This document shows, one piece after another, positions 1 to 64,000 of a stretch of DNA of 64,000 bases. A program made the translations under genes and the position numbers. Below the pieces are notes generated by a model. The model worked only from the letters and a program-made list of their open reading frames with translations, made no database searches and was not told the DNA's origin. This DNA comes from Methylocapsa sp. S129 (GTDB lineage Bacteria; Pseudomonadota; Alphaproteobacteria; Rhizobiales; Beijerinckiaceae). The first letter of the stretch is position 1. Each line of letters opens with the position of its first letter. The stretch lies in assembly GCF_009765995.1 (NCBI RefSeq), contig NZ_LMUI01000019.1, positions 1-64,000 of the forward strand. Direction: 5' to 3'.

Positions 1-119
1 GCCTTCATTTTCCTCCGCCTCGCCTCGATCCGCCTCATGCTCCGAAAGCTATGTAATTAATCGCGAAGTTATGGGACGGACTCTTAGAGAGTGATGTCAC
101 GTTAACTCGGCAGCGTCTC

Positions 120-719
120 TTATTCGTTGAGCGATCTTGGACCGCTGACGAACGGACTGCTCCGAAGATAGAATCGCAGGAGGCGGTTTGCATCCTGCGA
201 AATGCCGATCCTGACGCTCTTCCCGATTTCACCGGGTTCGTGCTCATCGCGTGCGAGCCATAGAGGGCCTTTTCGGCAAAGATCGAGTCCATCGAGCGAA
301 CGATCAATGCGCAGCGCGGCGGCGAGCCTTCCGGGGCCTCGCGCCAGGTCGCGCAAGCGCTCGACGCCGCGATTGCGCCGCATGATCGGGATGCCTTCGA
401 GCGGCTCGAGCGCCCTGATCAGGGCCCCGGCTCCGATCCCGGGCGCCTCGCTCGATACATTCAGCATATATGAGACGCCGTAGGCGAGATAAACATAGGC
501 GCGCCCAGGCTCGAGAAACAGCGAACGATTGCGCGGAGTCTTCCCGCGATAGGCGTGTCCGGCGGCGTCGCCGACGACATAGGCCTCGGTCTCAACAATA
601 CGGCCGGTGGCGACTCCTTCGGGCAATTCCCGCACCACAACCTTGCCAATGAGATAGCGGGCGAGAGACGCCGTATCCATCGGCAGCTCCGATCGGGCGA
701 GCGGGCGGCGAATAGCCAT
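120..719 (-). CDS. mpg: DNA-3-methyladenine glycosylase (AAG/MPG family)
   Basis: Base-excision repair enzyme that removes alkylated purines such as 3-methyladenine from DNA. At 199 residues it has the usual length of bacterial AAG-type glycosylases. The family signatures are visible: an ETEAY motif near residue 43, which carries the catalytic glutamate, RGKTPRN near residue 58, and GRAYVYLAYG near residue 72, followed by ARGPGRL in the C-terminal half. The 18-nt gap to the NTF2-like gene upstream, on the same strand, makes co-transcription possible. Family assignment is firm from motif order and length; substrate range is family knowledge. Confidence 0.93.
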   Translation of the reverse strand: MAIRRPLARSELPMDTASLARYLIGKVVVRELPEGVATGRIVETEAYVVGDAAGHAYRGKTPRNRSLFLEPGRAYVYLAYGVSYMLNVSSEAPGIGAGALIRALEPLEGIPIMRRNRGVERLRDLARGPGRLAAALRIDRSLDGLDLCRKGPLWLARDEHEPGEIGKSVRIGISQDANRLLRFYLRSSPFVSGPRSLNE

Positions 720-737
720 CCTTACGACCGCACGGTT

Positions 738-1118
738 TCAGGGCATCGGCTCGACCCATTGCGCGCGCGAAGGCCCTGGCTCGAATGGATCGCCGAAATA
801 CTGGGTCTCGCGGGCCACCTTCCCATCGAGGAACTCCATGATGCTCACTGTGTAAGACGGCCGCCCGTCATAGGATAGGACATATTCCGTGACCCAAAGG
901 CCGCCCGCGCCGATGATCCGGCGCACGGTGAAGCGTTTCCGGTTGGGCTGCGCGGCGCGAGAGGATTGAATGTTCAGCCGCCCGCGAATGCGCTCGCCCG
1001 ATTGAGGATATTCGAGCAGCGCATCCTCCTGGTAAATCTGGTGCTCCGCCTCGAAGTCGTTCGCATCGGAGGCCGCCCAGTGGCGATCCAGAGCCGCTCG
1101 AATCTCTGTGTCTTCCAT
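738..1118 (-). CDS. NTF2-like / SnoaL-like nuclear transport factor 2 family protein
   Basis: About 126 residues with the plan of a small cone-shaped NTF2-fold protein: an N-terminal helix with DRHWAASDANDF, then LLEYPQSGERIRG and a beta-rich C-terminal half ending in GDPFEPG and a tryptophan. Such proteins are isomerases, dehydratases or ligand binders; no substrate can be read here. The frame stays open further upstream, but the ATG at 1118 is preceded by AAGGAGA at good spacing, so I start there. It lies just upstream of the glycosylase gene and downstream of a LysR gene on the same strand, with a long gap to the latter. Confidence 0.75.
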   Translation of the reverse strand: MEDTEIRAALDRHWAASDANDFEAEHQIYQEDALLEYPQSGERIRGRLNIQSSRAAQPNRKRFTVRRIIGAGGLWVTEYVLSYDGRPSYTVSIMEFLDGKVARETQYFGDPFEPGPSRAQWVEPMP

Positions 1119-1552
1119 ATCAAATCTCCTTGACCATCGCCGTCGACGTTGAGCCGCGGCGCCGTGCGCTTGCTTGCAACAAGCCCCAAGATAGGGCAGG
1201 GGGGCCATTCCCAGTGGAAGACTGAGTGGCCTCCTGGATCGTATTTCGAAGGTGGATTCAAGAAATCATCCAGTTGGCTCCGATAGTCCGCTGAGAGCGA
1301 GAAATTTCCTAAGCGACGAAATTTCTCTTTTAAATCAAAGGCCATACGCATCTGACGGCTCGACCGACGGAAATGTTCAAGGCGAAGAAATTTTTGATCT
1401 CTCGCTGCTTAAGGTTGTCGCTCGCGTCTTCCGCGCTTTTTCAAACGCCGTCGATGGATTGAGGCGCGGTGGGAGTCGATCGTAAGGGGCGTTCCGGAGG
1501 GCGGAGTATCGTAGCGCCTCTGGCGTGCAATTCGACGGGGTTGGTTGCGAAT
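1119..1552. other. Intergenic stretch with a perfect inverted repeat
   Basis: There is no convincing gene in these 434 bases; open frames on both strands lack ribosome sites and recognisable protein features. The notable content is an inverted repeat with arms GAGAAATTTC (1299-1308) and GAAATTTCTC (1318-1327), separated by 9 bases and followed on the plus strand by a short T run. The rest looks like unremarkable spacer DNA, perhaps holding the promoter of the NTF2-like gene. Confidence 0.55.
1299..1327. repeat. Perfect 10-bp inverted repeat, possible operator or hairpin
   Basis: Arms GAGAAATTTC and GAAATTTCTC match perfectly across a 9-base spacer, and each arm contains the palindrome GAAATTTC. 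It is AT-rich within GC-rich DNA. It could be an operator for the downstream minus-strand NTF2-like gene, or a plus-strand hairpin followed by TTTT. No plus-strand gene ends here, so a terminator role is less likely. Confidence 0.45.
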
Positions 1553-2503
1553 TCAAGTTTCTACGTCGAGAGCTGACGTCGCGTTGAAAGCTATCCGACA
1601 AGAATTCCGGACCAATCCGCGAAGCCAACGGTGGGCCGGGTCGGCATCCATCCGCGGATGCCACATCTGCGACACCGTGATCGGTTCGGTTTGTACTGGA
1701 AGCGGAAAGCTCTCCAGCCGTTCGCGGTTGGCGCCAGACAGGCGCTCGAGCTCCGCTGTGATGAAGGAGGCCGGCACCAGCGCCACAAGGTCTGAGGCTC
1801 TGGCAAGCGTCAAAGCGGCCGGGAAGCTCGGCACTGCGACAACCACCTTGCGCGATAAGCCGAATTCCGCCAGGGCTTCGTCCACCGGGCCATTCATACG
1901 ACCACGGCGCGAGGTGACGACGTGGTCGCAAGCGGCATAACGTTGTGGCGTGACCGGTCCGGTCGTCAGAGGATGCCCGGTCCGCACCACGCCGACAAAG
2001 CGATCCTCGAAGAGCGCCTGCACACGCACTTCGGGTCCGGTCTGGCCCAAGACGCCGATTTCCAGATCTACGAGGCCTTCCCTCAGCGGTCGCACATCTT
2101 TGTCGGGCTTGGGCGCGAAGCGCAGCCGAACGCCAGGCGCCGCCGCCATCACGGCCTGGACCAGCCGCATCGCAAACGTCTCCACGAAGCCTTCATTGGC
2201 GCGCAATGTGAAAACCCGGCTCAAGGCGGCAGCGTCAAACCCGTCGTCGGGCGGCTGCAGCACGGCGTGGACCTCATCCGCCAGACCCCGAACACGCTCG
2301 CGTAGCCTGGCGGCATGCGGCGTCGGAACCAGCCCTCGGCCCGCGCGAACCAGGAGCGGATCCCCCGTCGCTGCGCGCAGGCGTGCGAGCGTTCGGCTCA
2401 TTGCCGATGCGCTCAACCCGAGTTTGCGCGCCGCGCCGGCCACGCTCCCCTCCTGCAGAAGCGCGTCGAGCGCGGTCAAGAGATTCAGGTCGATATCAAG
2501 CAT
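1553..2503 (-). CDS. LysR-family transcriptional regulator
   Basis: About 316 residues, the usual LysR length. The N-terminal winged helix-turn-helix is clear (LNLLTALDALLQEGSVAGAA, then LGLSASAMSRTLARLR), followed by a periplasmic-binding-like effector domain with VDLEIGVLG and FVGVVRTGHPL. The ATG at 2503 is preceded by AGGATGG; an ATG at 2518 in the same frame has no ribosome site. It is divergent from a DHA2-type efflux gene across about 130 bp carrying inverted repeats, the classic arrangement for a LysR protein controlling its neighbour and itself. The effector is unknown. Confidence 0.9.
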   Translation of the reverse strand: MLDIDLNLLTALDALLQEGSVAGAARKLGLSASAMSRTLARLRAATGDPLLVRAGRGLVPTPHAARLRERVRGLADEVHAVLQPPDDGFDAAALSRVFTLRANEGFVETFAMRLVQAVMAAAPGVRLRFAPKPDKDVRPLREGLVDLEIGVLGQTGPEVRVQALFEDRFVGVVRTGHPLTTGPVTPQRYAACDHVVTSRRGRMNGPVDEALAEFGLSRKVVVAVPSFPAALTLARASDLVALVPASFITAELERLSGANRERLESFPLPVQTEPITVSQMWHPRMDADPAHRWLRGLVRNSCRIAFNATSALDVET

Positions 2504-2589
2504 TGGCCATCCTGGCATTGCGCGACGAGCGATGCCAGCGGAATGGCGTCTGGTGCATGTATTGACTGCATCTACTGCGCCTTCCGCCC

Positions 2590-2629
2590 GATAGCTCGAT
2601 CGCTATCATGCGCCAATCAATTGGATTGG
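2590..2629. promoter_or_regulatory. Two inverted repeats between divergent LysR and MFS genes
   Basis: GATAGC-N6-GCTATC lies at 2590-2607 and CCAATC-N5-GATTGG at 2613-2629, both perfect. They sit just upstream of the efflux gene start and within the divergent promoter region of the LysR gene, so they are good candidates for the LysR recognition site. This is inference from position and symmetry only. Confidence 0.5.
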
Positions 2630-2636
2630 ACATGCG

Positions 2637-4019
2637 ATGCCATCTGTCACTGAGAAGAACGCAGCCGACCTCTCAGATGCCGGATTGCCAATTCCGCGGC
2701 GCTATTTCGCCCTGGCGGCCGTCTTGGCCGCGATGGTGCTGGTCGTGCTTGACGGCGCCATAGCCAATGTCGCGTTGCCGACAATCGCGGGCGCCCTCCT
2801 GGTTTCGCCCGCCGCATCTGTTTGGGTTGTCACCGGATATCAGTTGGCTTTGGTCATGGCCATTCTTCCCTGCGCGGCGCTTGGCGAAAGCCTGGGGTAT
2901 CGACGGGTCTTCATTGCAGGCGTTGTAGTTTTTACAGCGGCCTCGGCCTTATGCGCTTTGTCGCCGTCCCTTCCCTGGCTTGTCGTGGCGCGTTTCGTTC
3001 AGGGACTTGGCGGTGCGGCATTGATGGCGCTCGGCGTCGCCTTGCTCCGCTTCGCCTATCCCCATCGGCTTCTCGGCGCTGTCATCGGCTGGAATTCCCT
3101 TGTGATCGCATTGTCCGCAGCCATCGGGCCGACCATCGGCGCGACAATCCTCTCCATCGCGAGTTGGCCATGGCTCTTTGCCGTCAACCTGCCGGTCGGC
3201 GCCATCGTGCTGGTTATGAGCAGGGCGTTGCCGAACCCGCCGGGTACCGGGCGCCGGCTTGATCTTGTGAGCGTCGGACTGAATGCAGGGACCTTCGGAT
3301 CCCTGGTCTTGGCGCCCGACCTCATGATTGTGCGGCCTTGGTTCGGATGCGCGCTGCTCGCCGTGACGGCCATTTGTCTGGTTGCATTGATACGGCGCGA
3401 GATGCCGCGCCAGGCGCCGCTCATCCCCTTGGATTTGCTGCGCGATGGCTCATTCCGTGTCTCTGTCATCGCTTCGGTGTGCTGTTTCGCTGGCCAGATG
3501 GCCAGCTACATAGCCTTGCCGTTTTACCTGCAACATGGGCTCGGCCAGGACGCCTTCATGACGGGTCTCTACATGACGCCGTGGCCGCTGACAGTGGCCT
3601 TCGCCGGTCCGATTTCCGGTCGCCTGACCAACCGCGTTTCGACCGCATGGTTGTGCGCGGCGGGAGGAATATGCCTTGCCTCCGGGCTCGCGCTTGCTTG
3701 TCTGTGGCCTCTGCTGGGCAATCTTCTGCCAATTGTGCCGTTCACAATGCTGAGCGGGCTAGGTTTTGGGCTTTTTCAAGTGCCCAACAATCGCAACATG
3801 TTCCTCTCGGCGCCGCGCGAGCGGAGTGGGGCCGCAGGCGGCATGCAAGGAACAGCCCGTCTTGTCGGCCAGACGGCGGGCGCGGTCATTATGACGGTGC
3901 TTTTCTCGCTCGTTTCGGTGGAATCGGCCCCTCGCATTGGTCTTGCCATCGCAGCTCTTCTTGCCTTGGCAGGGGGACTTGTCAGCGTGCTGCGCGTGGG
4001 TCACGGTTTTGGAAGCTAG
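2637..4019 (+). CDS. MFS transporter, DHA2-type drug efflux
   Basis: A 460-residue inner-membrane protein of the major facilitator superfamily, probably exporting drugs or small toxic compounds with proton exchange. The first membrane segment (about residues 23-45) contains LDGAIANVALPTI, matching the DHA2 motif for drug:H+ antiporters; motif A-like GESLGYRR follows near residue 83, then VARFVQGLGGAALMALG. Many hydrophobic segments run to the C-terminus. It is divergent from the LysR regulator. The ribosome site is weak. Substrate cannot be predicted. Confidence 0.88.
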   Translation: MPSVTEKNAADLSDAGLPIPRRYFALAAVLAAMVLVVLDGAIANVALPTIAGALLVSPAASVWVVTGYQLALVMAILPCAALGESLGYRRVFIAGVVVFTAASALCALSPSLPWLVVARFVQGLGGAALMALGVALLRFAYPHRLLGAVIGWNSLVIALSAAIGPTIGATILSIASWPWLFAVNLPVGAIVLVMSRALPNPPGTGRRLDLVSVGLNAGTFGSLVLAPDLMIVRPWFGCALLAVTAICLVALIRREMPRQAPLIPLDLLRDGSFRVSVIASVCCFAGQMASYIALPFYLQHGLGQDAFMTGLYMTPWPLTVAFAGPISGRLTNRVSTAWLCAAGGICLASGLALACLWPLLGNLLPIVPFTMLSGLGFGLFQVPNNRNMFLSAPRERSGAAGGMQGTARLVGQTAGAVIMTVLFSLVSVESAPRIGLAIAALLALAGGLVSVLRVGHGFGS

Positions 4020-4735
4020 CCAATGGGCGGCCGCGGCCGACCGCTGAACCTCCCCAAGAATTGGCGCGAGCCAATAATTTCAGCCGGTTCGCCCAAACCG
4101 CGAGTAAGCCGCTTAGTCGACGAGGCGACCGCGAAATCGCCGAGCACAATCGCTGCCCGCAAAGGGCGAGCGTCATCGTCGCCGGCGATCCACCGAGTAA
4201 ATCGCGCAGTGGCGGCTCTTAAGCGCCGGCAACCGTCAGAATGGCAGGCTAAACCGCCGTCGTTCGACGGCGAAGCCGCCACCTTTGCATGTCTTCGAAT
4301 GCCCCGAACGGTCTTCGCATATGCGGCATACATATTCGCCAGAATCGCAATCGACCGCGCGCCTTCATCGCTCCCCGCCTTAGTCGCGTAATCTATGCCA
4401 CCACGACTAAAGCGCTTTCGACGGCGCTCACGAGTACCGGCGTTTCTTGCCAGAACGCTCACGACGCAATAATTGTTGCAAGGCAGGCTGAACAGGGATG
4501 CCCCAAAATGTGGTTACGGATGCCGAGAACGAACCGCCGCTACGCGAAGCGTAGCATGACCCGCTTGGCCGGCATCTTCTCGTCGCCTGTTGTCGGGAGC
4601 CAGGTCAAGGAACAGGTTACGCCCCATGAGTGGGCGCTCAAAGCCTTTGAGAAGCGCCAGGATGCGAGTGTGGCAAAGATCGATCGTCGATGATCGGCAA
4701 GTGAGTTCCGGTGTTCCATTGTTCGCCAGGTCGCC
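4020..4735. other. Gene-poor region upstream of the RpiR regulator
   Basis: About 716 bases with no gene I can support. Frames of 100-150 residues exist on both strands but lack ribosome sites and recognisable protein features. The stretch holds a perfect 8-bp hairpin (4255-4272, arms CGCCGTCG and CGACGGCG, loop TT) and an inverted repeat at 4465-4480 that matches the putative inositol-regulon operator. It may include decayed coding sequence, but I cannot identify a parent gene. Confidence 0.5.
4465..4480. promoter_or_regulatory. Putative RpiR operator, site 1 (CGCAA-N6-TTGCA)
   Basis: Inverted repeat CGCAA-TAATTG-TTGCA, one base short of the symmetry of the site between the iol operons (9649-9664). 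It lies about 260 bp upstream of the RpiR gene and could mediate autoregulation through a long leader. The shared half-sites and spacing are seen in the sequence; the binding protein is inferred. Confidence 0.5.
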
Positions 4736-5635
4736 ATGTCGCCCAACTTAAAGAATCTAGCGATGCCGCAATCCAAGCCTCCGTCTGATTACGAGGAGCT
4801 CATCCGCACAATCCATGAGCGCTACGACCACATGAGTAAGTCGTATCAGCGGATCGCGGTTTATCTGACCCAGAATCCCAATGATGTGGCCGTGCATTCG
4901 GTCCACGCGATCGCGGAGCGCTGCGAGGTTCACGCCTCCAACGTCGTCCGGTTCGCCCAGGCTCTCGGCTACGATGGCTTCAAGACGCTTCAAGGTTTGT
5001 TCCAGAAGCGCCTTTCCACAGCGGCGCCCGGTTTCGAAGCGCGAGTCAAGGCGCTGGAAAGCGAACTCGGCGCGCGCAAGGACCGCAGCGAGGGCGGGTT
5101 TCTTCGAGACCTGATCGTGCGCGATATCGCCTCGCTTCAAAATCTACTCGTCGAGGTCTCTGAAGCGGATCTCAAAAAGGCCGTGACGCTGCTGGAAAAG
5201 GCGGAGGTCATTTATTTGCTTGGTCAGCTCCGCTCGTCGCCGGTGGCCGATCTCTTGCGATACATCCTGACGATGCTCGGCAAGCGCTGCGTGCTTCTCG
5301 ATCCCAGTGGCGGTCTGGCGACGCACATGGCGAGAGAGATCCGAAAGACGGATCTGCTGTTCGCCATTTCGTTCCGCTTCTACGCCACCGAGGTCGTCAA
5401 CATCGTCAACGAAGCGGCCAGCCGGAAGGTGCCTATTGTCGCAATTTCGGACAGCACGCTTTCGCCAGTCGCGAAGGCGGCGAGCGTTCTGCTCGCCGTC
5501 CCCGAACACGAATATACGTTCTCACGGTCCCTGGCCGCGCCAATGTGTCTCGCGCAGGCGCTAACGGTGGCCTTGGCGGCGCGGCTTCAAAGGAATTCGG
5601 TAAACCCACGCATACCGACCGTCACCGAACAATGA
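4736..5635 (+). CDS. MurR/RpiR-family regulator of the inositol locus (IolR-like)
   Basis: About 299 residues in the two-domain RpiR layout: an N-terminal helix-turn-helix (roughly residues 15-90, with ERCEVHASNVVRFAQALGY) and a C-terminal SIS sugar-phosphate-binding domain (roughly 135-270, with ISFRFYATEVVNIVNEA and VPIVAISDS). RpiR proteins of this type repress inositol genes in rhizobia, and this gene sits beside iol genes, so control of the flanking operons is likely. Two starts are possible, ATG at 4736 or ATG at 4763; neither has a strong ribosome site. It converges with the Gfo/Idh/MocA gene just downstream. Confidence 0.88.
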   Translation: MSPNLKNLAMPQSKPPSDYEELIRTIHERYDHMSKSYQRIAVYLTQNPNDVAVHSVHAIAERCEVHASNVVRFAQALGYDGFKTLQGLFQKRLSTAAPGFEARVKALESELGARKDRSEGGFLRDLIVRDIASLQNLLVEVSEADLKKAVTLLEKAEVIYLLGQLRSSPVADLLRYILTMLGKRCVLLDPSGGLATHMAREIRKTDLLFAISFRFYATEVVNIVNEAASRKVPIVAISDSTLSPVAKAASVLLAVPEHEYTFSRSLAAPMCLAQALTVALAARLQRNSVNPRIPTVTEQ

Positions 5636-5639
5636 AGGC

Positions 5640-6770
5640 CTAGCGAACGTCTCGCCAGGCGCCCGCGCAGCTTGACGCGTGGATTGTTTCGACCAGCGTC
5701 TGGATGCGCAGGCCGGCGCGGAAGTTGAACGGCTCCGGCCGGCGGCCGGCGATGGAGTCGAGGAAGCCAGCGACCTCGATCGCCTTCAAATCGTTGAAGC
5801 CGAGCTGATGACCGGGCGCGACGCAGAACAAGCCGTAGGGCGGATGGTCAGGGGCGGCCTCGATGCGGCGGAACCCCTGACGGCCGCGCCGATCTTCGGT
5901 AGAGAAGAAATGCAACTCGTTGAAACGCTCCTGGCTGAAGGCGAGAGCGCCTTTCGTCCCATAGACTTCGAAGTCGTGCTGCATCTTGCGCCCGGTGGCG
6001 ATCCAGTTGCCTTCGATCGAACCGGTGGCGCCGCTGTCGAAACGCAGGAATGCGCGACCGACGTCGTCGACCTCGACGCGACGTTTGCCGCCTTTGCCAT
6101 CCGGGCGCTCGGCGATCATCGTGACGCAATCGCCCATGACGCGGGTGATCGGTCCGGCGGCCGGTCCCATCAGAAACTCGGCGGTGGCGAGCGCGTGACT
6201 GCCGATGTCGGCGAGCGCGCCGCCGCCCGCTGGATCATGCCGGAAGGTGAATGGCCTGGCGCTGTCGGCCATGTAATCTTCGGCATGCACGCCCCGGTAA
6301 CCCCTGATCTCGCCGAGTTCGCCAGCGGCGATCATTTTGCGCGCAAGGCCAAGCATCGGGTTGCAGAGATAGTTGAAACCCACCTGCGTCTTCACGCCGG
6401 CCGCCTCGGCGGCCTCGGCCATTTCGCTGGCGTCGATCGCGAGCGGCGCCAAAGGCTTTTCGCAATAGACGTGCTTGCCTGCAGCGATCGCCGCCAGCGC
6501 CATCTCTTTGTGCAGCGCGTTCGGCGCGGTAATGTTGACGACGTCGACAGCGGGATCGGCGACCAGCGAGCGCCAGTCCGACGTCGCGCGCGAGAATCCG
6601 AGCGCGGCGGCGGCCTTTGTGGCGGCCTGGTCGTTGATGTCGGCGATCGTATGCAGCTCCAGCTCGTAGGGCAGGTCGAAGACGCGCGTCGCCGTGGCGT
6701 AACCGAAGGCGTGCGCCTTGCCCATGAAGCCGCTGCCGATAAGGCCGATGCGAAGCTTCGGTTTGGTCAT
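5640..6770 (-). CDS. Gfo/Idh/MocA-family oxidoreductase (scyllo-inositol dehydrogenase-like)
   Basis: A 376-residue NAD(P)-dependent dehydrogenase. The N-terminal Rossmann motif GLIGSGFMGKAHA (about residues 9-21) and the EKP motif in YCEKPLAPLA (about residue 100) are present, followed by the C-terminal family domain with GGGALADIGSHAL. Members oxidise polyols or sugars, including inositol isomers. It is the last gene of the leftward operon, starting 1 nt after the D-2-hydroxyacid dehydrogenase stop. It is one of four members of this family in 10 kb, which suggests several cyclitols or oxidised intermediates are handled. The exact substrate is unknown. Confidence 0.88.
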   Translation of the reverse strand: MTKPKLRIGLIGSGFMGKAHAFGYATATRVFDLPYELELHTIADINDQAATKAAAALGFSRATSDWRSLVADPAVDVVNITAPNALHKEMALAAIAAGKHVYCEKPLAPLAIDASEMAEAAEAAGVKTQVGFNYLCNPMLGLARKMIAAGELGEIRGYRGVHAEDYMADSARPFTFRHDPAGGGALADIGSHALATAEFLMGPAAGPITRVMGDCVTMIAERPDGKGGKRRVEVDDVGRAFLRFDSGATGSIEGNWIATGRKMQHDFEVYGTKGALAFSQERFNELHFFSTEDRRGRQGFRRIEAAPDHPPYGLFCVAPGHQLGFNDLKAIEVAGFLDSIAGRRPEPFNFRAGLRIQTLVETIHASSCAGAWRDVR

Positions 6771-6771
6771 G

Positions 6772-7725
6772 TCAGAAGTCCTTGTTGACGATGAGATCGG
6801 AGTCGAGCCGCCCCGCGAAGAAGTCGATTACGTTTTGGACGGAAGACACCGCCATCCGCTCGGCCGCTTGCTGTGTCAGGCCCGCAATATGAGGCGTGAG
6901 CAGAACCTGGTCGAAGGCGAGGAGCGGGTGATCCCTAGCGGGCGGTTCGTCGTCGAATACGTCGAGACCCGCGGCGCCGACCTTTCCCTCCGCGAGTGCG
7001 GTCCCAAGCGCGCTTTCATCAATGATCCCGCCGCGCGCGGTGTTGACGATGATAACGCCGGGCTTCATTTGCGCGAACTCCTCGGCGCCTAAAATGGGTC
7101 GTCCCGCTTTTGGCGCATGTACCGAGATCACGTCCGCCCAGGCGAGTCCATCGGCCAGCGACACGACCGGGGCAGCCGGGCCGTCCGGCCATCCTTGTTT
7201 GAAAAGGAACGGATCGAACGCGCGCGTTTGCATCCCGAAACCTTGCGCCATACGCGCCAAGTGACGGCCGGAACGGCCATAGCCGATGATGAGCAGGTTC
7301 TTGTCCGAGATTTCGCCTGCCTCCAGCGCGTTGCGCCAACCCCAAGGACCTTCGCGGACGGAACGATCGGCCCGGATGAGCCGCTTTGCGCTGGCGAGAA
7401 TGAGCATGATCGCGTGTTCGGCGACAGAAAGCGAATTCACGTCGCCGGCCACGCAGAGAGGAATTCGCCGCTTATTCAACGCTGCGACGTCCACGGAATC
7501 GTATCCGACCCCGTGGCGCGAAACGATTTTCAGCCGCGACGCTCCGGCAATCGTGGTTGAAGACAGCGGTTGGGTGCGGATGACCAGCGCATCAGCTTTA
7601 CCGATCAGGGGCGCGTAGCTCGGCTCGGAGACCTCCTTCACGTATTCGTAGGTGAATCCGTCGCGGCCTTCGACCAGCGCGAGGCCGGCGGGATGAAGCT
7701 TTCCCGCGATCAACAGATGGGGCAT
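6772..7725 (-). CDS. D-2-hydroxyacid dehydrogenase (NAD-dependent)
   Basis: 317 residues, the usual length for the D-isomer-specific 2-hydroxyacid dehydrogenase family. An N-terminal catalytic-domain half with VSRHGVGYDSVD is followed by an NAD-binding domain with IIGYGRSGRHLARMA and the signature MKPGVIIVNTARGGIIDE; the catalytic His lies in LLTPHIAG near the C-terminus. The frame is open far upstream, but the ATG at 7725 shares one base with the aldolase stop (TGATG), indicating translational coupling. Beside an aldolase and inositol dehydrogenases, it may reduce or oxidise a hydroxy/keto acid from ring cleavage; that is inference. Confidence 0.9.
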   Translation of the reverse strand: MPHLLIAGKLHPAGLALVEGRDGFTYEYVKEVSEPSYAPLIGKADALVIRTQPLSSTTIAGASRLKIVSRHGVGYDSVDVAALNKRRIPLCVAGDVNSLSVAEHAIMLILASAKRLIRADRSVREGPWGWRNALEAGEISDKNLLIIGYGRSGRHLARMAQGFGMQTRAFDPFLFKQGWPDGPAAPVVSLADGLAWADVISVHAPKAGRPILGAEEFAQMKPGVIIVNTARGGIIDESALGTALAEGKVGAAGLDVFDDEPPARDHPLLAFDQVLLTPHIAGLTQQAAERMAVSSVQNVIDFFAGRLDSDLIVNKDF

Positions 7726-8534
7726 CAATAGGCTCCCTTTTCGGGCTTCGAACTGATCTGGCCCGTCAGTTGCCGGAACTTCGCCACGCTCGCCGCCGCC
7801 GCTCCGGCGAGAAGCCTCGAATCTCCCGACACCGTCGTCATGTCGAAGCCCCATTCGATAGCCCGCGCCGCGTATTCGGGCGCGCCGCAATGGAGCGCGG
7901 CGCGGATGCCATTCGCCTTGCACGCGGCGACAATCTCCGTGAGCGCAGCGATCATCTCGGGCTCCTCGCGATCGAAGCCCGGGGCAAGGCGACCCTGCGC
8001 GAGGCCAAACGCGAGATCCGCCGGCCCGACATAGAGTCCGTCCAGGCCCGGCGTCGCGGCAATCGACGACAGGTTCGCCATACCCTCGGCGGTCTCGATC
8101 ATCGCAAAGGCCAGCATTTCGCTGTTGGCGTGGGCGCCGTAGTCCGCGCCGGCGGCAAACGAAACACGCGTCGGGCCGAAACTCCGTTGCCCAAGCGGCG
8201 GGTAGCGCATGTAGCTCACAAACTCCGCCGCTTGGCGGGCGTTGTTCACCATCGGACAGATGACGCCAAAGGCGCCGGCGTCGAGCGCCTTCATGATGAT
8301 GCCGGGCTCCAGCCACGGCACACGCGCCATTGGAACGACTCCGGAAGCGCGCATGGCCTGTAGCATCGGCAACAGGCTTGCATAATCGAGCGCTCCGTGC
8401 TGCACATCGACGGTGACGGAGTCATATCCCTGAGCGGCCATAATCTCCGCGGTGAAGGCATTGCCGATCGAACACCAGCCGTTGATCGTCGGTCTTCCCT
8501 CGGACCAGAGCTGTTTGAGTTTGTTCGGAATCAT
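7725..8534 (-). CDS. HpcH/HpaI-family class II aldolase
   Basis: 269 residues, matching the HpcH/HpaI aldolase (citrate lyase-like) family, which carries out metal-dependent retro-aldol cleavage of 2-keto acids to pyruvate and an aldehyde. Visible signatures are VTVDVQHGALDY (about residue 40), MARVPW (about residue 70), AMIETAEGM (metal-binding Glu, about residue 145) and DGLYVGPADLAFGLA (metal-binding Asp, about residue 170). It lies in the leftward operon with inositol dehydrogenases. An IolJ-type aldolase is not seen in the window, so this enzyme is a candidate for carbon-chain cleavage, but its substrate is unproven. Confidence 0.9.
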   Translation of the reverse strand: MIPNKLKQLWSEGRPTINGWCSIGNAFTAEIMAAQGYDSVTVDVQHGALDYASLLPMLQAMRASGVVPMARVPWLEPGIIMKALDAGAFGVICPMVNNARQAAEFVSYMRYPPLGQRSFGPTRVSFAAGADYGAHANSEMLAFAMIETAEGMANLSSIAATPGLDGLYVGPADLAFGLAQGRLAPGFDREEPEMIAALTEIVAACKANGIRAALHCGAPEYAARAIEWGFDMTTVSGDSRLLAGAAAASVAKFRQLTGQISSKPEKGAY

Positions 8535-8617
8535 ATCAGAATACCACCTGCGCCAGTTTCACATCGAGATAGTCGCGAATGCTCCCCGCCACGAAAAACC
8601 CGAACTGTCGGCGCATC

Positions 8618-9625
8618 TCACTCAACCTCCGAAACCGTTACTGCGCGGCCTTCCGCGATCGACTTGAGCGCCGCTTCCGCGAGCACCAGCGCTCGCCGTC
8701 CGTCGTCGAAGCCAACAACAGGGGGTTGATGCGTTTCGACAGCTTTGACGAAAGCGCCGATCTCCGCATCGAACGCCTCCCGGTAGCGCTCGATGAAAAA
8801 GTGAAGAAGGGGCGCGGCGTGATTGCTAAAACCCTTGCCAAACAAGAGCGTCTGGTTCGGCCGCCGGTTCTCGGACAGGGCCATTCCCTTGGAGCCGAAA
8901 GCTTCGACGCGCTGGTCGTAACCGTAGAGAGCCTCGCGCGAGTTGGTGATGATGGCCTGCTTGCCGGAGACTGTCGTCATGACGACAGTGACCGTGTCGA
9001 AGTCGCCGAGTTTCTCCATCAGGGCTGGAGCAACCAGCCGCGAGGCGGTCGCCATGACGATCTCTGGTTCTTCACCAAGAATGAACCGCGCCATGTCGAA
9101 ATCGTGGATCGTCATATCCCTCAAGATTCCGCCGGAGACCCTCAGATAGGCTTCTGGCGCCAGACCGGGATCGCGCGAGGTGATGACGACTTGGTGCAGA
9201 ACGCCGATGTCGCCGGCCCTGACCGCATCGTGAACGGCCTTGTGACCCGGATCAAAACGACGCACGAACCCAAGTTGTATTGGCGTTTTGACTCCGCGTA
9301 TAATCGCAGCGCAACGGTTCACCCGCGCCAGGCTAAGGTCGATCGGCTTCTCGCAGAGAACTGGCTTTCCGGCCGCGACCGCTTGCTCCAGGAGATCGGC
9401 ATGCGTATCGGTCGCCGTCGCGATGAGGACGGCGTCTACATCGGACGAGGAAAACACTTCCGCAGCGCTATTCATCACGCGCGCGCCCGTGGAGGCCGCG
9501 ACAGCTTCGGCCGCCGCGCCATTGATGTCCTGCACCGCCGCCAAGCGGGCGCTCGGGTGCGCGGCAATATTGGCGGCGTGCATGGCGCCGATGCGCCCGC
9601 AGCCGAGCACGGCGATTCGGATCAC
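8618..9625 (-). CDS. iolG: Inositol 2-dehydrogenase-like Gfo/Idh/MocA oxidoreductase
   Basis: 335 residues, close to classical IolG. Rossmann motif AVLGCGRIGAMHAANI at the N-terminus, CEKPIDLS near residue 95 with the conserved Lys-Pro, and a C-terminal domain with LRDMTIHDFDMARFI, the pattern of inositol dehydrogenases. It should oxidise myo-inositol to 2-keto-myo-inositol with NAD+. It is the first gene of the leftward operon and is divergent from iolD across 109 bp that carry the putative operator. The iolG label rests on similarity and context; another cyclitol is possible. Confidence 0.85.
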   Translation of the reverse strand: MIRIAVLGCGRIGAMHAANIAAHPSARLAAVQDINGAAAEAVAASTGARVMNSAAEVFSSSDVDAVLIATATDTHADLLEQAVAAGKPVLCEKPIDLSLARVNRCAAIIRGVKTPIQLGFVRRFDPGHKAVHDAVRAGDIGVLHQVVITSRDPGLAPEAYLRVSGGILRDMTIHDFDMARFILGEEPEIVMATASRLVAPALMEKLGDFDTVTVVMTTVSGKQAIITNSREALYGYDQRVEAFGSKGMALSENRRPNQTLLFGKGFSNHAAPLLHFFIERYREAFDAEIGAFVKAVETHQPPVVGFDDGRRALVLAEAALKSIAEGRAVTVSEVE

Positions 9626-9648
9626 TGACGTTCCTCCCTGGCCATAGT

Positions 9649-9664
9649 TGCAATTTTTGTTGCA
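9649..9664. promoter_or_regulatory. Putative RpiR operator, site 2 (TGCAA-N6-TTGCA), between divergent iol operons
   Basis: Perfect inverted repeat TGCAA-TTTTTG-TTGCA in the 109-bp gap between iolG and iolD. On the minus strand a consensus TTGACA (complement of 9677-9682) would place its -10 inside this repeat. On the plus strand TATGAT at 9685-9690 is a possible -10 for iolD. One bound repressor could therefore block both directions. Near-identical repeats lie at 4465 and 15873. Confidence 0.65.
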
Positions 9665-9734
9665 TTAAACGGCGGTTGTCAATATATGATGCACACGAAG
9701 ATGCTTCACGCATTCCGTCGAGGGAGGAGACCGC

Positions 9735-11606
9735 ATGCCCAGCGCCACAATTCGACTCACGATGGCCCAGGCTGTGGTGCGTTGGTTGACCCAACAGTTC
9801 ACCCAAATCGAAGGCGCTCGCGTCCCCTTGTTTGCCGGCGTGTTCGGTATTTTCGGGCATGGCAACGTGACCTGTTTCTCTGAGGCTCTCGAAACGGTGC
9901 GGGACCTTCTGCCGACCTGGCGCGGACAGAACGAACAGTCGATGGCGCTCGCGGCGATCGGCTTCGCCAAGGCCAAGCGGCGCCGGCAGATCATGATCGC
10001 AACCTCCTCCATCGGCCCAGGCGCGCTGAACATGGTGACGGCTGCGGGAACCGCCCATGCGAACCGCCTGCCGGTGCTGCTGATCGCTGGCGACACCTTC
10101 GCGAACAGGCTGCCCGATCCCGTGCTGCAGCAAGTGGAGCATTTCGGCGACCCGACCGTCACCGTGAACGACGCGTTCAAGGCGGTGACGCGCTATTGGG
10201 ATCGGATTACCCATCCAGCGCAGATTCTCTCGTCGTTGCCGCAGGCGGTCGCCGCGATGCTCGATCCCGCCGATTGCGGGCCGGCCTTCCTCGCCCTGCC
10301 TCAGGACATTCAGGAAGTGGCGTTCGACTATCCCGAGGTTTTCTTCGAGCCGCGGACATGGACTGTGCCGCGCCCGCGCCCCGATCGGCAGGAACTCGCT
10401 GAAGCCGCAGCGCTTCTTAAGACCGCAAAGAAGCCGATCCTGATCGCCGGCGGCGGCGTGCGCTATTCGCTTGCCGAGAACGTCGTGGCTGAATTCGCTG
10501 TCAAGCGGGGCATCCCGATCGTCGAAACGATCGCGGGTAAGGGCGGACTTACGCATTATCATCCGGCGCACGCGGGGCCCATTGGGATCATCGGCTCCAC
10601 ATCGGCTAACGCGCTCGCGGCGGAAGCCGATGTGATTCTCGCCATTGGCACGCGCCTCCAGGACTTCACGACCGGCTCATGGACAGCGTTCAGCCCGGAC
10701 GCGAAGTTCATCTCGATCAACGCCGCCAGGTTCGACGCCGTGAAGCATCGCGCGCTCGCCGTGGTCGGCGACGCTCTTGAGACGGTGACCGAACTCGATG
10801 CGGAACTCGGTGCGTGGCGCGTGGATCCCGCGCATATGGCGCGCGCAAAGGCGCTCTTCAAAGAATGGGACGCTTTGCTCGATGCGCATCAGGCGCCGAC
10901 AAACGCGCCGGTCCCGACCTATGCTCAGGTCGTCCACGCCGTTAATGCGGTGGCGGGAGAGAAGGACACGCTGATTTCGGCGGCCGGCGGCCTCCCCGGC
11001 GAAGTCGCGAAGGGCTGGCGCGTCAAGGCGCCGAACACGTTCGACCTGGAGTTCGGTTTCTCCTGCATGGGCTACGAGATCGCGGCCGGCTGGGGACATG
11101 CGATGGCGAATTCCGGGCCGGGCGGCCTCGGCGGCACGCCGATCGTCATGGTCGGCGACGGGACCTATATGATGATGAATTCGGACATCTATTCGACGAT
11201 TCTCAGCGGTCATAAAATGATCGTTGTGGTCTGCGATAATGGCGGGTTCGCGGTGATCAACCGGTTGCAACAAGCCAAGGGCGTGCCGGGCTTCAACAAT
11301 CTGCTTGTCGATTGCCGTGTGAAGGATCCCGCCGCGCCGCCGCACGTCGATTTCGCCAAACATGCAGAATCCATGGGCGCGTTAGCGAGGCATTGCGAGA
11401 GCTTTGCGGATTTCGAAGCCGCCCTCGAATGGGCCAAGGGGACGGACCGGACGACCGTAGTGTCGATCGCTTCGGACGCCTACGCCTGGGTTCCCGGCGA
11501 TGCCGACTGGGATGTCGGCGTGCCTGAAGTCTCCTCGCGCGAATCGGTTCAGAACGCGCGCAAACAGCAGGAACAGATTCGCGCCAAGCAGCGCGTTGGA
11601 GTGTGA
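9735..11606 (+). CDS. iolD: 3D-(3,5/4)-trihydroxycyclohexane-1,2-dione hydrolase
   Basis: 623 residues, the usual IolD length. ThDP-dependent enzyme that opens the inositol-derived ring dione to 5-deoxyglucuronate. N-terminal sequence FAGVFGIFGHGNVTCFSEAL is typical of IolD, and the C-terminal ThDP/Mg motif GDGTYMMMNSDIY with the following CDNGGF fits the GDG-N pattern (about residues 476-500). The ATG at 9735 has a strong ribosome site, GGGAGGAG. It heads the rightward operon, followed 6 nt later by iolE. Confidence 0.96.
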   Translation: MPSATIRLTMAQAVVRWLTQQFTQIEGARVPLFAGVFGIFGHGNVTCFSEALETVRDLLPTWRGQNEQSMALAAIGFAKAKRRRQIMIATSSIGPGALNMVTAAGTAHANRLPVLLIAGDTFANRLPDPVLQQVEHFGDPTVTVNDAFKAVTRYWDRITHPAQILSSLPQAVAAMLDPADCGPAFLALPQDIQEVAFDYPEVFFEPRTWTVPRPRPDRQELAEAAALLKTAKKPILIAGGGVRYSLAENVVAEFAVKRGIPIVETIAGKGGLTHYHPAHAGPIGIIGSTSANALAAEADVILAIGTRLQDFTTGSWTAFSPDAKFISINAARFDAVKHRALAVVGDALETVTELDAELGAWRVDPAHMARAKALFKEWDALLDAHQAPTNAPVPTYAQVVHAVNAVAGEKDTLISAAGGLPGEVAKGWRVKAPNTFDLEFGFSCMGYEIAAGWGHAMANSGPGGLGGTPIVMVGDGTYMMMNSDIYSTILSGHKMIVVVCDNGGFAVINRLQQAKGVPGFNNLLVDCRVKDPAAPPHVDFAKHAESMGALARHCESFADFEAALEWAKGTDRTTVVSIASDAYAWVPGDADWDVGVPEVSSRESVQNARKQQEQIRAKQRVGV

Positions 11607-11612
11607 CGAACC

Positions 11613-12512
11613 ATGAAAGCTAGACTTGGAATAGCCCCCATCGCCTGGTGGAACGACGATCTCCCTGAGCTGTCCGACGACGTGAGCCTTGAGGAATGCT
11701 TAGCGCAGGCGAGCGTCGCAGGCTTCACTGGCATGGAGACGGGGCGGCGCTTCCCGATGAACATGAGGGAACTCGGGCCGATCCTCGCCCGCTATGGAAT
11801 CTCCGTCTGCGGAGGCTGGTTCTCTGGCCTTCTGCTTGACGGCGACATTGAACGCGAGAAGGAGCGCGTTCGCACCCAGATGGATTTCTTCATCGCGGCG
11901 AAGGCGCCCTGTATCGTCTATGGCGAGACCGCCCGCTCGATCCAGGGCGTGCGCTCCGCGCCGCTCGCGACCAAGCCGAAGCTCTCGGAGGATGAGATCA
12001 AGGCGTACGGGCGCAAGATGACGGCTTTCGCCGAATGGTGCGCCGGCCAGGGCATGCCGCTCTCTTATCATCACCACATGGCCGCCGCGATAGAGACGGA
12101 GCCGGAACTCGACCTTCTGATGGCCAATTCGGGCGACGCGCTACCGCTGTTGTTCGACGCCGGTCACATGGCTTTCGCTGGCGGCGACGTGTTGCGCGTC
12201 ATCGACAAGCATCATAAGCGCGTCAGCCATGTGCATACCAAAGACGTTCGCGGCGGGGTCATCGACAAGCTGGACCGGACGCGGGAGAGCTTCCTGGACG
12301 CGGTCGTAAAAGGGGCCTTTACCGTGCCCGGCGACGGCTCGCTCGACTTCGCCGCCATCGTTGGGCGGCTGGCCTCCTACGGCTATGAGGGTTGGTTCGT
12401 GATCGAGGCCGAGCAGGACCCGAAGGTCAATCCGCCGCTCGAAATGGCCAAGAAGGGTCATGTCGAATTGATGCGCGTGATGGCGCTGGCGGGATACGAG
12501 GTGGTGCCGTGA
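11613..12512 (+). CDS. iolE: myo-inosose-2 dehydratase
   Basis: 299 residues, the normal IolE length, with a xylose-isomerase-like TIM barrel. It dehydrates 2-keto-myo-inositol to the dione used by IolD. Seen: GIAPIAWWNDDLPEL at the start, SYHHHMA near residue 150, FDAGHMAFAGGD near residue 185, HVHTKDVR, and WFVIEAEQDP near the end, which fit the metal-binding and substrate residues of IolE. It starts 6 nt after iolD and its stop overlaps the start of the SDR gene. Confidence 0.95.
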   Translation: MKARLGIAPIAWWNDDLPELSDDVSLEECLAQASVAGFTGMETGRRFPMNMRELGPILARYGISVCGGWFSGLLLDGDIEREKERVRTQMDFFIAAKAPCIVYGETARSIQGVRSAPLATKPKLSEDEIKAYGRKMTAFAEWCAGQGMPLSYHHHMAAAIETEPELDLLMANSGDALPLLFDAGHMAFAGGDVLRVIDKHHKRVSHVHTKDVRGGVIDKLDRTRESFLDAVVKGAFTVPGDGSLDFAAIVGRLASYGYEGWFVIEAEQDPKVNPPLEMAKKGHVELMRVMALAGYEVVP

Positions 12513-13330
12513 ATCGCATGGATGGCAGGGTCTGCGTCGTTTCCGGAGCCACGCAGGGCCTCGGCTCCGCGATCGCCCGGCGGTTGGCGGCGGCCGGCGC
12601 CGCAGGAATCGTCGTCACCGGCCGCAACGAAGAACGTGGGAGCGCCGTCGCTCAAGACATCACGGCGACTTCCGGCGCTCCCTCCCTGTTCGTGCGCGGC
12701 GATCTCGGATCGGTAGAGGATTGCAGACGCATGATCGCGGACGCCGACAAGCGTTTCGGCCGCGTGAATGTGCTTGTGAATGCAGGCGCGTCAACTGAGC
12801 GCGGCACTATCCTCGACACCACGCCCGATCTGTTTGACAGAATGTTCGCAATCAATGTGCGCGGACCCTTCTTTCTCATGCAAGAAGCGATCAAGCTGAT
12901 GATCCGCGATGGCGTCGAAGGCGCGATCTGCAACATCGGCTCGATCTCGGCGCTCGCCGGCCAGCCCTTCATCAATCCCTATTGCGCGTCCAAGGGCGCG
13001 TTGACGACGCTCACGTCGAATACCGCTTTTTCGGTGATGCGCAACCGCATTCGCGTCAACCAGCTCAACGTCGGCTGGATGGCCTCAGACAACGAACGGC
13101 AGATTCAGGCCGCCGAGAGCGGCGACCCGGACTGGATGGAAAAAGCGGCGAGCCGACTTCCTTTCGGCCGGCTCATCGATCCGGAGGAAGCGGCTCGCGC
13201 TGTGAATTTCCTCGTGTCTGATGATGCAGGACTCATGACGGGCGCGATCGTTAATTTCGATCAGTCGGTGTGGGGCGCGGTCGCGGGAGCAATGCCGGTT
13301 CCTGATCGCCCGATGACTATGGCTCACTGA
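12509..13330 (+). CDS. SDR-family oxidoreductase in the inositol operon
   Basis: 273 residues. Classical short-chain dehydrogenase: cofactor motif SGATQGLGSAIARRL at the N-terminus, VNAG near residue 90, and the catalytic Ser plus YCASK (about residue 157) in the order expected. The GTG start at 12509 overlaps the iolE stop (GTGA) and is preceded by GAGGTGG; an ATG at 12518 is the alternative. The sequence around the catalytic residues and the Asn in NQLNVGWM are intact, so it should be active. A polyol or keto-polyol substrate is inferred from the operon. Confidence 0.88.
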   Translation: MNRMDGRVCVVSGATQGLGSAIARRLAAAGAAGIVVTGRNEERGSAVAQDITATSGAPSLFVRGDLGSVEDCRRMIADADKRFGRVNVLVNAGASTERGTILDTTPDLFDRMFAINVRGPFFLMQEAIKLMIRDGVEGAICNIGSISALAGQPFINPYCASKGALTTLTSNTAFSVMRNRIRVNQLNVGWMASDNERQIQAAESGDPDWMEKAASRLPFGRLIDPEEAARAVNFLVSDDAGLMTGAIVNFDQSVWGAVAGAMPVPDRPMTMAH

Positions 13331-13444
13331 CGCATAAGGCCAGCCGACTCGCATCTCCTTGCCGCTGGCGATAGGAAGGCGACCCAAACGCGTTGAAGGC
13401 GCACGGAAGGCGCAAGGCCTGGGGAACCCAGAAGGAGCAATAAA

Positions 13445-14419
13445 ATGAGCGTAGCCGTCGGCGTCATCGGAACCGGCGTGATGGGGTCCGAACATGCGCG
13501 CCTTATCAGGCGCCAGACGCCCGGCGCGCATCTCGCAGGCGTGTTCGACGCAGACGGCGCCCGCGCGCAAGCCGCCGCGGCGGGAGCCCCCGTCTTTTCC
13601 GATCCGCGATCTCTAATCGCGTCGAACCACATCGAAGCGGTGATCATTGCTTCGCCCGATGCGACCCATGCAGAATTGACGCTGGCCTGCTTGGAAGCTG
13701 GCAAGCCGGTTCTATGCGAAAAGCCCGTGGCGTCGTCGGCGGCGGAAGCCCTGCGCGTGGTTCAGGCCGAAGTTGCATTGAAACGCCGGCTGATCCAGGT
13801 CGGTTACATGCGCAGGTTTGATCGCGGCTATCAGGAGATCAAGCAGATTAAGGACGAGGGCGGGGTGGGCGCAACCGTGTTGCTGCACAACGTGCATCGA
13901 AACGCTCGCGCCCCGGAATGGTTTACCGGACCGATGGCGGTGACGAATTCGTTCGTGCACGAGATCGACATCAGCCGATGGCTGACCGGATCGGAAATGG
14001 TCTCGGCTCACGTCGCCAGCGGGCCCGGCGGCGATCCGCTGATGATCACGATGCGGACCGACCGCGACGAGATCGTGTCGACCGAGGTCTATATGAACGC
14101 CGCCTATGGCTACCATGTCCATGCCGAACTGGTGGGCCGTCAGGGAACAGTCGCACTGGCGCCGCCGTCGCTCACGTTGCGCAACAAGGACCGGACTGGC
14201 GGACTTTCCTATCCCGAGAATTGGGTTCCGCGTTTCGCAGACGCGTATCGCAGGCAATTGACTGACTGGATTAGCGCGGTGACGACAGGAACCCTAGTCG
14301 GGGCGAGCGCCTGGGACGGCTACGTCGCCTCGTCCATCGCCGAGCAGATCGTCGCCGCTCTCGCCAATTCCGGGGGGACGACGCTGAAATGCACGCCGCG
14401 TCCGTCGCTGTACGACTGA
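13445..14419 (+). CDS. Gfo/Idh/MocA-family oxidoreductase (inositol 2-dehydrogenase-like)
   Basis: 324 residues. Rossmann motif GVIGTGVMGSEHARLI, CEKPVASS near residue 96, and FVHEIDISRWL (about residue 170) in the C-terminal domain, close to inositol dehydrogenases. A good ribosome site (AAGGAG) precedes the ATG. It follows the SDR gene after 114 nt in the rightward operon. With its close relative at 8618 it may serve a different inositol isomer, or act in the reverse direction. Substrate not decidable from sequence. Confidence 0.85.
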   Translation: MSVAVGVIGTGVMGSEHARLIRRQTPGAHLAGVFDADGARAQAAAAGAPVFSDPRSLIASNHIEAVIIASPDATHAELTLACLEAGKPVLCEKPVASSAAEALRVVQAEVALKRRLIQVGYMRRFDRGYQEIKQIKDEGGVGATVLLHNVHRNARAPEWFTGPMAVTNSFVHEIDISRWLTGSEMVSAHVASGPGGDPLMITMRTDRDEIVSTEVYMNAAYGYHVHAELVGRQGTVALAPPSLTLRNKDRTGGLSYPENWVPRFADAYRRQLTDWISAVTTGTLVGASAWDGYVASSIAEQIVAALANSGGTTLKCTPRPSLYD

Positions 14420-14427
14420 ACCAGAAG

Positions 14428-14441
14428 GCCCGCTAGCGGGC
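14428..14441. repeat. 14-bp perfect palindrome between two dehydrogenase genes
   Basis: GCCCGCTAGCGGGC, a loop-free perfect palindrome in the 78-bp gap between the third and fourth Gfo/Idh/MocA genes. It may be an mRNA hairpin that tunes expression of the last gene, or an extragenic palindrome. No T run follows. Confidence 0.4.
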
Positions 14442-14497
14442 GGCGTCGGTCCTTCCCGTTCCCATGCGTTCCATCGGCGAAGCTCTGGAGAGAATGG

Positions 14498-15568
14498 ATG
14501 ATCAACTATGCCATCGTCGGCGCTGGCTGGATTTCGCAGGTCGCGTTTCTGCCTGGCGTCGCGCAGTCCGGGAATTCGCGGGTCGCCGCGATCGTAACTG
14601 GCGATAGCGCAAAGGCGAAGCGTCTCGCGGATTTCCATAGCATTGGAACGGTTGTCGGGTATGACGGCTACGACGCCCTGCTGGCCAGCCCCGCTGTCGA
14701 CGCGGTGTACATTGCTTTGCCGAACCACATGCACGCTGACTACGCCATTCGGGCGGCGCGCGCCGGCAAGCATATCATGGTCGAGAAGCCGCTCGCTGTG
14801 AGCGAAGACGAAGCGCTTGCCATGATTGACGCGGCGCGACGCGCCAACGTATTTCTGATGACCGCTTACAGATTGCACAACGAACCGGGAACCGTCGCCG
14901 TTCTCGAACATATCCGCGCTAACGCCATCGGCCGGCCGCTGTTCTTTCAGTCTGTGTTCAGCTTCCAGACCGCGATGGGGAATCATCGGCTGAAAGCATC
15001 GGCCTGGGGTGGGCCGCTTCAGGATGTCGGCGTCTATTGCATCAACGCCGCTCGTCATATCTTCGCCGAAGAGCCGATCGAAGCGATGGCGATGTCGTCC
15101 CGTCCGGACGACGACCCGCGCTTTGGCGATATCGACGCCTCGGTGGCTGCGACGTTGCGATTTCCGTCCGGCGGCCTCGCGCAATTCGTCGTCAGCTTTG
15201 GAGCGTCGGCGGTCGACAATTACCGGGTCGTGGGAACCTCGGGCGATCTCGAACTCGACCCTGGATTCAAGTTTGAAGCCGCGACGCGGCTGCGGCTGCG
15301 CCGTGACGGAAAGATCGTCGAGACCCAGTTCCCGCAGATCGACCATTTTGGCGCGCAGGTTGCGTATTTTTCTGATTGCATCAGATCGGGAACGCCGCCT
15401 GAAGCCGATGGCGACGAGGGGTTAGCGGACATGCGCGCGCTGATCGCAATCGAAAGGGCCGCCTCGACCGGCACGCCACAAGCGATTTCAACTCAGCCGC
15501 GTTCTCGCCATCCGACCCCCGACATGGTGCGGCTTACGCCTATAACGGATCGTCGCCTCGTTCTCTGA
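14498..15568 (+). CDS. Gfo/Idh/MocA-family oxidoreductase, fourth in the cluster
   Basis: 356 residues. N-terminal AIVGAGWISQVAFLPG is a Rossmann motif with an unusual tryptophan, VEKPLAVSEDEAL near residue 95 carries the Lys-Pro pair, and LQDVGVYCINAARHIF marks the C-terminal domain; this resembles the glucose-fructose oxidoreductase branch more than IolG. GGAGAG precedes the ATG. Last enzyme gene before the transporter. Likely an NAD(P)-dependent sugar or polyol dehydrogenase; substrate unknown. Confidence 0.85.
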   Translation: MINYAIVGAGWISQVAFLPGVAQSGNSRVAAIVTGDSAKAKRLADFHSIGTVVGYDGYDALLASPAVDAVYIALPNHMHADYAIRAARAGKHIMVEKPLAVSEDEALAMIDAARRANVFLMTAYRLHNEPGTVAVLEHIRANAIGRPLFFQSVFSFQTAMGNHRLKASAWGGPLQDVGVYCINAARHIFAEEPIEAMAMSSRPDDDPRFGDIDASVAATLRFPSGGLAQFVVSFGASAVDNYRVVGTSGDLELDPGFKFEAATRLRLRRDGKIVETQFPQIDHFGAQVAYFSDCIRSGTPPEADGDEGLADMRALIAIERAASTGTPQAISTQPRSRHPTPDMVRLTPITDRRLVL

Positions 15569-15962
15569 CAAATCGGTTTCCCCCTGGATCGGTAGGGATC
15601 GACACAGAAGCGGCCGCCCTGGACAGTGGCGGATCGCCCAATGCCGCGAACGCCAACTCGGCGGAACACCCACGTCGCTCGCCGAATCTGGAGAGCCTCC
15701 GAGCAATCCGATAATGGCGTGAGGGCGAATCCGGATCGAGAAAGAGGGTTCTTCACCGGTCGCCAGCGAAACCCGGTAAAATCCGAATGCACGCCAAGCC
15801 TCACACCATCATGAAATTCGCGAGCGAACCGGTATTGAGATGAAGAAGAGAGCTTGACTTCGGTTAAAAACTTGCAATAAATATTGCGATACACTGACAT
15901 CGACAATTTTCAATGCGCGTTAGTTAAGATGCCGACGAAATGGTCAGGGTGGAGGCGAGAGC
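15569..15962. other. Intergenic region carrying the ABC importer promoter
   Basis: About 394 bases between the last dehydrogenase and the transporter. Frames inside it have no ribosome sites and no protein features. The 3' half holds a plausible promoter and the third copy of the inverted repeat, listed separately. The first 250 bases show nothing I can name. Confidence 0.5.
15854..15888 (+). promoter_or_regulatory. Putative ABC importer promoter with RpiR operator, site 3 (TGCAA-N6-TTGCG)
   Basis: TTGACT at 15854-15859 and TAAATA at 15878-15883 form a sigma-70-like promoter with an 18-bp spacer. The -10 lies exactly in the 6-bp centre of an inverted repeat TGCAA-TAAATA-TTGCG (15873-15888), nearly the same as the site between iolG and iolD. 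Binding would block RNA polymerase, which fits repression. Regulator identity is inferred. Confidence 0.6.
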
Positions 15963-16091
15963 ATGACGAACGGCGCGCAGATTGCGGCCCCACTCCTTGA
16001 AGCGCGACGCATTTCCAAATTTTTCGGCGCGGCGGTCCGTGAACGAACGTTTGAATTGGACAGGGGCGCGGTGGACGCGCGCCGCGCCTAA
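15963..16091 (+). pseudogene. N-terminal fragment resembling a sugar ABC ATPase
   Basis: A 42-codon frame. Residues 11-23 (LLEARRISKFFGA) match the very start of sugar ABC ATPases, where a strand-forming sequence precedes SKxFGA; after that the resemblance stops and the frame ends at TAA, well before any Walker A. A GGAGGCGAGAGC stretch upstream could be a ribosome site. The intact ATPase follows 107 nt later and begins with the same pattern (LKEVSKSFGAIKAL). It may be the remnant of an older ATPase gene replaced by the present one, or a small leader peptide. Confidence 0.5.
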
Positions 16092-16198
16092 TTTGCAGGC
16101 GCCTGATTTTCCTTGCAAAACGAAGCGATAGTCCGGCAAATTGCAGCGGGATCGACAGGCGCCGCGAAAAGCCGTCGACCCAGGGGAGGCGATAGCGA

Positions 16199-16939
16199 AT
16201 GACCTTGCTTGCGCTGAAGGAGGTTTCGAAAAGTTTTGGCGCGATCAAGGCGCTGAGTAATATCGACTTTTCTGTCGCGCGTGGCGAGATTGTCGGCCTG
16301 ATGGGCGACAACGGCGCTGGGAAATCTACCCTCGTCAGGGTGATAGCGGGGAACTTTCCGCCGTCCTCTGGCGAAATCGTGCTCGATGAGAAGACCGTCC
16401 ATTTCCACAGACCTGTGGAGGCGCGCGAACAGGGCATCGAGGTGGTCTACCAGGACCTGGCTCTGTGCAACAATCTGTCGGCGGCGGCCAACGTCTTTCT
16501 CGGACGCGAGATCAAGCGATCGCTCGGACCCATCAAATGGCTCGCGCATGGCGCGATGAACAAACGTTCGGGCGAATTGTTCGCCGAGCTCAAGTCCGAA
16601 ACGCGCCCGCGCCACCTCGTGCGCCTGATGTCGGGCGGTCAGCGCCAGGCGGTGGCGATTGCGCGCACGCGGCTCTCCAATCCGAAAATTGTGCTGATGG
16701 ACGAGCCGACCGCCGCGATCAGCGTGCGCCAGGTCGCTGAGGTGCTCGACCTGATCCGGCGCCTACGCGATTCCGGCGTCTCGGTTGTGCTCATCAGTCA
16801 CCGCATGCCTGATGTCTTTGCGGTGTGCGACCGCATCGTTGTCTTGCGGCGCGGCCGCAAGGTCGCCGACAAGGCGCTCGCGACGAGTTCCCCCGAAGAA
16901 GTCACCGGGCTCATCACGGGAGCAATTCATGTCGCTTGA
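16199..16939 (+). CDS. Sugar ABC transporter ATPase, single nucleotide-binding domain
   Basis: 246 residues, so only one nucleotide-binding domain, as in FrcA-type CUT2 importers rather than the roughly 500-residue fused RbsA/XylG type. Walker A GDNGAGKST (about residue 38), Q-loop YQDLAL, signature LMSGGQRQAVAIAR (about 142) and Walker B IVLMDEPTAA (about 163) are intact, with the switch His in LISHR. GGGGAGG precedes the ATG. Its 3' end overlaps the permease start. It should energise uptake of inositol or another sugar, given the iol genes upstream. Confidence 0.92.
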   Translation: MTLLALKEVSKSFGAIKALSNIDFSVARGEIVGLMGDNGAGKSTLVRVIAGNFPPSSGEIVLDEKTVHFHRPVEAREQGIEVVYQDLALCNNLSAAANVFLGREIKRSLGPIKWLAHGAMNKRSGELFAELKSETRPRHLVRLMSGGQRQAVAIARTRLSNPKIVLMDEPTAAISVRQVAEVLDLIRRLRDSGVSVVLISHRMPDVFAVCDRIVVLRRGRKVADKALATSSPEEVTGLITGAIHVA

Positions 16940-18014
16940 CCGGCAAATCGAAACCATCGGCGCCAGCGCTGCGGAGCCCCGACTCGACACGCGCGACAAG
17001 ACTGTGCTCGCGACGCTGTTCGCCAGTCAGGCGTTCTGGGTGACGGTCGCGCTCGTCGTCATCAGCGGCGTCATGAGCATTCAAGAGCCGGTGTTCGCGA
17101 GCGAGGATAATTTTTTCAACATCACGCGCAATTTCGCCTTTATCGGCATCATGGCGCTCGGCATGACGCCGGTCATCATCACCGGCGGCATCGACCTTTC
17201 CGTCGGTTCGGTCATGGGGGCCGTCGCCATCGTTTGCGGCCTCGTGTTGCTGAAACAGCCGATTCCGTGGATGCCCGATTGGTGGAACGAGGCGGCCTGG
17301 ACGCATTCCTGGTGGATGGCGGTGTCCACAGGCCTGCTGGCGGGCGCCATCATCGGCGGCGTCAACGGCGCGCTAATCGCCTATGTCGGTCTGCCGCCCT
17401 TTGTGGTGACGCTGGGGATGCTGTCGGTGGCGCGCGCTTGCGCCGTGCTGCTGTCGGGAAACCGGATGCTCTACGATTTTGGCCCCGGCGCGGCCACGTT
17501 CAAGAGCATCGGCAGCGGCGCGAGCTTCGGCTTGGCGCTTCCATTCCGCTTGTCCAATCCTTTTCTCGTGCTGATCATCCTGACTGTCGTCCTCGCAATC
17601 GTCCTGAAGAACGCCGCCTGGGGCCGGCATATCTTCGCGATCGGCGGCAACGAGCAGGCCGCCAATCTGGCGGGCGTGCCGGTCAAGCGCATGAAGGTGC
17701 AGGCCTATGTTCTTTGTTCCATGTCGGCCGCCGTCGCCGCCATTCTCAGTGTCGGCTGGTCGGGCTCGGCCAACAACAGTCTCGGCCAGTCCTATGAATT
17801 GCTCGCGATAGCTTCGGCGGTGATCGGCGGCGCCAATCTCATGGGCGGCGAAGGGGGCGCCTATGGCGCTTTCGTCGGCTCGGCGCTGATTTTCGTGATC
17901 CGCAATTCGCTGCTGATGGCGGGCGTCGATTCCAACTGGCAGGGCATATTCGTCGGCAGTTTTATCGTTCTTGCGGTCGTCCTTGAAAGGATCCGCGGCA
18001 AGAGACGCGAATAG
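16929..18014 (+). CDS. Sugar ABC transporter permease (CUT2/RbsC family)
   Basis: 361 residues with about eight to ten hydrophobic segments. The family signature GGIDLSVGSVMGAVAI lies near residue 80 and the EAA-like cytoplasmic loop GRHIFAIGGNEQAANLAGV near residue 240. The ATG at 16929 overlaps the last codons of the ATPase gene, the usual coupling in these operons; the frame is open further upstream inside the ATPase gene but has no support. Forms the membrane channel of the importer. Substrate specificity is not visible. Confidence 0.92.
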   Translation: MSLDRQIETIGASAAEPRLDTRDKTVLATLFASQAFWVTVALVVISGVMSIQEPVFASEDNFFNITRNFAFIGIMALGMTPVIITGGIDLSVGSVMGAVAIVCGLVLLKQPIPWMPDWWNEAAWTHSWWMAVSTGLLAGAIIGGVNGALIAYVGLPPFVVTLGMLSVARACAVLLSGNRMLYDFGPGAATFKSIGSGASFGLALPFRLSNPFLVLIILTVVLAIVLKNAAWGRHIFAIGGNEQAANLAGVPVKRMKVQAYVLCSMSAAVAAILSVGWSGSANNSLGQSYELLAIASAVIGGANLMGGEGGAYGAFVGSALIFVIRNSLLMAGVDSNWQGIFVGSFIVLAVVLERIRGKRRE

Positions 18015-18064
18015 TCCGAACACCGGACATCGCGGGTTGTGTGGGAGCAAACGGGAGGACGTTC

Positions 18065-19084
18065 ATGTTGAAACATGTTGTGGGTACAGCGTTGGTGGCC
18101 GGCGCCTTGTTGGCGATGGCGAGCGGAGCGAGCGCGGCGGAAAAGAAATACGTCTTCGCGCTGGTGCCCAAGAACACCAACAATCCGTTCTTCGATCAGG
18201 CGCTCGCCGGCTGCAAGAAGGCGGAGAAGGAGCTCAACGGCGCGATCGAGTGCCTCTACATCGGTCCTGGCGAGCACGGCGGCGGCGACGAAGAAGCGCA
18301 GATCGTCGCCGATCTCATCACCAAGAAAGTCGACGGCATCGCCGTTTCGCCCGCCAACGCGGCTGCGATGGCGAGCGCGCTTTCGGGCGCGGCGGCGGCG
18401 AAAATCCCGGTTCTCACCTGGGATTCCGACCTGCTGCCGAAGGACAAGGGCGAACGCCTCGCCTATGTCGGCACGCACAACTACGACATTGGCGTCAATC
18501 TCGCCAAGCGCGTGATGGAGATCAAGCCGAAGGGCGGCAGCATCTGCATCCAGTCGGGCGGCGCCGCGGCGGCCAATCATAACGAGCGCATGCAGGGAAT
18601 TCGCGACACGCTGGCCGGCAAGGCCAGCGCCGAATCGCCCGGCGAGCGCCTGACCGGCCAGAATGGCTGGACGGAAATGGCCGGCTGCCCACTCTATACG
18701 AATGACGACTTTACCGTCGCGGTCCAGCAGATGGAGGACATTCTCAACAAGAATCCAAACCTCGACGCCTTCGTCCCGACCGGTGGGTTCCCGCAATTCT
18801 TGCCGGACGCCTACAGCAACGTGGCGACGAAATATAAGGACAAGATCGCTTCGGGCGCTTTGGCGCTGGTCGTCGCCGACACGCTGCCGGTTCAGATCGA
18901 TCTCATGAAGAAGGGCCTCTCGGCCGGACAGGTCGGCCAGCGCCCCTTCGAGATGGGATACAAGGCGATGTATTTCCTGAAGGACATCAAGGACGGCAAG
19001 GCGGCGCCCGCGGACCCGACCTACACTGGCCTCGATGTCTGTACGCCGAAGACCGCCGACACTTGCATCGGCGGCGGCAGCTAA
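18065..19084 (+). CDS. Periplasmic sugar-binding protein of the ABC importer
   Basis: 339 residues. Signal peptide of about 24 residues (MLKHVVGTALVAGALLAMA, cleavage likely after ASA). The mature protein opens with KKYVFALVPKNTNNPFFDQA, the start of ribose/xylose-type (Peripla_BP_4) binding proteins, and has DGIAVSPANAAAM and PVLTWDSD. Cysteines near the C-terminus (VCTPKTADTC) could form a disulfide. GGGAGG precedes the ATG at 18065. Third gene of the importer after the iol genes, so inositol or a derivative is the first guess, unproven. Confidence 0.9.
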   Translation: MLKHVVGTALVAGALLAMASGASAAEKKYVFALVPKNTNNPFFDQALAGCKKAEKELNGAIECLYIGPGEHGGGDEEAQIVADLITKKVDGIAVSPANAAAMASALSGAAAAKIPVLTWDSDLLPKDKGERLAYVGTHNYDIGVNLAKRVMEIKPKGGSICIQSGGAAAANHNERMQGIRDTLAGKASAESPGERLTGQNGWTEMAGCPLYTNDDFTVAVQQMEDILNKNPNLDAFVPTGGFPQFLPDAYSNVATKYKDKIASGALALVVADTLPVQIDLMKKGLSAGQVGQRPFEMGYKAMYFLKDIKDGKAAPADPTYTGLDVCTPKTADTCIGGGS

Positions 19085-19486
19085 AAGGCGCTGAGGGGAT
19101 CGCATAGACGACACGAAACAGGGGCGGCGCGCAATCGCCGCCCTTTGCTTGCGCGCTTGCTCGATGAGGGCGTAGCGGGCGACTTGTCGCGGTGCGTGAT
19201 GCGGTCGCGAGCCGGGCCGCCGAGATCGTCGCCAGGCTTCGGCTCCGGTGCGACTTTCTGGAGCTTGGGGATCGTCTGAATCATTGCGGGGGCTGACGGG
19301 CTGTTGAGGATGTCGCGTCGCCATGACCAGTTGAAATAACTGCTACGCCGATGAAGACAAGGATGAGAACTCGGGGCGACGGGTTCTCTGGGCCGTGACG
19401 CTCAGCGCGAAAAATAGGCGGCCTCGTGCTTGCCAAAACGTTCATGATATGTTCTCTTTGCATAACCGCGGTTGCGAGGTTGCGCT
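19085..19486. other. Intergenic region between the ABC importer and the toxin locus
   Basis: About 400 bases. The first part contains a good hairpin terminator (listed separately). A 67-residue minus-strand frame (19081-19284) runs through that terminator and has no recognisable features, so I do not call it. The remainder should hold the promoter of the toxin gene; I see no clear consensus. Confidence 0.5.
19122..19150 (+). terminator. Rho-independent-like terminator after the ABC importer
   Basis: Stem GGGCGGCG / CGCCGCCC with a 6-base loop (19122-19143) followed by TTTGCTT. It lies 38 nt after the binding-protein stop codon, as expected for the end of the iol/ABC transcription unit. The T run is short. 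Confidence 0.65.
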
Positions 19487-20851
19487 GTGAACGATTTTCC
19501 GCCCATTCGGGTCTTTCGCCTCTCGCCCGGGGGAATTGAATGTGACGAGGAAGGGCTGCGGGTTGGCGACGTCGCGCTACTGGCGCGGGATAAGAAGGGC
19601 GGTTGGGCGGCGCGCGACGAGCGTGATCTCGGTTTCGACCTTTCGCGCGTTTACGGCTTTCCGATCGATGTCACGGCCAAGATGGCCGCCTTAGGCGCCG
19701 TCGCGAGCGCGCTCCGAGATCGGAATATCGCCAAGGCGCAGATCGCGGCCTTGCTGTTGCGACTTCCCGATCCGCTTCCGCTTGCCGACGCCCTGTTGGA
19801 CAAGTCTGGCGAGCGCCGCCTTTCTCGCGACCTTGTCGCGTGTGGCCTCTTGAAGGCCGATGATGGTTGGGACGACAAGCACCCGCGAACCGGTTCGCCG
19901 CCGAATCCTGGCTGGTTCGCGCCCAAGCCGAAAGAGTCGCAGGCGGATGAGCCGCCGAAAGCCGCCGCGAAGCCTAACGAAAGTGCGTCGTCTCACAGTG
20001 CCGCTCCCGGCGGCGAACTTGCGTTCGTGCCCTCAGCGCTCGCTACCGGCGCGGACTCGTTGCTCGCCGAAAATCTGTCTGCGGTCGCTCTGGATGGGCT
20101 CGCGATGCTGGCGGCTCGCGTTTCCGTTCCGACGATCCTTTTCGGGGCGATCTTCATCCCGAACGCCAATCGAATCGTGGATGAAGGCGCCGTTCCAGGT
20201 CGTCCCGACATGATCTACCGCTGGGCTCACGACGAGACCCGGGTGACTTTCAAGGCGCTCATCGACGGCCAGTGGCGAACCCTGATAGTGGGCGCCCTGG
20301 GACAGGGCCACGCCTTTTATAGTCCTGACGGCGAAATGGTCGCTCGAATGGTTCTCACGCCCGGGCGGCGCCGGACTTTGGTCATCACCGCCGACGCCCT
20401 TGATCGCGCGCTCGCGGACTTTCGTCGCGTCAACGGCGAGCCGGCAGCAAATCCGGCAGATGATGATCACGAGCCGAAACTCTGTCCGAGTCCGACGCCC
20501 GAGCCGAAGACGGCGCAATCGGCAAACTCGATCGCCTATCAGGAGTATGTCAGTAAGCTGCCCTACGGGTGGGCGATAAACGTCGGCGACGTCAACTTCG
20601 ACGGCTGCGATCCGCAGACGGGAGACTTGCTCGAAGCCAAGGCGGACATCGACTTCATGTTTGATGAGAATGACAAATTGTACGATTGGGTCAAGTCGAA
20701 AAAGAATCCTGCAATTCAGATGGAAAGACAAGCGAATAAAGCGGCCGCCGCGGGCCGCATTGTCGTTTGGCACGCTCAAACCGAGAAAGGCTATCGCGGA
20801 TTGAGCGAGATCGGCAAGACGAACCTGTTCGTCGTTTACGATCCGAACTGA
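19487..20851 (+). CDS. Polymorphic toxin with C-terminal Tox-REase-5-like nuclease domain
   Basis: About 454 residues. The C-terminal 110 residues have the pattern of restriction-endonuclease-fold toxin 5: YQEYVSKLPYGW, then NFDGCDPQTGDLLEAKADID, where FDG and the ExK-like LLEAK fit the active-site motif, then a lysine/arginine-rich helix. A linker around residue 140 carries HPRTGSPPNPGWFAPK, a Pro/Gly motif common in alphaproteobacterial effector proteins. The N-terminal 130 residues resemble nothing I know. There is no signal peptide, PAAR or Rhs repeat, so the delivery route is unclear. The GTG at 19487 follows GAGG; a TTG at 19472 is the alternative. Next to an Imm52-like gene. Confidence 0.75.
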   Translation: MNDFPPIRVFRLSPGGIECDEEGLRVGDVALLARDKKGGWAARDERDLGFDLSRVYGFPIDVTAKMAALGAVASALRDRNIAKAQIAALLLRLPDPLPLADALLDKSGERRLSRDLVACGLLKADDGWDDKHPRTGSPPNPGWFAPKPKESQADEPPKAAAKPNESASSHSAAPGGELAFVPSALATGADSLLAENLSAVALDGLAMLAARVSVPTILFGAIFIPNANRIVDEGAVPGRPDMIYRWAHDETRVTFKALIDGQWRTLIVGALGQGHAFYSPDGEMVARMVLTPGRRRTLVITADALDRALADFRRVNGEPAANPADDDHEPKLCPSPTPEPKTAQSANSIAYQEYVSKLPYGWAINVGDVNFDGCDPQTGDLLEAKADIDFMFDENDKLYDWVKSKKNPAIQMERQANKAAAAGRIVVWHAQTEKGYRGLSEIGKTNLFVVYDPN

Positions 20852-20864
20852 GACGAGAGCTTTG

Positions 20865-21623
20865 ATGGATAAGTTGCACCTCGATCTTTGGTGGGAAGCG
20901 CGCGAGCCTGCGCAAGCTGACGACGCGCGTAGGCTCTCTGACTTTGTCACCGGTCTGCCGGACTTCGATCCGATCTATCAGAGTTGGCTGGGTTCGCCGA
21001 CCACCAGGGAGGAGACGGTTCGCGTTCCTCTGAGCGAGGCCGAGGCGAAACAACTTTTAGTCGACACTATGAATCGCTATGACTTCGGCGGCGGTCTTTG
21101 GCCGGAGCAGGGGAGCGATGTTTGGGGAGGGCACGCGGGATCTCCGCCCTATGATTTTCGCGAGTCGAGCTACGCCGACACCAATTGCCATATTGGCTCT
21201 TACGGCCCGCACAAGGACAGTAAGGCAAACCACATCTTCATGCGGCTCTCGGCGTTGCGGCCGACCACCGGACGACTGTGGCGCGCGTCCGAACTCAGGC
21301 CGTTGATGAAATTCGCGTGCGAAATCTGGAAACCCGCGGAAATGTGCGCGATGTTTCCGTTCTATATCCGCGATCTTCCCTCGATCCCCAATCCGCTTTG
21401 GACGGCGCACCAGCGATCTCTCAAACCCTGGATCGGCTGGATCACCTACCTGCCCCCAGACCTCGCTTCGCGCGCGAAATATCCCGCCGATGTTGAAGTC
21501 GAAACTCTCGAAGACGGCTCTGTGCTGGTCACTTTATGCGAGGAGCTGTTCGAGAAGAACGATGCCGAGGGCTTAGCGCGGCTGCATGCGCTTGAAGCCG
21601 CGCTGCGCCCGATTCAAAGCTGA
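20865..21623 (+). CDS. Imm52-like immunity protein
   Basis: About 252 residues, soluble. It begins 13 nt after the toxin stop, the position of a cognate immunity gene. It is rich in tryptophan and has FGGGLWPEQGSDVWGG near residue 75, like the conserved Trp and Gly residues of the Imm52 family, which is known to neighbour Tox-REase-5 toxins. It should bind and block the nuclease domain in the cytoplasm. The Imm52 name rests on my recognition of pattern and context, not on a search. Confidence 0.65.
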   Translation: MDKLHLDLWWEAREPAQADDARRLSDFVTGLPDFDPIYQSWLGSPTTREETVRVPLSEAEAKQLLVDTMNRYDFGGGLWPEQGSDVWGGHAGSPPYDFRESSYADTNCHIGSYGPHKDSKANHIFMRLSALRPTTGRLWRASELRPLMKFACEIWKPAEMCAMFPFYIRDLPSIPNPLWTAHQRSLKPWIGWITYLPPDLASRAKYPADVEVETLEDGSVLVTLCEELFEKNDAEGLARLHALEAALRPIQS

Positions 21624-21728
21624 GCGCCGAACGGGCGACGGCGCGGATGGGCGCAAGATCAACAAGTCTTCTGGCGCATAGCAGCCGAAGCCTTGGCGTA
21701 GGCGGATCAAGAGCGAGTAGGAGGTCAC

Positions 21729-22463
21729 ATGACAGCGTTTGCACATTTCCCCTATGAGATCGTGGAAACCAGCGGTGAGAGCGCCCTCGCCACATGGGAG
21801 GAGTTGAAAAAGGCTGGCCGCGGCGCGCCCGTCGTACTCGGGGATGATCTCGAAAATCTCCTGTTCCCATTCGATCCAACGGATCGGGCGCGACTGACGC
21901 CAATCGAGGATATCCTTGCCGCCGCAGAAGCCATCAAGTTTCCGGCCGACCTTCATCAGCTTCGCCGGGACGAATATGCGGAGGCCATGGTGTACCTCGG
22001 GCAAATAGCTTCGTTGGCCGATTTCAAAAACGAGGAATGTGAGGCGCCTTTGGGGGATTGGCCCGCCGAGACCTCATACGGGTCAGGCTTGTCCGTCGCG
22101 TACGACACCTTGACCGGACAGCCTAGATCTCCAGTGCACATTGCGCTGATCCCTACCGATGACCCCACCGCCATTCCAGCCTATATGCAGTGGGGGAATT
22201 TTAATCAGTGCCCTGCGGCCGCCTATCACGTTGCGGCGCTGCGCGCCTGGCGCGACCATTACGGCGCCGAACTCATTGGCCTTGGGGCCGATACGATCAA
22301 CCTGCGCGTATCACGCAAGCCCACGACGCGCGAGGAGGCCCTCGAGCTCGCTCGCACACAATATTTCTATTGCAATGACATCATTGACCAGGGCATGGGC
22401 TCCTATCGGAAGCTGGCCGCCGGATTGATGGCGAGCGACTGGTGGTTCTTCTGGTGGGATTAG
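21729..22463 (+). CDS. DUF4253 domain protein, possible second immunity protein
   Basis: 244 residues. The C-terminal half matches DUF4253: PVHIALIPTDDPTAIPAYM, then RAWRDHYGAELIGLGADTIN, and the closing pattern REEALELARTQYFYCNDII. The N-terminal 100 residues are less conserved. AGGAGG precedes the ATG. DUF4253 proteins are found near toxins and have been proposed as immunity proteins; here the gene follows the toxin-immunity pair, which supports that idea. Function otherwise unknown. Confidence 0.75.
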   Translation: MTAFAHFPYEIVETSGESALATWEELKKAGRGAPVVLGDDLENLLFPFDPTDRARLTPIEDILAAAEAIKFPADLHQLRRDEYAEAMVYLGQIASLADFKNEECEAPLGDWPAETSYGSGLSVAYDTLTGQPRSPVHIALIPTDDPTAIPAYMQWGNFNQCPAAAYHVAALRAWRDHYGAELIGLGADTINLRVSRKPTTREEALELARTQYFYCNDIIDQGMGSYRKLAAGLMASDWWFFWWD

Positions 22464-22481
22464 AACGCGCGGGCGTCCGAT

Positions 22482-22775
22482 TCACTTGGCTGGTCGCCGC
22501 TTTTCCCTAACGGTGAATCCGAGCTGTCCGAGCACTCTTACGGCGCCGGCTTTCCCGCCTTCGAAGTCGCCGGAAGCAAGTCGCTGGCCCGTGGCGAACT
22601 CATAGGCCGCGCCCAAGATGGCTTTGGGCGGGTAAAAGCGTTGTTCCCAGACCAGTTCATAAGTCGTGGTGGGCGCGAAGCCATGGGCGGAGAAGAACCG
22701 CTCCGGCCCCAGGCGGTCGTATTCTTTTATCGCGCGCAGCACGTCGGCGTCGGTCACGCGCTCCCAGGCTATCAT
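22482..22775 (-). CDS. Small protein with ScoMcrA-like N-terminal head domain
   Basis: About 97 residues. DADVLRAIKEYDRLGPERFF, FYPPKAILGAAYEFATG and DFEGGKAGAVRVLGQLGF match the compact head domain found at the N-terminus of ScoMcrA-type modification-dependent HNH endonucleases. Here it stands alone, with no SRA or HNH domain. The ATG at 22775 is preceded by GGAGGG. It converges with the DUF4253 gene and could be a leftover of a restriction system or a stand-alone binding protein. Confidence 0.7.
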   Translation of the reverse strand: MIAWERVTDADVLRAIKEYDRLGPERFFSAHGFAPTTTYELVWEQRFYPPKAILGAAYEFATGQRLASGDFEGGKAGAVRVLGQLGFTVREKRRPAK

Positions 22776-23006
22776 CTCGTCATCCCTCCGGGATCGTTTT
22801 GTCCTCATTCGAAATCTAGGGACAAGAGAACACGCGATCAATGCAATGTGGACGCGTCCCGTTTGAACATCGATTGCTCCGGGGGCAACGCGCTTACCTC
22901 CAGCGTCTGGCCGACATGGTTCGCATAGACATCATCGGGAGTAAGACAGACGGTCGGCTGCTCGTCAGGCGCAGTCTTGGCGCGGCCATCGAAGTCGGCG
23001 CCCGGT

Positions 23007-24161
23007 TTACTCCGCCGGCCGCACCAGCTTGATGTCGTGTTGCGCGGCCCAGGCTTGAAGGTCTTGGCGGCGCAGCGCGGCCGCCATCAGGTCGGGGAAA
23101 AGATCGGGCGTGCAGGCGAAGACCGGCGCGCCCAGAGCCGCGATGCGGGCGGAAAGATCGGCATTATAGGCGGGACGGCCGGCGTCGCTGAGGGCCAACA
23201 GCACGATCACGCTGACGCCCGCGCCGATCAGGCTCTTCAAGCGCGCGAGCGTCTCGTCGGCCTTGCCGCCCTCATAGAGGTCGCTGATCAGCACGAAATG
23301 GGCTTTGGCGGGACGTTCGATCTTGCTGGCGCAATAGGCGACCGCCTGGTTGATGTCGGTGCCGCCGCCGAGCTGGACGCCAAACAGCGTCTCGACTGGA
23401 TCGTCGAGCTCGTCGGTGAGATCAAGGACGACGGTGTCGAAGCAGACGAGCCGCGTCTTGACGACCGGCAGCGACGCCATGACCGCCGCGAAGATCGAGG
23501 CGTAGACGACCGAACTCGCCATCGAGCCCGACTGATCGACGCAGAGGATGATTTCATCGAGATCGGCGAGCCGTTTTTGGCGGCGCATGAAGCCGATGAG
23601 GCGTTCGGGCACGATCGTACGGCGATCGGCCTGATAGTGCCTGAGATTGGCGCGGATGGTGCGCGGCCAATCGATGTCGGCGAAACGCGGGCGGTGAGCG
23701 CGGCGGGAGCGGTCGATGGCGCCGCGAAGCGCCTCGGCGGTCCTGTGTTCAAGCCGCTCCATCAATTCCGCAACGACCTTGGCGATGACCTGGCGCGCCA
23801 TCGCCTTGGCCTTGTCCGGCATGACATTGCGTAGGGAAATGAGCGTCGCGACGAGGTTCACGTCGGCTTCAACGGCGGCGAGGAATTCGGGCTCGAGCAG
23901 CATGCGGTGCAGCCCGAGCCGTTCGAGCGCGTCCTTTTGGACGATCTGCACCACGGATGACGGGAAATATCGGCGTATGTCGCCGAGCCAGCGTGCGACA
24001 TTGGGCGCGGAGGCGCCCAGACCGCCGCGTTTCTTCCGATCGTTATCGCCCTCGCCATAGAGCGCAGTAAGCGCACCGGAGAGGCGCTGATCCTCGGGGC
24101 CCAGAGAATCGTCCCCGCCGCCGAGCGCGAGGCGCCAACGTCGCTCGCGATCGTCATTCAT
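23007..24161 (-). CDS. VWA-domain protein of the MoxR/SWIM operon (YehP-like)
   Basis: About 384 residues. The C-terminal half is a von Willebrand factor A domain with a MIDAS metal site: DQSGSM (about residue 215), the Thr in GGGTDINQAV, and the Asp in LISDLYEGG. The N-terminal half is helical, with MPDKAKAMARQVIAKVV. Length and layout resemble E. coli YehP. Last gene of the five-gene operon; the ATG at 24161 overlaps the DUF5682 gene by 8 nt. VWA partners usually bind clients of MoxR ATPases; the client here is unknown. Confidence 0.85.
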   Translation of the reverse strand: MNDDRERRWRLALGGGDDSLGPEDQRLSGALTALYGEGDNDRKKRGGLGASAPNVARWLGDIRRYFPSSVVQIVQKDALERLGLHRMLLEPEFLAAVEADVNLVATLISLRNVMPDKAKAMARQVIAKVVAELMERLEHRTAEALRGAIDRSRRAHRPRFADIDWPRTIRANLRHYQADRRTIVPERLIGFMRRQKRLADLDEIILCVDQSGSMASSVVYASIFAAVMASLPVVKTRLVCFDTVVLDLTDELDDPVETLFGVQLGGGTDINQAVAYCASKIERPAKAHFVLISDLYEGGKADETLARLKSLIGAGVSVIVLLALSDAGRPAYNADLSARIAALGAPVFACTPDLFPDLMAAALRRQDLQAWAAQHDIKLVRPAE

Positions 24162-26403
24162 GGGCCGGCCTCGCGCCAAGAATTTCAGTCAGGCGCTCGA
24201 AATGCCGCGGCCATATTGCCGCCGCGTCTGCGCAAAGCAGGCGTCCCGCCAGGCCCGCGCCGGCGCGGCCGAGCACAGCGTCGAGCAGGCGGCGGCGCTG
24301 CATGCGGTCGAGATTCGAAAAGGCGCGGCGGAACAACGGCAGATGTTCGACGAAAAACGCCTCATCGAGGCTTTGCATCCAAATGTCGACCGCCTCGCGC
24401 AAAGGCTTGTCATGGATGAGCCGCTCGCCTGCGCCTTCAAAAAAGCCTTCGAAATAGCCCGCGGCGTCGGCGGCCGCGCGGCTTGGCGAAAGCGCAAGGC
24501 CAAGAAGCGTCGCGGCGTCCTCCGCCGCCAGCGCTTCGGCTTCATAGAGCAGGCGCGCCGCCGCGCCCGCGATGACAGGCGTGACGCGCGCATCCTCCGT
24601 GAGTGCGCGAAGCGCATTGCGCCAGGCCGCCAGTTCGTCGCCGCCGATCTCGGCGAGCGTCGCGGCTTCGTTGGCGCTCGCCATCATGCGGCGCATCGCC
24701 GCCGCGGCGGGTTGATCGAGCCCGCGCGCCGCATAGGGCAGGGCGAGCGCGGCCTGCGTGAGGATGCGCGCGAATAAAGCGGCGAGCTGATCGGCGTCGG
24801 ATTGGCGCGCCTCGCCGTAGCGGAGCGTGTTGGCGAGCGGGAGCAGAGCGGGAAGCAACTCGCCGCAGTCGCTGGTTTGCGCCGCGCGCCTTTCGATCTT
24901 CTCAATGCCGCGTTCGACGGCTTGCGTAAGGCGCGCGGTCAAGGCGGCGAACGCCAGATCGGCGAGCGCTTTCAGATCGGCCGCCTGGTCGAAAGCCGCG
25001 GCCATGCGTCCGGTCGCCGCCTGGGCGATGGTCGAGCCGTGGATGAGATTCTCGACGAGGCGGACGGCGAATTCCGGCTCCCAGCGCAATATCCAGCGCT
25101 CGCGGAACGTGCCGCGGCTACGGCCGGCTTCGGCGAGCTTGCCCCATGGCGCGCCGAGCAGAACAAGGCGATGCAGAAGCGTCGAGCGGTCGGCGCCGCT
25201 CTCGCTGCGCAGATCCACCGCGAGTTCGCGGTCGAGCGCTTCGGGCTTGAGGCGCACGCGCTTTTGTTCGCGTTGCAAATCTTCGAGCAGCGGCGCCAGC
25301 GGCGCGTTGTCGGGGATGGCGCCGACTTCCGCGCCGACGAGCAAGCGTTGCGACACGATTGCCCAGACAAGGGTCTCGCCGAAGCAAAGGCAGGCGATCG
25401 CCGCTTCGCGCAATTCTTCGAAACCCGGCGCCGGGCGGCCGCGCAACGCGGCGAGACTTTGGGCGAGGCGCTCGGCTTCGATGAGCGAAGCGGTGGAGAC
25501 GAAATGACCTTCGGCGCGCAACGCGGCTGCGATGCGCGCCAGCCATCGCGAAGCGATTTCCTGTCGCGGCGCGTCCCAAAGATGCGCGCACCAGCCCGGC
25601 GCGGCGACGCCGGCGCCATAGCCGCTCGCCATCGCCAGGCGCGGCGAGGTCCAGGGCGCCCAGGTGGCGACGATCTTTTGCTTTGGCGCGCTCTTGAGGA
25701 GCGCGCGGTCCGCCGTAGCGGCGATCTTCGCCTGCAGCGCCGGCGCGTGCCACGCGCCGCAGACGACGGCGACCGACCCTTCGGCCTCCTTCGCCGCCTT
25801 GGCGATTTCCAACCGCATATAGGCCTCGCGGATCGCCTCCTGGCCGCGAACCGGCGACGAAGCCTCGCGCAGCGCAGTCATGGCTTCACTGATCGCGGCG
25901 AATATGGGGGCGGGCGCAGGGTTTTCCTCGATCACGTCGCGCCACCAGCTCTCGCCATCTTCGTAGCCGCCGGCCGCCGCGAGAACGCCAATCGGATCGC
26001 GTTCGAGCGGGCTCTGCTCCGTCTCGCCAGTGAAGGCGGCTTCCTTCGGTTCGGGTTCGGTTTCGTCCACTTGCGCAGGCAGCGCGAGCCGCCAGCTCGC
26101 GGGTATATCGATGAAGCGCACGCCGACGCGATGGCGCACCGCCCAGCATATGGCTTGATATTCGGGTGAAAAAGTCGCGAAGGGCCAGAAGATGGCGCGG
26201 CCCGGATCGTCCGCGGCATAGGTCAGTAGCGCGACCGGCGGAATCATCGCCGCGTCCGCGAGCATCGGCAATAGGTCCGACGCATCGGACGGCCCCTCGA
26301 CGAGCACGAGCGAAGGCCGCAAGGCTTCGAGCGCCTCCAGCAGGCGGCGCGCCGAGCCGGGACCATGATGACGAATGCCGAAAATGCTGACCTCGACGCC
26401 CAT
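24154..26403 (-). CDS. DUF5682 family protein (YehM-like)
   Basis: About 749 residues. It begins MGVEVSIFGIRHHGPGSARR, a strongly conserved opening of DUF5682 proteins, followed by LVEGPSDASDLLP; these His and Glu residues could form an active or metal site reminiscent of TraB/ChaN-like folds. The rest is mostly helical and Ala-rich. E. coli YehM is of similar length and sits in the same kind of operon. The start could also be GTG at 26415, which overlaps the MoxR stop by 4 nt. Function unknown. Confidence 0.8.
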   Translation of the reverse strand: MGVEVSIFGIRHHGPGSARRLLEALEALRPSLVLVEGPSDASDLLPMLADAAMIPPVALLTYAADDPGRAIFWPFATFSPEYQAICWAVRHRVGVRFIDIPASWRLALPAQVDETEPEPKEAAFTGETEQSPLERDPIGVLAAAGGYEDGESWWRDVIEENPAPAPIFAAISEAMTALREASSPVRGQEAIREAYMRLEIAKAAKEAEGSVAVVCGAWHAPALQAKIAATADRALLKSAPKQKIVATWAPWTSPRLAMASGYGAGVAAPGWCAHLWDAPRQEIASRWLARIAAALRAEGHFVSTASLIEAERLAQSLAALRGRPAPGFEELREAAIACLCFGETLVWAIVSQRLLVGAEVGAIPDNAPLAPLLEDLQREQKRVRLKPEALDRELAVDLRSESGADRSTLLHRLVLLGAPWGKLAEAGRSRGTFRERWILRWEPEFAVRLVENLIHGSTIAQAATGRMAAAFDQAADLKALADLAFAALTARLTQAVERGIEKIERRAAQTSDCGELLPALLPLANTLRYGEARQSDADQLAALFARILTQAALALPYAARGLDQPAAAAMRRMMASANEAATLAEIGGDELAAWRNALRALTEDARVTPVIAGAAARLLYEAEALAAEDAATLLGLALSPSRAAADAAGYFEGFFEGAGERLIHDKPLREAVDIWMQSLDEAFFVEHLPLFRRAFSNLDRMQRRRLLDAVLGRAGAGLAGRLLCADAAAIWPRHFERLTEILGARPAHE

Positions 26404-26411
26404 CGCGCGCG

Positions 26412-27491
26412 TCACATCATATCGCTGAGCGCATGGTAGTAATCGGCGTAGTCGGGCCGTTTCTTCAGCACGGTCTCGAGATATTCCTCCAGCACCGCCT
26501 TGTCCTGCACGGGGTCCTTGATGATCGCGCCGATCATATTGGATGCGATCCCTTCGGCGGAAAGCGCGCCGTTGTTGAAGAAGGCGGCGTGGCTGAGGCC
26601 GCCGATCATGACGCCGATCGCCTCGGCGGCGGAGAGCGATCCGGAAGGCGACTTCAGCGTCATTTTTCCGTCAACGGTCGCGCCGCCGCGCATTTCGCGG
26701 AATATAGCGACGACGCGCGCGATCTCTTCGGCGACGTTTTTGGGCGCGGGCAGTTCGAGGCCCTGCGACATTTCGCCAACGCGCTTGGCGACGATCGCGA
26801 CCTCCTGCTCGAGGTTGTCCGGCAAAGGGAGGACCACGACGTTGAAGCGGCGCTTTAAGGCCGAGGATAGTTCGTTCACGCCCTTGTCGCGATTGTTGGC
26901 CGTCGCGATGATATTGAAACCGCGCCTGGCGTAAACGGAATCGTTGAGCTCCGGGATCGGCATCATCTTTTCCGACAGGACGGTGATGAGCGTGTCCTGC
27001 ACGTCCGATCCCATGCGCGTCAGTTCTTCGAGACGGCAAAGCTTGCCATTCTCCATGGCGCGGAGCAGAGGCGTTGGAACCAACGCCTGGCGCGACGGTC
27101 CATGAGCGAGCAATTGCGCATAGTTCCAGCCGTAACGAATCTGATTTTCATCGGTGCCGGCCGTGCCTTGAATGATCATCGTCGAATCGCCGCTGATAGC
27201 GGCGGCAAGATGTTCCGAGACCCAGGATTTCGCTGTGCCCGGCATGCCAAGCAGCAGGAGCGCGCGATCGGTGGCGAGCGTGGCGATCGCCGTCTCGATC
27301 AGGCGCTTGTCGCCGACATATTTGGCGCTGATCGGCGCGCCGCCCCCAGCCGCGCCGCCCATGAGATAGGTCATGGCCGCGCGGGGCGATAAAACCCACC
27401 CTTTCGGCTTCGGCCCTGCGTCGCCGACCTTCAAAGCTTCGAGTTCGGCGGCGTAGGTTATTTCGGCGGGAAGACGCAACATTTCCGTCAA
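26412..27491 (-). CDS. MoxR-family AAA+ ATPase (YehL-like)
   Basis: 359 residues. Walker A GMPGTAKS lies near residue 83, a Walker B-like CRLEELTRM follows, sensor 1 is in NIIATANNRDKG, and the arginine-containing ALKRRFN follows, the order expected of MoxR/AAA_5 ATPases. It probably remodels a partner protein together with the VWA protein encoded two genes downstream. The start overlaps the DUF5691 stop by 4 nt. Length fits YehL of E. coli. Confidence 0.9.
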   Translation of the reverse strand: MTEMLRLPAEITYAAELEALKVGDAGPKPKGWVLSPRAAMTYLMGGAAGGGAPISAKYVGDKRLIETAIATLATDRALLLLGMPGTAKSWVSEHLAAAISGDSTMIIQGTAGTDENQIRYGWNYAQLLAHGPSRQALVPTPLLRAMENGKLCRLEELTRMGSDVQDTLITVLSEKMMPIPELNDSVYARRGFNIIATANNRDKGVNELSSALKRRFNVVVLPLPDNLEQEVAIVAKRVGEMSQGLELPAPKNVAEEIARVVAIFREMRGGATVDGKMTLKSPSGSLSAAEAIGVMIGGLSHAAFFNNGALSAEGIASNMIGAIIKDPVQDKAVLEEYLETVLKKRPDYADYYHALSDMM

Positions 27492-28915
27492 GGCGTAGCC
27501 TCCGTTGTCAAAGCGGCGTTGAAGCGCAAGGGGTCGAGTCTCGGATCGGCGGCGGGGAGGCCAGCGGCGGTCAGGCGCGCCAGCAAGGCCGCGGCGGCCG
27601 GCGCGTCGGCCAAAAACGCGATGCGGCTCAGCATCGTCTCAAGGAGGGCGTCGGCAGGCCGGCGTTGCGTCTCGTCTTCGCCGCGAGCGGCTTCGACCGC
27701 GTTCGTCAGCGCGGCATATCCGGGCGAGGCGAGCAAAGCTGGCAGCGCCGCCTCGCCCAGAACGCGGCCCATTAGCGTCAACGTCGTCTCGAACATCTCG
27801 GCGTCGCGCATCAGGATCCGCGGCTGGAGCGCTCGTCGTTGTTCCGCATCGAGCCGAGGCCCTAATGAACGGGCGTGGGCGAGCGGGAAGGCGCCGTCGT
27901 CGAGCATTTGATCGAGCAGCATGCGGCAGGCGCGGTCCGAGCCGGTCGCCGCGACCATCTGCACGAAGGCTTCGACGCCGTCGGGAGCGCCGACCGGCGC
28001 CGTCTCGACGATCTCTTCCTCGGTTATGCGAAGCGCGCGGGCAAGACCCGCCAAGCTCACGAGCTTGAACAAGTCCCGGCGGCGCGCATTTTGCGCCGGG
28101 GTCTTCAGGGCGTCGATCGCCAAACTTGCGCGGCCGCCCGGCGCCTCGCTCTTGCGGACTTCCAGCATATCGGCCAGTTCCGTCGCAAGCGCCTCCGCAT
28201 CGACCCGCCGCCCGAGCCTCGCGAGATAAAGCCGCGCCAAAACTTGCACGCGTTCGGACCGGTCGTCCGCTTGAGCTTCGAGACATTCGACGTCCTGATC
28301 GGAGAGCCCCGTATCGAGAATCTCGATCAGCATGGCGCGCCGCTCCGCAACCTCTGAAGACGCCTTGGCGGCGATGATCGCGCGCGCTGCGCCGGGATCG
28401 CGCGTGCGCAATGCGACGAGCGCGGCGCACCGCATCGCCCAGGACCATTGCTCGTAGGTATCGAGCGCGAATGTCGGCGGCGGGAACGGCTTGTCTTCGC
28501 CGCGAACCCAGTCGAACCAAGGCGCATAGCCGTCCGGCGCCCAATCGGCGCGCGACGCGGGCAGCCAATCCGCAGGGTGCAGGACGTAACCGCGCGCCGC
28601 GACGAAGTCGATCCAATGGCGCTCGATCGACGCCCCGCCTTTCTGCTTCGCCATCAAACGGCGCAGATGGGGCCGCAATGGCTCGGGAAGGGTCGGCGGG
28701 GCAAGCTCGGGCAGAAGGCGACGCGGTTCCAGTGCCGCCGCCGGGGCCGGACGAAACAGCACGGCGCCCGCATGACCAGCGAGCGCGGCGAGGGCGCATT
28801 CAGCGCCGACGCCCTCGACGGCGGCGCGCCATTCCGGCGGACAATGTTGGAATGCCGAACGTCCGGCCATCCAGGCGCCGCGGATATGGGCGAGGGAGGA
28901 TTCGAGATCATCCAT
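27488..28915 (-). CDS. DUF5691 family protein
   Basis: 475 residues, mostly alpha-helical with repeat-like stretches around residues 180-330 (DQDVECLEAQADDRSERVQV). The central WLPASRADWAPDGYAPWFDW region is characteristic of DUF5691 proteins, which occur beside SWIM and MoxR genes. No catalytic motif is visible. It overlaps both neighbours (8 nt with the SWIM gene, 4 nt with MoxR), so the five products are probably made together. Helical repeats suggest a scaffold; this is inference. Confidence 0.75.
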   Translation of the reverse strand: MDDLESSLAHIRGAWMAGRSAFQHCPPEWRAAVEGVGAECALAALAGHAGAVLFRPAPAAALEPRRLLPELAPPTLPEPLRPHLRRLMAKQKGGASIERHWIDFVAARGYVLHPADWLPASRADWAPDGYAPWFDWVRGEDKPFPPPTFALDTYEQWSWAMRCAALVALRTRDPGAARAIIAAKASSEVAERRAMLIEILDTGLSDQDVECLEAQADDRSERVQVLARLYLARLGRRVDAEALATELADMLEVRKSEAPGGRASLAIDALKTPAQNARRRDLFKLVSLAGLARALRITEEEIVETAPVGAPDGVEAFVQMVAATGSDRACRMLLDQMLDDGAFPLAHARSLGPRLDAEQRRALQPRILMRDAEMFETTLTLMGRVLGEAALPALLASPGYAALTNAVEAARGEDETQRRPADALLETMLSRIAFLADAPAAAALLARLTAAGLPAADPRLDPLRFNAALTTEATP

Positions 28916-30272
28916 CGAAGGCGAGCCTTCCCCAGTTCGTCCGGGCGGCGATCAGGGCGAGGCGCGCGCCATCCCAAACGCCCGCCGCGCTGTCGATCAA
29001 GGCGCCGAGGGCGAGCGACGGCGGCGGCTCGCGCAGCGGCGCGCATAGGCCGCGGCTGGACCGCCACCATGCGCGCCCGCTGGCGTCGGCGCAGATTCGA
29101 CCTTTCGGCAGCAGCAGCGGCGTCTCGGACCGCCATGGCGTCGCCAGGAGGTCTTCGGCGTAATGGGCGAAGGGATCTGTTGGCGGATCCGGCCAGGCGT
29201 CCAGTGCATCGACGGCGCCCTCGCGCGAGGCGATGACGGCGCGAAGCGGCGCGCGGGCCGGATAAAAGGCGATCTCCGCATGGAAGCGCTCGCCGGCGAC
29301 GAACGCGCCGCCGCGGCGACCCGCCGACGCTGGGAAGAAATCGAGCAGCACTGCAAAACGCCGCGCCGACGGCCCGAGGCTCATCAGCCAGGTCGCCTGG
29401 CTCACCAGTCCGTCGCGGCGCGTCACGACGCGCTCGCCCAGCACTTCCCAGAGCGAGATGGCGCGCGGCGCCTTTGGATTGGCGAGCACTTCCTCGCGCG
29501 TTTCCGCATTGACGATTTCGCGGCGCAGTTCGGGGTCGTCCGGGGCCGCGCGCCACGCGCGCGCGAGGAGGACGAGCTTGCCGAGTTCGGCGATGGCCGC
29601 GTCGACCCGCTCTTCCGCGGACAGGGCGAGCAGACGCGAGGGCATTTCATCGATGCGGCTCGCCAGTGCGCCGGCCTTCGCGTCGACCAGGCGCGCCGCG
29701 ATGCGTCGGCAGCGTTCGCCGAGGGCGCCGAGAAAGCCTGCAAGGCCGGTGCGCAATTGATCGGCGATCCAGATGTCGAGATCCTCGGTCGCGGCGTAAA
29801 CGGATCGGTGGGTTTCATCGGCGCGCTTCAAAGCGGCTGCTTTTCTGCGCGCCTCGGCGTCAGGGTCAGGCGTGCTTTCGGCGAGCGCCTGATGCGCCGC
29901 CTCGAGGCTTTTGTCTTCGCCGGCTGCGACGGGCGGCGCGACGCCCTTGCGGCGACGCCGGGTCCAATCATTGACCCAATCGGGGACATCGCCGGCCTGA
30001 AACGCAGCGCCGTCTTCGACGTACATCCACATCAAAGCCAGCGCGTGTTTGCACGGAAATTTGCGCGACGGACAGGTGCATTTCGAGCCCCGATCCTCAA
30101 GGTCAGCGGCGACGCGATACGGATTGGCGCCGGAACCTTGGCATTCGCCCCAGATCAATCGTTCCGAACGCGCGCGCAGCGGCCATTTCGCCGGCTTGAG
30201 CAATGCCGATGCGGCGGCCAAAGCGCTTTGGTCCGGCGCCATCGCTTCGATCGCGGCGCGAGTCATATCCAT
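28908..30272 (-). CDS. SWIM zinc-finger protein (YehQ-like)
   Basis: About 454 residues. A SWIM zinc finger, CTCPSRKFPCKH (C-x-C-x6-C-x-H), lies near residue 62 within a typical SWIM context (YRVAADLEDRGSKC before, ALALMWMYVE after). SWIM fingers bind DNA or proteins. The rest is helical with no other motif I recognise. I chose the ATG at 30272 because family members start shortly before APDQSALAAASALL; an ATG at 30350 is possible. First gene of the operon, divergent from the 2'-5' RNA ligase-like gene. Confidence 0.82.
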   Translation of the reverse strand: MDMTRAAIEAMAPDQSALAAASALLKPAKWPLRARSERLIWGECQGSGANPYRVAADLEDRGSKCTCPSRKFPCKHALALMWMYVEDGAAFQAGDVPDWVNDWTRRRRKGVAPPVAAGEDKSLEAAHQALAESTPDPDAEARRKAAALKRADETHRSVYAATEDLDIWIADQLRTGLAGFLGALGERCRRIAARLVDAKAGALASRIDEMPSRLLALSAEERVDAAIAELGKLVLLARAWRAAPDDPELRREIVNAETREEVLANPKAPRAISLWEVLGERVVTRRDGLVSQATWLMSLGPSARRFAVLLDFFPASAGRRGGAFVAGERFHAEIAFYPARAPLRAVIASREGAVDALDAWPDPPTDPFAHYAEDLLATPWRSETPLLLPKGRICADASGRAWWRSSRGLCAPLREPPPSLALGALIDSAAGVWDGARLALIAARTNWGRLAFDG

Positions 30273-30485
30273 CGGCAGCGGTCCCCAGCTCTTGCGATGC
30301 GATGGCGTAGGCGTGCCGAGCGGCAAGGAACGCGACTGGCCTCCCATCATCCGTTCTTGAAATTCTCAACGCCTCATTATCTTGCCCCCAAAGCCAGTTC
30401 ACGATATGTTCCTTAAAGAGTCAAGGCGATTTGTCGAAGATCGACAGCGCGGCAGCGTCGACGCCACCGCGAAGGAGCTGGGAGC

Positions 30486-31127
30486 ATGCCTTTCACCGGC
30501 GCACCGCAACAGCCGCAACAATTGTCGTTGGACCTCGACCTGCAACCGACGAGGCTGCAGTCCGCACGGAGATTCATGCAACGGAAATCCCCGCAAAGGA
30601 CCGATCTGTTCTTCGCCATTTATTTGGACGTCGCCGCCACAGCCCGCAGCGCGGAATTGGCGCGCGCTTTATGCGGCCCGTCACAATTATCCGGCCGGCC
30701 TCGACCGGCGGAGATCTTGCACGTCACATTGGTCCCGGTCGGCGTTGCGTCGCTCTTGCCGGCGGAGGCATTTTCGGCCCTTGAGCGGGCCGCAGCGTCT
30801 ATCGATCAGGCTGCTTTCAATGTTGTTTTTGACCGCGTCGCGAGTTTCAAGAACGGCGACAGTTTTGCGCTGGTCCTGCTTTGCGGCGACGGCCTCGCCG
30901 CGCTGACGGCTTTACGAAACTCGCTCCACGCGGCGATGGCCGGCGTCGAGTTTCTTGGGCGGTCGCGTTTCAAGCCGCATGTGACTTTGGCTTATTGTCG
31001 CAAGCCCGTCGCCGAAACTGCACTTGGCGCGCCGATCGCGTCGACCGTGCGCGAATTCGCCCTCGTCCGCAGCGTGTATGGCGAAGGCGTGCACATGCCG
31101 CTCGCGCGTTGGCGATTGCGCGATTGA
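30486..31127 (+). CDS. 2'-5' RNA ligase / cyclic phosphodiesterase-like protein (LigT family)
   Basis: 213 residues. The two H-x-T motifs of the 2H phosphoesterase superfamily are present: LHVTLVPV near residue 79 and KPHVTLAYC near residue 162. Members hydrolyse 2',3'-cyclic phosphates in RNA or ligate tRNA halves. The N-terminal 35 residues (Gln-rich, PQQPQQ) are an extension of unclear role. It is divergent from the SWIM operon across about 200 bp; a functional link is only suggested. Confidence 0.85.
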   Translation: MPFTGAPQQPQQLSLDLDLQPTRLQSARRFMQRKSPQRTDLFFAIYLDVAATARSAELARALCGPSQLSGRPRPAEILHVTLVPVGVASLLPAEAFSALERAAASIDQAAFNVVFDRVASFKNGDSFALVLLCGDGLAALTALRNSLHAAMAGVEFLGRSRFKPHVTLAYCRKPVAETALGAPIASTVREFALVRSVYGEGVHMPLARWRLRD

Positions 31128-31137
31128 TTTCAAGAAC

Positions 31138-31161
31138 GGCGATGGCCGCGCGGCCATCGCC
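31138..31161. terminator. Perfect 24-bp palindrome between convergent genes, likely bidirectional terminator
   Basis: A fully symmetric 24-bp sequence with half-site GGCGATGGCCGC fills the 42-bp gap between the RNA ligase-like gene and the SDR gene, which converge. It would fold in transcripts from either side. No strong T run flanks it, so it may act as a stability hairpin rather than a classic terminator. Confidence 0.6.
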
Positions 31162-31169
31162 GCTTCACG

Positions 31170-31937
31170 CTATGGTAACTGGACGCCAGCAATCTTTCCG
31201 CAGATATCGATCAGCCGGTCCTGGAGAGCGACGTCGCGGGCCTGCGGATTCGGGTCGCGCGGCTTGAGGTGATAGAAATAGCCGGCAGTCGTCCGCGCCG
31301 CGGCGTCGTCGCTCGCCGCAAGCCACGCCTGGGTGAGATGGGCCTGATCGAGATCGTCGGGCGCGCCTAGGCCGCCCATCTTGGTTGGCACCCAGCCTGG
31401 CTCTAGAGCATTCGAGAGCACATCGGGCCACCGGCGGGCGATGGCGAAGGCCAGCATGGCGTCATGCAGCTTGCTTTCGGCATAGGCCGTCGACCCGTCC
31501 CAGCGCCGCTCCCGCCAGAGAATGTCGTCCAGATGGGCGTCCGCATGATGGTGCATGCCCGAACTCAGATAGATCAGTCGCTTCGGCCTTTCGATCAGCG
31601 CGGTCAGGATATAGGCGGCGAGCGTATTGATCGCGAAAACATGCGGCAGGCCATCCGCGGTGGTGCGGTGGCGCTCGCGATAACCGACGGCGGCGTTGTG
31701 AATGACCGCATCGAAACGGCCGAGCGCGTTGACTCGCGCCGCGACATTCTTCGCGCCGGCGATGGTCTCCAGGTCGCCGATGACGACGGCCTCGGCGCCC
31801 GGCAGCGCCCGTTTTGCGTCGTCGGCGCGCGTTTCGCTGCGCGCATGGAGGACGACTTGATGGCCCTGCTCGAGAAGAAGCCGCCCGGCCATCAAGCCGA
31901 GGCCTGTAGACGAGCCCGAAATAAAGACACGCGTCAT
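31170..31937 (-). CDS. SDR-family NAD(P)-dependent oxidoreductase
   Basis: 255 residues. Cofactor motif ISGSSTGLGLMAGRLL at the N-terminus, HNAAVG near residue 85, and the catalytic Ser (YLSSGMHHH) plus YAESK (about 162). A retinol/protochlorophyllide-type short-chain dehydrogenase by pattern. AGGAGA precedes the ATG at 31937; the longer frame upstream is unsupported. It lies 79 nt after the MFS gene on the same strand, in the set probably controlled by the LysR regulator at 34766. Confidence 0.85.
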   Translation of the reverse strand: MTRVFISGSSTGLGLMAGRLLLEQGHQVVLHARSETRADDAKRALPGAEAVVIGDLETIAGAKNVAARVNALGRFDAVIHNAAVGYRERHRTTADGLPHVFAINTLAAYILTALIERPKRLIYLSSGMHHHADAHLDDILWRERRWDGSTAYAESKLHDAMLAFAIARRWPDVLSNALEPGWVPTKMGGLGAPDDLDQAHLTQAWLAASDDAAARTTAGYFYHLKPRDPNPQARDVALQDRLIDICGKIAGVQLP

Positions 31938-32016
31938 TTGAATTCTCCTGCGTCGAATGGTCTGGGTTATCGGCGCCGGCGGGCATCGCGGCCCATCCGG
32001 CGCGTAGCATAGCGGT

Positions 32017-33216
32017 TCACGTCGTGATGCGCCGCCGGCTGAGAACAATGGCCGCACCGAGCAGCGCACAGGCGGCGCCGAGCAAATAGACGGCCGCGTA
32101 TCCGAACCATCCGGCGACGAGACCCGCCGCCGGACCGGCAACGCCGTAAGCGATGTCGAGGAAGGCGACGAAGGCGCCCATCGCGCTGCCCCGGTTCGCC
32201 GGCAGCACGCGCTTCAGGGCTTCGACTCCAAGCGCTGGAAAGATGAGGCCGCATCCAAGGCCGGTGACGAGCGCGCCGGCGAGCGCGACGATCTCGTTCG
32301 GCGCTTCCCATAGCATCGCCTGACCGCCGGCTTCGACGACGAGCGACCAGAAGGCGACCCGATACCCGCTGATCTTGTCGGGCAGATGCCCGAGCGCCAG
32401 CCGCACGAGGATGAAGCCGACGCCGAATGCGGTCATGACAAGGCCGGCGTGAGCCCAGCCGCGCGCTGCGAAATAGAGCGAAGCAAAGGCGGCGAGGCCG
32501 GACAGGCCGACACCCTGCAGCATCAGCCCCACGCCTTCCGTCCAGATCTGGCCGATCACGCGGTAGAAGGGTAGCCGCTCGCCCGCCGGCGAAACGTAGG
32601 AGGCGGCGGCGAAAGCTATGGCCGCTGCGACCAGCGGCGCTGCAATGCAGGCGACCATCGCCGCCTGAAGGCCATAGGCCTGGTAGAGCGCCATGCCGAT
32701 CGGCGCGCCGATGGCGAGCGCCGCGAACATGGCGATTCCGGTCCAGGACATCGACATGCCGGCGCGCTGCGAGCCGACCGCGGCGATCGACCAGGATACG
32801 CAGCCCGTGACGAATTGGCTCTCGCCGAAGCCGGCGGCCAGGCGTCCCACGACAATGATGGCGAGACTGAGGGCTGGGGACAGTCCTGGCATGGCGGCGG
32901 CGAGATAGAGCGCCCCGCCGAGCGCGCAGACGACGGCGCCCTGCAACGCTGCGCGCCGGCCGCCATGGTGGTCGGTGACGCGGCCGGCATAGCCGCGCGT
33001 CAGCACCGTCGCCAGGAATTGGACGCCGATGGCGAGCCCGACGATCAGATTGCTGAAGCCGAGCCTGTCGTGCAGGAACAGCGGGATGACCGGGAGCGGG
33101 AGGCCGACGGCGAGATAGCCGCAGAACAGCGCCGCAATGACGCTCGGCGCGGGGCGCGCGAGGTGAACCGGCGCGGCATCGGACCGGCTTACGCTTTTGA
33201 GTGTGGGCGCCGACAT
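32017..33216 (-). CDS. MFS transporter (YhhS/arabinose-efflux-like)
   Basis: 399 residues with twelve predicted hydrophobic segments. The first reads IAALFCGYLAVGLPLPVIPL; motif A-like GRVTDHHGGRRA lies near residue 75, and a second copy GHLPDKISGYR marks the C-terminal half, which is typical of the YhhS/YfcJ group. GGAGG precedes the ATG at 33216. It sits between the amidohydrolase and SDR genes on the same strand. Probably exports a small metabolite; substrate unknown. Confidence 0.85.
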   Translation of the reverse strand: MSAPTLKSVSRSDAAPVHLARPAPSVIAALFCGYLAVGLPLPVIPLFLHDRLGFSNLIVGLAIGVQFLATVLTRGYAGRVTDHHGGRRAALQGAVVCALGGALYLAAAMPGLSPALSLAIIVVGRLAAGFGESQFVTGCVSWSIAAVGSQRAGMSMSWTGIAMFAALAIGAPIGMALYQAYGLQAAMVACIAAPLVAAAIAFAAASYVSPAGERLPFYRVIGQIWTEGVGLMLQGVGLSGLAAFASLYFAARGWAHAGLVMTAFGVGFILVRLALGHLPDKISGYRVAFWSLVVEAGGQAMLWEAPNEIVALAGALVTGLGCGLIFPALGVEALKRVLPANRGSAMGAFVAFLDIAYGVAGPAAGLVAGWFGYAAVYLLGAACALLGAAIVLSRRRITT

Positions 33217-33281
33217 GGCAACCTCCGTCAATTTCGGTTGAGGGGTGAGGCGCCGCCCGGCAAGCGGGCGGCGCTCTGATG

Positions 33282-34637
33282 TCACGCCGCGGTGCTGGTG
33301 GCGGTCGCCAATGTGCCGAAGTGGTCCGGCCGGTAGCCGCTCGCCTCCAGCAGATAGTCCCGCGATGCCGCGACCTCGGCCGACAGCTTCGCCACGTCGA
33401 CGCCGACCAGCTTGCCGGCGCGTTTGCGGACCTGGCCGGCGACCATGACGGTGTCGACGTCCGAGCGCTCGACCGCCTGGACGATGGCGCCGATGGCGTT
33501 GTTGACCGGGAAGACGCCGACGCCGCCGGCGCCGACCATGATGATGTCGGCCTGCTTACCCGGTGTCAGGGCGCCGATCGAGCGCTCCAGGCCCGCGGCC
33601 CGCGCGCCGTTGACGGTCGCGGCCTGAAGCACGGCCTCGACCGAGATCGGCGCGGGCGCGGCCGCTTCGCCGCGGAAGCGGCGGTAGCGCATCGCCGAGC
33701 GCTGCTGGCCGAACAGCGCGTGCATCTCGCCGAACAAGTCGCTGCCGAAGGCGGTGTCGAGATCGATGCCGAGCGCCGGGGTCAACCCGTGATCGATCGC
33801 CTGCTGGTAGGCGAAACTCTCATCGTCGAAGCCGAACAGCGCATCCGAGCGCGGGTTGACCGTGATGTTGACGCCGGCGTCGGCGAACAGCTTCCACGTC
33901 TCTTCGGGGATGCGCGCGCAATGATTGAAGATGTTGTGAGAACCCAGCACGCCCTTCTCGGCGAATTCCGGGCCGAGCTTGGCGAGATCGCCGATGAACT
34001 CCGTCAGGATTCGCATGTCGAGCGCCCGCGCGGCCTGCCACCAGTCGAGCTTGAACTGGCCGAAGAGGCCGACCTGCACCCGGCCCCCGTCGTGGTTCCA
34101 GGCGCGCGCCAGGCGTTCGAGATCCCGCGGCAGATGGGCGGCGGGCGCGTTCTTGTCCATCGCGGCGCCGACCATGTGCAGCGCGCGGATGCCGGCGGAG
34201 TCCAGAGCGTCCAGCGCCGCGTCCGTATGTTCGGGGCTGCGCGAGCTGTGGCAGGCGTCGATGAGGGTGGTGATCCCGGCATCGAGGGACGCCGCCGCGG
34301 TCAGCTTAGTGCTCGCGTACATGTCGAGCGGCCGGTAGTGGGCACCCAACGTGTCGGCGACGACGCGGATGTAGGCGAAGAGATCGTCGACGTTCGGCAT
34401 CAAGCGGCGCATCACGCCCAGCCATGCGTGATGGTGGGCGTCGACAAGACCCGGCAGCACGATGCAATCTCTGGCGTCGATGAGTTCGGCGTCGCCGACC
34501 GGGATTTTGGCGGCGACTGCGACGATGCGGTCGCCTTCGATCAGGACGTCGCCGGTTGCGAGGTTCGGAACCTCGGCATCCATGGTGATGATTGCGCCGC
34601 CCTGGATAAGCGTGCGCGGGGCGCTTCGTGTGCTCAT
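33282..34637 (-). CDS. Amidohydrolase family protein (cytosine/guanine deaminase-like)
   Basis: 451 residues. A metal-dependent hydrolase of the amidohydrolase superfamily: LPGLVDAHHHAWLG carries the metal-binding HxH pair (about residue 65), further His residues lie in GSHNIFNHCARIP, and the late Asp is in LGIDLDTAFG where the family usually has GTD. C-terminal GALTPGKQADIIMV is standard for the group. Related enzymes deaminate purines or hydrolyse ring amides. Divergent from a LysR gene across a palindrome-rich promoter. Confidence 0.85.
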   Translation of the reverse strand: MSTRSAPRTLIQGGAIITMDAEVPNLATGDVLIEGDRIVAVAAKIPVGDAELIDARDCIVLPGLVDAHHHAWLGVMRRLMPNVDDLFAYIRVVADTLGAHYRPLDMYASTKLTAAASLDAGITTLIDACHSSRSPEHTDAALDALDSAGIRALHMVGAAMDKNAPAAHLPRDLERLARAWNHDGGRVQVGLFGQFKLDWWQAARALDMRILTEFIGDLAKLGPEFAEKGVLGSHNIFNHCARIPEETWKLFADAGVNITVNPRSDALFGFDDESFAYQQAIDHGLTPALGIDLDTAFGSDLFGEMHALFGQQRSAMRYRRFRGEAAAPAPISVEAVLQAATVNGARAAGLERSIGALTPGKQADIIMVGAGGVGVFPVNNAIGAIVQAVERSDVDTVMVAGQVRKRAGKLVGVDVAKLSAEVAASRDYLLEASGYRPDHFGTLATATSTAA

Positions 34638-34667
34638 GATCTAGCCCTCTTAAGTGTTCGCGTTGGA

Positions 34668-34692
34668 CCAAAAGTTTTGGCCCCGGGGCCAA
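34668..34692. promoter_or_regulatory. Overlapping palindromes between amidohydrolase and LysR genes
   Basis: CCAAAAGTTTTGG (34668-34680) and TTGGCCCCGGGGCCAA (34677-34692), both perfect and sharing TTGG. They lie about 35-55 bp upstream of the amidohydrolase start and about 75-100 bp upstream of the LysR start, a typical place for a LysR binding region. Binding is inferred. Confidence 0.5.
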
Positions 34693-34765
34693 TATCGCGG
34701 GTGTGTGAGCTTGAATTAAGTGCGGTTATGTCAGATGCTTCATGACTAAATGTCAGGAAGCTATC

Positions 34766-35671
34766 ATGTCGTTCGATGGGCGGATCTTGTCCGGAGTGAG
34801 TGTGCTGGCGGCCGTCGTCGAGGGCGGCAGCTTTGTCAAAGCTGCGGGCCTCGTCGGGATTACGGACTCCGGCGTGAGCCGAGCGATCGGTCGGTTGGAG
34901 ACGAGGTTGGGGGTTCGCCTCCTTGACCGCACGACCCGGTCGATCATGTTGACCGACGAGGGGCGCCGTTTCTTCGAGGAGGTGAAGCCGCACCTTTCCG
35001 CGATCGAGGAGGCCGCCGCGGTCGCGTCCGGCGCGGCGTCGGCCGTACGCGGGAGGCTTAAGGTCGACATTGACCCGTTCTTCCTGCCGTTGGTGCTCGC
35101 CGGTCGGCTCGGGGCCTTCTGCGAACGCTATCCCGAACTGTCGATCGAGTTCGTCACCGGCGAGCAGGTCGGCGATCTGGTGTCGGAGGGGATCGACCTT
35201 GCCATCCGCTTCGGCCAGCCGCGGTTTGCGACGCTCGTTTCACGCAAGCTGATCGAGGCGCCAATCTTGACAGTCGCTTCGCCGACTTATTTGGAGCGCC
35301 ACGGTCGGCCAACGCTTCCTTCAGACCTGGCCCGCCATCGCTGTTTGCAATTTATCGACCCCCACACGGGACGGCCTTTCGATTGGGAGTTCGTCCGCGG
35401 CGACGAGGTCCTGGGGGTCGCCACCAACGGCCCGCTGACCTTCTCCGATCCCAAGACCATGCTCGATGAGTGCATCGCCGGCAGCGGCGTCGCCCAGGTA
35501 ATCGGATGGGGCGTTCGCGACTTGCTCGCCGCCGGACGGTTGGTCGATCTCTTTCCGGACTGGCACGGAGAGCGCTTTCCGCTCTTTGCGTTTCATCCGT
35601 CACGTCGGCATACGCCGGCGAAAGTCCAGGCGTTCACCGATTTCTGCGTCGACATCGTCGGACAGCTTTAG
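34766..35671 (+). CDS. LysR-family transcriptional regulator
   Basis: 301 residues. Helix-turn-helix at the N-terminus (VLAAVVEGGSFVKAAGLVGI, then VSRAIGRLETRLGVRLLDRT), then a LysR effector domain with LSIEFVTGEQVGDLVSEGID and DLAIRFG, close to the CrgA-like branch. The ATG at 34766 is preceded by AGGAAG; an in-frame ATG at 34742 has no better site. It is divergent from the amidohydrolase-MFS-SDR genes and is their likely regulator. Effector unknown. Confidence 0.9.
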   Translation: MSFDGRILSGVSVLAAVVEGGSFVKAAGLVGITDSGVSRAIGRLETRLGVRLLDRTTRSIMLTDEGRRFFEEVKPHLSAIEEAAAVASGAASAVRGRLKVDIDPFFLPLVLAGRLGAFCERYPELSIEFVTGEQVGDLVSEGIDLAIRFGQPRFATLVSRKLIEAPILTVASPTYLERHGRPTLPSDLARHRCLQFIDPHTGRPFDWEFVRGDEVLGVATNGPLTFSDPKTMLDECIAGSGVAQVIGWGVRDLLAAGRLVDLFPDWHGERFPLFAFHPSRRHTPAKVQAFTDFCVDIVGQL

Positions 35672-36006
35672 CTCTGCAGCGATATAGGCCGGCCTGTGTG
35701 AGTAAAGCGCCGGGCGATGACCGATCGGCGAAACGGGGTCGCCTGATCGCCTTGGTGAACTGGGGCAGGGCATGCTAGCTTCCGCGCGATCGCATCTCGC
35801 GGTCGATGTCGAGCGCTGGTGGGGCCGGCCATTTTTTCGACGTGAAAATCCTTGAAAATCAACGGCGTCATTTTTTGACGGCGTTGCGAATGGCTTTTCG
35901 ACCTCGACTGGGAGAATTGGGTTCCTATATCAGCACGCTAAAACTGCCCGTCATCAGCGAGCGGGAAGAGGGCGGGGGCCGGCCTCAATCAAGTGGAGAA
36001 TATCCA
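35672..36006. other. Intergenic region upstream of msrA
   Basis: About 335 bases. The msrA frame is open through part of it, but nothing there resembles MsrA. It holds an imperfect hairpin (AACGGCGTCA at 35861-35870 and TGACGGCGTT at 35876-35885, one mismatch) that may attenuate or stabilise the msrA transcript. I see no other feature. Confidence 0.45.
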
Positions 36007-36528
36007 ATGACCGAAGAACGCGCAGTGCTTGCCGGCGGTTGTTTTTGGGGCATGCAGGACCTTATCCGTCGCTATGCCGGCGTCATCTCGACGCGCGTCG
36101 GCTATTCCGGCGGCGATGTGCGCAACGCCACCTACCGCAACCATGGAACGCACGCGGAAGCCATCGAGATCATTTTCGATCCTTCCAGGATCAGCTTCCG
36201 GAAGATTCTCGAGTTCTTTTTTCAAATTCACGACCCGACGACACGCAACCGCCAGGGTAACGATGTAGGGCTGAGCTACCGATCCGCGATCTTCTACGCC
36301 AACGACGAACAGAAGCGGGTCGCCGAAGACACGATCGCCGACGTCAATGCCTCAGGTTTGTGGCCGGGCAAGGTCGTGACCGAGCTTGCGCCCGTCGGCG
36401 ACTTCTGGGAGGCCGAGCCCGAGCATCAGGATTATCTCGAACGCTATCCCAACGGCTATACCTGCCATTTCGTCCGGCCGAATTGGACGCTGCCGGTTCG
36501 CGAAAGCGCCGTCCGCAAGCAAGCGTGA
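36007..36528 (+). CDS. msrA: Peptide-methionine (S)-S-oxide reductase
   Basis: 173 residues, the core MsrA length. Repairs oxidised methionine in proteins. The active-site motif GGCFWGMQ lies near residue 10 with the catalytic cysteine, followed by [12 protein letters not shown] and [14 protein letters not shown], all diagnostic. No cysteine follows near the C-terminus, so the resolving-cysteine arrangement of longer MsrA proteins is missing here. GGAGA precedes the ATG. Confidence 0.95.
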
Positions 36529-36560
36529 AGGCTTGATGTCGACGAGGGGCTCCGACGCGT

Positions 36561-37865
36561 TCAGCGCGCCGTCGGGGCTTGCTGCGAACCGGCCATAAGC
36601 TCGCCTTCGTCGATGCTGAACCGCAAGCGCCCGGCGTCGGCGCGCATGCGCAGGCCGCGATATCTCGCGAGATATTGGATCGCGACGATCGCAGCAGCGA
36701 AACCGCCGGCGGCGCCGATTCCGAGCGCCCAGCGCGGGCCGAACGTATCGGCGACCCAGCCGACAATCGGCGCGCCGATGGGCGTGCAACCCAAGGCTAT
36801 CGCGAGACGGATCGCCATCACGCGCCCGCGCATGACGGGCTCGGTGGATAGTTGCATCAAGCTGTTGGTGGCGTTGGTGAAGGTCAAAGCCGATATGCCG
36901 ATGATGACGAGAGCGGCGCCGAAGAGCGCGTAATTGGGCATGACGGCGGCGAGCGCCAGACCAAAGCCGAAGAACGCGGCGCCGCCCAGCAAAAGCGTGA
37001 ATCGCGGCTTTTCCCGCCCGGCGGCGAGCAGGGCGCCGGCGACCGTTCCGACCGCCATGATCGACGTCAGCAATCCATATTGGCTCGCCCCCGCGTGAAA
37101 GACGGTGACCGACATGGTCGAGATGAAGATCGGGAAGTTCAATCCAAACGTGCCGATCAAGAACAGCATGAAGACGATGGCGCGCAGATCCGGACGCTTC
37201 CAGACATAGCGAAAGCCTTCCAAGAGGCTCCCTGGCGTACGGACGGCCCGGCGGCTCCGGTGGAGATCATCGACGCGCAGCAGGCTAAGAGAACCCAGCA
37301 CCGCCATGAACGAGGCCCCGTTGATGAGAAACGCCCATCCCGTGCCGGTTGAGGCGATCAGGATTCCCGCGATCGCGGGACCGACCATCCGCGCCGCGTT
37401 GAACGAGGTCGAATTCAGCGCCACCGCATTCGACAGATCGTTTTCCCCAACAAGCTCCGAGACGAACGTTTGACGCGCCGGAGCGTCGAACGCCGCGGCG
37501 CTGCCATGCAGAAAGGCGAACACATAGACATGCCACAATTGGACGTGCCCGGTGACAGTGAGGAGGCCCAGTCCCAGAGCCAGTGCGCCCATCGTGGCTT
37601 GCGTGGCGATCAACAGCTTGCGGCGGTCGAAATGATCGGCGGCAAACCCGGTCCAGGGCAGGAGAAGGAGCTGCGGCCCGAATTGCAGTCCCATCACGAT
37701 GCCGACGGCGGTCGCGTTATGTTGCGTGAGCTGGGTCAGCACCAGCCAATCCTGGGCGGTGCGCTGCACCCAGGTTCCGACATTGGAGACGAGCGCGCCG
37801 CCCGCCCAAATCCGGTAGTTCGGATTGCCGAGCGAGCGGAAAGCGCCTTTCACCGGACCGCTCAC
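36561..37865 (-). CDS. MFS transporter (DHA3/EntS-like exporter)
   Basis: 434 residues with about twelve hydrophobic segments. FRSLGNPNYRIWAGGALVSN and GTWVQRTAQDWLVL at the start are typical of the EntS/DHA3 exporter branch; motif A-like DHFDRRKLL lies near residue 78. It starts with GTG overlapping the previous stop (GTGA), so it is co-transcribed with the membrane-protein, isochorismatase and MarR genes. Likely exports a siderophore-like or toxic compound; unproven. Confidence 0.85.
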   Translation of the reverse strand: MSGPVKGAFRSLGNPNYRIWAGGALVSNVGTWVQRTAQDWLVLTQLTQHNATAVGIVMGLQFGPQLLLLPWTGFAADHFDRRKLLIATQATMGALALGLGLLTVTGHVQLWHVYVFAFLHGSAAAFDAPARQTFVSELVGENDLSNAVALNSTSFNAARMVGPAIAGILIASTGTGWAFLINGASFMAVLGSLSLLRVDDLHRSRRAVRTPGSLLEGFRYVWKRPDLRAIVFMLFLIGTFGLNFPIFISTMSVTVFHAGASQYGLLTSIMAVGTVAGALLAAGREKPRFTLLLGGAAFFGFGLALAAVMPNYALFGAALVIIGISALTFTNATNSLMQLSTEPVMRGRVMAIRLAIALGCTPIGAPIVGWVADTFGPRWALGIGAAGGFAAAIVAIQYLARYRGLRMRADAGRLRFSIDEGELMAGSQQAPTAR

Positions 37866-38191
37866 GAGGCCTCGGGAGAATTGCCGCCGTTGAACTTTCC
37901 GAACCGGCGCGCCGTCAACAGTCCTAGGAGAAGAACGCCCAATCCCAAAACGGCGATATGTTCCGCGGACCGCAAATCAAAGTCCCCGACGCGGCAGACG
38001 AGAACATAGCCGACGGCAAGGTTGAAAAACCCCCAGAGCACATTGACCGTCGAAGAAGAAAAGCCCTCGCCGGGCGGTTTCGCGAACGGGCTTTGAAAGG
38101 GGCGCCCCATCATGCCGCTCACAAGATGGGGGACAGCGTTTCCGAGGAACGCGCCGCCGAAGAAGTAGGAGATGTCGTGGAGCCATTCCAT
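37862..38191 (-). CDS. Small inner-membrane protein in the MarR operon
   Basis: 109 residues with three hydrophobic segments (about residues 7-25, 45-65 and 78-95). GGAFLGNAVPHLVSGMMG and VNVLWGFFNLAVGYVL are its most distinctive parts; I have seen this pattern in uncharacterised proteobacterial membrane proteins but know no function. ATG at 38191 lies just after the isochorismatase stop, with AAGGAA upstream; TTG at 38197 is the alternative. Third gene of a four-gene operon. Confidence 0.75.
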   Translation of the reverse strand: MEWLHDISYFFGGAFLGNAVPHLVSGMMGRPFQSPFAKPPGEGFSSSTVNVLWGFFNLAVGYVLVCRVGDFDLRSAEHIAVLGLGVLLLGLLTARRFGKFNGGNSPEAS

Positions 38192-38193
38192 AG

Positions 38194-38757
38194 TCAAACG
38201 TTCCTTTTCTTGAGGAGGTCGATGATCTCTTGCGTCGCGCCAGTTTCACCCAGCTTCGGGAAAATCCTTGTGATGCTGTTGGTGTGAGCATCGGCGTTTG
38301 TGTCGGTCATCGCGTCGACGGCGAGAGTGACGTTGAACCCGAGTTCATAGGCGTGGCGCGCGGTCGCCTCGACGCCGTTGCTGGTGGCGACGCCGGCGAG
38401 GACGATCTGCGTGACGCCTAACTTCTTGAGATGCGTCTCGAGGTCCGTGTTCGTGAATGCCCCCGGCGTCCGCTTTGTCACCGTGTGGTCTTGCGGCTGC
38501 TGATTCAGTTCGGGGAAAAGATCGGTGAAGCCGGGGGGAATCTCGCCAAAGTTGCGAACCTGCTCGGTCCGCCCCGGAGCGCGACCGGCGGCGACGACAA
38601 GCACAACAGGCAGGCCATGGCTGCGGAAAGCGTCGGCCAGGGCGCTCGCTTGCTCTACGATTTCACCGATGGGACGCGCGGTCGGATAGGCGACGATCCC
38701 TTTTTGCAGATCGATGACGACGAGGGCCGTCTTCGGGTCAAGCTTGGTCAGCGCCAT
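38194..38757 (-). CDS. Isochorismatase-family hydrolase lacking the usual cysteine
   Basis: 187 residues. Family core with the catalytic Asp in VVIDLQKGIV (near residue 16) and the Lys in TVTKRTPGAF, but where cysteine hydrolases of this fold have GVATxxCVExT this protein has GVATSNGVEAT, with glycine in place of the nucleophile. That substitution is known in isochorismatase-like subgroups, so it may have a different reaction or be non-catalytic. Second gene of the MarR operon. Confidence 0.85.
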   Translation of the reverse strand: MALTKLDPKTALVVIDLQKGIVAYPTARPIGEIVEQASALADAFRSHGLPVVLVVAAGRAPGRTEQVRNFGEIPPGFTDLFPELNQQPQDHTVTKRTPGAFTNTDLETHLKKLGVTQIVLAGVATSNGVEATARHAYELGFNVTLAVDAMTDTNADAHTNSITRIFPKLGETGATQEIIDLLKKRNV

Positions 38758-38811
38758 GGCGTTTTCTTTCTGTTGATTGGGATCGCCGCGCTTCGGCGCG
38801 CGGCGCGATGT

Positions 38812-39255
38812 TCATGAATCGCCCAGGCGCTTGATCAGTGCGACGGCGGCGATGAGGGTTTGCTGTTCGGCCGGGTCGAGCTTGGCCATCGCGGCGAGGA
38901 GCCATTCCCGCTTGGCGACGCTGCGCTTTCGCCGCGCTTCGACGCCTTCGTCGGTGAGGCCGAACAGGACTTGCCGCCCATCGGTCGGATGAGGCCGGCG
39001 CTGGACCAATCCCTCCTGCTCCAGATCGGCGAGCGTGGCGCCCATGGATTGCGGCTTCACCGATTCGGCGCGGGCGAGGTCCGCCGTCGTCATCCAGCCG
39101 AGCTTGTCGAGCCGGGCGAGCGTCGCGACCTGCGACCAGGATAGTTCGCTCGGGTTCGCTTCCATGCGCAGTCGGCGCAGGAGCTGTCCAATCGCCAGCG
39201 AAAGCTCAGTGACGGCGGCTTCCAGGGAATTGAGAGGGTCGCGGGTATTGCTCAT
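38812..39255 (-). CDS. MarR-family transcriptional regulator
   Basis: 147 residues with a winged helix-turn-helix: LSWSQVATLARLDKLGWMTT, then ADLARAESVKPQSMGATLADL and the wing VQRRPHPTDGRQVLF. Heads an operon with isochorismatase, membrane-protein and MFS genes. The ATG at 39255 or 39264 could be the start; ribosome sites are poor. A perfect 14-bp palindrome lies 26 bp upstream, suggesting autorepression relieved by a small ligand, as is usual in this family. Confidence 0.9.
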   Translation of the reverse strand: MSNTRDPLNSLEAAVTELSLAIGQLLRRLRMEANPSELSWSQVATLARLDKLGWMTTADLARAESVKPQSMGATLADLEQEGLVQRRPHPTDGRQVLFGLTDEGVEARRKRSVAKREWLLAAMAKLDPAEQQTLIAAVALIKRLGDS

Positions 39256-39280
39256 AACCCCCATATAGGAATTAGCAGTT

Positions 39281-39294
39281 AAACTTGCAAGTTT
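39281..39294. promoter_or_regulatory. Putative MarR operator
   Basis: AAACTTGCAAGTTT is a perfect 14-bp palindrome; flanking CAG and CTG extend the symmetry to about 24 bp with two mismatched pairs. It is 26 bp upstream of the MarR start, where an autoregulatory MarR dimer would bind. Binding is inferred. Confidence 0.6.
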
Positions 39295-39473
39295 GTCTGT
39301 TGATATTTTCAACGCTGGCTGTCGTGAAGGTTGTTCTCCAGTCTGTGGACCGGGCATTTCGCGGCGAGCCGTTTCGGTGCCATCTGGAAGCGGCTATGGT
39401 TTAGGCGAACGTCGGCGGCCGACTTCGACGGCCCACGGCCAGGACGCCGCGATGGAGGCAGCGTGGTAGGATT

Positions 39474-40112
39474 ATGACCAAGGATGCCGTGCTCGCCCTC
39501 CGCGCTGAGATCGCGTCATGCGTGCATTGCGCGGCCGATCTGCCGGCCGGTCCTCGACCGGTCGTCCAGTTCAGCGCGACCGCCCGGATACTGATTATCG
39601 GACAGGCGCCTGGAACGCGCGTTCACGCCAGCGGCGTACCATGGGATGATCCAAGCGGAGATCGGTTGCGGGAATGGACCGGATTGTCGAAGCGCGACTT
39701 CTATGATCCCGCGAAGATCGCCCTCGTGCCGATGGGTTTTTGCTATCCGGGAAAGGGCAAGAGCGGCGACCTGCCGCCACGCGCCGAATGCGCGCCTCTG
39801 TGGCATGATCGGATCCTGAAATTGCTTCCCGCCGACCGTCTGACGCTGTTGGTCGGCAGTTACGCGCAAGCGTATTACCTGCCGCGCGCGGCGCGCCTTT
39901 CGCTCACCGAGACGGTGCAAGCGTTCCGAACCTTTGGCCCGGCGCTGTTTCCGCTGCCGCATCCCTCATGGCGCAGCGTCGGCTGGGCGAAGCGCAACCC
40001 CTGGTTCGAGAGCGACGTTCTGCCCGCCTTGCGCGAAGCGGTGCGTTCATCGATGCCGCCGCGCGGGAGGATCGGCCGGTCCGCAGAGCATGGAGACGGC
40101 GGCGTCGATTAG
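39474..40112 (+). CDS. Uracil-DNA glycosylase superfamily protein
   Basis: 212 residues. LIIGQAPGTRVHASGVPWDD (about residues 40-59) is the family motif 1 region with GQAPG, and LPHPSWRS (about residue 160) corresponds to the second active-site motif. This is the UDG-like family often annotated simply as uracil-DNA glycosylase family protein; cysteines at SCVHC near the N-terminus recall, but do not complete, the iron-sulfur set of family 4 enzymes. The 3' end overlaps the convergent TetR gene by 66 nt. Confidence 0.8.
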   Translation: MTKDAVLALRAEIASCVHCAADLPAGPRPVVQFSATARILIIGQAPGTRVHASGVPWDDPSGDRLREWTGLSKRDFYDPAKIALVPMGFCYPGKGKSGDLPPRAECAPLWHDRILKLLPADRLTLLVGSYAQAYYLPRAARLSLTETVQAFRTFGPALFPLPHPSWRSVGWAKRNPWFESDVLPALREAVRSSMPPRGRIGRSAEHGDGGVD

Positions 40113-40694
40113 CGCCTGCAATTCGTCCCTCGGCGCATGGATGCGCGCTCGGATCGCTAAGGTATGGATCGTCGCCGTGGCGACCTTTGCGAGCGCCAAG
40201 GGATTCGAGTCCGGCGCCAGTTCGCCGCGCGCGATCGCCTTGGTGAAAAGCGCTGCGAAGGTCTCATCGAGCGCGGCGATCGCTTCGACCACCAGCTTGC
40301 GGATTTGAGGATCGGCGACCGCCTCCGACGCGGCGGTGACCACCGAGAAACATCCGCGCGGGCCATCGGGTCCCGAGAGGTAGAGTTCGCTGGCCGCCTC
40401 GAAAATCCGGCGCAGGACAAGACGGACGGGCCCCGATTCCTCGATGATTGGTTCGAACTCGTCTCGCACTCGCGCGCGATATTTCCGATAGGCTTTGACA
40501 TAGATGTCTTGCTTGTCGCCGAACGCCGCATAGAGGCTCGGGCGGTTCATGCCCGTGGCGGCGCTAAGATCGTCGAGCGTGGTCGCCGCATAGCCTGATT
40601 TCCAGAACGTCTCCATCGCCCGCGCGAGGGCGATGTCGGGTTCGTAGGAGCGCGGACGGCCTCTGCGCTTCGTCTCGGGGGATTTTTGTACCAT
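40047..40694 (-). CDS. TetR-family transcriptional regulator
   Basis: 215 residues. N-terminal helix-turn-helix with AMETFWKSGYAATTLDDLSA and ATGMNRPSLYAAFGDKQDIY, followed by a variable ligand domain containing GCFSVVTAASEA. The ATG at 40694 is within a divergent promoter region shared with a glutathione S-transferase gene, which is its likely target. Its C-terminal coding end overlaps the UDG-like gene on the other strand. Ligand unknown. Confidence 0.9.
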   Translation of the reverse strand: MVQKSPETKRRGRPRSYEPDIALARAMETFWKSGYAATTLDDLSAATGMNRPSLYAAFGDKQDIYVKAYRKYRARVRDEFEPIIEESGPVRLVLRRIFEAASELYLSGPDGPRGCFSVVTAASEAVADPQIRKLVVEAIAALDETFAALFTKAIARGELAPDSNPLALAKVATATIHTLAIRARIHAPRDELQALIDAAVSMLCGPADPPARRHR

Positions 40695-40706
40695 ATTGCA
40701 AACAAT

Positions 40707-40719
40707 CCTTGACGTAAGG
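40707..40719. promoter_or_regulatory. Possible TetR operator between TetR and GST genes
   Basis: CCTT-GACGT-AAGG, extended by partly symmetric flanks, in the 70-bp gap between the divergent TetR and GST genes. It overlaps a TTGACG that could be a -35 for the GST gene. The half-site is short, so this is only a candidate. Confidence 0.4.
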
Positions 40720-40764
40720 TATTTTATGCGAGACAGTATAAAAAACAATCCGTGGAGGATTTCG

Positions 40765-41406
40765 ATGGATCTTTATTTCTCGCCCTTGTCCTGCTCGATG
40801 GCGACGCGCATTTCGCTCTATGAATCGGGCGACGCCGCCAATTTTCTCGAAGTGGATCCAAAAACGAAGACGCTGGTTGGCGACGGCTCCGATTATCTCG
40901 CGATCTATCCGCTCGGCATGGTGCCGTCGCTGAGGACGGACGACGGCCAATTGCTGACGGAAAACGCGGCGATCCTTCAATATGTCGCCGATCGGCGCCC
41001 GGAGTCCGGCCTTGCGCCGACTGAGGCGATCGAACGCACGCGGTTGCATCAATGGCTGTGTTTCATCGGCACAGAGCTGCACAAGGGCCTGTTCGTCCCG
41101 CTTCTGGGAAAGAAGACGCCCGCCGAAATGAAGGCCTATGTGCTCGCCAATAATTTGTCGCGCCTGGCCTATCTCGACACATATCTAACGGGGAGGGAGT
41201 TCCTGCTCGACCGCTTCACCATCGCCGACGCCTATCTTGCGACCGTCTTGAACTGGACGCAGGTCATTCCCTCGATTGACATGGGCCTTTATCCCGCGGT
41301 CGCAGACTATCTTGATCGGCATCGCAAGCGGGCGAGCGTCGCCAAAGCGATGGCGGAAGAGGTCGTCCTGTGGCAAGCGGAACGCGCGCGTCACAAGGCC
41401 GCCTGA
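40765..41406 (+). CDS. Glutathione S-transferase
   Basis: 213 residues. Thioredoxin-like N-terminal domain with LYFSPLSCSMATRISLYES (Ser/Cys in the active-site turn) and the cis-Pro region GMVPSLRTDDGQLLTENAAI, then a helical C-terminal domain with FTIADAYLATVL, the N-capping motif of GSTs. Beta-class-like. GGAGGA precedes the ATG. Divergent from TetR, so expression is probably induced by a compound it detoxifies. Confidence 0.9.
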   Translation: MDLYFSPLSCSMATRISLYESGDAANFLEVDPKTKTLVGDGSDYLAIYPLGMVPSLRTDDGQLLTENAAILQYVADRRPESGLAPTEAIERTRLHQWLCFIGTELHKGLFVPLLGKKTPAEMKAYVLANNLSRLAYLDTYLTGREFLLDRFTIADAYLATVLNWTQVIPSIDMGLYPAVADYLDRHRKRASVAKAMAEEVVLWQAERARHKAA

Positions 41407-41499
41407 CGGCGGCGCCGAGCGCCGCTCCTATGCTAAACGATGCAACGGCGCTGATAGATGAGTCTGTCTCGCCATTCAAATTGGCTGGGGAATGCAGGC

Positions 41500-41847
41500 G
41501 TGACCATTACGATTTACGGCATCAAAAACTGCGATACGATGAAGAAAGCGCGACTGTGGCTCGATCAGCACGGCGTGAAATATGTCTTTCACGACTATAA
41601 GACGGAAGGGATCGATCGGGCGCGGCTAGAGGGTTGGGCGAAGACGGTAGGCTGGGAGACGCTGCTCAATCGATCCGGTACGACCTTTCGAGCGCTGCCG
41701 GAAGCGGCGCGCGAGGCGCTGACACTGAAGAAGGCGATCGCGCTGATGCTCGACCAACCTTCGATGATCAAGCGGCCTGTGCTCGATTTGGGTGGGAAGT
41801 TCCTTGTCGGCTTCAAGCCAGACATCTACGAGGCCGCGATCTCCTGA
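41500..41847 (+). CDS. ArsC/Spx-family reductase (YffB-like)
   Basis: About 115 residues. YGIKNCDTMKKARLWL at the N-terminus matches YffB, an ArsC-fold protein with one conserved Cys; WETLLNRSGTTFRAL and SMIKRPVLDLGGKFLVGF follow in the usual order. A GTG at 41500 gives the typical family start; an ATG at 41458 would add 14 unusual residues. Predicted thiol-dependent reductase, possibly glutathione-linked; the substrate is not known for this family. Confidence 0.88.
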   Translation: MTITIYGIKNCDTMKKARLWLDQHGVKYVFHDYKTEGIDRARLEGWAKTVGWETLLNRSGTTFRALPEAAREALTLKKAIALMLDQPSMIKRPVLDLGGKFLVGFKPDIYEAAIS

Positions 41848-41864
41848 GACTCCGGCGCCTCTCA

Positions 41865-43064
41865 TCAAGCGCTCTTCGCCGCCCTCGGATGGCGGTCGCG
41901 CGCCTTCACCGCCTTATGCAGAGCTGTGAGCACGCGCAGAGCGCGCTGATCGTCGCTGGACGGGTCGCGCATCAGATTCATTGCATAGGAAAAGCCGATG
42001 CGATGTTCGGGCCAGGCCCCGTGGCTGGAGCCGCCCGCCCCATTATGGCCGAAGGCGTCCTCCGGCGGCCCCAGAAGCCGCAATTCCGTTTGCAATTGAA
42101 AGCCGATTCCGGTGCGCAGCCGGGCGCCATGCACTTCATCGAGCCCGTCGGCGACCGTGCGACGGCCCAGGGCAAGCGTCTCTCGCGATAGCAGCGGCGC
42201 GCCGCCTTGAGCCAAAACGCCATAGAGGGTTGCGATCGCGCGCGCCGTGCCGATCGCCCCGGCCCCGGCGATCTCCGCGCGGTGGAACGCGCGCGTGTTC
42301 CAGGGAAAAGTCCCGGGCGTCCAGTTGACCGGATCGCCCCACAGCGGCGGATTGCCCCAGATCGACTCGATCAGCGAATCGCGCGCCCAGAGGGTCGGGT
42401 CGAGAAAGGGGGCCATTCCCCAGTCCGGCGCGAGATAAAGCGTCGACGCCCGTTTCTCCCGCGCCTCGGGCAACCCCATCCAGAGTTCGAGCGAAAGAGG
42501 GCCTGCGATCTCTTGGGCGAGAAACTGACCCGCCGATTGGCCGGATACGCGGCGAACCAGTTCGCCGCAAAGCCAACTGAAATTGAGCGCGTGATAGCAA
42601 TGGGCGGCGCGCGGATCGATGCTGGGCGATTGCCTGGCGAGCCTTAGGGCCATGCCGCGATCGTCGGTCAGATCGGCAAGGCTGAGGGGTGCGTCATTGC
42701 CGGGCAATCTCGCGGTATGGGAGACGATGTGACGAACGAGGATTGCATCCTTGCCGAATTCCGGCCAATAGCGCGACACCGGCACGTCGATGTCGATGAG
42801 GCCGCGATCGATGAGCATCAAGATCATCGTCGCAAGCACGCCTTTTGATCCGGAAAAGACCAGTTGCAGCGTGTCCCTGGTCCAGGGTCTGCTGGTCGCG
42901 CGGTCCGCGACGCCGCCCCAGATGTCGACGACCAGAACGCCGTCTTGCACAGCGGCGAAAGCCGCGCCAAGTTCTTCGCCGATTTTGAAGTTTTGGCCGA
43001 ACGCTTCAGCGACGCGCTCAAATCCGGGCGCGACAAAACCCTCGATCGCTGCTTCTTTCGGCAT
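41865..43064 (-). CDS. Serine hydrolase, beta-lactamase-fold esterase (EstB-like)
   Basis: 399 residues. The S-x-x-K motif is SGSKG (near residue 71) and the Tyr of the second motif is in CYHALNFSW (near residue 157), as in class C beta-lactamases and EstB-type esterases; HNGAGGSSHGAWP near residue 345 corresponds to the third motif. There is no signal peptide, so it acts in the cytoplasm, probably on an ester. It is divergent from the LacI gene over a shared operator, so it may process the substrate imported by the nearby ABC system. Confidence 0.88.
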   Translation of the reverse strand: MPKEAAIEGFVAPGFERVAEAFGQNFKIGEELGAAFAAVQDGVLVVDIWGGVADRATSRPWTRDTLQLVFSGSKGVLATMILMLIDRGLIDIDVPVSRYWPEFGKDAILVRHIVSHTARLPGNDAPLSLADLTDDRGMALRLARQSPSIDPRAAHCYHALNFSWLCGELVRRVSGQSAGQFLAQEIAGPLSLELWMGLPEAREKRASTLYLAPDWGMAPFLDPTLWARDSLIESIWGNPPLWGDPVNWTPGTFPWNTRAFHRAEIAGAGAIGTARAIATLYGVLAQGGAPLLSRETLALGRRTVADGLDEVHGARLRTGIGFQLQTELRLLGPPEDAFGHNGAGGSSHGAWPEHRIGFSYAMNLMRDPSSDDQRALRVLTALHKAVKARDRHPRAAKSA

Positions 43065-43120
43065 GTCGTTCCTCCCGGCGAGGCGGGGTCGCCTTGCCGG
43101 GGCAGAATATCGATTCTAGT

Positions 43121-43136
43121 ATGTTGACGTCAATAT
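43121..43136. promoter_or_regulatory. Putative LacI operator A, between hydrolase and LacI genes
   Basis: TTGACGTCAA core (43124-43133) within ATGTTGACGTCAATAT, symmetric except one base pair. On the minus strand TTGACG with TATTCT 18 bp on forms a promoter for the hydrolase gene that overlaps the operator. Matches operator B at 44379. The central CG pair is typical of LacI-family sites. Confidence 0.65.
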
Positions 43137-43195
43137 ATTGTCGAAACCCGTCGCGTCACGACCCCGCGCGGATGCCGGCATAGCGCGGGAAGACA

Positions 43196-44221
43196 ATGAG
43201 CAGCTTTGGACAGCCGACCATCAACGATGTCGCCCGCCGCGCCAACGTTTCCAACATGACCGTGTCGCGCGTTGTCACGGGCAATGGCTATGTCAGCGCG
43301 AAAACGCGAAAAAGGGTCGAGGCGGCCATTGCGGAGCTTGGCTACCAGCCCAACGCAGCCGCCAAGAGCATGCGCACGAAATCCACCCAGAGCATTGGAT
43401 TCATTCTGCCCGACCTTGCCAATACCGCCCATTCCATCGTCGCCCAGACCGCGGAGGCTCTGCTGGCCAAACAGGGATATCGGATGGTTTTGGGCAGCAC
43501 CGGCTTTTCGCCCGAGCGCGAGGGGCAGTTCTTTTCCTCTTCGCAGCAAAACACGGTCGATGGCGTGATCGCCGTCATTACGGACGAGACGCAGACTTCG
43601 ATTCACGAATTGATCCAGAAGTCGCGCGTGCCGATCATCATCCTGGATCGCGACCTCCCTTTCCCGATCGACACCGTCTATTCCGAGGATCGAAGCTGCA
43701 TTCGCGATGTCGTTCATTATCTGGCCAAGCTTGGCCACCAGCGGATCGCCCTGATGACCTGTCCTTTGAAGGCGCGGCCGGGCCGGTTGCGTCATCAGGC
43801 GTTTCACGATGCGCTTGAGGAAATGGGGCTGGAGTCCGATCCCTCCCTGATACGGCTACGCCATCAGATAGGCTCGAACGGCTATCAGGCGGCGCTGGAA
43901 TTGTTGAAGGGGCCGCGGCCGCCGACGGCTCTTATCGTCGCGGCCGATCAACTCACATTCGGCGCCTTGCGGGCGATCAAAGAAATGGGATTGCGCGTTC
44001 CCCATGACATTTCCCTCGTCGGATCGGACGAGGGCTTCATCTCCAGCGTCGTCGATCCGCCGCTCACGGTGATCTGGAGAGATATGCAGCAGGTGGGGAC
44101 GCATGCCGCCACCATGCTGCTCGCCCGGCTCGCCGATCCCTCGCAGCCCGCACAATCGGCGACCGTACGCTCCGAGGTCATCTTGCGCCAGTCCTGCGAT
44201 CGCCCGCGCGGTCTTGCGTGA
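43196..44221 (+). CDS. LacI-family transcriptional regulator
   Basis: 341 residues. The N-terminal DNA-binding region is textbook LacI: TINDVARRANVSNMTVSRVV followed by the hinge GYQPNAAAKSMRTKST. The effector domain starts at QSIGFILPDL and contains DGVIAVIT, SLVGSDEG and TVIWRDMQQVG. Two matching palindromes, at its own promoter region and upstream of the ABC importer, are its likely targets. The inducer is probably the sugar carried by that importer. Confidence 0.93.
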   Translation: MSSFGQPTINDVARRANVSNMTVSRVVTGNGYVSAKTRKRVEAAIAELGYQPNAAAKSMRTKSTQSIGFILPDLANTAHSIVAQTAEALLAKQGYRMVLGSTGFSPEREGQFFSSSQQNTVDGVIAVITDETQTSIHELIQKSRVPIIILDRDLPFPIDTVYSEDRSCIRDVVHYLAKLGHQRIALMTCPLKARPGRLRHQAFHDALEEMGLESDPSLIRLRHQIGSNGYQAALELLKGPRPPTALIVAADQLTFGALRAIKEMGLRVPHDISLVGSDEGFISSVVDPPLTVIWRDMQQVGTHAATMLLARLADPSQPAQSATVRSEVILRQSCDRPRGLA

Positions 44222-44352
44222 AGGGGAAGGGGCGTCGAACGACGAATCATGTCGGGCGCGCCCGATGAGCCAACGCTGAAGGCCGTTTTGGCTCGATGGA
44301 ATTCGGAGTCCCGAGGCAGGCCTTATTCGCTGCGCGCGGCCGCCGATGGTCG

Positions 44353-44392
44353 TTGACAGGCGAGCATCTGAGCAATATTGTTGACGTCAACA
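44353..44392 (+). promoter_or_regulatory. ABC importer promoter with LacI operator B
   Basis: TTGACA (44353-44358), a 17-bp spacer and TATTGT (44376-44381) form a near-consensus sigma-70 promoter. The perfect 14-bp palindrome TGTTGACGTCAACA (44379-44392) overlaps its -10 and start site, so a bound LacI protein would block initiation. The core equals operator A at 43124. Confidence 0.7.
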
Positions 44393-44480
44393 TATTTTCG
44401 ATATCGTCGATGAGGCGATCGACGAAACGCGTGACGGCGCTTTCCAGGCCGCGTCCGGTCGGGAAACAGGGGAGGGAAAA

Positions 44481-45455
44481 ATGAAAAAACTTGTCGTTGC
44501 AAGCGCGCTGGCGGCTATCGCCGCGGCGGGGTTGGGCGGGCCTGCGCAAGCCAAGGATCCCGTCATCATCATGGTGTCGGGCCCGCTCATCGAGCCGTTT
44601 TTCGGTCCGTTGAAAAAGGGCGCCGATGACGCCGCCAAAGCGCTTGGCATCGAATATCAATATTCGACGATCCAGGACTTCAACAATGTGCAAGCCGATC
44701 TGACCCGCCTGGTTCAACAAGCGGCGGCCCGTCAGCCTGACGTGCTGGTCGTGTCGAACTTTTTCCCCGATTCGATGGGTCCCCAAATCAAGAAGGCGGC
44801 GGACGCCGGCATTCCCGTCATCATCATGGACGGCGGCTTCGCCCAATGGCGCGAAGTCGGCGGCCTGACCTATGTCGGCTACGATCCGCATGAAGTGGGC
44901 GTCAAGGCCGGCGAAATCGAGGCGAAGGCCGGCGTCAAACATGGGCTGTGCGTCAATCAGGTGCCGGGCAATCCCGCGCTGGAATCGATGTGCGCCGGTT
45001 ATGGCGAGGCGATGAAAGCGGGCGGGAGCGACAGCAAGGATCTGACGATTCCGCTGCAAGACACGCAAAACCAACAGGTCAATCTGCAAGCCATCAAGGG
45101 CGCGCTGCAGGCGGATACCGCGATCGACGGCATTTATGCGCTGGGCCCAACGCAGGTCGATGTGTCCGTGCGCGCCGTCCAGGAAGCGGGCAGGGAGGGC
45201 AAGGTCAAGATCGGCGGCCTGACCCTGGCCCGCAAGGTTCTCGAGGAAGTGCGCGACGGCAAAGTCCTGTTCGACGTTGATTTGCAGGGCTATCTCGACG
45301 GCTATTTCGCATTGACGATCGCCTATCAGAAAGCCAAGTTCGACATGGTTCCCGCCGAACCTTTGTTTGCGGGCCCGCATTTTGTCTTCCAGAAGGACGC
45401 CCAGCGCATCATCGACCTCAATAAGGAATTTCCGGGCTACCGCGGCACGGAATGA
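44481..45455 (+). CDS. Periplasmic sugar-binding protein of the second ABC importer
   Basis: 324 residues with a signal peptide (MKKLVVASALAAIAAAGLGG, cleavage likely after AQA). The mature part follows the Peripla_BP_4/LacI-like ligand-binding plan: IIMVSGPLIEPFFGPLKKGA, QPDVLVVSNFF, then IPVIIMDGGF. AGGGGAGG precedes the ATG. First gene of a binding protein-permease-ATPase operon. The ligand is a sugar or polyol, identity unknown. Confidence 0.9.
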   Translation: MKKLVVASALAAIAAAGLGGPAQAKDPVIIMVSGPLIEPFFGPLKKGADDAAKALGIEYQYSTIQDFNNVQADLTRLVQQAAARQPDVLVVSNFFPDSMGPQIKKAADAGIPVIIMDGGFAQWREVGGLTYVGYDPHEVGVKAGEIEAKAGVKHGLCVNQVPGNPALESMCAGYGEAMKAGGSDSKDLTIPLQDTQNQQVNLQAIKGALQADTAIDGIYALGPTQVDVSVRAVQEAGREGKVKIGGLTLARKVLEEVRDGKVLFDVDLQGYLDGYFALTIAYQKAKFDMVPAEPLFAGPHFVFQKDAQRIIDLNKEFPGYRGTE

Positions 45456-45564
45456 GGGTTTTTGCAGAGAGCCCGGCGGCGTGCGCCGCCGGACTCGATC
45501 ATCGCATAGGGAGGGGACAAAGAGTGCGAATGCGTTCGTGGCCGATTCTGTTGGACACCGATCG

Positions 45565-46596
45565 ATGAGCGATCGTGTTTTGGAAAGCGGCGCTGTGCGA
45601 CCCGTGCAAACGCCATCGAGATTCCAGATGCGCCGCCTGCTGCGCCGGCCGGAGGCGGGCGCTTTTTTCGCCGCTCTGCTTGTCTATCTGTTCTTCGCCA
45701 TCGCCGCCTGGAAGGCGAACTTCGTTTCCTTCAACGGCACGGCCGCCTGGCTCGACACCTCGGCTGAACTGGGGATCATGGCGCTCGCGATCGGCCTGCT
45801 GATGATCGCGGGTGAATTCGATCTGTCGATCGGATCGGTGATCGGCGCGACGTCGATCATCCTCGCCATCGGCACGAACCATTATGGCGTCAATCCGTGG
45901 ATTATGCTCGCCGTCGTCTTCGTCTTCGGCGGCCTGGTGGGGTTGATCAATGGCCTCATTGTCGTTCGCACGGGCCTGCCCTCGTTCATCGTCACGCTCG
46001 CGACCAATTATGGAATCGTGGGCGCGGCGCTGGGCTTTTCACGCTTGCTGACCAACACCACTTCGTCCTCGATGCTGACGACGCCCGGCGTCGATTTCCT
46101 GTTCGCCAGCCAATGGGGACAAGCCAACATCGCCATACTCTGGTGGGTGTTGCTCACGCTGGCGGCGATGGGCGTGCTGATGCGCACGCCGTTCGGCAAC
46201 TGGATCTATGCGACGGGCGGCAATATCGTCGCCGCGCGCGGCGCCGGCGTGCCGACTTCTTTGGTCAAGGTCGTAATCTTCGTCGTCACCGCCCTTGCCG
46301 CCACGCTGGTCGGCGCCATCCAGGCGATCGAATTTCATTCCGGCAACGCCGCCAATGGCCAGGGCTATGTCTTTCAGGCGCCGATCGCCGCCGTCATCGG
46401 CGGCGTGTTGCTCGGCGGAGGCTACGGCTCGCCGCTCGGCCTGTTTTTCGGTTCGGTGATCTACGGAATCATCAGCGTCGGCATTTTCTACACGGGCTGG
46501 AACACGGATTGGCTGCTGCTGATCCTCGGCGCTTTGCTGCTGGCGGCGGTGCTGGCTAACAGCTATTTCCGGCGCCTTGCGCTGACGACCCATTAG
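45565..46596 (+). CDS. Sugar ABC transporter permease (CUT2 family)
   Basis: 343 residues. Hydrophobic throughout, with the signature AGEFDLSIGSVIGATSII near residue 90 and GNWIYATGGNIVAARGAGV near residue 215, matching the RbsC-type cytoplasmic loop. I start at the ATG at 45565; the longer open frame reaches back into the binding-protein gene without support. Followed directly by the ATPase gene. It forms the channel for the LacI-controlled importer. Confidence 0.9.
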   Translation: MSDRVLESGAVRPVQTPSRFQMRRLLRRPEAGAFFAALLVYLFFAIAAWKANFVSFNGTAAWLDTSAELGIMALAIGLLMIAGEFDLSIGSVIGATSIILAIGTNHYGVNPWIMLAVVFVFGGLVGLINGLIVVRTGLPSFIVTLATNYGIVGAALGFSRLLTNTTSSSMLTTPGVDFLFASQWGQANIAILWWVLLTLAAMGVLMRTPFGNWIYATGGNIVAARGAGVPTSLVKVVIFVVTALAATLVGAIQAIEFHSGNAANGQGYVFQAPIAAVIGGVLLGGGYGSPLGLFFGSVIYGIISVGIFYTGWNTDWLLLILGALLLAAVLANSYFRRLALTTH

Positions 46597-46605
46597 GTGG
46601 GGACA

Positions 46606-47415
46606 ATGGCGGAGCGCGCACCCCTTATCGAATTGCGAAACGTCTCGAAGAGCTTTGCCGGCATTCAGGCGCTGCGCGACGTGTCGATCGCGGTTCACGC
46701 CGGATCGATCCTGTGCCTGCTGGGCGACAATGGCGCGGGCAAATCGACGCTGATCAAGATTCTGTCGGGCTTTCACCCGCCGAGTTCTGGCGTCATTTTC
46801 GTCGACGGCGCTGAAACCCGCTTCTCGAGCCCGCGCGAGGCGCGAGGCCTCGGAATCGCCACCGTGCATCAGGAGGTCGGCACGATCCCGCTGATGAGCG
46901 TGGCGCGCAACTTCTTCCTCGGCGCCGAACCGACCAAGGGTTGGGGCCCGTTCCGCCATCTCGATATCGCCAGGGCCGAGACAATCGCGCTGGAGCAAAT
47001 CCGCGGCTTCGGCATCACAAGGGTGACCAATGGCGATCAGCTTGTCGGCACGCTTTCGGGCGGCGAACGCCAGGTCATCGCCATCGCTCGCGCGATGTAT
47101 TTTGGGGCGAGGATTCTCATCCTCGACGAGCCGACCTCCGCGCTCGGCGTGAAGGAGGCCGCCAAGGTGCTGACTTTGGTGAAGACCGTGCGCGCGAAGG
47201 GGATAGGAATCGTGTTCATCACGCATAATGCGCGTCATGCGATGCTGATCGGCGATCGCTTCGTCGTACTCAATCAGGGCGGCGTTTCCGCCGCCTTCAA
47301 TCGCGGCGAGAAAAGCCGCGAGGAAGTGCTCAATCTCATGGCCGGTGGCAAACAGACCGAGCAGATCGAAGCCGACCTCGCGCTTTTTGAAGAAGACGGG
47401 CAGGGCGCTCTCTAG
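46606..47415 (+). CDS. Sugar ABC transporter ATPase, single nucleotide-binding domain
   Basis: 269 residues, again a one-domain CUT2 ATPase as in FrcA. Walker A GDNGAGKST (about residue 43), signature TLSGGERQVIAIARAM (about 149), Walker B ILILDEPTSA (about 173) and the switch His in FITHNARHA are present. AGGTGG lies upstream of the ATG at 46606; a GTG at 46597 is the alternative. Last gene of the operon. It is only distantly similar to the ATPase at 16199, so the two importers are not recent copies. Confidence 0.9.
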   Translation: MAERAPLIELRNVSKSFAGIQALRDVSIAVHAGSILCLLGDNGAGKSTLIKILSGFHPPSSGVIFVDGAETRFSSPREARGLGIATVHQEVGTIPLMSVARNFFLGAEPTKGWGPFRHLDIARAETIALEQIRGFGITRVTNGDQLVGTLSGGERQVIAIARAMYFGARILILDEPTSALGVKEAAKVLTLVKTVRAKGIGIVFITHNARHAMLIGDRFVVLNQGGVSAAFNRGEKSREEVLNLMAGGKQTEQIEADLALFEEDGQGAL

Positions 47416-47458
47416 AGCGACCCGGCCAAGGCAGGCGCGTTTCGAATAAGGTGCGCGC

Positions 47459-49015
47459 TTACTCCACGCTCAACTCCACATGATCCAGCTCGCGCTGCAG
47501 CCGCAGGAAAACCTGGTCGCTGACGAGGCCGCGATGCTTCATTGCGATCAACCGCTGTTGCTGCGCCGCGACAATGTCTTTCTGGGCCTGCCGCCGCGTT
47601 TCCTGCGCGGCCGGGTCATAGACCTCGGCATCGGCCGGCGCTTCGGCGAGATATTGGGCGGAGAGCGCCTTCAGCGAGGCGGCGGCGGCTGTTCCCGGGG
47701 GAGAATCCCTCGCGAAGCGGCGCAAAGACTTCAGCGCGGCGACGGCCATTTCGCGCCGCGCGGCGGTTTCGCCCGGCAAGTCTTGCGCATCGCTTTCGAG
47801 ACCAATCGCCTTCATCAGCGGTCTCAGCGTGACCGATTGCAGCAGCAGCGTGATGACGATCGCCGAGAAAGTCAGAAAGACGATGAGATCGCGCCCCGGA
47901 AATGGTTCGCCGCCGCCGATCGTGTGCGGGATCGCCAGCGCGGCGGCGAGTGAAAGAATGCCGCGCATACCGCTCCAGGAGACGACGGCCAGCATCGGGA
48001 ACGTCATGGGGCGCTCCCCGATCGGTCTGAAAAGGCTGGCGAGCGCTCCCGATCCCAACACCCAGGCCATGCGCAGCGCGATCAACACGGCGCTGATCGT
48101 CACGCTGTAGAGAGCGAGCCGTCCCACGCCATAGCCCGACAACGCCGTGACGACGTTGCGCAATTGCAGGCCGATCAGGACGAAGATCAGGCTGTTGAGT
48201 CCGAAGGCGACGACATCGGCGATGGCGAAACCGATCAGGCGGGAGCGCGCGCTGAGAACTTCGGGCGAATGCCAGCCGCGAAACATGCCGGCGGCCAGCA
48301 CCGCCAGAATGCCCGAGGTCTGCACGGAATCGGCGGCGAGATAGGCCGCGAAGGGCAGCATGATTCCCCATATCGCCTCGAGCTCGGAATCGCCAAGCAA
48401 GCTGTGAACGACTTCGAACAGAACGGCGATGACGAGGCCAACCAGGGCGCCGCCCGCCGCCACGAAGACGAATTGCACGACGCCCGAGGGAATCGAGAAT
48501 GCGTCGGTGGTGATCGCATGGACGGCCAGCGTGAACAGCACCAGAGCGGTGGCGTCATTGACGATGCTCTCGCCTTCCACGACGGTCACGACGCGGCGCG
48601 GCGCGCCCAGTTTGCGCATCACGGCGATCGCGGCTGTCGGATCGGTGGCGGCCAGAATGGCGCCCAGCACCATCGCGGCCGCCAGCGGCAGGGTGGGGAT
48701 CAGCCAATGTGCGACAAGGCCGATCGCCGCCATCGTCGCCAGCACGAGGCCGATCGCGAGAATCAGGATCGGTCGCAGGCTCTCGCGAAACTCCCCCCAC
48801 GGCAGATGCAGCGCGGCTTGATAAAGGATGGGCGGCAGCAGAACGGTAAAGACGATTTCAGGCGCGATGCCGATCTGCGGCAGGCCAGGAATGAAGGCGA
48901 GCGCCGCGCCGCCAAGCACGAGCGTCACCGGGTCGGGCAGGCCCATGCGCCGCGCGATCCAGGCGAGCGGCACGCAGCCCATGATCAGCGCGATAATGAT
49001 GTGAACGGACAGCAT
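47459..49015 (-). CDS. Na+/H+ antiporter, CPA1 (NhaP) family
   Basis: 518 residues. About twelve hydrophobic segments, then a cytoplasmic C-terminal tail of about 110 residues rich in Arg/Glu. The ion-binding region shows ATDPTAAIAVM and EGESIVNDATALVLF, the ND motif of electroneutral CPA1 exchangers. The tail resembles the regulatory tails of NhaP proteins. It converges with the ABC ATPase gene. Likely role in sodium and pH balance. Confidence 0.92.
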   Translation of the reverse strand: MLSVHIIIALIMGCVPLAWIARRMGLPDPVTLVLGGAALAFIPGLPQIGIAPEIVFTVLLPPILYQAALHLPWGEFRESLRPILILAIGLVLATMAAIGLVAHWLIPTLPLAAAMVLGAILAATDPTAAIAVMRKLGAPRRVVTVVEGESIVNDATALVLFTLAVHAITTDAFSIPSGVVQFVFVAAGGALVGLVIAVLFEVVHSLLGDSELEAIWGIMLPFAAYLAADSVQTSGILAVLAAGMFRGWHSPEVLSARSRLIGFAIADVVAFGLNSLIFVLIGLQLRNVVTALSGYGVGRLALYSVTISAVLIALRMAWVLGSGALASLFRPIGERPMTFPMLAVVSWSGMRGILSLAAALAIPHTIGGGEPFPGRDLIVFLTFSAIVITLLLQSVTLRPLMKAIGLESDAQDLPGETAARREMAVAALKSLRRFARDSPPGTAAAASLKALSAQYLAEAPADAEVYDPAAQETRRQAQKDIVAAQQQRLIAMKHRGLVSDQVFLRLQRELDHVELSVE

Positions 49016-49201
49016 GGTTCCAGCGCCCCGGCGAGCCTGACGCGGCGTCCAGCTTCGCTGGCTTCGTTTTAGCCGAATTGAGCGCCAAGCGCTTCAGAAA
49101 CCGGCGCCGCCGCGCCCGATTCCGGCGCGCCGTCGCTTTGGAAACTGAACGAAATTCAGAGGACCCAGCGAGGACGCCGCGCTCGCATGCGGCGCATACA
49201 G

Positions 49202-50056
49202 TCAAGGGATCGTCGCTGGGCCTGTCGCCACGGCGCAGTCATCGCGGCCGCCCCATTCGGCCCAGGAGCCGTCGTAGAGGCCGGCGAGTTTTCCGCCCGC
49301 CTCCTCCACCGCGAGCGCCAATATTGCGGCGGAGACGCCCGAGCCGCAGGTGGTGATGACCGGCCTGGCGAGGTCGACGCCATGGGCGGTTAAGGTCGCC
49401 GTGAGGGCCTCGCCGGACTTGAGCTTGCCGTTCTCAACGATATCGACAAAGGGAACGTTGAGACTGCCAGGCATATGGCCGCTTTTAAGGCCGGCGCGCG
49501 GCTCGGGCGTCTCGCCGCGAAATCGCTCGGCGGGGCGGGCGTCCACCACTTGCGCCGCGCGGCTCGCCAAAGCTTGCCGCACATCGGCGAGCGAGGCGAC
49601 GACGCTATGGTCGAGGCGGGCGGAAAAATGCCGCGGCTGGCGTTCAGCCGCGCCTTCTTCCACCGGACGTCCCTCGGCGATCCATTTGGGCAGGCCGCCG
49701 ACCAGGATTTTGACGTCCGTCGCGCCAAAGGCGCGCAGCGTCCACCAGACTCTGGCGGCTGCGAACAGCCCATGCGCGTCATAGACGACGAAATGCATGC
49801 CGTCGCCAAGGCCGAGCTTGCGCATCGCCGACGAGAAGGCGACGGGGTCGGGCAACATATGGGGCAGGCCGCTCGAAGTGTCGGCGATGACGTCGATATC
49901 AAAGAATACGGCGCCCGGAATATGGCCGGCGCGAAATTCAGCCGCCCCGTTGCGCCCGGTCGGCGGCAGATGCCATGACGCGTCGATCAATCCGAGGCCG
50001 GGCTCTCCGAGATGGGCGGCGAGCCAATCGGTGGTGACGAAATTATGGGAGGTCAT
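49202..50056 (-). CDS. sseA: 3-mercaptopyruvate sulfurtransferase
   Basis: 284 residues, two rhodanese domains. The first is degenerate; the second carries the active-site loop CGSGVSA (near residue 237), which is the SseA-type loop rather than the rhodanese CRKGVT form. WHLPPTGRNGAAEFRAGHIP near the N-terminus is typical. It transfers sulfur from 3-mercaptopyruvate to a thiol or cyanide. Nearby sulfur genes (cysteine synthase, TauE/SafE) may be related in role, but are not in the same operon. Confidence 0.93.
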   Translation of the reverse strand: MTSHNFVTTDWLAAHLGEPGLGLIDASWHLPPTGRNGAAEFRAGHIPGAVFFDIDVIADTSSGLPHMLPDPVAFSSAMRKLGLGDGMHFVVYDAHGLFAAARVWWTLRAFGATDVKILVGGLPKWIAEGRPVEEGAAERQPRHFSARLDHSVVASLADVRQALASRAAQVVDARPAERFRGETPEPRAGLKSGHMPGSLNVPFVDIVENGKLKSGEALTATLTAHGVDLARPVITTCGSGVSAAILALAVEEAGGKLAGLYDGSWAEWGGRDDCAVATGPATIP

Positions 50057-50136
50057 AAGCGGCGGTTCCTATGCGATCGAATGGCGCGAGGCGTCAGTCT
50101 ACCCTCATTGCGTGGCGGCCAGAAGCCCGCGCGGCG

Positions 50137-51540
50137 CTACGACGGACGGTCGGCCGCGTTGGCGGCGGGGCGGTCCGCGTCGCCTGGCCGCCCGGCCCGA
50201 GCGAGAGAGGGATCGATGGGCGGCGTCGCCTCGTCCATCTGCCCCATGCGCGAACCCGTAATGCCGGTAATAAGCCGGGTCCCGCGCTGAAAGGTGAAAT
50301 AGTTCCAGCCCCAGTTCAGGACCACGGCGAGCCTGTTCCTGAAGCCGATCAGGAAGTAGATATGCGCGAAGCACCACAGCAGCCAGGCGAAAAAGCCGGA
50401 AAGCTTGATCGGCCCCATCTGGATGACCGCATGTTTTCGGCCGATCGTCGCGAGTATGCCGAAATCCCTGTAGCGGAACGGCGGCGTCGCGCGCCCGTTC
50501 AGGCGATCGATCAGCAAATGCGCGACATAGACGCCTTGTTGCTTGGCGACCGGCGCGATGCCGGGCAGGGCGCCGCCATCGCTCGATGGGACGAGAGCCG
50601 TGTCGCCGATGACGAAAACTTCGGAATGTCCGGGCAAGGAGAGATCGGGCTGCACTTCGACGCGGCCGGCCCGGTCAGTTTTGGCGTCGAGCCATAGGCC
50701 GGCCGGGGAGGCCATGACGCCGGCGCCCCAGACGATCGTCGCCGCCGCGATGCGTTCGGCGCCGATCGCGACGCCCTCTGCGTCGCAAGCGGTCACCGCG
50801 GCGTTCAGGCGAATTTCAACGCCGAGCCGTTCGAGCGATTTGAACGCGGCCTCCGAAAGGCGCGGATCGAAAGGCGTGAGAAGCCGCGGCGCGGCTTCGA
50901 TCAGCACGATGCGCGCGCTGCGGGGGTCGATGGTTCGGAAATCGGACTTCAGCGCCTTGCGAGCCAGTTCGGCGATCGCGCCCGCCATTTCGACGCCGGT
51001 CGGACCGCCGCCGACCACCACGAAATTGAGCAGCGACCGACGCAGCTCCGGGTCCGCCTCCGATTCCGCCTTTTCGAATGCGAGCAGGATCCGGCGTCGC
51101 AAATAGGTGGCGTCGTCGATGCGCTTGAGGCCGGGCGCATGATGCGCCCAGTCGTCATGGCCGAAATAGGCGTGCCGGGCGCCGGTGGCCAGAATGAGGA
51201 AATCATAATCGACCCGCCGATCTTCGGCGATGACCTGCTTATGCGCGATGTCGATCCCGGAAACCTCGGCGAGGATGACCGTCGTATTCTTCTGACGCGC
51301 CAGAACGCTGCGGATCGGCGAGGCGATGTCGGCGGGCGAAAGCGCGGCGGTCGCCACCTGATACAGCAAGGGCTGGAACAGATGATAATTGTGCTGGTCG
51401 ATCACCGTTATGTCGACCGGCGCATGCGCGAGCGCCTTGGCCGCGGTCAGCCCGCCAAATCCCGCCCCGACGATCACGACCCGCGGCCGGGCGCTTTCCG
51501 ATGGCGATGGAGGCATGGGAACACTCGCTGCCGGTTTCAC
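50137..51540 (-). CDS. ndh: Type II NADH:quinone dehydrogenase
   Basis: About 467 residues. FAD-binding VVIVGAGFGGLTAAKAL near residue 22, FLILATGARHAYFG, NAD-binding FVVVGGGPTGVEMAGAIAEL near residue 175, and EVFVIGDTALV, the order of type II NADH dehydrogenases. It is a single-subunit membrane-associated enzyme passing electrons from NADH to quinone without pumping. C-terminal hydrophobic stretch WLLWCFAHIYFLIGF fits membrane attachment. Start is GTG at 51540 or ATG at 51516. Confidence 0.9.
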   Translation of the reverse strand: MKPAASVPMPPSPSESARPRVVIVGAGFGGLTAAKALAHAPVDITVIDQHNYHLFQPLLYQVATAALSPADIASPIRSVLARQKNTTVILAEVSGIDIAHKQVIAEDRRVDYDFLILATGARHAYFGHDDWAHHAPGLKRIDDATYLRRRILLAFEKAESEADPELRRSLLNFVVVGGGPTGVEMAGAIAELARKALKSDFRTIDPRSARIVLIEAAPRLLTPFDPRLSEAAFKSLERLGVEIRLNAAVTACDAEGVAIGAERIAAATIVWGAGVMASPAGLWLDAKTDRAGRVEVQPDLSLPGHSEVFVIGDTALVPSSDGGALPGIAPVAKQQGVYVAHLLIDRLNGRATPPFRYRDFGILATIGRKHAVIQMGPIKLSGFFAWLLWCFAHIYFLIGFRNRLAVVLNWGWNYFTFQRGTRLITGITGSRMGQMDEATPPIDPSLARAGRPGDADRPAANAADRPS

Positions 51541-51693
51541 CGCCTATCGCGATACAGCGGATCAGAACCGGGATGCAAAAATATTGCATCTCCTTTCGAA
51601 ATTATCGCGAAGGTCGGCCGGCGGAGCGTCCCGGTGGGCAAAAACCGTCCCGTAACCGTCATACAGGAACGAGCCAGACCTTTGGAGGCTATC

Positions 51694-51786
51694 GTGGACC
51701 ACGCTTCAAGCCATAACGCGTTCAATGTCCTCTTCACGCTGGCGTTCTTCGCCACTTTCGCGCTGATGATCATCCGGTTTGGATGA
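51694..51786 (+). CDS. 30-residue single-pass membrane microprotein, copy 1
   Basis: Thirty codons from GTG, with an excellent ribosome site (GGAGG, 5 nt before the start). A short polar N-terminus (D-H-A-S-S-H-N) is followed by one hydrophobic helix (FNVLFTLAFFATFALMII) and a closing RFG. It shares the pattern D-x-A-S, F/V-rich helix, FFA-x3-AL-x-M-x-RF with a second gene 163 bp downstream. I do not recognise the family. Too short for ordinary gene finders. Possibly a small partner of a membrane complex. Confidence 0.6.
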   Translation: MDHASSHNAFNVLFTLAFFATFALMIIRFG

Positions 51787-51949
51787 AGGCGCGCCGCGCA
51801 GCCGGCCCATTTCCAAATGAGCCGACGTAAATCCCTGCATAAACAAATCCTTATACGGTCGCGTCAAATCCAAGCCGTCCATCATACGCCGACGTAAGCC
51901 GGATGCCTTAGACCCGCCCCCGTCAGACAATTGGGTTCTGGGGGACTAT

Positions 51950-52042
51950 ATGGACCGGGCGTCAAACGGCTCTACACTCCACGTCATTTTCGTCGCATCA
52001 TTTTTCGCCAGCATTGCGCTGGTCATGGTCCGGTTTGCGTGA
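51950..52042 (+). CDS. 30-residue single-pass membrane microprotein, copy 2
   Basis: Thirty codons from ATG, preceded by GGGGGA at fair spacing. N-terminus MDRASNGSTLH, then a hydrophobic helix (VIFVASFFASIALVMV) and RFA at the end. It is the same length as the first copy and shares D-x-A-S, the double Phe-Ala, A-L, Met and the final R-F, with different codons, so the shared protein pattern looks selected. It ends 20 nt inside the 3' end of the convergent alaX-like gene. Function unknown. Confidence 0.6.
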   Translation: MDRASNGSTLHVIFVASFFASIALVMVRFA

Positions 52043-52742
52043 GGACGATGCGCACGCGACGATTGATCCTGCCCTTCTTTTCGACCTGCGTGACCTCGGC
52101 GTGACCGATCTCGCCGGTGCGCGCGACATGCGTGCCGCCACAGGGCTGCAGGTCGATCCCCTCGATTTCAACCAGCCGGACACGGCCGCTGCCGGTCGGC
52201 GGTTTGACGGACATGGTTTTGACGAGGCCGGGATTGGCCGCCAGCTCCTCGTCGGTGATCCAGCGGGTTCCGACGGCGGCGTTGGTGGCGATCAAAGCGT
52301 TGAGCTTTTGCGCGATCTCGGCCTTGTCGAGCGCGGCGTCGCCGGAATCAAAATCGAGCCGGCCTTCGCCATCGCCGACCGCGCCGCCGGTGACGGGATA
52401 GGGCAGCACCGCGGTCAGCAGGTGCAGGGCGGTATGGGCGCGCATGCGCTTGAGGCGAAGGTCCCAGTTCAGCCGCGCCGTCACCTTTTCACCGGGAGCG
52501 GGCAGTTTGGCGCCCGCCGCCGGCACATGCAGGATCGTGCGCTTGTCTGCGTCATAGATAGCGTTGACGATCGCGAGGCTTGAGCCGTCGGCCAGCAGCA
52601 TTTCCCCCTGGTCGCCCGCTTGCCCGCCCCCCTGCGCGTAGAAATGGGTCGCCTCAAGGACGATCCCGCGCGGCTCGGCGCTGACAACGACGCCTTCGAT
52701 CTCCTTGAGATAGGAATCGGCGCGAAACAATGGCTCGGTCAT
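52023..52742 (-). CDS. Alanyl-tRNA editing protein (AlaX family)
   Basis: 239 residues. Homologue of the AlaRS editing domain, which removes mischarged Ser or Gly from tRNA(Ala). The zinc-binding pair is seen as HTALHLLTAV (near residue 95) and CGGTHVARTGEIG (near residue 195), as expected, and ATHFYAQGGGQAGDQG precedes them near the N-terminus. Its start lies right after the cysteine synthase stop, so the two genes are probably co-transcribed. The 3' end overlaps microprotein copy 2. Confidence 0.9.
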   Translation of the reverse strand: MTEPLFRADSYLKEIEGVVVSAEPRGIVLEATHFYAQGGGQAGDQGEMLLADGSSLAIVNAIYDADKRTILHVPAAGAKLPAPGEKVTARLNWDLRLKRMRAHTALHLLTAVLPYPVTGGAVGDGEGRLDFDSGDAALDKAEIAQKLNALIATNAAVGTRWITDEELAANPGLVKTMSVKPPTGSGRVRLVEIEGIDLQPCGGTHVARTGEIGHAEVTQVEKKGRINRRVRIVLTQTGP

Positions 52743-53774
52743 TTAGAGAAAAACCTTTGGCGCGCTGGCTTTGCGCTCGAGCCAGGCGGGGACCGGCAGG
52801 TTCTTCGAACGCAAGAACGCCGGGTTGAACAGTTTTGAGGCATAGCGCACGCCGGAATCGGCCAGGATCGTCACGATAATATGGCCCGGCCCCAGCTCCT
52901 TGGCCAGATGGATCGCCCCCGCGATATTGACGCCCGAGGAGCCGCCGAGCAGCAGGCCCTCCTGTTCGGCGAGATCGAAGACGATCGGCAGCGCCTCCTC
53001 GTCAGGGATCTGATAGGCGAAATCGACCGGCGCCCCTTCGAGATTGGCCGTGATGCGCCCCTGGCCGATGCCCTCGGTGATTGAAGACCCCTCGCTCTTG
53101 AGCGCGCCATGGGCGTAAAATTCATAGAGCGCCGCGCCCATAGGATCGGCCAGCGCGATCTTGATGGAGGGATTGCGCTCCTTCAGCGCCATGCCGACGC
53201 CGGCCAGAGTGCCGCCCGAGCCGACCGCGCAGACAAAGCCGTTGACCTTGCCCAATGTGTCGTCGAAAATTTCCGGGCCGGTCGTTTCATAATGGCCGCG
53301 CCGGTTGGCGACATTGTCGAACTGGTTTGCCCAGACCGCGCCATTCGGCTCCGATTTCGCAAGGGCTTCAGCGAGTCGCCCGGAATATTTCACGTAATTG
53401 TTCGGGTTGGAATAGGGGACCGCGGGCACTTCGACGAGCTCGGCGCCGACGAGGCGCAGCATGTCCTTCTTTTCCTGCGTCTGGGTGTCGGGAATGACGA
53501 TGACCGTGCGAAAGCCGAGCGCCGATCCGACGACGCCAAGGCCAATGCCGGTATTGCCCGCCGTCCCTTCGACGATCACGCCGCCTTTGCGCAGCGCGCC
53601 GCTGGCGATCGCGTCCTGAATGATGGCCAGCGCCGCGCGGTCCTTGACCGAGCCGCCGGGGTTCATGAATTCGGCTTTGCCGAGAATGGTGCAGCCGGTC
53701 AGCGCGGAAGCCCGCTTGAGCTGGATGAGCGGCGTGTGGCCGATCGCTTCGACGACGGATGGACTGAATTTCAT
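52743..53774 (-). CDS. cysK: Cysteine synthase A
   Basis: 343 residues. PLP-dependent enzyme making cysteine from O-acetylserine and sulfide. The PLP lysine is in NPGGSVKDRAA near residue 38; GTAGNTGIGLG follows as the substrate loop, and VGSGGTLAGVG binds the phosphate. I start at the ATG at 53774 (MKFSPSVVEAIGHTPL), with GAGGG upstream; an ATG at 53798 lacks support. Preceded on the same strand by a TauE/SafE exporter, which hints at shared sulfur handling. Confidence 0.92.
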   Translation of the reverse strand: MKFSPSVVEAIGHTPLIQLKRASALTGCTILGKAEFMNPGGSVKDRAALAIIQDAIASGALRKGGVIVEGTAGNTGIGLGVVGSALGFRTVIVIPDTQTQEKKDMLRLVGAELVEVPAVPYSNPNNYVKYSGRLAEALAKSEPNGAVWANQFDNVANRRGHYETTGPEIFDDTLGKVNGFVCAVGSGGTLAGVGMALKERNPSIKIALADPMGAALYEFYAHGALKSEGSSITEGIGQGRITANLEGAPVDFAYQIPDEEALPIVFDLAEQEGLLLGGSSGVNIAGAIHLAKELGPGHIIVTILADSGVRYASKLFNPAFLRSKNLPVPAWLERKASAPKVFL

Positions 53775-53845
53775 GTCGCCCTCATGAATTCTGGACATTT
53801 CAGAAACGGATGCGGCGGGACCGAGGCCTCGATCGCCGCGCGGAT

Positions 53846-54637
53846 TTAAACGATAACCAGACGGGCCCCGACAAAGACGAGGACGATGGCCAGCAGCGGC
53901 CGCAGCCAATAGTCGGGCAGGCGCGGCGCGATGAAACTGCCGGCGATGATGCCGGGGATCGAGCCGATCAGCAACAGGCCTAGCGTGCCGAAATTGACCG
54001 ATCCGATCAGCCAATGGCCGAAACCGGCGACCAGCGTCAAGGGAACGGCGTGCGCAATGTCGCTGCCGACGATTTGCGCAGTCGGGACCTCAGGATAGAG
54101 CAGGATAAGCGCAGTGACGCCCAGAGCGCCAGCCCCGACGGAGGACAGCGAGACGAAGACGCCAAGGACGATGCCGGTCAGGATCGTCAGCGCTGTTCGC
54201 GTTGCAGGATTGATGCGGCCGACGCGGCTCGCCGCATAGGCCTGGATGCGGCCGCGCAGCAGCATCGCCGCCGCCGTCAACAGCAAGGCATAGCCGAGAA
54301 TCGTCGTGATCAGCGCCGAAGCGCCGGCGCCGAACGGTCCGTAATGATTGAGCAGGAAGATCATCACGAAGGCCGTCGGCGCGCTGCCGAGCGCCAGCAG
54401 GCCGGTGACGCGCCAGACAACCGTGCCATTGAAACCGTGGACCGCGGTGCCGACCGATTTGGTCGCGGCCGCGTAGAGAAGATCGGTGCCGACCGCGGTT
54501 GCCGGATGGACGCCAAACAACAGCACAAGGATCGGCGTCATCAGCGATCCGCCGCCCACGCCAGTTACGCCGACCACAAGCCCAACGAAAAGTCCCGACA
54601 ATGTATAAAGCAATTCGGCGTCCCCATCAGCAATCAC
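53846..54637 (-). CDS. TauE/SafE-family sulfite/organosulfonate exporter
   Basis: About 263 residues with seven to eight hydrophobic segments. The N-terminal repeat YTLSGLFVGLVVGVTGVGGG and the later ILTGIVLGVFVSLSSVGAGA are the paired Gly-rich motifs of this family. A GTG start at 54637 with AAGG upstream gives the normal family length; ATG at 54709 or TTG at 54757 would add an atypical leader. Upstream of cysK with a 71-bp gap, so a role in sulfite or sulfur-compound movement is reasonable. Confidence 0.85.
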   Translation of the reverse strand: MIADGDAELLYTLSGLFVGLVVGVTGVGGGSLMTPILVLLFGVHPATAVGTDLLYAAATKSVGTAVHGFNGTVVWRVTGLLALGSAPTAFVMIFLLNHYGPFGAGASALITTILGYALLLTAAAMLLRGRIQAYAASRVGRINPATRTALTILTGIVLGVFVSLSSVGAGALGVTALILLYPEVPTAQIVGSDIAHAVPLTLVAGFGHWLIGSVNFGTLGLLLIGSIPGIIAGSFIAPRLPDYWLRPLLAIVLVFVGARLVIV

Positions 54638-54800
54638 GACGCCTTGTGCGACGCCGAAAGCTTCGAGCGTCCGCTCTCGGTTGGAGCCATGTCCTAATAA
54701 AATTGACATAAACGATATTTTTATAGAATTCAAACCTCGGCGACACGCAATAGTCACTTCCGGGCTGTGTCGTTTGGCGGCCAGCGATGCGCGCCGCCTG

Positions 54801-55748
54801 ATGGCGCCGGTCGCGTTTCTGGCCTATAGGCTTTGGGAAAAAGACGGTCGGGGGAAGCTGTTCCATTTCGATTCGACGCCTTTCCTCCCGCCAGCCCGGT
54901 TTGCCCGATCCGTGACCTTTTCCCTGCCGCATGGCAAGATTCTGACGCTGGCTTCGCCAGTCCCCCTGATGGGCATCGTCAATGTCACGCCGGATTCCTT
55001 TTCCGACGGCGGCGCCTTTGCGACGGCTGAGGAGGCTGTCGAACATGGCGAACGCCTCGTCGGGGAGGGAGCCGCGATCCTGGATGTCGGGGGCGAATCG
55101 ACCCGGCCCGGCGCCAGCGCCGTCGCCGCCGATGAGGAAATCGCGCGCACGGTCCCTGTGATCGCGGCGCTGCACCAGCGTGTTGGACAGCCGATCTCCA
55201 TCGACACGACCAAGGCGCGCGTCGCCGCCGCCGCCCTCGAGGCGGGGGCGTCGATCGTCAATGACGTCTGGGGATTTCAGCGCGACAGCGAAATGGCCCG
55301 CGTCGTGGCCGATACGGGCGCCATGGCGGTGCTGATGCATAATCGCGCCAGCATCGATGCTTCATTAGATATTGTCGCCGACATCATCGATTTCCTGTCG
55401 CGTTCGATCGATAGGGCGCTTGCCGCGGGCGTTGCGCGCGAACGGCTGTTGATTGACCCGGGTTTTGGATTCGGCAAGACGCCGGCGCAAAATCTTGAAC
55501 TCATCCGCCGACTGCGCGAGCTAGCCGTGCTCGGCTGTCCGATTTTGCTGGGCGTATCGCGCAAGTCGACGATCGGAATGCTGACTGGCCAGAAAGTCGC
55601 CGCCGAGCGCGTCGTCGGCTCTGTCGCGGCTGGAATAGCGGGCGTCATGAACGGCGCGGCCATTTTGCGGGTTCACGATGTCGCGGCCCATCGGCAGGCG
55701 TTGCAGGTTTTGCATGCGATAGAAGCGGCGCCGCAGACAAGAGAATGA
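54801..55748 (+). CDS. folP: Dihydropteroate synthase
   Basis: About 315 residues from ATG 54801. Condenses p-aminobenzoate with dihydropterin pyrophosphate. The signatures are clear: LMGIVNVTPDSFSDGG, then LDVGGESTRPGA, and near the end ILLGVSRKSTIG, which carries the Lys and Ser-Arg used for sulfonamide-site binding. The true start is uncertain; a GTG at 54912 would give 278 residues, closer to the family norm. Its stop overlaps the folB start (ATGA). Confidence 0.93.
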   Translation: MAPVAFLAYRLWEKDGRGKLFHFDSTPFLPPARFARSVTFSLPHGKILTLASPVPLMGIVNVTPDSFSDGGAFATAEEAVEHGERLVGEGAAILDVGGESTRPGASAVAADEEIARTVPVIAALHQRVGQPISIDTTKARVAAAALEAGASIVNDVWGFQRDSEMARVVADTGAMAVLMHNRASIDASLDIVADIIDFLSRSIDRALAAGVARERLLIDPGFGFGKTPAQNLELIRRLRELAVLGCPILLGVSRKSTIGMLTGQKVAAERVVGSVAAGIAGVMNGAAILRVHDVAAHRQALQVLHAIEAAPQTRE

Positions 55749-56149
55749 CCATGAACAATCGGGGTTCCGATAGCCGGATTTGTCGCGGCAAGGTCTTGAT
55801 TGAAAGGTTGGAGTTGCGCGCCTTTCACGGCTGCTTTCCGCACGAGCGGCAATATGGCCAGATGTTCGAGATCGATCTCGATCTCACCGCCGACCTCAGC
55901 GAGGCCGCGGCAAGCGACAATCTGAGCGCGGCGATCGACTATGGCGAGGTCGTGGCGGTGACGCAAAAGGCATTTTGCGGCGCGCCGCGCCATCTGGTCG
56001 AAGCCGCCGCCTTCGATATTGCGCGCGCATTGCTGGAGACATTTGCCCGGATTGAGAGCGTCGCAGTGCGGGTGATCAAGCTCGCGCCGCCGATCCCGGC
56101 GAAGCTCCGCGGCGCCGGCGTGGAGATCGAGGTGAAGCGTGGCGAATGA
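55745..56149 (+). CDS. folB: Dihydroneopterin aldolase
   Basis: 134 residues. ERLELRAFHGCFPHERQYGQ near residue 20 is the FolB opening, with the FxGCxxxE pattern at the active site; ATQKAF-like helix and VRVIKLAPPIPAKLRGAGVE at the C-terminus follow, including the catalytic Lys. Cleaves dihydroneopterin in folate synthesis. Start ATG overlaps the folP stop by 4 nt, and the 3' end overlaps folK by 11 nt. Confidence 0.93.
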   Translation: MTMNNRGSDSRICRGKVLIERLELRAFHGCFPHERQYGQMFEIDLDLTADLSEAAASDNLSAAIDYGEVVAVTQKAFCGAPRHLVEAAAFDIARALLETFARIESVAVRVIKLAPPIPAKLRGAGVEIEVKRGE

Positions 56150-56681
56150 TCGCGCCGTGGCGGCGTTTCTCGGCCTCGGCGGCAATGTCGGCGATGTGGC
56201 CGCGGCCTTCATTCACGCCCTGCAATGTCTTGGCGACGCCCCAGGGGTGACGCTGCGGCGCGCCTCGTCCGTCTATCGGACGCCGCCCTGGGGCAAGCTC
56301 GACCAGCCGCCGTTCCTGAATATGGCGGTCCTCGTCGAAACGACGTTGCCGGCGCAAGCGCTGCTCGCGCTTTGTCTGGACATCGAGCGCGGCATGGGCC
56401 GCCGACGCGTCGAGCGCTGGGGGCCGCGCACGCTCGATATCGACATTCTGACTTATGGCGAGGCGGCGATCGACGAGCCTGAACTAAGGGTCCCGCACCC
56501 GCGCATCGCGGAGCGCGCCTTTGTGCTGGCGCCGCTGGCGGAAATTGTGCCGCATCTGCAAATCGCCGGCCGGGATGTCGCGCAATGGCTGATGCTTGCC
56601 GACCGCGCGGGCATCGAAGTCGATTCAGAGGCGAGCGCGAGAGTCAGCGCCGCCCTCGGGCCAGACAATGGTCGGGCGTAG
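56139..56681 (+). CDS. folK: 2-amino-4-hydroxy-6-hydroxymethyldihydropteridine pyrophosphokinase
   Basis: 180 residues. FLGLGGNVGDVAAAFIHAL at the N-terminus is the HPPK opening, SSVYRTPPWG lies near residue 45, and RRVERWGPRTLDIDILTYG near residue 88 contains the ATP- and magnesium-binding Asp pair. It transfers pyrophosphate to the pterin, providing the FolP substrate. GTG start at 56139 overlaps folB. Third gene of the folate operon. Confidence 0.94.
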   Translation: MANDRAVAAFLGLGGNVGDVAAAFIHALQCLGDAPGVTLRRASSVYRTPPWGKLDQPPFLNMAVLVETTLPAQALLALCLDIERGMGRRRVERWGPRTLDIDILTYGEAAIDEPELRVPHPRIAERAFVLAPLAEIVPHLQIAGRDVAQWLMLADRAGIEVDSEASARVSAALGPDNGRA

Positions 56682-56726
56682 GTTTTCGACGCCGACAATT
56701 CTACGAATACTTGCACACGGTGCTCT

Positions 56727-57521
56727 ATGTTTTTCATCGCCTCGAAGGTGCTTTGGTTTTTTGCCGCGCCGATCAATATCCTGCTGTTCGCCGCGTTTAT
56801 CGGCGCCGTCCTGTCCGCGGGACGTCACGCGCGCCTGGGCCGGCGCATGGCGCTTGTCGCGATCGGCTTGCTGCTCCTGGTCGGCCTGGGGCCGGTTGGG
56901 AATTGGCTGATCGCGCCGCTGGAGGATCGCTTTCCGACCGCGCCCGCCGAATTGGTCGCGCCCTATGGCATCATCGTGCTCGGCGGCGCGGTCGATCCGG
57001 AATTGGGCGAGGCGCGCGATCAGGTGATTCTGATGGACGGCGCGGCGCGTCTGACCGAGGCCGTCGCACTGGCGCGGCGTTTCCCGCAGGCGCGTCTCGT
57101 TTTTACCGGCGGCAGCAATGCCCTGACCTCAAGCGATCTCACCGAGGCGCATGACGCGGGCAAATTGCTCACCGCGCTCGGCGTCGATCCGGCGCGGGTT
57201 CAACTGGAGGATCGCTCGCGCAATACCGACGAGAACGCGCGGTTCACGCGCGACCTGGTTCATCCTGAGCCGACGCAGGTCTGGCTGCTCGTCACTTCGG
57301 CCTATCACATGCCGCGTTCGATGGGCCTGTTCCGCAAGGCGGGCTTCAATGTCGTGGCCTATCCCGTCGACTATCGCTCCTATGGCGGCCCCCGCGATTG
57401 GCGGCCCAACCATGAAACAACGCGTGGCTTGCGCCTGTTCGATGTCGCGATCCACGAATGGATCGGCCTGATCGCCTATCGCCTCAGCGGCAAGATCGAT
57501 GCGCTTTTCCCGGCGCCTTGA
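56727..57521 (+). CDS. YdcF/SanA-like (DUF218) membrane protein
   Basis: 264 residues. Two N-terminal hydrophobic segments (about residues 10-28 and 42-60) anchor a periplasmic or cytoplasmic DUF218 domain: YGIIVLGGAVDPE, LVFTGGSNALT, ARVQLEDRSRNTDENARFT and VTSAYHMPRSM, in the usual order. E. coli relatives ElyC and SanA act in envelope and peptidoglycan homeostasis. It lies 45 nt after folK and may be co-transcribed. Substrate unknown. Confidence 0.88.
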   Translation: MFFIASKVLWFFAAPINILLFAAFIGAVLSAGRHARLGRRMALVAIGLLLLVGLGPVGNWLIAPLEDRFPTAPAELVAPYGIIVLGGAVDPELGEARDQVILMDGAARLTEAVALARRFPQARLVFTGGSNALTSSDLTEAHDAGKLLTALGVDPARVQLEDRSRNTDENARFTRDLVHPEPTQVWLLVTSAYHMPRSMGLFRKAGFNVVAYPVDYRSYGGPRDWRPNHETTRGLRLFDVAIHEWIGLIAYRLSGKIDALFPAP

Positions 57522-57530
57522 CGCGATCGC

Positions 57531-57824
57531 TCAGTCGGAGCGGGGCAGGCCGAGCCGGTAGACGCCGCGAAAATCGTGCGGGTCGGCTGGTTTTCCCTTG
57601 CGATAGATGACGATCCGGCCGGCCTCGGCCAGGCGGATGGCGGCGCCGCGCACCTTCGACAGATGCGAGCGCCAGCCCAATGAATCCTCGCCGCGCGCGG
57701 CGGCATAGGCCTGCGCCGCGTCGGTCGGGCAGATCGTGCGGGCGATGCCGGCCTCATTGCATAGCGTGAAGATCGTCCCCTCAAGGCTCGGCGGCGATTC
57801 GGCATTCTCGGCTGAAATGGTCAT
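57531..57824 (-). CDS. DUF3253 domain protein
   Basis: 97 residues. RTICPTDAAQAYAA followed by WRSHLSKVRGAAIRLAEAGR and IVIYRKGKPADPHDFRGVYR is the DUF3253 pattern, a small winged-helix-like domain of unknown function. It converges with the YdcF-like gene and is divergent from the GST gene. No further role can be inferred. Confidence 0.85.
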   Translation of the reverse strand: MTISAENAESPPSLEGTIFTLCNEAGIARTICPTDAAQAYAAARGEDSLGWRSHLSKVRGAAIRLAEAGRIVIYRKGKPADPHDFRGVYRLGLPRSD

Positions 57825-57861
57825 GGCGAGGTGATGCCTCGGGCTTTGCCGTCAGGTCAAG

Positions 57862-57884
57862 CCCGGCGCTTGACAAGCGCCGGG
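57862..57884. repeat. Extragenic palindrome (11-bp arms)
   Basis: CCCGGCGCTTG and its exact complement are separated by a single A, in the 105-bp gap between the DUF3253 and GST genes. This form (CCCGG..CTTGACAAG..CCGGG) is common in intergenic DNA of alphaproteobacteria and looks like a REP-type element. It would form a strong hairpin in transcripts of the GST gene. Confidence 0.65.
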
Positions 57885-57929
57885 ACACGCTCAATGAACG
57901 CGCATCCTCGTTTTTCAGCAGAGGCCGCC

Positions 57930-58583
57930 ATGCCCCTCAAGCTTGTGATCGCTAACAAGGCCTATTCGTCATGGTCGCTGCGGCCATGGATCCTGCTCGC
58001 TCATTTCAAGATTCCCTTCGAGGAAATCGTCATTCCGCTGGATCTGCCCGATACGCGCAAACGTATCCTGAAATATGCGCCGACGGGAAAGTGCCCGTCG
58101 CTGCATGACGGCGCGATATCGGTGTGGGAATCGCTGGCTATTGTGGAATATCTCGCGGAGAAATATCCCGATAAGGCGATCTGGCCGAAGGCCAAAGCGG
58201 CGCGGGCGCATGCGCGCACGCTCAGCAGCGAAATGCACGCGGGCTTTCAAGCGTTGCGCCAGCATTGTCCGACGAATTTTCGCCGTCCGGTCAGGAAGCT
58301 GGAGCTGACGGAAGCGGTCGAGGCCGATGTCGCGCGGATCGAGGCGGCGTGGGCGGAAGCGCGCAAGACCTTCGGCGCCGCGGGCCCGTTCCTGTTTGGC
58401 CGCTTCAGCGCCGCCGACGCGATGTTCGCCCCGGTCGTCAATCGCCTGCATACCTATGACGTCAAGGTGAAGAAGGCGACCCGCGATTACATGGACGCCA
58501 TCATGGCGCTTCCCGCCTGGAAGGCCTGGATCAAGGACGCAGAGGCCGAAGAATGGCGCCTGGAAAAATACGACAGCATGTGA
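57930..58583 (+). CDS. Glutathione S-transferase family protein
   Basis: 217 residues. NKAYSSWSLRPWILLAHF near residue 10 with the active-site Ser, GKCPSLHDGAISVWESLAI as the cis-Pro and glutathione-binding part, and RFSAADAMFAPVVNRLHTY in the C-terminal helical domain: a GST related to the zeta/YfcF group. The ATG at 57930 follows GAGGCC; the longer frame upstream is unsupported. Its last 31 nt overlap the start of the potassium channel gene. Confidence 0.9.
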   Translation: MPLKLVIANKAYSSWSLRPWILLAHFKIPFEEIVIPLDLPDTRKRILKYAPTGKCPSLHDGAISVWESLAIVEYLAEKYPDKAIWPKAKAARAHARTLSSEMHAGFQALRQHCPTNFRRPVRKLELTEAVEADVARIEAAWAEARKTFGAAGPFLFGRFSAADAMFAPVVNRLHTYDVKVKKATRDYMDAIMALPAWKAWIKDAEAEEWRLEKYDSM

Positions 58584-59491
58584 GACGGCTGCGCGTACGC
58601 GCGCTTTCGATCCTCGGTCTGAGGAAGACGCGCGCGCGCGTCGTGACCCTGGGCGCCGGCAAGATCATTACTGAAGGGCTCGAGAACAACGTCTGGACCG
58701 ATTTTTATCATAACGCGATGACAGTGACCTGGCCGGCGTTCTTCGGATCGCTGGCGGCGATTTTCATCCTGTTCAACCTGCTATTCGCGCAAATCTACAA
58801 TTTTGGCGAAGCGCCGATCGCCAACGCCAAGCCGGGCAGCTTCTCGGACCTGTTCTTCTTCAGCGTCGAGACGACATCGACGGTCGGCTATGGCGACATG
58901 CATCCGCAATCGATGTATGGCCATCTTGTGGCGACGGTCGAGAATTTCTTCGGGCTGGTTTCGCTGGCCGTCATGACCGGCCTGGTTTTCGCCCGTTTTT
59001 CGCGGCCGCGAGCGCGGCTTATTTTTGCGAGCAATCCGGTCGTCGCCGTCCATAATGGCGCGCCGACGCTGATGGTGCGGCTCGCCAACGCGCGCAATAA
59101 TTTCATTTCGGACGCGAGCGCCAAATTATGGGTCACGCTCGGCATTAGTTCCGCCGAAGGGCGCCGGAGCGTCAGCTTCCAGCCCTTGCGCCTTGAGCGA
59201 AGTGAAAATCCCGTCTTCGCCCTGAGCTGGACGCTCTTTCATGTGATCGACGCCAACAGTCCGCTTGACGGCATGAGCGCTGGAGATATCGGGAAAAGCG
59301 AGATGAATTTCGTCGTGACCATCAACGGGCTCGATGAAACCTCCTCGCAGCTCGTGCATGCGCGCAAACGCTATGCGGCCGCAGATTTGCGCGTCGGGCA
59401 TGAATTCGTCGACATTATCCGCATTGACGAAGAAGGCATGCGGCACGTGGATTATGCGAAAATCCACGACACGCGACCGGTCGTAGCCTAG
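58553..59491 (+). CDS. Inward-rectifier-type potassium channel (KirBac-like)
   Basis: 312 residues. Two transmembrane helices (about residues 60-82 and 125-148) flank a pore loop with the selectivity filter TVGYGDM (about residue 113). The C-terminal 160 residues form a beta-rich cytoplasmic domain: SNPVVAVHNGAPTLMVRLAN is the classic Kir domain opening. Forms tetrameric K+ channels gated by its cytoplasmic domain. It overlaps the GST gene by 31 nt, so the two are likely expressed together. Confidence 0.92.
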   Translation: MAPGKIRQHVRRLRVRALSILGLRKTRARVVTLGAGKIITEGLENNVWTDFYHNAMTVTWPAFFGSLAAIFILFNLLFAQIYNFGEAPIANAKPGSFSDLFFFSVETTSTVGYGDMHPQSMYGHLVATVENFFGLVSLAVMTGLVFARFSRPRARLIFASNPVVAVHNGAPTLMVRLANARNNFISDASAKLWVTLGISSAEGRRSVSFQPLRLERSENPVFALSWTLFHVIDANSPLDGMSAGDIGKSEMNFVVTINGLDETSSQLVHARKRYAAADLRVGHEFVDIIRIDEEGMRHVDYAKIHDTRPVVA

Positions 59492-59551
59492 ACATTTTGC
59501 GGACGGCGCGCGCTGCTCTAGGTTGACGGGCGGCGCCTTGGCGTTCGGCGG

Positions 59552-61171
59552 GTGGAGAATCGAGTGGCGATCTTGAAAAGCAAAGCCGGGGCGCCGACCC
59601 CCGAACAGGACGCGAATGCCCAATCCTGGAAGGCTTTGCTGACCGAGCTCGCCGAGCGGCGCGCCGCGGCTGCTGAGGGCGGTGCGGCGCGCAGCCGCGA
59701 GCGGCATGTCGCGCGCGGCAAACTGCTCGCCCGCGAGCGCGTGGCGCGTCTCATCGATCCGGGCTCGCCGTTTCTGGAAATCGCGCCGCTCGCCGCCTTC
59801 GGCATGTACGAGGGCGACGTGCACGGCGCGGGGCTGATCGCCGGCATCGGCGCGATCGAGGGGCGCGAGGCGATGATCGTCGCCAATGACCCCACCATCA
59901 AAGGCGGCGCCTATTATCCCTTGACGGTCAAGAAGCACCTGCGCGCGCAGGAAATCGCGCGCGAGAATGGCTTGCCCTGCGTCTATCTCGTCGATTCCGG
60001 CGGCGCCAATTTGCCCCATCAGGCCGAGGTCTTTCCCGACCGCGAGCATTTTGGCCGCATCTTCTACAATCAGGCCAATATGTCGGCGGCAGGCATCGCG
60101 CAGATCGCCGTCGTGATGGGGTCTTGCACGGCGGGCGGCGCCTATGTGCCGGCGATGTCGGATGAGACAATCATTGTCAAAGGGCAGGGCACCATCTTCC
60201 TCGCCGGCCCGCCGCTGGTGAAGGCGGCGACCGGCGAAGTCGTTTCGGCCGAGGATCTCGGCGGCGCCGATGTGCATACCCGCATCTCGGGCGTCGCCGA
60301 CAATATGGCGCGCGACGACAGTCATGCTTTGGCGCTGGCGCGGCGGGCGATCGCCAATCTCAACAGGCGCGAGAAGACGGCGCATGACATCATCGCGCCC
60401 GTGGAGCCGCTCTATCCCGCCGAGGAGCTCGAGCGCGTCGTTCCCGTCGATCTGCGCAAGCAATATGATGCGCGCGAAATCATTGCGCGCCTCGTCGACG
60501 GCTCGGTCTTCGACGAATTCAAGGCGCGTTACGGAACGACGCTGGTCACCGGCTTTGCGCGTCTGTCGGGCATGCTGATCGGCATTGTCGCCAACAATGG
60601 CATTCTGTTCTCGGAAAGCGCGTTGAAGGGCGCGCATTTCATCGAGCTTTGCGCGCAGCGCAAAATTCCGCTGCTGTTCCTGCAGAATATTTCCGGCTTT
60701 ATGGTGGGGCGGCAATATGAGGCGGGCGGCATCGCCAAGGACGGCGCCAAGCTCGTCACGGCGGTGGCGAGCGCGCGCGTACCGAAGATCACGCTGATCG
60801 TCGGCGGCTCGTTCGGCGCGGGCAATTACGGCATGTGCGGGCGCGCCTATGGCCCGCGTTTTCTGTTCACATGGCCCAATGCGCGCATCAGCGTGATGGG
60901 CGGCGAACAGGCGGCGAGCGTGCTCGCAACCTTGCGCCGCGATGCGCTGGAAGCCGAGAACAAGAGCTGGTCCGCCGAAGAGGAAGACGCCTTCAAGGCG
61001 CCGATCCGCGCCAAATATGAGAGCGAGGGCTCGCCCTATTTCGCGACCGCGCGCCTGTGGGACGACGGCATTATCGCGCCCTCGCAAACGCGCCGCGTCC
61101 TGTCGCTGGCCTTTTCCGCCTGCCTCAACGCGGAAATCGAAGAGACGAAGTTCGGCATTTTCAGGATGTAG
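59552..61171 (+). CDS. Acyl-CoA carboxylase carboxyltransferase (beta) subunit, methylcrotonyl-CoA type
   Basis: 539 residues. [23 protein letters not shown] near the N-terminus, [20 protein letters not shown] near residue 145, [17 protein letters not shown] near residue 190, and [18 protein letters not shown] near residue 375 match the beta subunits of methylcrotonyl-CoA carboxylase. It transfers carboxyl from biotin to an acyl-CoA, probably in leucine breakdown. The GTG at 59552 is the likely start, with GTG at 59564 possible. Together with the alpha subunit gene at 61911 it forms the holoenzyme. Confidence 0.88.
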
Positions 61172-61173
61172 CG

Positions 61174-61632
61174 ATGATTGAAGCGAGCCTTCGCCATATT
61201 GCTGACCTCTCCGTCAAGGTCGCGCCGCCGATCGTCGTCGGCCACACGCCCGCGGGCCTTAGAAGGATCGTTCCGATCATTGGCGGCGCGGTGAGCGGGC
61301 CGCGGCTGAAGGGCGAGGTGATCGCCGCTGGCGCGGACTATCAATTGATCGGCGACGACGGCTTCACGCTTGTCGAGGCGCGCTACGCCTTCCGGACCCA
61401 TGATGGGGCGACGATCGGCGTCGACAATGTCGGGCTGCGCCATGGACCGCCGGAGGCGATGGCGCGTCTCGCGCGCGGCGAAGCCGTCGATCCCGCGCTG
61501 ATCTATTTCAGGACGAGGCTCACCTTCGAGACCGATCATGCCGATTATCTCTGGCTGACCCGCTCGCTGTTCGTCGGCGCGGGCGCGCGACATCCTGCGC
61601 ATGTCGAGATCAATGTGTTCGAGGTGCTGTGA
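61174..61632 (+). CDS. DUF3237 domain protein
   Basis: 152 residues. RRIVPIIGGAVSGPRLKGEV, YQLIGDDGFTLVEARYAF and YFRTRLTFETDHADYLWL match DUF3237, a beta-barrel-like domain whose role is unknown. It begins 2 nt after the carboxylase beta subunit, so it belongs to the carboxylase operon. It may bind an acyl-CoA or other small molecule, but nothing in it is catalytic by inspection. Confidence 0.85.
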   Translation: MIEASLRHIADLSVKVAPPIVVGHTPAGLRRIVPIIGGAVSGPRLKGEVIAAGADYQLIGDDGFTLVEARYAFRTHDGATIGVDNVGLRHGPPEAMARLARGEAVDPALIYFRTRLTFETDHADYLWLTRSLFVGAGARHPAHVEINVFEVL

Positions 61633-61910
61633 GGGTCGGCGGCGAGGGGGGCGTGCGGTTGTCGGTAGCGGGTCCATTTGAAATCTGACGGTCTTGACCA
61701 TGGTGGAAGTCGCCGCGCACGCGTGCGATAATCAGACCCATGTCTTCTCGTGATCGATGGCCGCGAGAATTAAAATGCCCGAAATGCGGAGCCGTAGCGA
61801 GGGCCACCCTTTCTGAGCACGCTGGGCATAAGATCGTGTACCCAGTTTTTGATCTCGTTGGACGATCGCGCGCGCTGGGCTAGGCTACAGACTCAGCAGG
61901 AGACGCCCAA

Positions 61911-63866
61911 TTGTTCGCATCCGTCCTCATCGCCAATCGCGGCGAAATCGCCTGCCGGGTCATCCGCACCGCGCGGCGGCTCGGCATCCGCTCGATCGCG
62001 ATTTATTCCGAAGCCGATCGCGGCGCTCTGTTCACGCGGCTTGCAGACGAAGCGCATGAAATCGGCCCGGCTGCGGCGCGCGAGAGCTATCTGGCGGGCG
62101 ACAAGATCATCGCGCTCGCCAAACGGGTCGGCGCAAGCTGCATCCATCCCGGCTATGGTTTCCTGTCCGAAAACGCGGAATTCGCTGAGGGCTGCGCGGC
62201 GGTGGGCATCGTCTTCGTCGGGCCGCCGGCCTCGGCGATCCGCGCGATGGGGCTGAAGAACGCCGCTAAGGCGCTGATGCAGAAAGCGGGCGTTCCGGTG
62301 GTGCCGGGCTATCACGGCGACAACCAGACGGCGAAGTTTCTCAAAGAGAAAGCCTATGAGATCGGCTATCCCGTTCTCATCAAGGCGATCGCAGGCGGCG
62401 GCGGCAAGGGTATGCGCCGCGTCGACGCGCATGTCGATTTCGAAGCGGCGCTGGAGGGCGCCGCGCGCGAGGGGCAGAGCGCGTTCGGCGATTCGCGCGT
62501 GCTGATCGAGAAATATGTCGCGCAGCCGCGCCATATTGAAATGCAGATTTTCGGCGATCGAAGCGGCGAGGTCGTGCATCTCTTCGAGCGCGATTGCTCG
62601 CTGCAGCGTCGCCACCAGAAGGTGATCGAGGAGAGCCCGGCGCCGGGGCTGTCGGCGTCCATGCGCGCCGAAATGGCGGCCGCGGCGATCGCGGCGGGCA
62701 AGGCGGTCGGCTATGTCGGCGCCGGCACGATCGAGTTCATCGCCGATTCCTCGCGCGGCCTGCGGCCCGACGCCTTCTATTTCATGGAGATGAATACGCG
62801 CCTGCAGGTTGAGCATCCCGTGACGGAGGCGATCACCGGGCTGGACCTCGTCGAATGGCAATTCAGGGTCGCGGCAGGCCAGCCGCTGCCGTTGAAGCAA
62901 AGCGACATTCGCCAAAGCGGCCATGCGGTGGAAGCGCGCCTTTACGCGGAGAATCCCGAAAACAACTTTCTGCCCTCGGCCGGAAAAATCTACGCCCTGC
63001 AATTCCCCGATGGCGAAGGCCTGCGGGTCGATACGGGCGTCGAGGCGGGCAGCGAAGTGACGCCCTTTTACGATCCGATGATCGCCAAGGTCATCGCGCA
63101 TGGCGCGAACCGCAACGAGGCGCTTGATCGCTTGAGTCATGCGCTGGAGGAGACGCTCGTCGCGGGCCCGCGCACCAACGCGGCCTTTTTGCGCGCCCTG
63201 TGCGACGCGCCCGAGTTCCGCGCGGGCGCCTTCGACACCGGCTTCATCGAAGCTCATCTGGCGCGCCTCGGCGCGGCGCCCAGGGAACCTGATGCGGGCG
63301 CTATCCTGCTTGGAGCCCAGCGTCTGCTTGCGCGGCGAAGCGCCGGCGCCGCCGCCTCTTTTGATCCCTGGCGCGTGGCGGATAGTTTCGAATTGACGGG
63401 GCGCAGGAATGTCGGCGTCGATATTCTTGTCGATGGAAGGCCTGCGGCTCTTGTTCAGCGCAGCGCAAGCGGGGTCACGGAGCTTGCTTTCGCCGACGAT
63501 CGTCCCGCCGCCATCGATGCGCCCAAAGCGGCGGCGCGCATTGTCGAGACGGATGAGGCTTTATTCGTCCTGCGAGAGGGCCGGCAGATCGAACTGCGCC
63601 TCGCCGATCCGCTCGACGGCGAGATGGAGGCTTCGGGGAACGGTTCGGGCGTCGTCGAAGCGCCGATGCACGGGCGGCTGCTCGCTATGTTCGTAGAAGA
63701 GGGCCAGATCGTTGCGCAGGGCGCGCGCGTGGCGATCGTCGAGGCGATGAAGATGGAGCATTCGCTCAACGCGCCGCGCGCCGGCCGCGTCGCCCGCATC
63801 GCCGCCGCCGTCGGCTCGCAGGTGCAGCAGGGCGCGCGGCTGATGACGATCGAGGAGGGGGAATAA
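61911..63866 (+). CDS. Acyl-CoA carboxylase biotin-containing (alpha) subunit, methylcrotonyl-CoA type
   Basis: 651 residues. Biotin carboxylase domain with VLIANRGEIACRVIRTARRL at the start, ATP-grasp GGGGKGMRRV near residue 163 and FMEMNTRLQVEHPVTE near residue 290, then a linker and a biotinyl domain with EAMKMEH near residue 613, where the Lys is biotinylated. The start is a TTG with AGGAGA upstream. It carboxylates biotin with bicarbonate and ATP for the beta subunit encoded upstream. The 278-bp gap to DUF3237 shows nothing I can name. Confidence 0.92.
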   Translation: MFASVLIANRGEIACRVIRTARRLGIRSIAIYSEADRGALFTRLADEAHEIGPAAARESYLAGDKIIALAKRVGASCIHPGYGFLSENAEFAEGCAAVGIVFVGPPASAIRAMGLKNAAKALMQKAGVPVVPGYHGDNQTAKFLKEKAYEIGYPVLIKAIAGGGGKGMRRVDAHVDFEAALEGAAREGQSAFGDSRVLIEKYVAQPRHIEMQIFGDRSGEVVHLFERDCSLQRRHQKVIEESPAPGLSASMRAEMAAAAIAAGKAVGYVGAGTIEFIADSSRGLRPDAFYFMEMNTRLQVEHPVTEAITGLDLVEWQFRVAAGQPLPLKQSDIRQSGHAVEARLYAENPENNFLPSAGKIYALQFPDGEGLRVDTGVEAGSEVTPFYDPMIAKVIAHGANRNEALDRLSHALEETLVAGPRTNAAFLRALCDAPEFRAGAFDTGFIEAHLARLGAAPREPDAGAILLGAQRLLARRSAGAAASFDPWRVADSFELTGRRNVGVDILVDGRPAALVQRSASGVTELAFADDRPAAIDAPKAAARIVETDEALFVLREGRQIELRLADPLDGEMEASGNGSGVVEAPMHGRLLAMFVEEGQIVAQGARVAIVEAMKMEHSLNAPRAGRVARIAAAVGSQVQQGARLMTIEEGE

Positions 63867-63867
63867 C

Positions 63868-63910
63868 CCTTCTCCCGAGAATCGGGAGAAGGTGGCCCGA
63901 CGAAGTCGGG
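63868..63910. repeat. Double hairpin after the carboxylase operon (extragenic repeat-like)
   Basis: Two perfect inverted repeats in a row: CCTTCTCCCGA / TCGGGAGAAGG (63868-63892) and CCCGAC / GTCGGG (63896-63910), each with a GAA loop. This CTTCTCCC...GGGAGAAGG form recurs in intergenic DNA of rhizobia and relatives. Just after the alpha-subunit stop, it may also help end transcription. Confidence 0.65.
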
Positions 63911-64000
63911 TCGGATGAGGGCGCCTGCCGCGGAACGCCGGCGTCACGCGGTCGATGCGCCTGCGACGGCTGCTCGGATGCGATCGACGATAATATTCCC
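63911..64000. other. Window end, no gene seen
   Basis: The last 90 bases follow the double hairpin. A minus-strand frame runs through the repeat and this stretch but has no support. A gene may begin beyond the window. Confidence 0.4.

Follow-up and report, generated by a model that had tools for sequence, protein, structure and literature searches.

In the 64,000-nucleotide stretch of Methylocapsa sp. S129 DNA analysed here (the window), five adjacent genes form one inherited unit with a fixed order. They encode a SWIM zinc-finger protein, a DUF5691 protein, a MoxR-type AAA+ ATPase, a DUF5682 protein and a VWA protein. Judged by its modelled fold, a profile match and conserved residues, DUF5682 (YehM in E. 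coli) looks like a TraB-type protein within the TIKI hydrolase superfamily, a known class of enzymes that cut proteins and esters; the assignment is new. For the operon as a whole we tentatively propose, at somewhat less than even chances, an ATP-driven machine in which MoxR and VWA would activate or feed the TIKI-type DUF5682, while the SWIM protein and a large, exchangeable subunit would guide it.

Organization of the operon

The open reading frame listing placed the genes for SWIM, DUF5691, MoxR, DUF5682 and VWA on the minus strand between 23007 and 30350. The genes and the features discussed below are:

23007 to 24179, minus strand: VWA_CoxE-type protein with MIDAS motif (PF05762, E 4.1e-53); start ATG 24161
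24154 to 26415, minus strand: DUF5682 protein, proposed TIKI/TraB-like hydrolase with helical-repeat tail (PF18934, E 7.4e-221); start GTG 26415 or ATG 26403
24265 to 25086, minus strand: alpha-helical repeat region, DUF5682 residues 440-713, HEAT-like by matches to VPS35, the PP2A A subunit, importins and designed repeats
25711 to 26403, minus strand: TIKI/TraB-like domain, DUF5682 residues 1-231, with H12/H13, E36, R192-E193-M196 and H219 (by 7w5z_E, profile and conservation)
26412 to 27491, minus strand: MoxR-type AAA+ ATPase (AAA_5, E 1.5e-36); start TTG 27491 or ATG 27482
27488 to 28915, minus strand: DUF5691 protein (PF18944, E 7.9e-15)
28908 to 30350, minus strand: SWIM zinc-finger protein, encoded by the first operon gene (Pfam SWIM, E 7.4e-8); start ATG 30350 or 30272
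28932 to 29495, minus strand: OB-like region, SWIM protein residues 260-447, possibly two OB folds (weak structural matches)
30045 to 30080, minus strand: SWIM finger C65-x-C67-x6-C74-x-H76 (invariant columns of the SWIM alignment)
30397 to 30411, plus strand: probable LexA box GTTCACGATATGTTC, 46 bp upstream of ATG 30350

With starts at 28915, 27491, 26415 and 24161, the four junctions are overlaps of 8, 4, 4 and 8 bases; the alternative ATGs at 27482 and 26403 turn two of them into gaps of 5 and 8 bases. Coordinates and start codons confirmed the predicted arrangement of five same-direction genes with overlaps of 4-8 bases or gaps below 10 bases. The Pfam search that the original prediction had proposed as a check matched all five families, with E values from 7.4e-8 (SWIM) to 7.4e-221 (DUF5682), and the DUF5691 identity of the second gene was among the assignments borne out. 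The motifs that had been read from the sequence were likewise found in the translations: the SWIM finger C-x-C-x6-C-x-H as CTCPSRKFPCKH, an intact MoxR Walker A as GMPGTAKS, a complete VWA MIDAS as DQSGS, and, for the DUF5682 protein said to begin with GIRHHGPG, the string FGIRHHGPG near the N-terminus.

Conservation and distribution

Of 86 DUF5691-type loci, 79 had the complete set of five genes in this order and on a single strand; contig ends interrupted five of the other seven. The order was seen in Alpha- and Gammaproteobacteria, in an Accumulibacter MAG and in Planctomycetes, a recurrence which argues that it is not due to chance. The suggested comparison of gene neighbourhoods thus found conserved co-occurrence rather than genes that are rarely neighbours. 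Among 299 genomes of the phylum, DUF5691 scored above the cut-off in six, exactly the six with window-type DUF5682, and the two genes adjoined in all six. The operon proteins also diverged jointly (r 0.81-0.94). Of the prediction that the products work as one machine, these data uphold the part that concerns inheritance as a unit.

Occurrence was patchy (12 of 299 genomes; 3 of 100 relatives, the own genome included; none of ten congeners), and the operon is likely accessory and horizontally moved. Such a distribution would also suit a conflict system, that is, an anti-phage or abortive-infection device with DUF5682 as toxic effector and with SWIM and DUF5691 as sensors of the invader. This explanation can further draw on the existence of MoxR-VWA ternary conflict systems (PMC7159879), on the fast divergence of DUF5691, the most rapidly changing subunit with a mean identity of 0.29 across 30 loci, and on a toxin/immunity-like pair located 2.5 kb from the operon end. 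However, PADLOC models gave no match to the SWIM, DUF5682 and VWA proteins and marginal ones to DUF5691 and MoxR (E 0.006-0.009). The surroundings of 34 loci were sampled with 120 flanking ORFs (123 chosen, three long ones left out; some may be spurious), which belonged to ordinary Pfam families and yielded scattered PADLOC matches, in raw counts at most two of the 120 per family. The idea of a defence-island setting was not supported by these flanks, and we consider a conflict role improbable.

A second layout in E. coli

As predicted, relatives of four operon proteins are encoded by E. coli yehL, yehM, yehP and yehQ, which matched MoxR-type AAA_5, DUF5682, VWA_CoxE and SWIM, respectively, in Pfam. 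The E. coli yehLMPQ cluster thus shares its core with the window operon in a second arrangement, the two being sister layouts. The E. coli genes are dispensable, having been deleted in DGF-298 (PMC10652928). A DUF4132 gene was present in seven of eight E. coli-type loci, whereas the window locus has DUF5691 instead; the original prediction had named the four relatives and missed both this swap and the probable LexA box upstream. Since DUF5691 and DUF4132 proteins showed no sequence similarity (best E 0.28), they can be called equivalent by position alone. A DUF5691 profile compared with PDB sequences returned nothing meaningful (best E 0.53). The exchange links two orphan families to one proposed machine.

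Among the papers listed from the literature searched, none gave a function for yehLMPQ-type genes, in agreement with the earlier statement that none is assigned, and that literature contained no mention of DUF5682, DUF5691 or their Pfam accessions.

The MoxR ATPase and its VWA partner

Walker A and S1 motifs were conserved among the aligned MoxR sequences. The Walker B motif reads R-L/F-E-E, each Glu being present in 98% of the aligned sequences; Walker B usually ends in Asp-Glu, and the operon MoxR has Glu in place of Asp. A profile grown from the window MoxR scored the YehL ORF at 465 bits, and the MoxR subfamilies that have been named include YehL (PMC3893208).

MoxR proteins are described as maturing enzymes, CoxD acting on CO dehydrogenase (PMC3893208) and NorQ on NO reductase (PMC13036017); the NorQD mechanism places a loop of the VWA protein in the pore of the MoxR ring (PMC13036017). 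These examples, together with the CoxE family membership of the operon VWA, argue for a maturation system, in which MoxR and the CoxE-like VWA would serve DUF5682 as dedicated chaperones for assembly or metal insertion, as CoxD and NorQD do for their enzymes. DUF5682 would then be a metabolic hydrolase, and SWIM and DUF5691 would serve assembly or regulation without a nucleic-acid role. Yet no metabolic enzyme or pathway gene was conserved beside the operon, the widest flanking cluster being shared by 6 of 34 loci, and the SWIM/OB protein and the WGR-DUF4132 alternative are left unexplained. We regard this explanation as rather unlikely.

DUF5682 as a proposed TIKI/TraB-like protein

The structure model of DUF5682 (pLDDT 81.7) matched 7w5z_E, a solved chain named TraB family protein, over 180 residues of region 1-231 with Z 9.3 at 4.9 A, a value little above the Z 7-8 that is typical of the tool for models without a clear match. 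Foldseek alone found no significant match to this model. Ere, ChaN and RRSP did not appear in the structural match list, which was filled by helical repeats, and their lack is therefore no evidence against a TIKI placement.

A DUF5682 profile matched a set of TraB/GumN sequences (32 of the 33 listed) with E 3.6e-4 over 30 columns. The corresponding values were 0.45 for MoxR, 0.41 for SWIM, 0.30 for DUF5691 and 0.27 for Ere, a possible relative. The VWA control was left out, since locus L028, where DUF5682 and VWA are merged in one open frame, produced a false 100% match. Two smaller profile tests were not significant: one gave E 0.066, and the other, which included GumN and Ere alignments (one sequence with stops left out, another empty), gave E 0.044-0.11 within an overall range of 0.044-0.51. 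In searches of PDB sequences, the single DUF5682 protein gave nothing up to E 1 and its profile no meaningful match (best E 0.42); a GumN profile and E. coli YbaP found no TraB structure, and only a TraB profile reached 7w5z_E (E 0.048).

The residues expected of such a domain, namely the His of a GxxH following the first strand, a Glu closing the second strand and a further GxxH, were strongly conserved. H12 and H13 were kept in all 87 ungapped DUF5682 sequences (window type 80/80, E. coli type 7/7), E36 in 89 of 90 (81/82 and 8/8), and G216 and H219 of the second GxxH in 90 of 90 (82/82 and 8/8); the first Gly of the first GxxH is Pro in three of seven E. coli-type sequences. The spacing of 24 residues from His to Glu is the same as in TraB. 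The Ere/RRSP branch of the superfamily is described with two His and two Glu (PMC6254334); DUF5682 lacks the Glu at position -2 relative to the first His and has I or V there (I10), and TraB has T. The TIKI/TraB-like fold and the retained motifs lend real support to the earlier proposal of DUF5682 as effector.

DUF5682 might instead be an inactive TIKI-fold protein that scaffolds or regulates MoxR and its VWA partner. There are precedents: 7w5z_E is a structural subunit and in our alignment lacks the first GxxH, and PMT is reported to have a TIKI fold without the catalytic residues (PMC6254334). The retention of H12/H13, E36 and H219 in two divergent subtypes is, however, unlike a decayed site, which makes an inactive DUF5682 very unlikely in our estimation.

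The SWIM protein

Residues 2-115 of the SWIM protein model (pLDDT 87.3) matched the ZSWIM8 chain 9rwz_N with Z 9.2. The protein seems to add OB-like domains, judged from weak matches of the modelled region, which reached at most Z 5.9 with SSB, PriB and RPA and Z 4.6-4.8 with tandem-OB HIN domains, both below the trusted level of the tool. A SWIM profile found nothing meaningful among PDB sequences (best E 0.15). The ZSWIM8 and OB-like matches make the predicted role of SWIM as target recogniser plausible but weak.

Upstream region and hints of DNA damage control

The pattern GTTCN7GTTC is the alphaproteobacterial LexA box. A box of this kind is probably present upstream of the operon in this genome. 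It also lies 74 bp upstream of a divergent gene (at 30486) for a 2'-5' RNA ligase-like protein and could serve that gene. The narrower form GTTCN5ATGTTC, to which this box belongs and which was picked after viewing lists of loose-pattern sites in window and genome, was enriched in this genome (23 sites against 2 in the control), and the same type of box lies beside recA, lexA and dinB. The loose pattern itself was at chance level in the window (2 found, 1.99 expected) and not enriched genome-wide (182 sites, the backwards control giving 204). The candidate scored 16.3 in a matrix whose known boxes reach 27.4.

Such a box was missing in 78 of 79 operon upstream regions, those of all 78 relatives. 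The E. coli-type LexA pattern occurred upstream of 5 of 79 SWIM genes (6.75 expected, chance level), and in the matrix scan 6 of 79 upstream regions exceeded the best of their own 20 shuffles, which is about chance. In E. coli a LexA-like box stands 9 bases before yehF. In published data, molR is listed as LexA-regulated (PMC11039860) and a Deinococcus DUF4132 operon was up after DdrO depletion (PMC8533742). These are hints of an operon role under DNA damage.

Proposed mechanism

In the proposed ATP-driven machine, DUF5682 would carry a predicted hydrolase activity in its TIKI/TraB-type domain (H12/H13, E36, H219), mounted on a helical-repeat body, with protein as the most likely putative substrate. 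The MoxR ring and its VWA partner, with a VWA loop in the pore as in NorQD, may remodel DUF5682 by switching it on or loading its metal; alternatively, they may present clients to it. The SWIM protein, with zinc finger and OB-like domains, could direct the complex towards nucleic acids or nucleoproteins, and DUF5691, replaced by DUF4132 in E. coli-type loci, could be an exchangeable scaffold or recogniser. The likely setting would be a device for stress or genome maintenance that would be under SOS control, at least in this genome.

A more specific version, which we offer as a long shot, is an SOS-inducible, ATP-driven TIKI-type protease that SWIM/OB would guide to damaged or protein-blocked DNA, where it would cut DNA-bound proteins. 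It would be a bacterial counterpart, powered by MoxR, of DNA-protein crosslink proteases, with DUF5691 or WGR-DUF4132 as interchangeable recognition subunits.

The TIKI placement of DUF5682 names candidate catalytic residues, and for this reason the cluster in E. coli K-12 is directly testable. Coupling of a TIKI-type enzyme to a MoxR-VWA motor would, if true, be a new arrangement.

Comparison with known systems

The NorQ/NorD and CoxD/CoxE pairs resemble the operon in that a MoxR ATPase is paired with a VWA protein, which in the operon falls in the CoxE family. The operon differs from them by three more conserved subunits and by the lack of a conserved NO reductase or CO dehydrogenase gene in the flanks of the 34 loci.

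MoxR-vWA ternary conflict systems (PMC7159879) are likewise built around MoxR and VWA with additional subunits, and the window MoxR scored 26.9 bits against bpMoxR, slightly below the cut-off of 27. Their third components (VMAP, iSTAND, FtsH, beta-propeller) were not found by Pfam in the five operon proteins, and membership of these published systems is not supported. PMC7159879 makes no mention of SWIM, DUF5682, DUF5691, Tiki or TraB.

With the TIKI/TraB superfamily (TraB, PrgY, GumN, Tiki, Ere, RRSP), DUF5682 shares the fold match, the GxxH, the Glu at +24, R-x3-M and the second GxxH. It differs from the superfamily by its long helical-repeat tail and its operon with MoxR and VWA, and from Ere and RRSP in particular by the missing extra Glu.

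The E. coli K-12 row yehI-yehK-yehL-yehM-yehP-yehQ likewise holds MoxR, DUF5682, VWA_CoxE and SWIM in one gene row, in its own order MoxR-DUF5682-VWA-SWIM, unlike the SWIM-DUF5691-MoxR-DUF5682-VWA of the window. YehQ carries two SWIM motifs, and its profile similarity to the window SWIM protein is not clear (best value between SWIM proteins of the two types 0.011). DUF4132 (YehI) replaces the DUF5691 of the window.

Conservation of the five-gene operon

The original prediction of a SWIM-DUF5691-MoxR-DUF5682-VWA operon resembling yehLMPQ proved correct in all essentials when open reading frames, start codons and Pfam domains were examined. Genes for SWIM, DUF5691, MoxR, DUF5682 and VWA_CoxE proteins occupy 23007-30350 on the minus strand, with short overlaps or gaps at the junctions. 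A scan of one genome per species (84,980 species) with the DUF5682 protein as query yielded 132 relatives, of which the best 80 were retained; judged from titles, 45 of these 80 were from Mesorhizobium. The profiled set of 94 loci consisted of these 80, 12 more drawn from a phylum-level sample, the window itself and the yeh locus of E. coli; the sample was of the window's phylum, and 86 of the 94 were of the DUF5691 type. The expected conserved neighbourhood was found, with all five genes on one strand and in identical order in 79 of these 86 loci. Contig ends interrupted five of the seven incomplete loci (L041, L055, L095, L101 and L106). The operon profiles detected neither DUF5691 nor MoxR at locus L098, and at L103 only a partial MoxR and neither SWIM nor DUF5691. 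The operons of L032, L098 and L103 appear damaged, with assembly error being possible: SWIM and DUF5682 are split across frames in L032, and DUF5682 is split as well in L103, beside the partial MoxR.

Since the 94 loci had been found via DUF5682, a less biased check of co-occurrence was needed, and DUF5682 and DUF5691 were each scanned in 299 genomes of the phylum, including that of the window. DUF5682 scored above cut-off in 12 genomes and DUF5691 in six, which were exactly the six with a window-type DUF5682; the two genes lay close together in all six. Two more DUF5691 matches fell under the cut-off. Among 30 diverse loci, pairwise distances of the five proteins gave correlations of 0.81-0.94, all ten of them higher than in every one of 999 permutations. 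As shared descent alone also yields high values, what the correlation demonstrates is joint inheritance rather than contact. No sixth conserved operon gene was found, the widest flanking cluster covering 6 of 34 loci. The operon was present in 3 of 100 relatives, the window's genome counted, and in none of ten other species of the genus. This patchy occurrence and an Accumulibacter copy that is closest to Mesorhizobium among the 30 loci suggest horizontal movement of the operon.

DUF5682 as a putative TraB-like protein

In the DUF5682 model (pLDDT 81.7), an N-terminal alpha/beta domain is followed by a tail of helical repeats. Residues 1-231 matched chain 7w5z_E over 180 residues at 4.9 A with a Z of 9.3, which is above, though not far above, the 7-8 typical of the tool for models without a clear match; Foldseek alone gave no significant match with this model. 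The chain is named 'TraB family protein' in the PDB, and a figure legend places a TraB-family subunit in the complex IV that holds it (PMC10060162). The sequence motifs agree with the structural match, because both families share a GxxH motif (G-T-A-H in TraB proteins, G-I-R-H-H in DUF5682) and, 24 residues on from its His, a Glu (E36 after H12 in DUF5682). A later G-x-x-H is also common to both, and R192 and M196 before it in DUF5682 are spaced like the conserved Arg and Met of TraB. An N-terminal profile drawn from 90 DUF5682 sequences matched 32 TraB/GumN sequences at this second motif (E 3.6e-4); the E-values of three unrelated families were 0.30-0.45, and that of Ere was 0.27. Smaller profile tests were not significant against GumN alone (0.044-0.11) or against four TraB sequences (0.066, first motif in register). 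Both H12 and H13 were present wherever the alignment had no gap (87 sequences), E36 was kept in 89 of 90 sequences and H219 in every one of the 90. In three of seven E. coli-type sequences, Pro replaced the first Gly of GxxH. In TIKI enzymes the catalytic His and Glu are described near core-sheet strands, and a 2His/2Glu set is reported (PMC6254334), the extra Glu of which is absent from DUF5682 and from TraB too. Given the structural match, the motifs and their spacing, the conservation and this shared absence, our proposal is that DUF5682 forms a TraB-like branch of the TIKI superfamily, with a predicted hydrolase activity.

SWIM, MoxR and VWA proteins

Residues 2-115 of the SWIM protein model (pLDDT 87.3) matched ZSWIM8 (Z 9.2). 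Residues ~260-361 resembled OB-fold ssDNA-binding proteins (Z up to 5.9) and residues 254-447 tandem-OB HIN domains (Z 4.6-4.8); the lower-scoring OB matches may reflect just a common arrangement. The MoxR protein (26412-27491, minus strand) carries a Walker B R-L/F-E-E in both operon subtypes, with Glu-Glu in place of the usual Asp-Glu. Its action with VWA is extrapolated from the published NorQD pair, in which a VWA loop is reported to enter the pore of the MoxR ring and a linker to be stretched (PMC13036017). Most likely, MoxR and VWA would constitute a motor, with DUF5682 as its predicted enzyme or client, and targets would be chosen by SWIM together with DUF5691 or, in the E. coli type, DUF4132.

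Promoter region and neighbouring genes

The features around the operon are as follows.

19472-20851, plus strand: Tox-REase-5 toxin-like gene (Pfam)
20862-21623, plus strand: Imm52 immunity-like gene (Pfam); this pair is also matched by the PADLOC candidates PDC-M17A/B
21729-22463: DUF4253 gene (Pfam), adjoining the next gene
22482-22841, minus strand: 119-residue protein with no Pfam match, similar to the first part of a PADLOC model for type IV restriction enzymes (mREase_IV, 1.5e-14)
30397-30411, operon promoter region: LexA-type box GTTCACGATATGTTC

The form GTTCN5ATGTTC occurred at 23 sites in the window's genome against two for the backwards control; the looser GTTCN7GTTC was not enriched there. 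Among the genes preceded by the tighter form were one for DNA polymerase IV, at 39 bp, and one whose SRAP match was borderline (27.6 bits, cut-off 27.1), at 38 bp; a DnaE-type gene had a pair of such sites ~210-220 bp ahead of it. Of the looser form, recA had a site a short distance upstream and lexA one at 101 bp. Owing to this enrichment and to the sites before these genes, 30397-30411 is probably a LexA box. Its score on a matrix built from six boxes was 16.3 (maximum 27.4), and no LexA-type box was found in the 78 other upstream regions. A 2'-5' RNA ligase/LigT-like gene (30486-31127, plus strand) diverges from the operon and has the promoter region and box in common with it; the box could serve this gene instead.

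Another LexA-type box, GTTCATGATATGTTC, lies 17 bp before the Tox-REase-5/Imm52 pair (whole region 19440-21623, plus strand), and an identical one lies 29 bp before an AHH nuclease-domain gene elsewhere in the genome (contig C5, position 121859, locus L165). Because of this recurrence, the toxin-like genes may be under common LexA-type control. The reading of the operon itself as a conflict system finds little support in the surroundings of the operon loci.

Comparison with the E. coli type

In the E. coli type, MoxR, DUF5682 and VWA are followed by a SWIM-motif protein. The motif was present in the frame after VWA in six of eight loci examined, three of which gave a Pfam SWIM match above cut-off; none was found there in L027, and L025 ends early. 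The operon profile detected no DUF5691 in loci of this type, but seven of the eight encoded a DUF4132 protein, downstream in L027 and in some cases with WGR or HEAT_2 matches as well; a large frame of the eighth, L025, gave no match. DUF4132 thus occupies the place where DUF5691 would be, and no sequence similarity was found between the two. One genome (G196) harbours both operon types.

In the literature searched, which excluded most subscription papers, no mention of DUF5682, DUF5691, PF18934 or PF18944 was found, and none of the matches listed was by title a functional study of yehL, yehM, yehP or yehQ. Two or more of these genes are named together in the DGF-298 report (PMC10652928) and a Shigella sonnei resource. 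In the deletion list of the former, molR is the name right before yehI and the deletion continues through yehQ, so the yehL-yehQ cluster is dispensable.

The link of the operon to DNA damage is suggestive. In E. coli, a LexA-like box ends nine bases before yehF, which lies two genes before yehI, and a published list has molR among the LexA-regulated genes (PMC11039860). In Deinococcus, an operon that includes a DUF4132 gene is reported to be up-regulated after DdrO depletion (PMC8533742).
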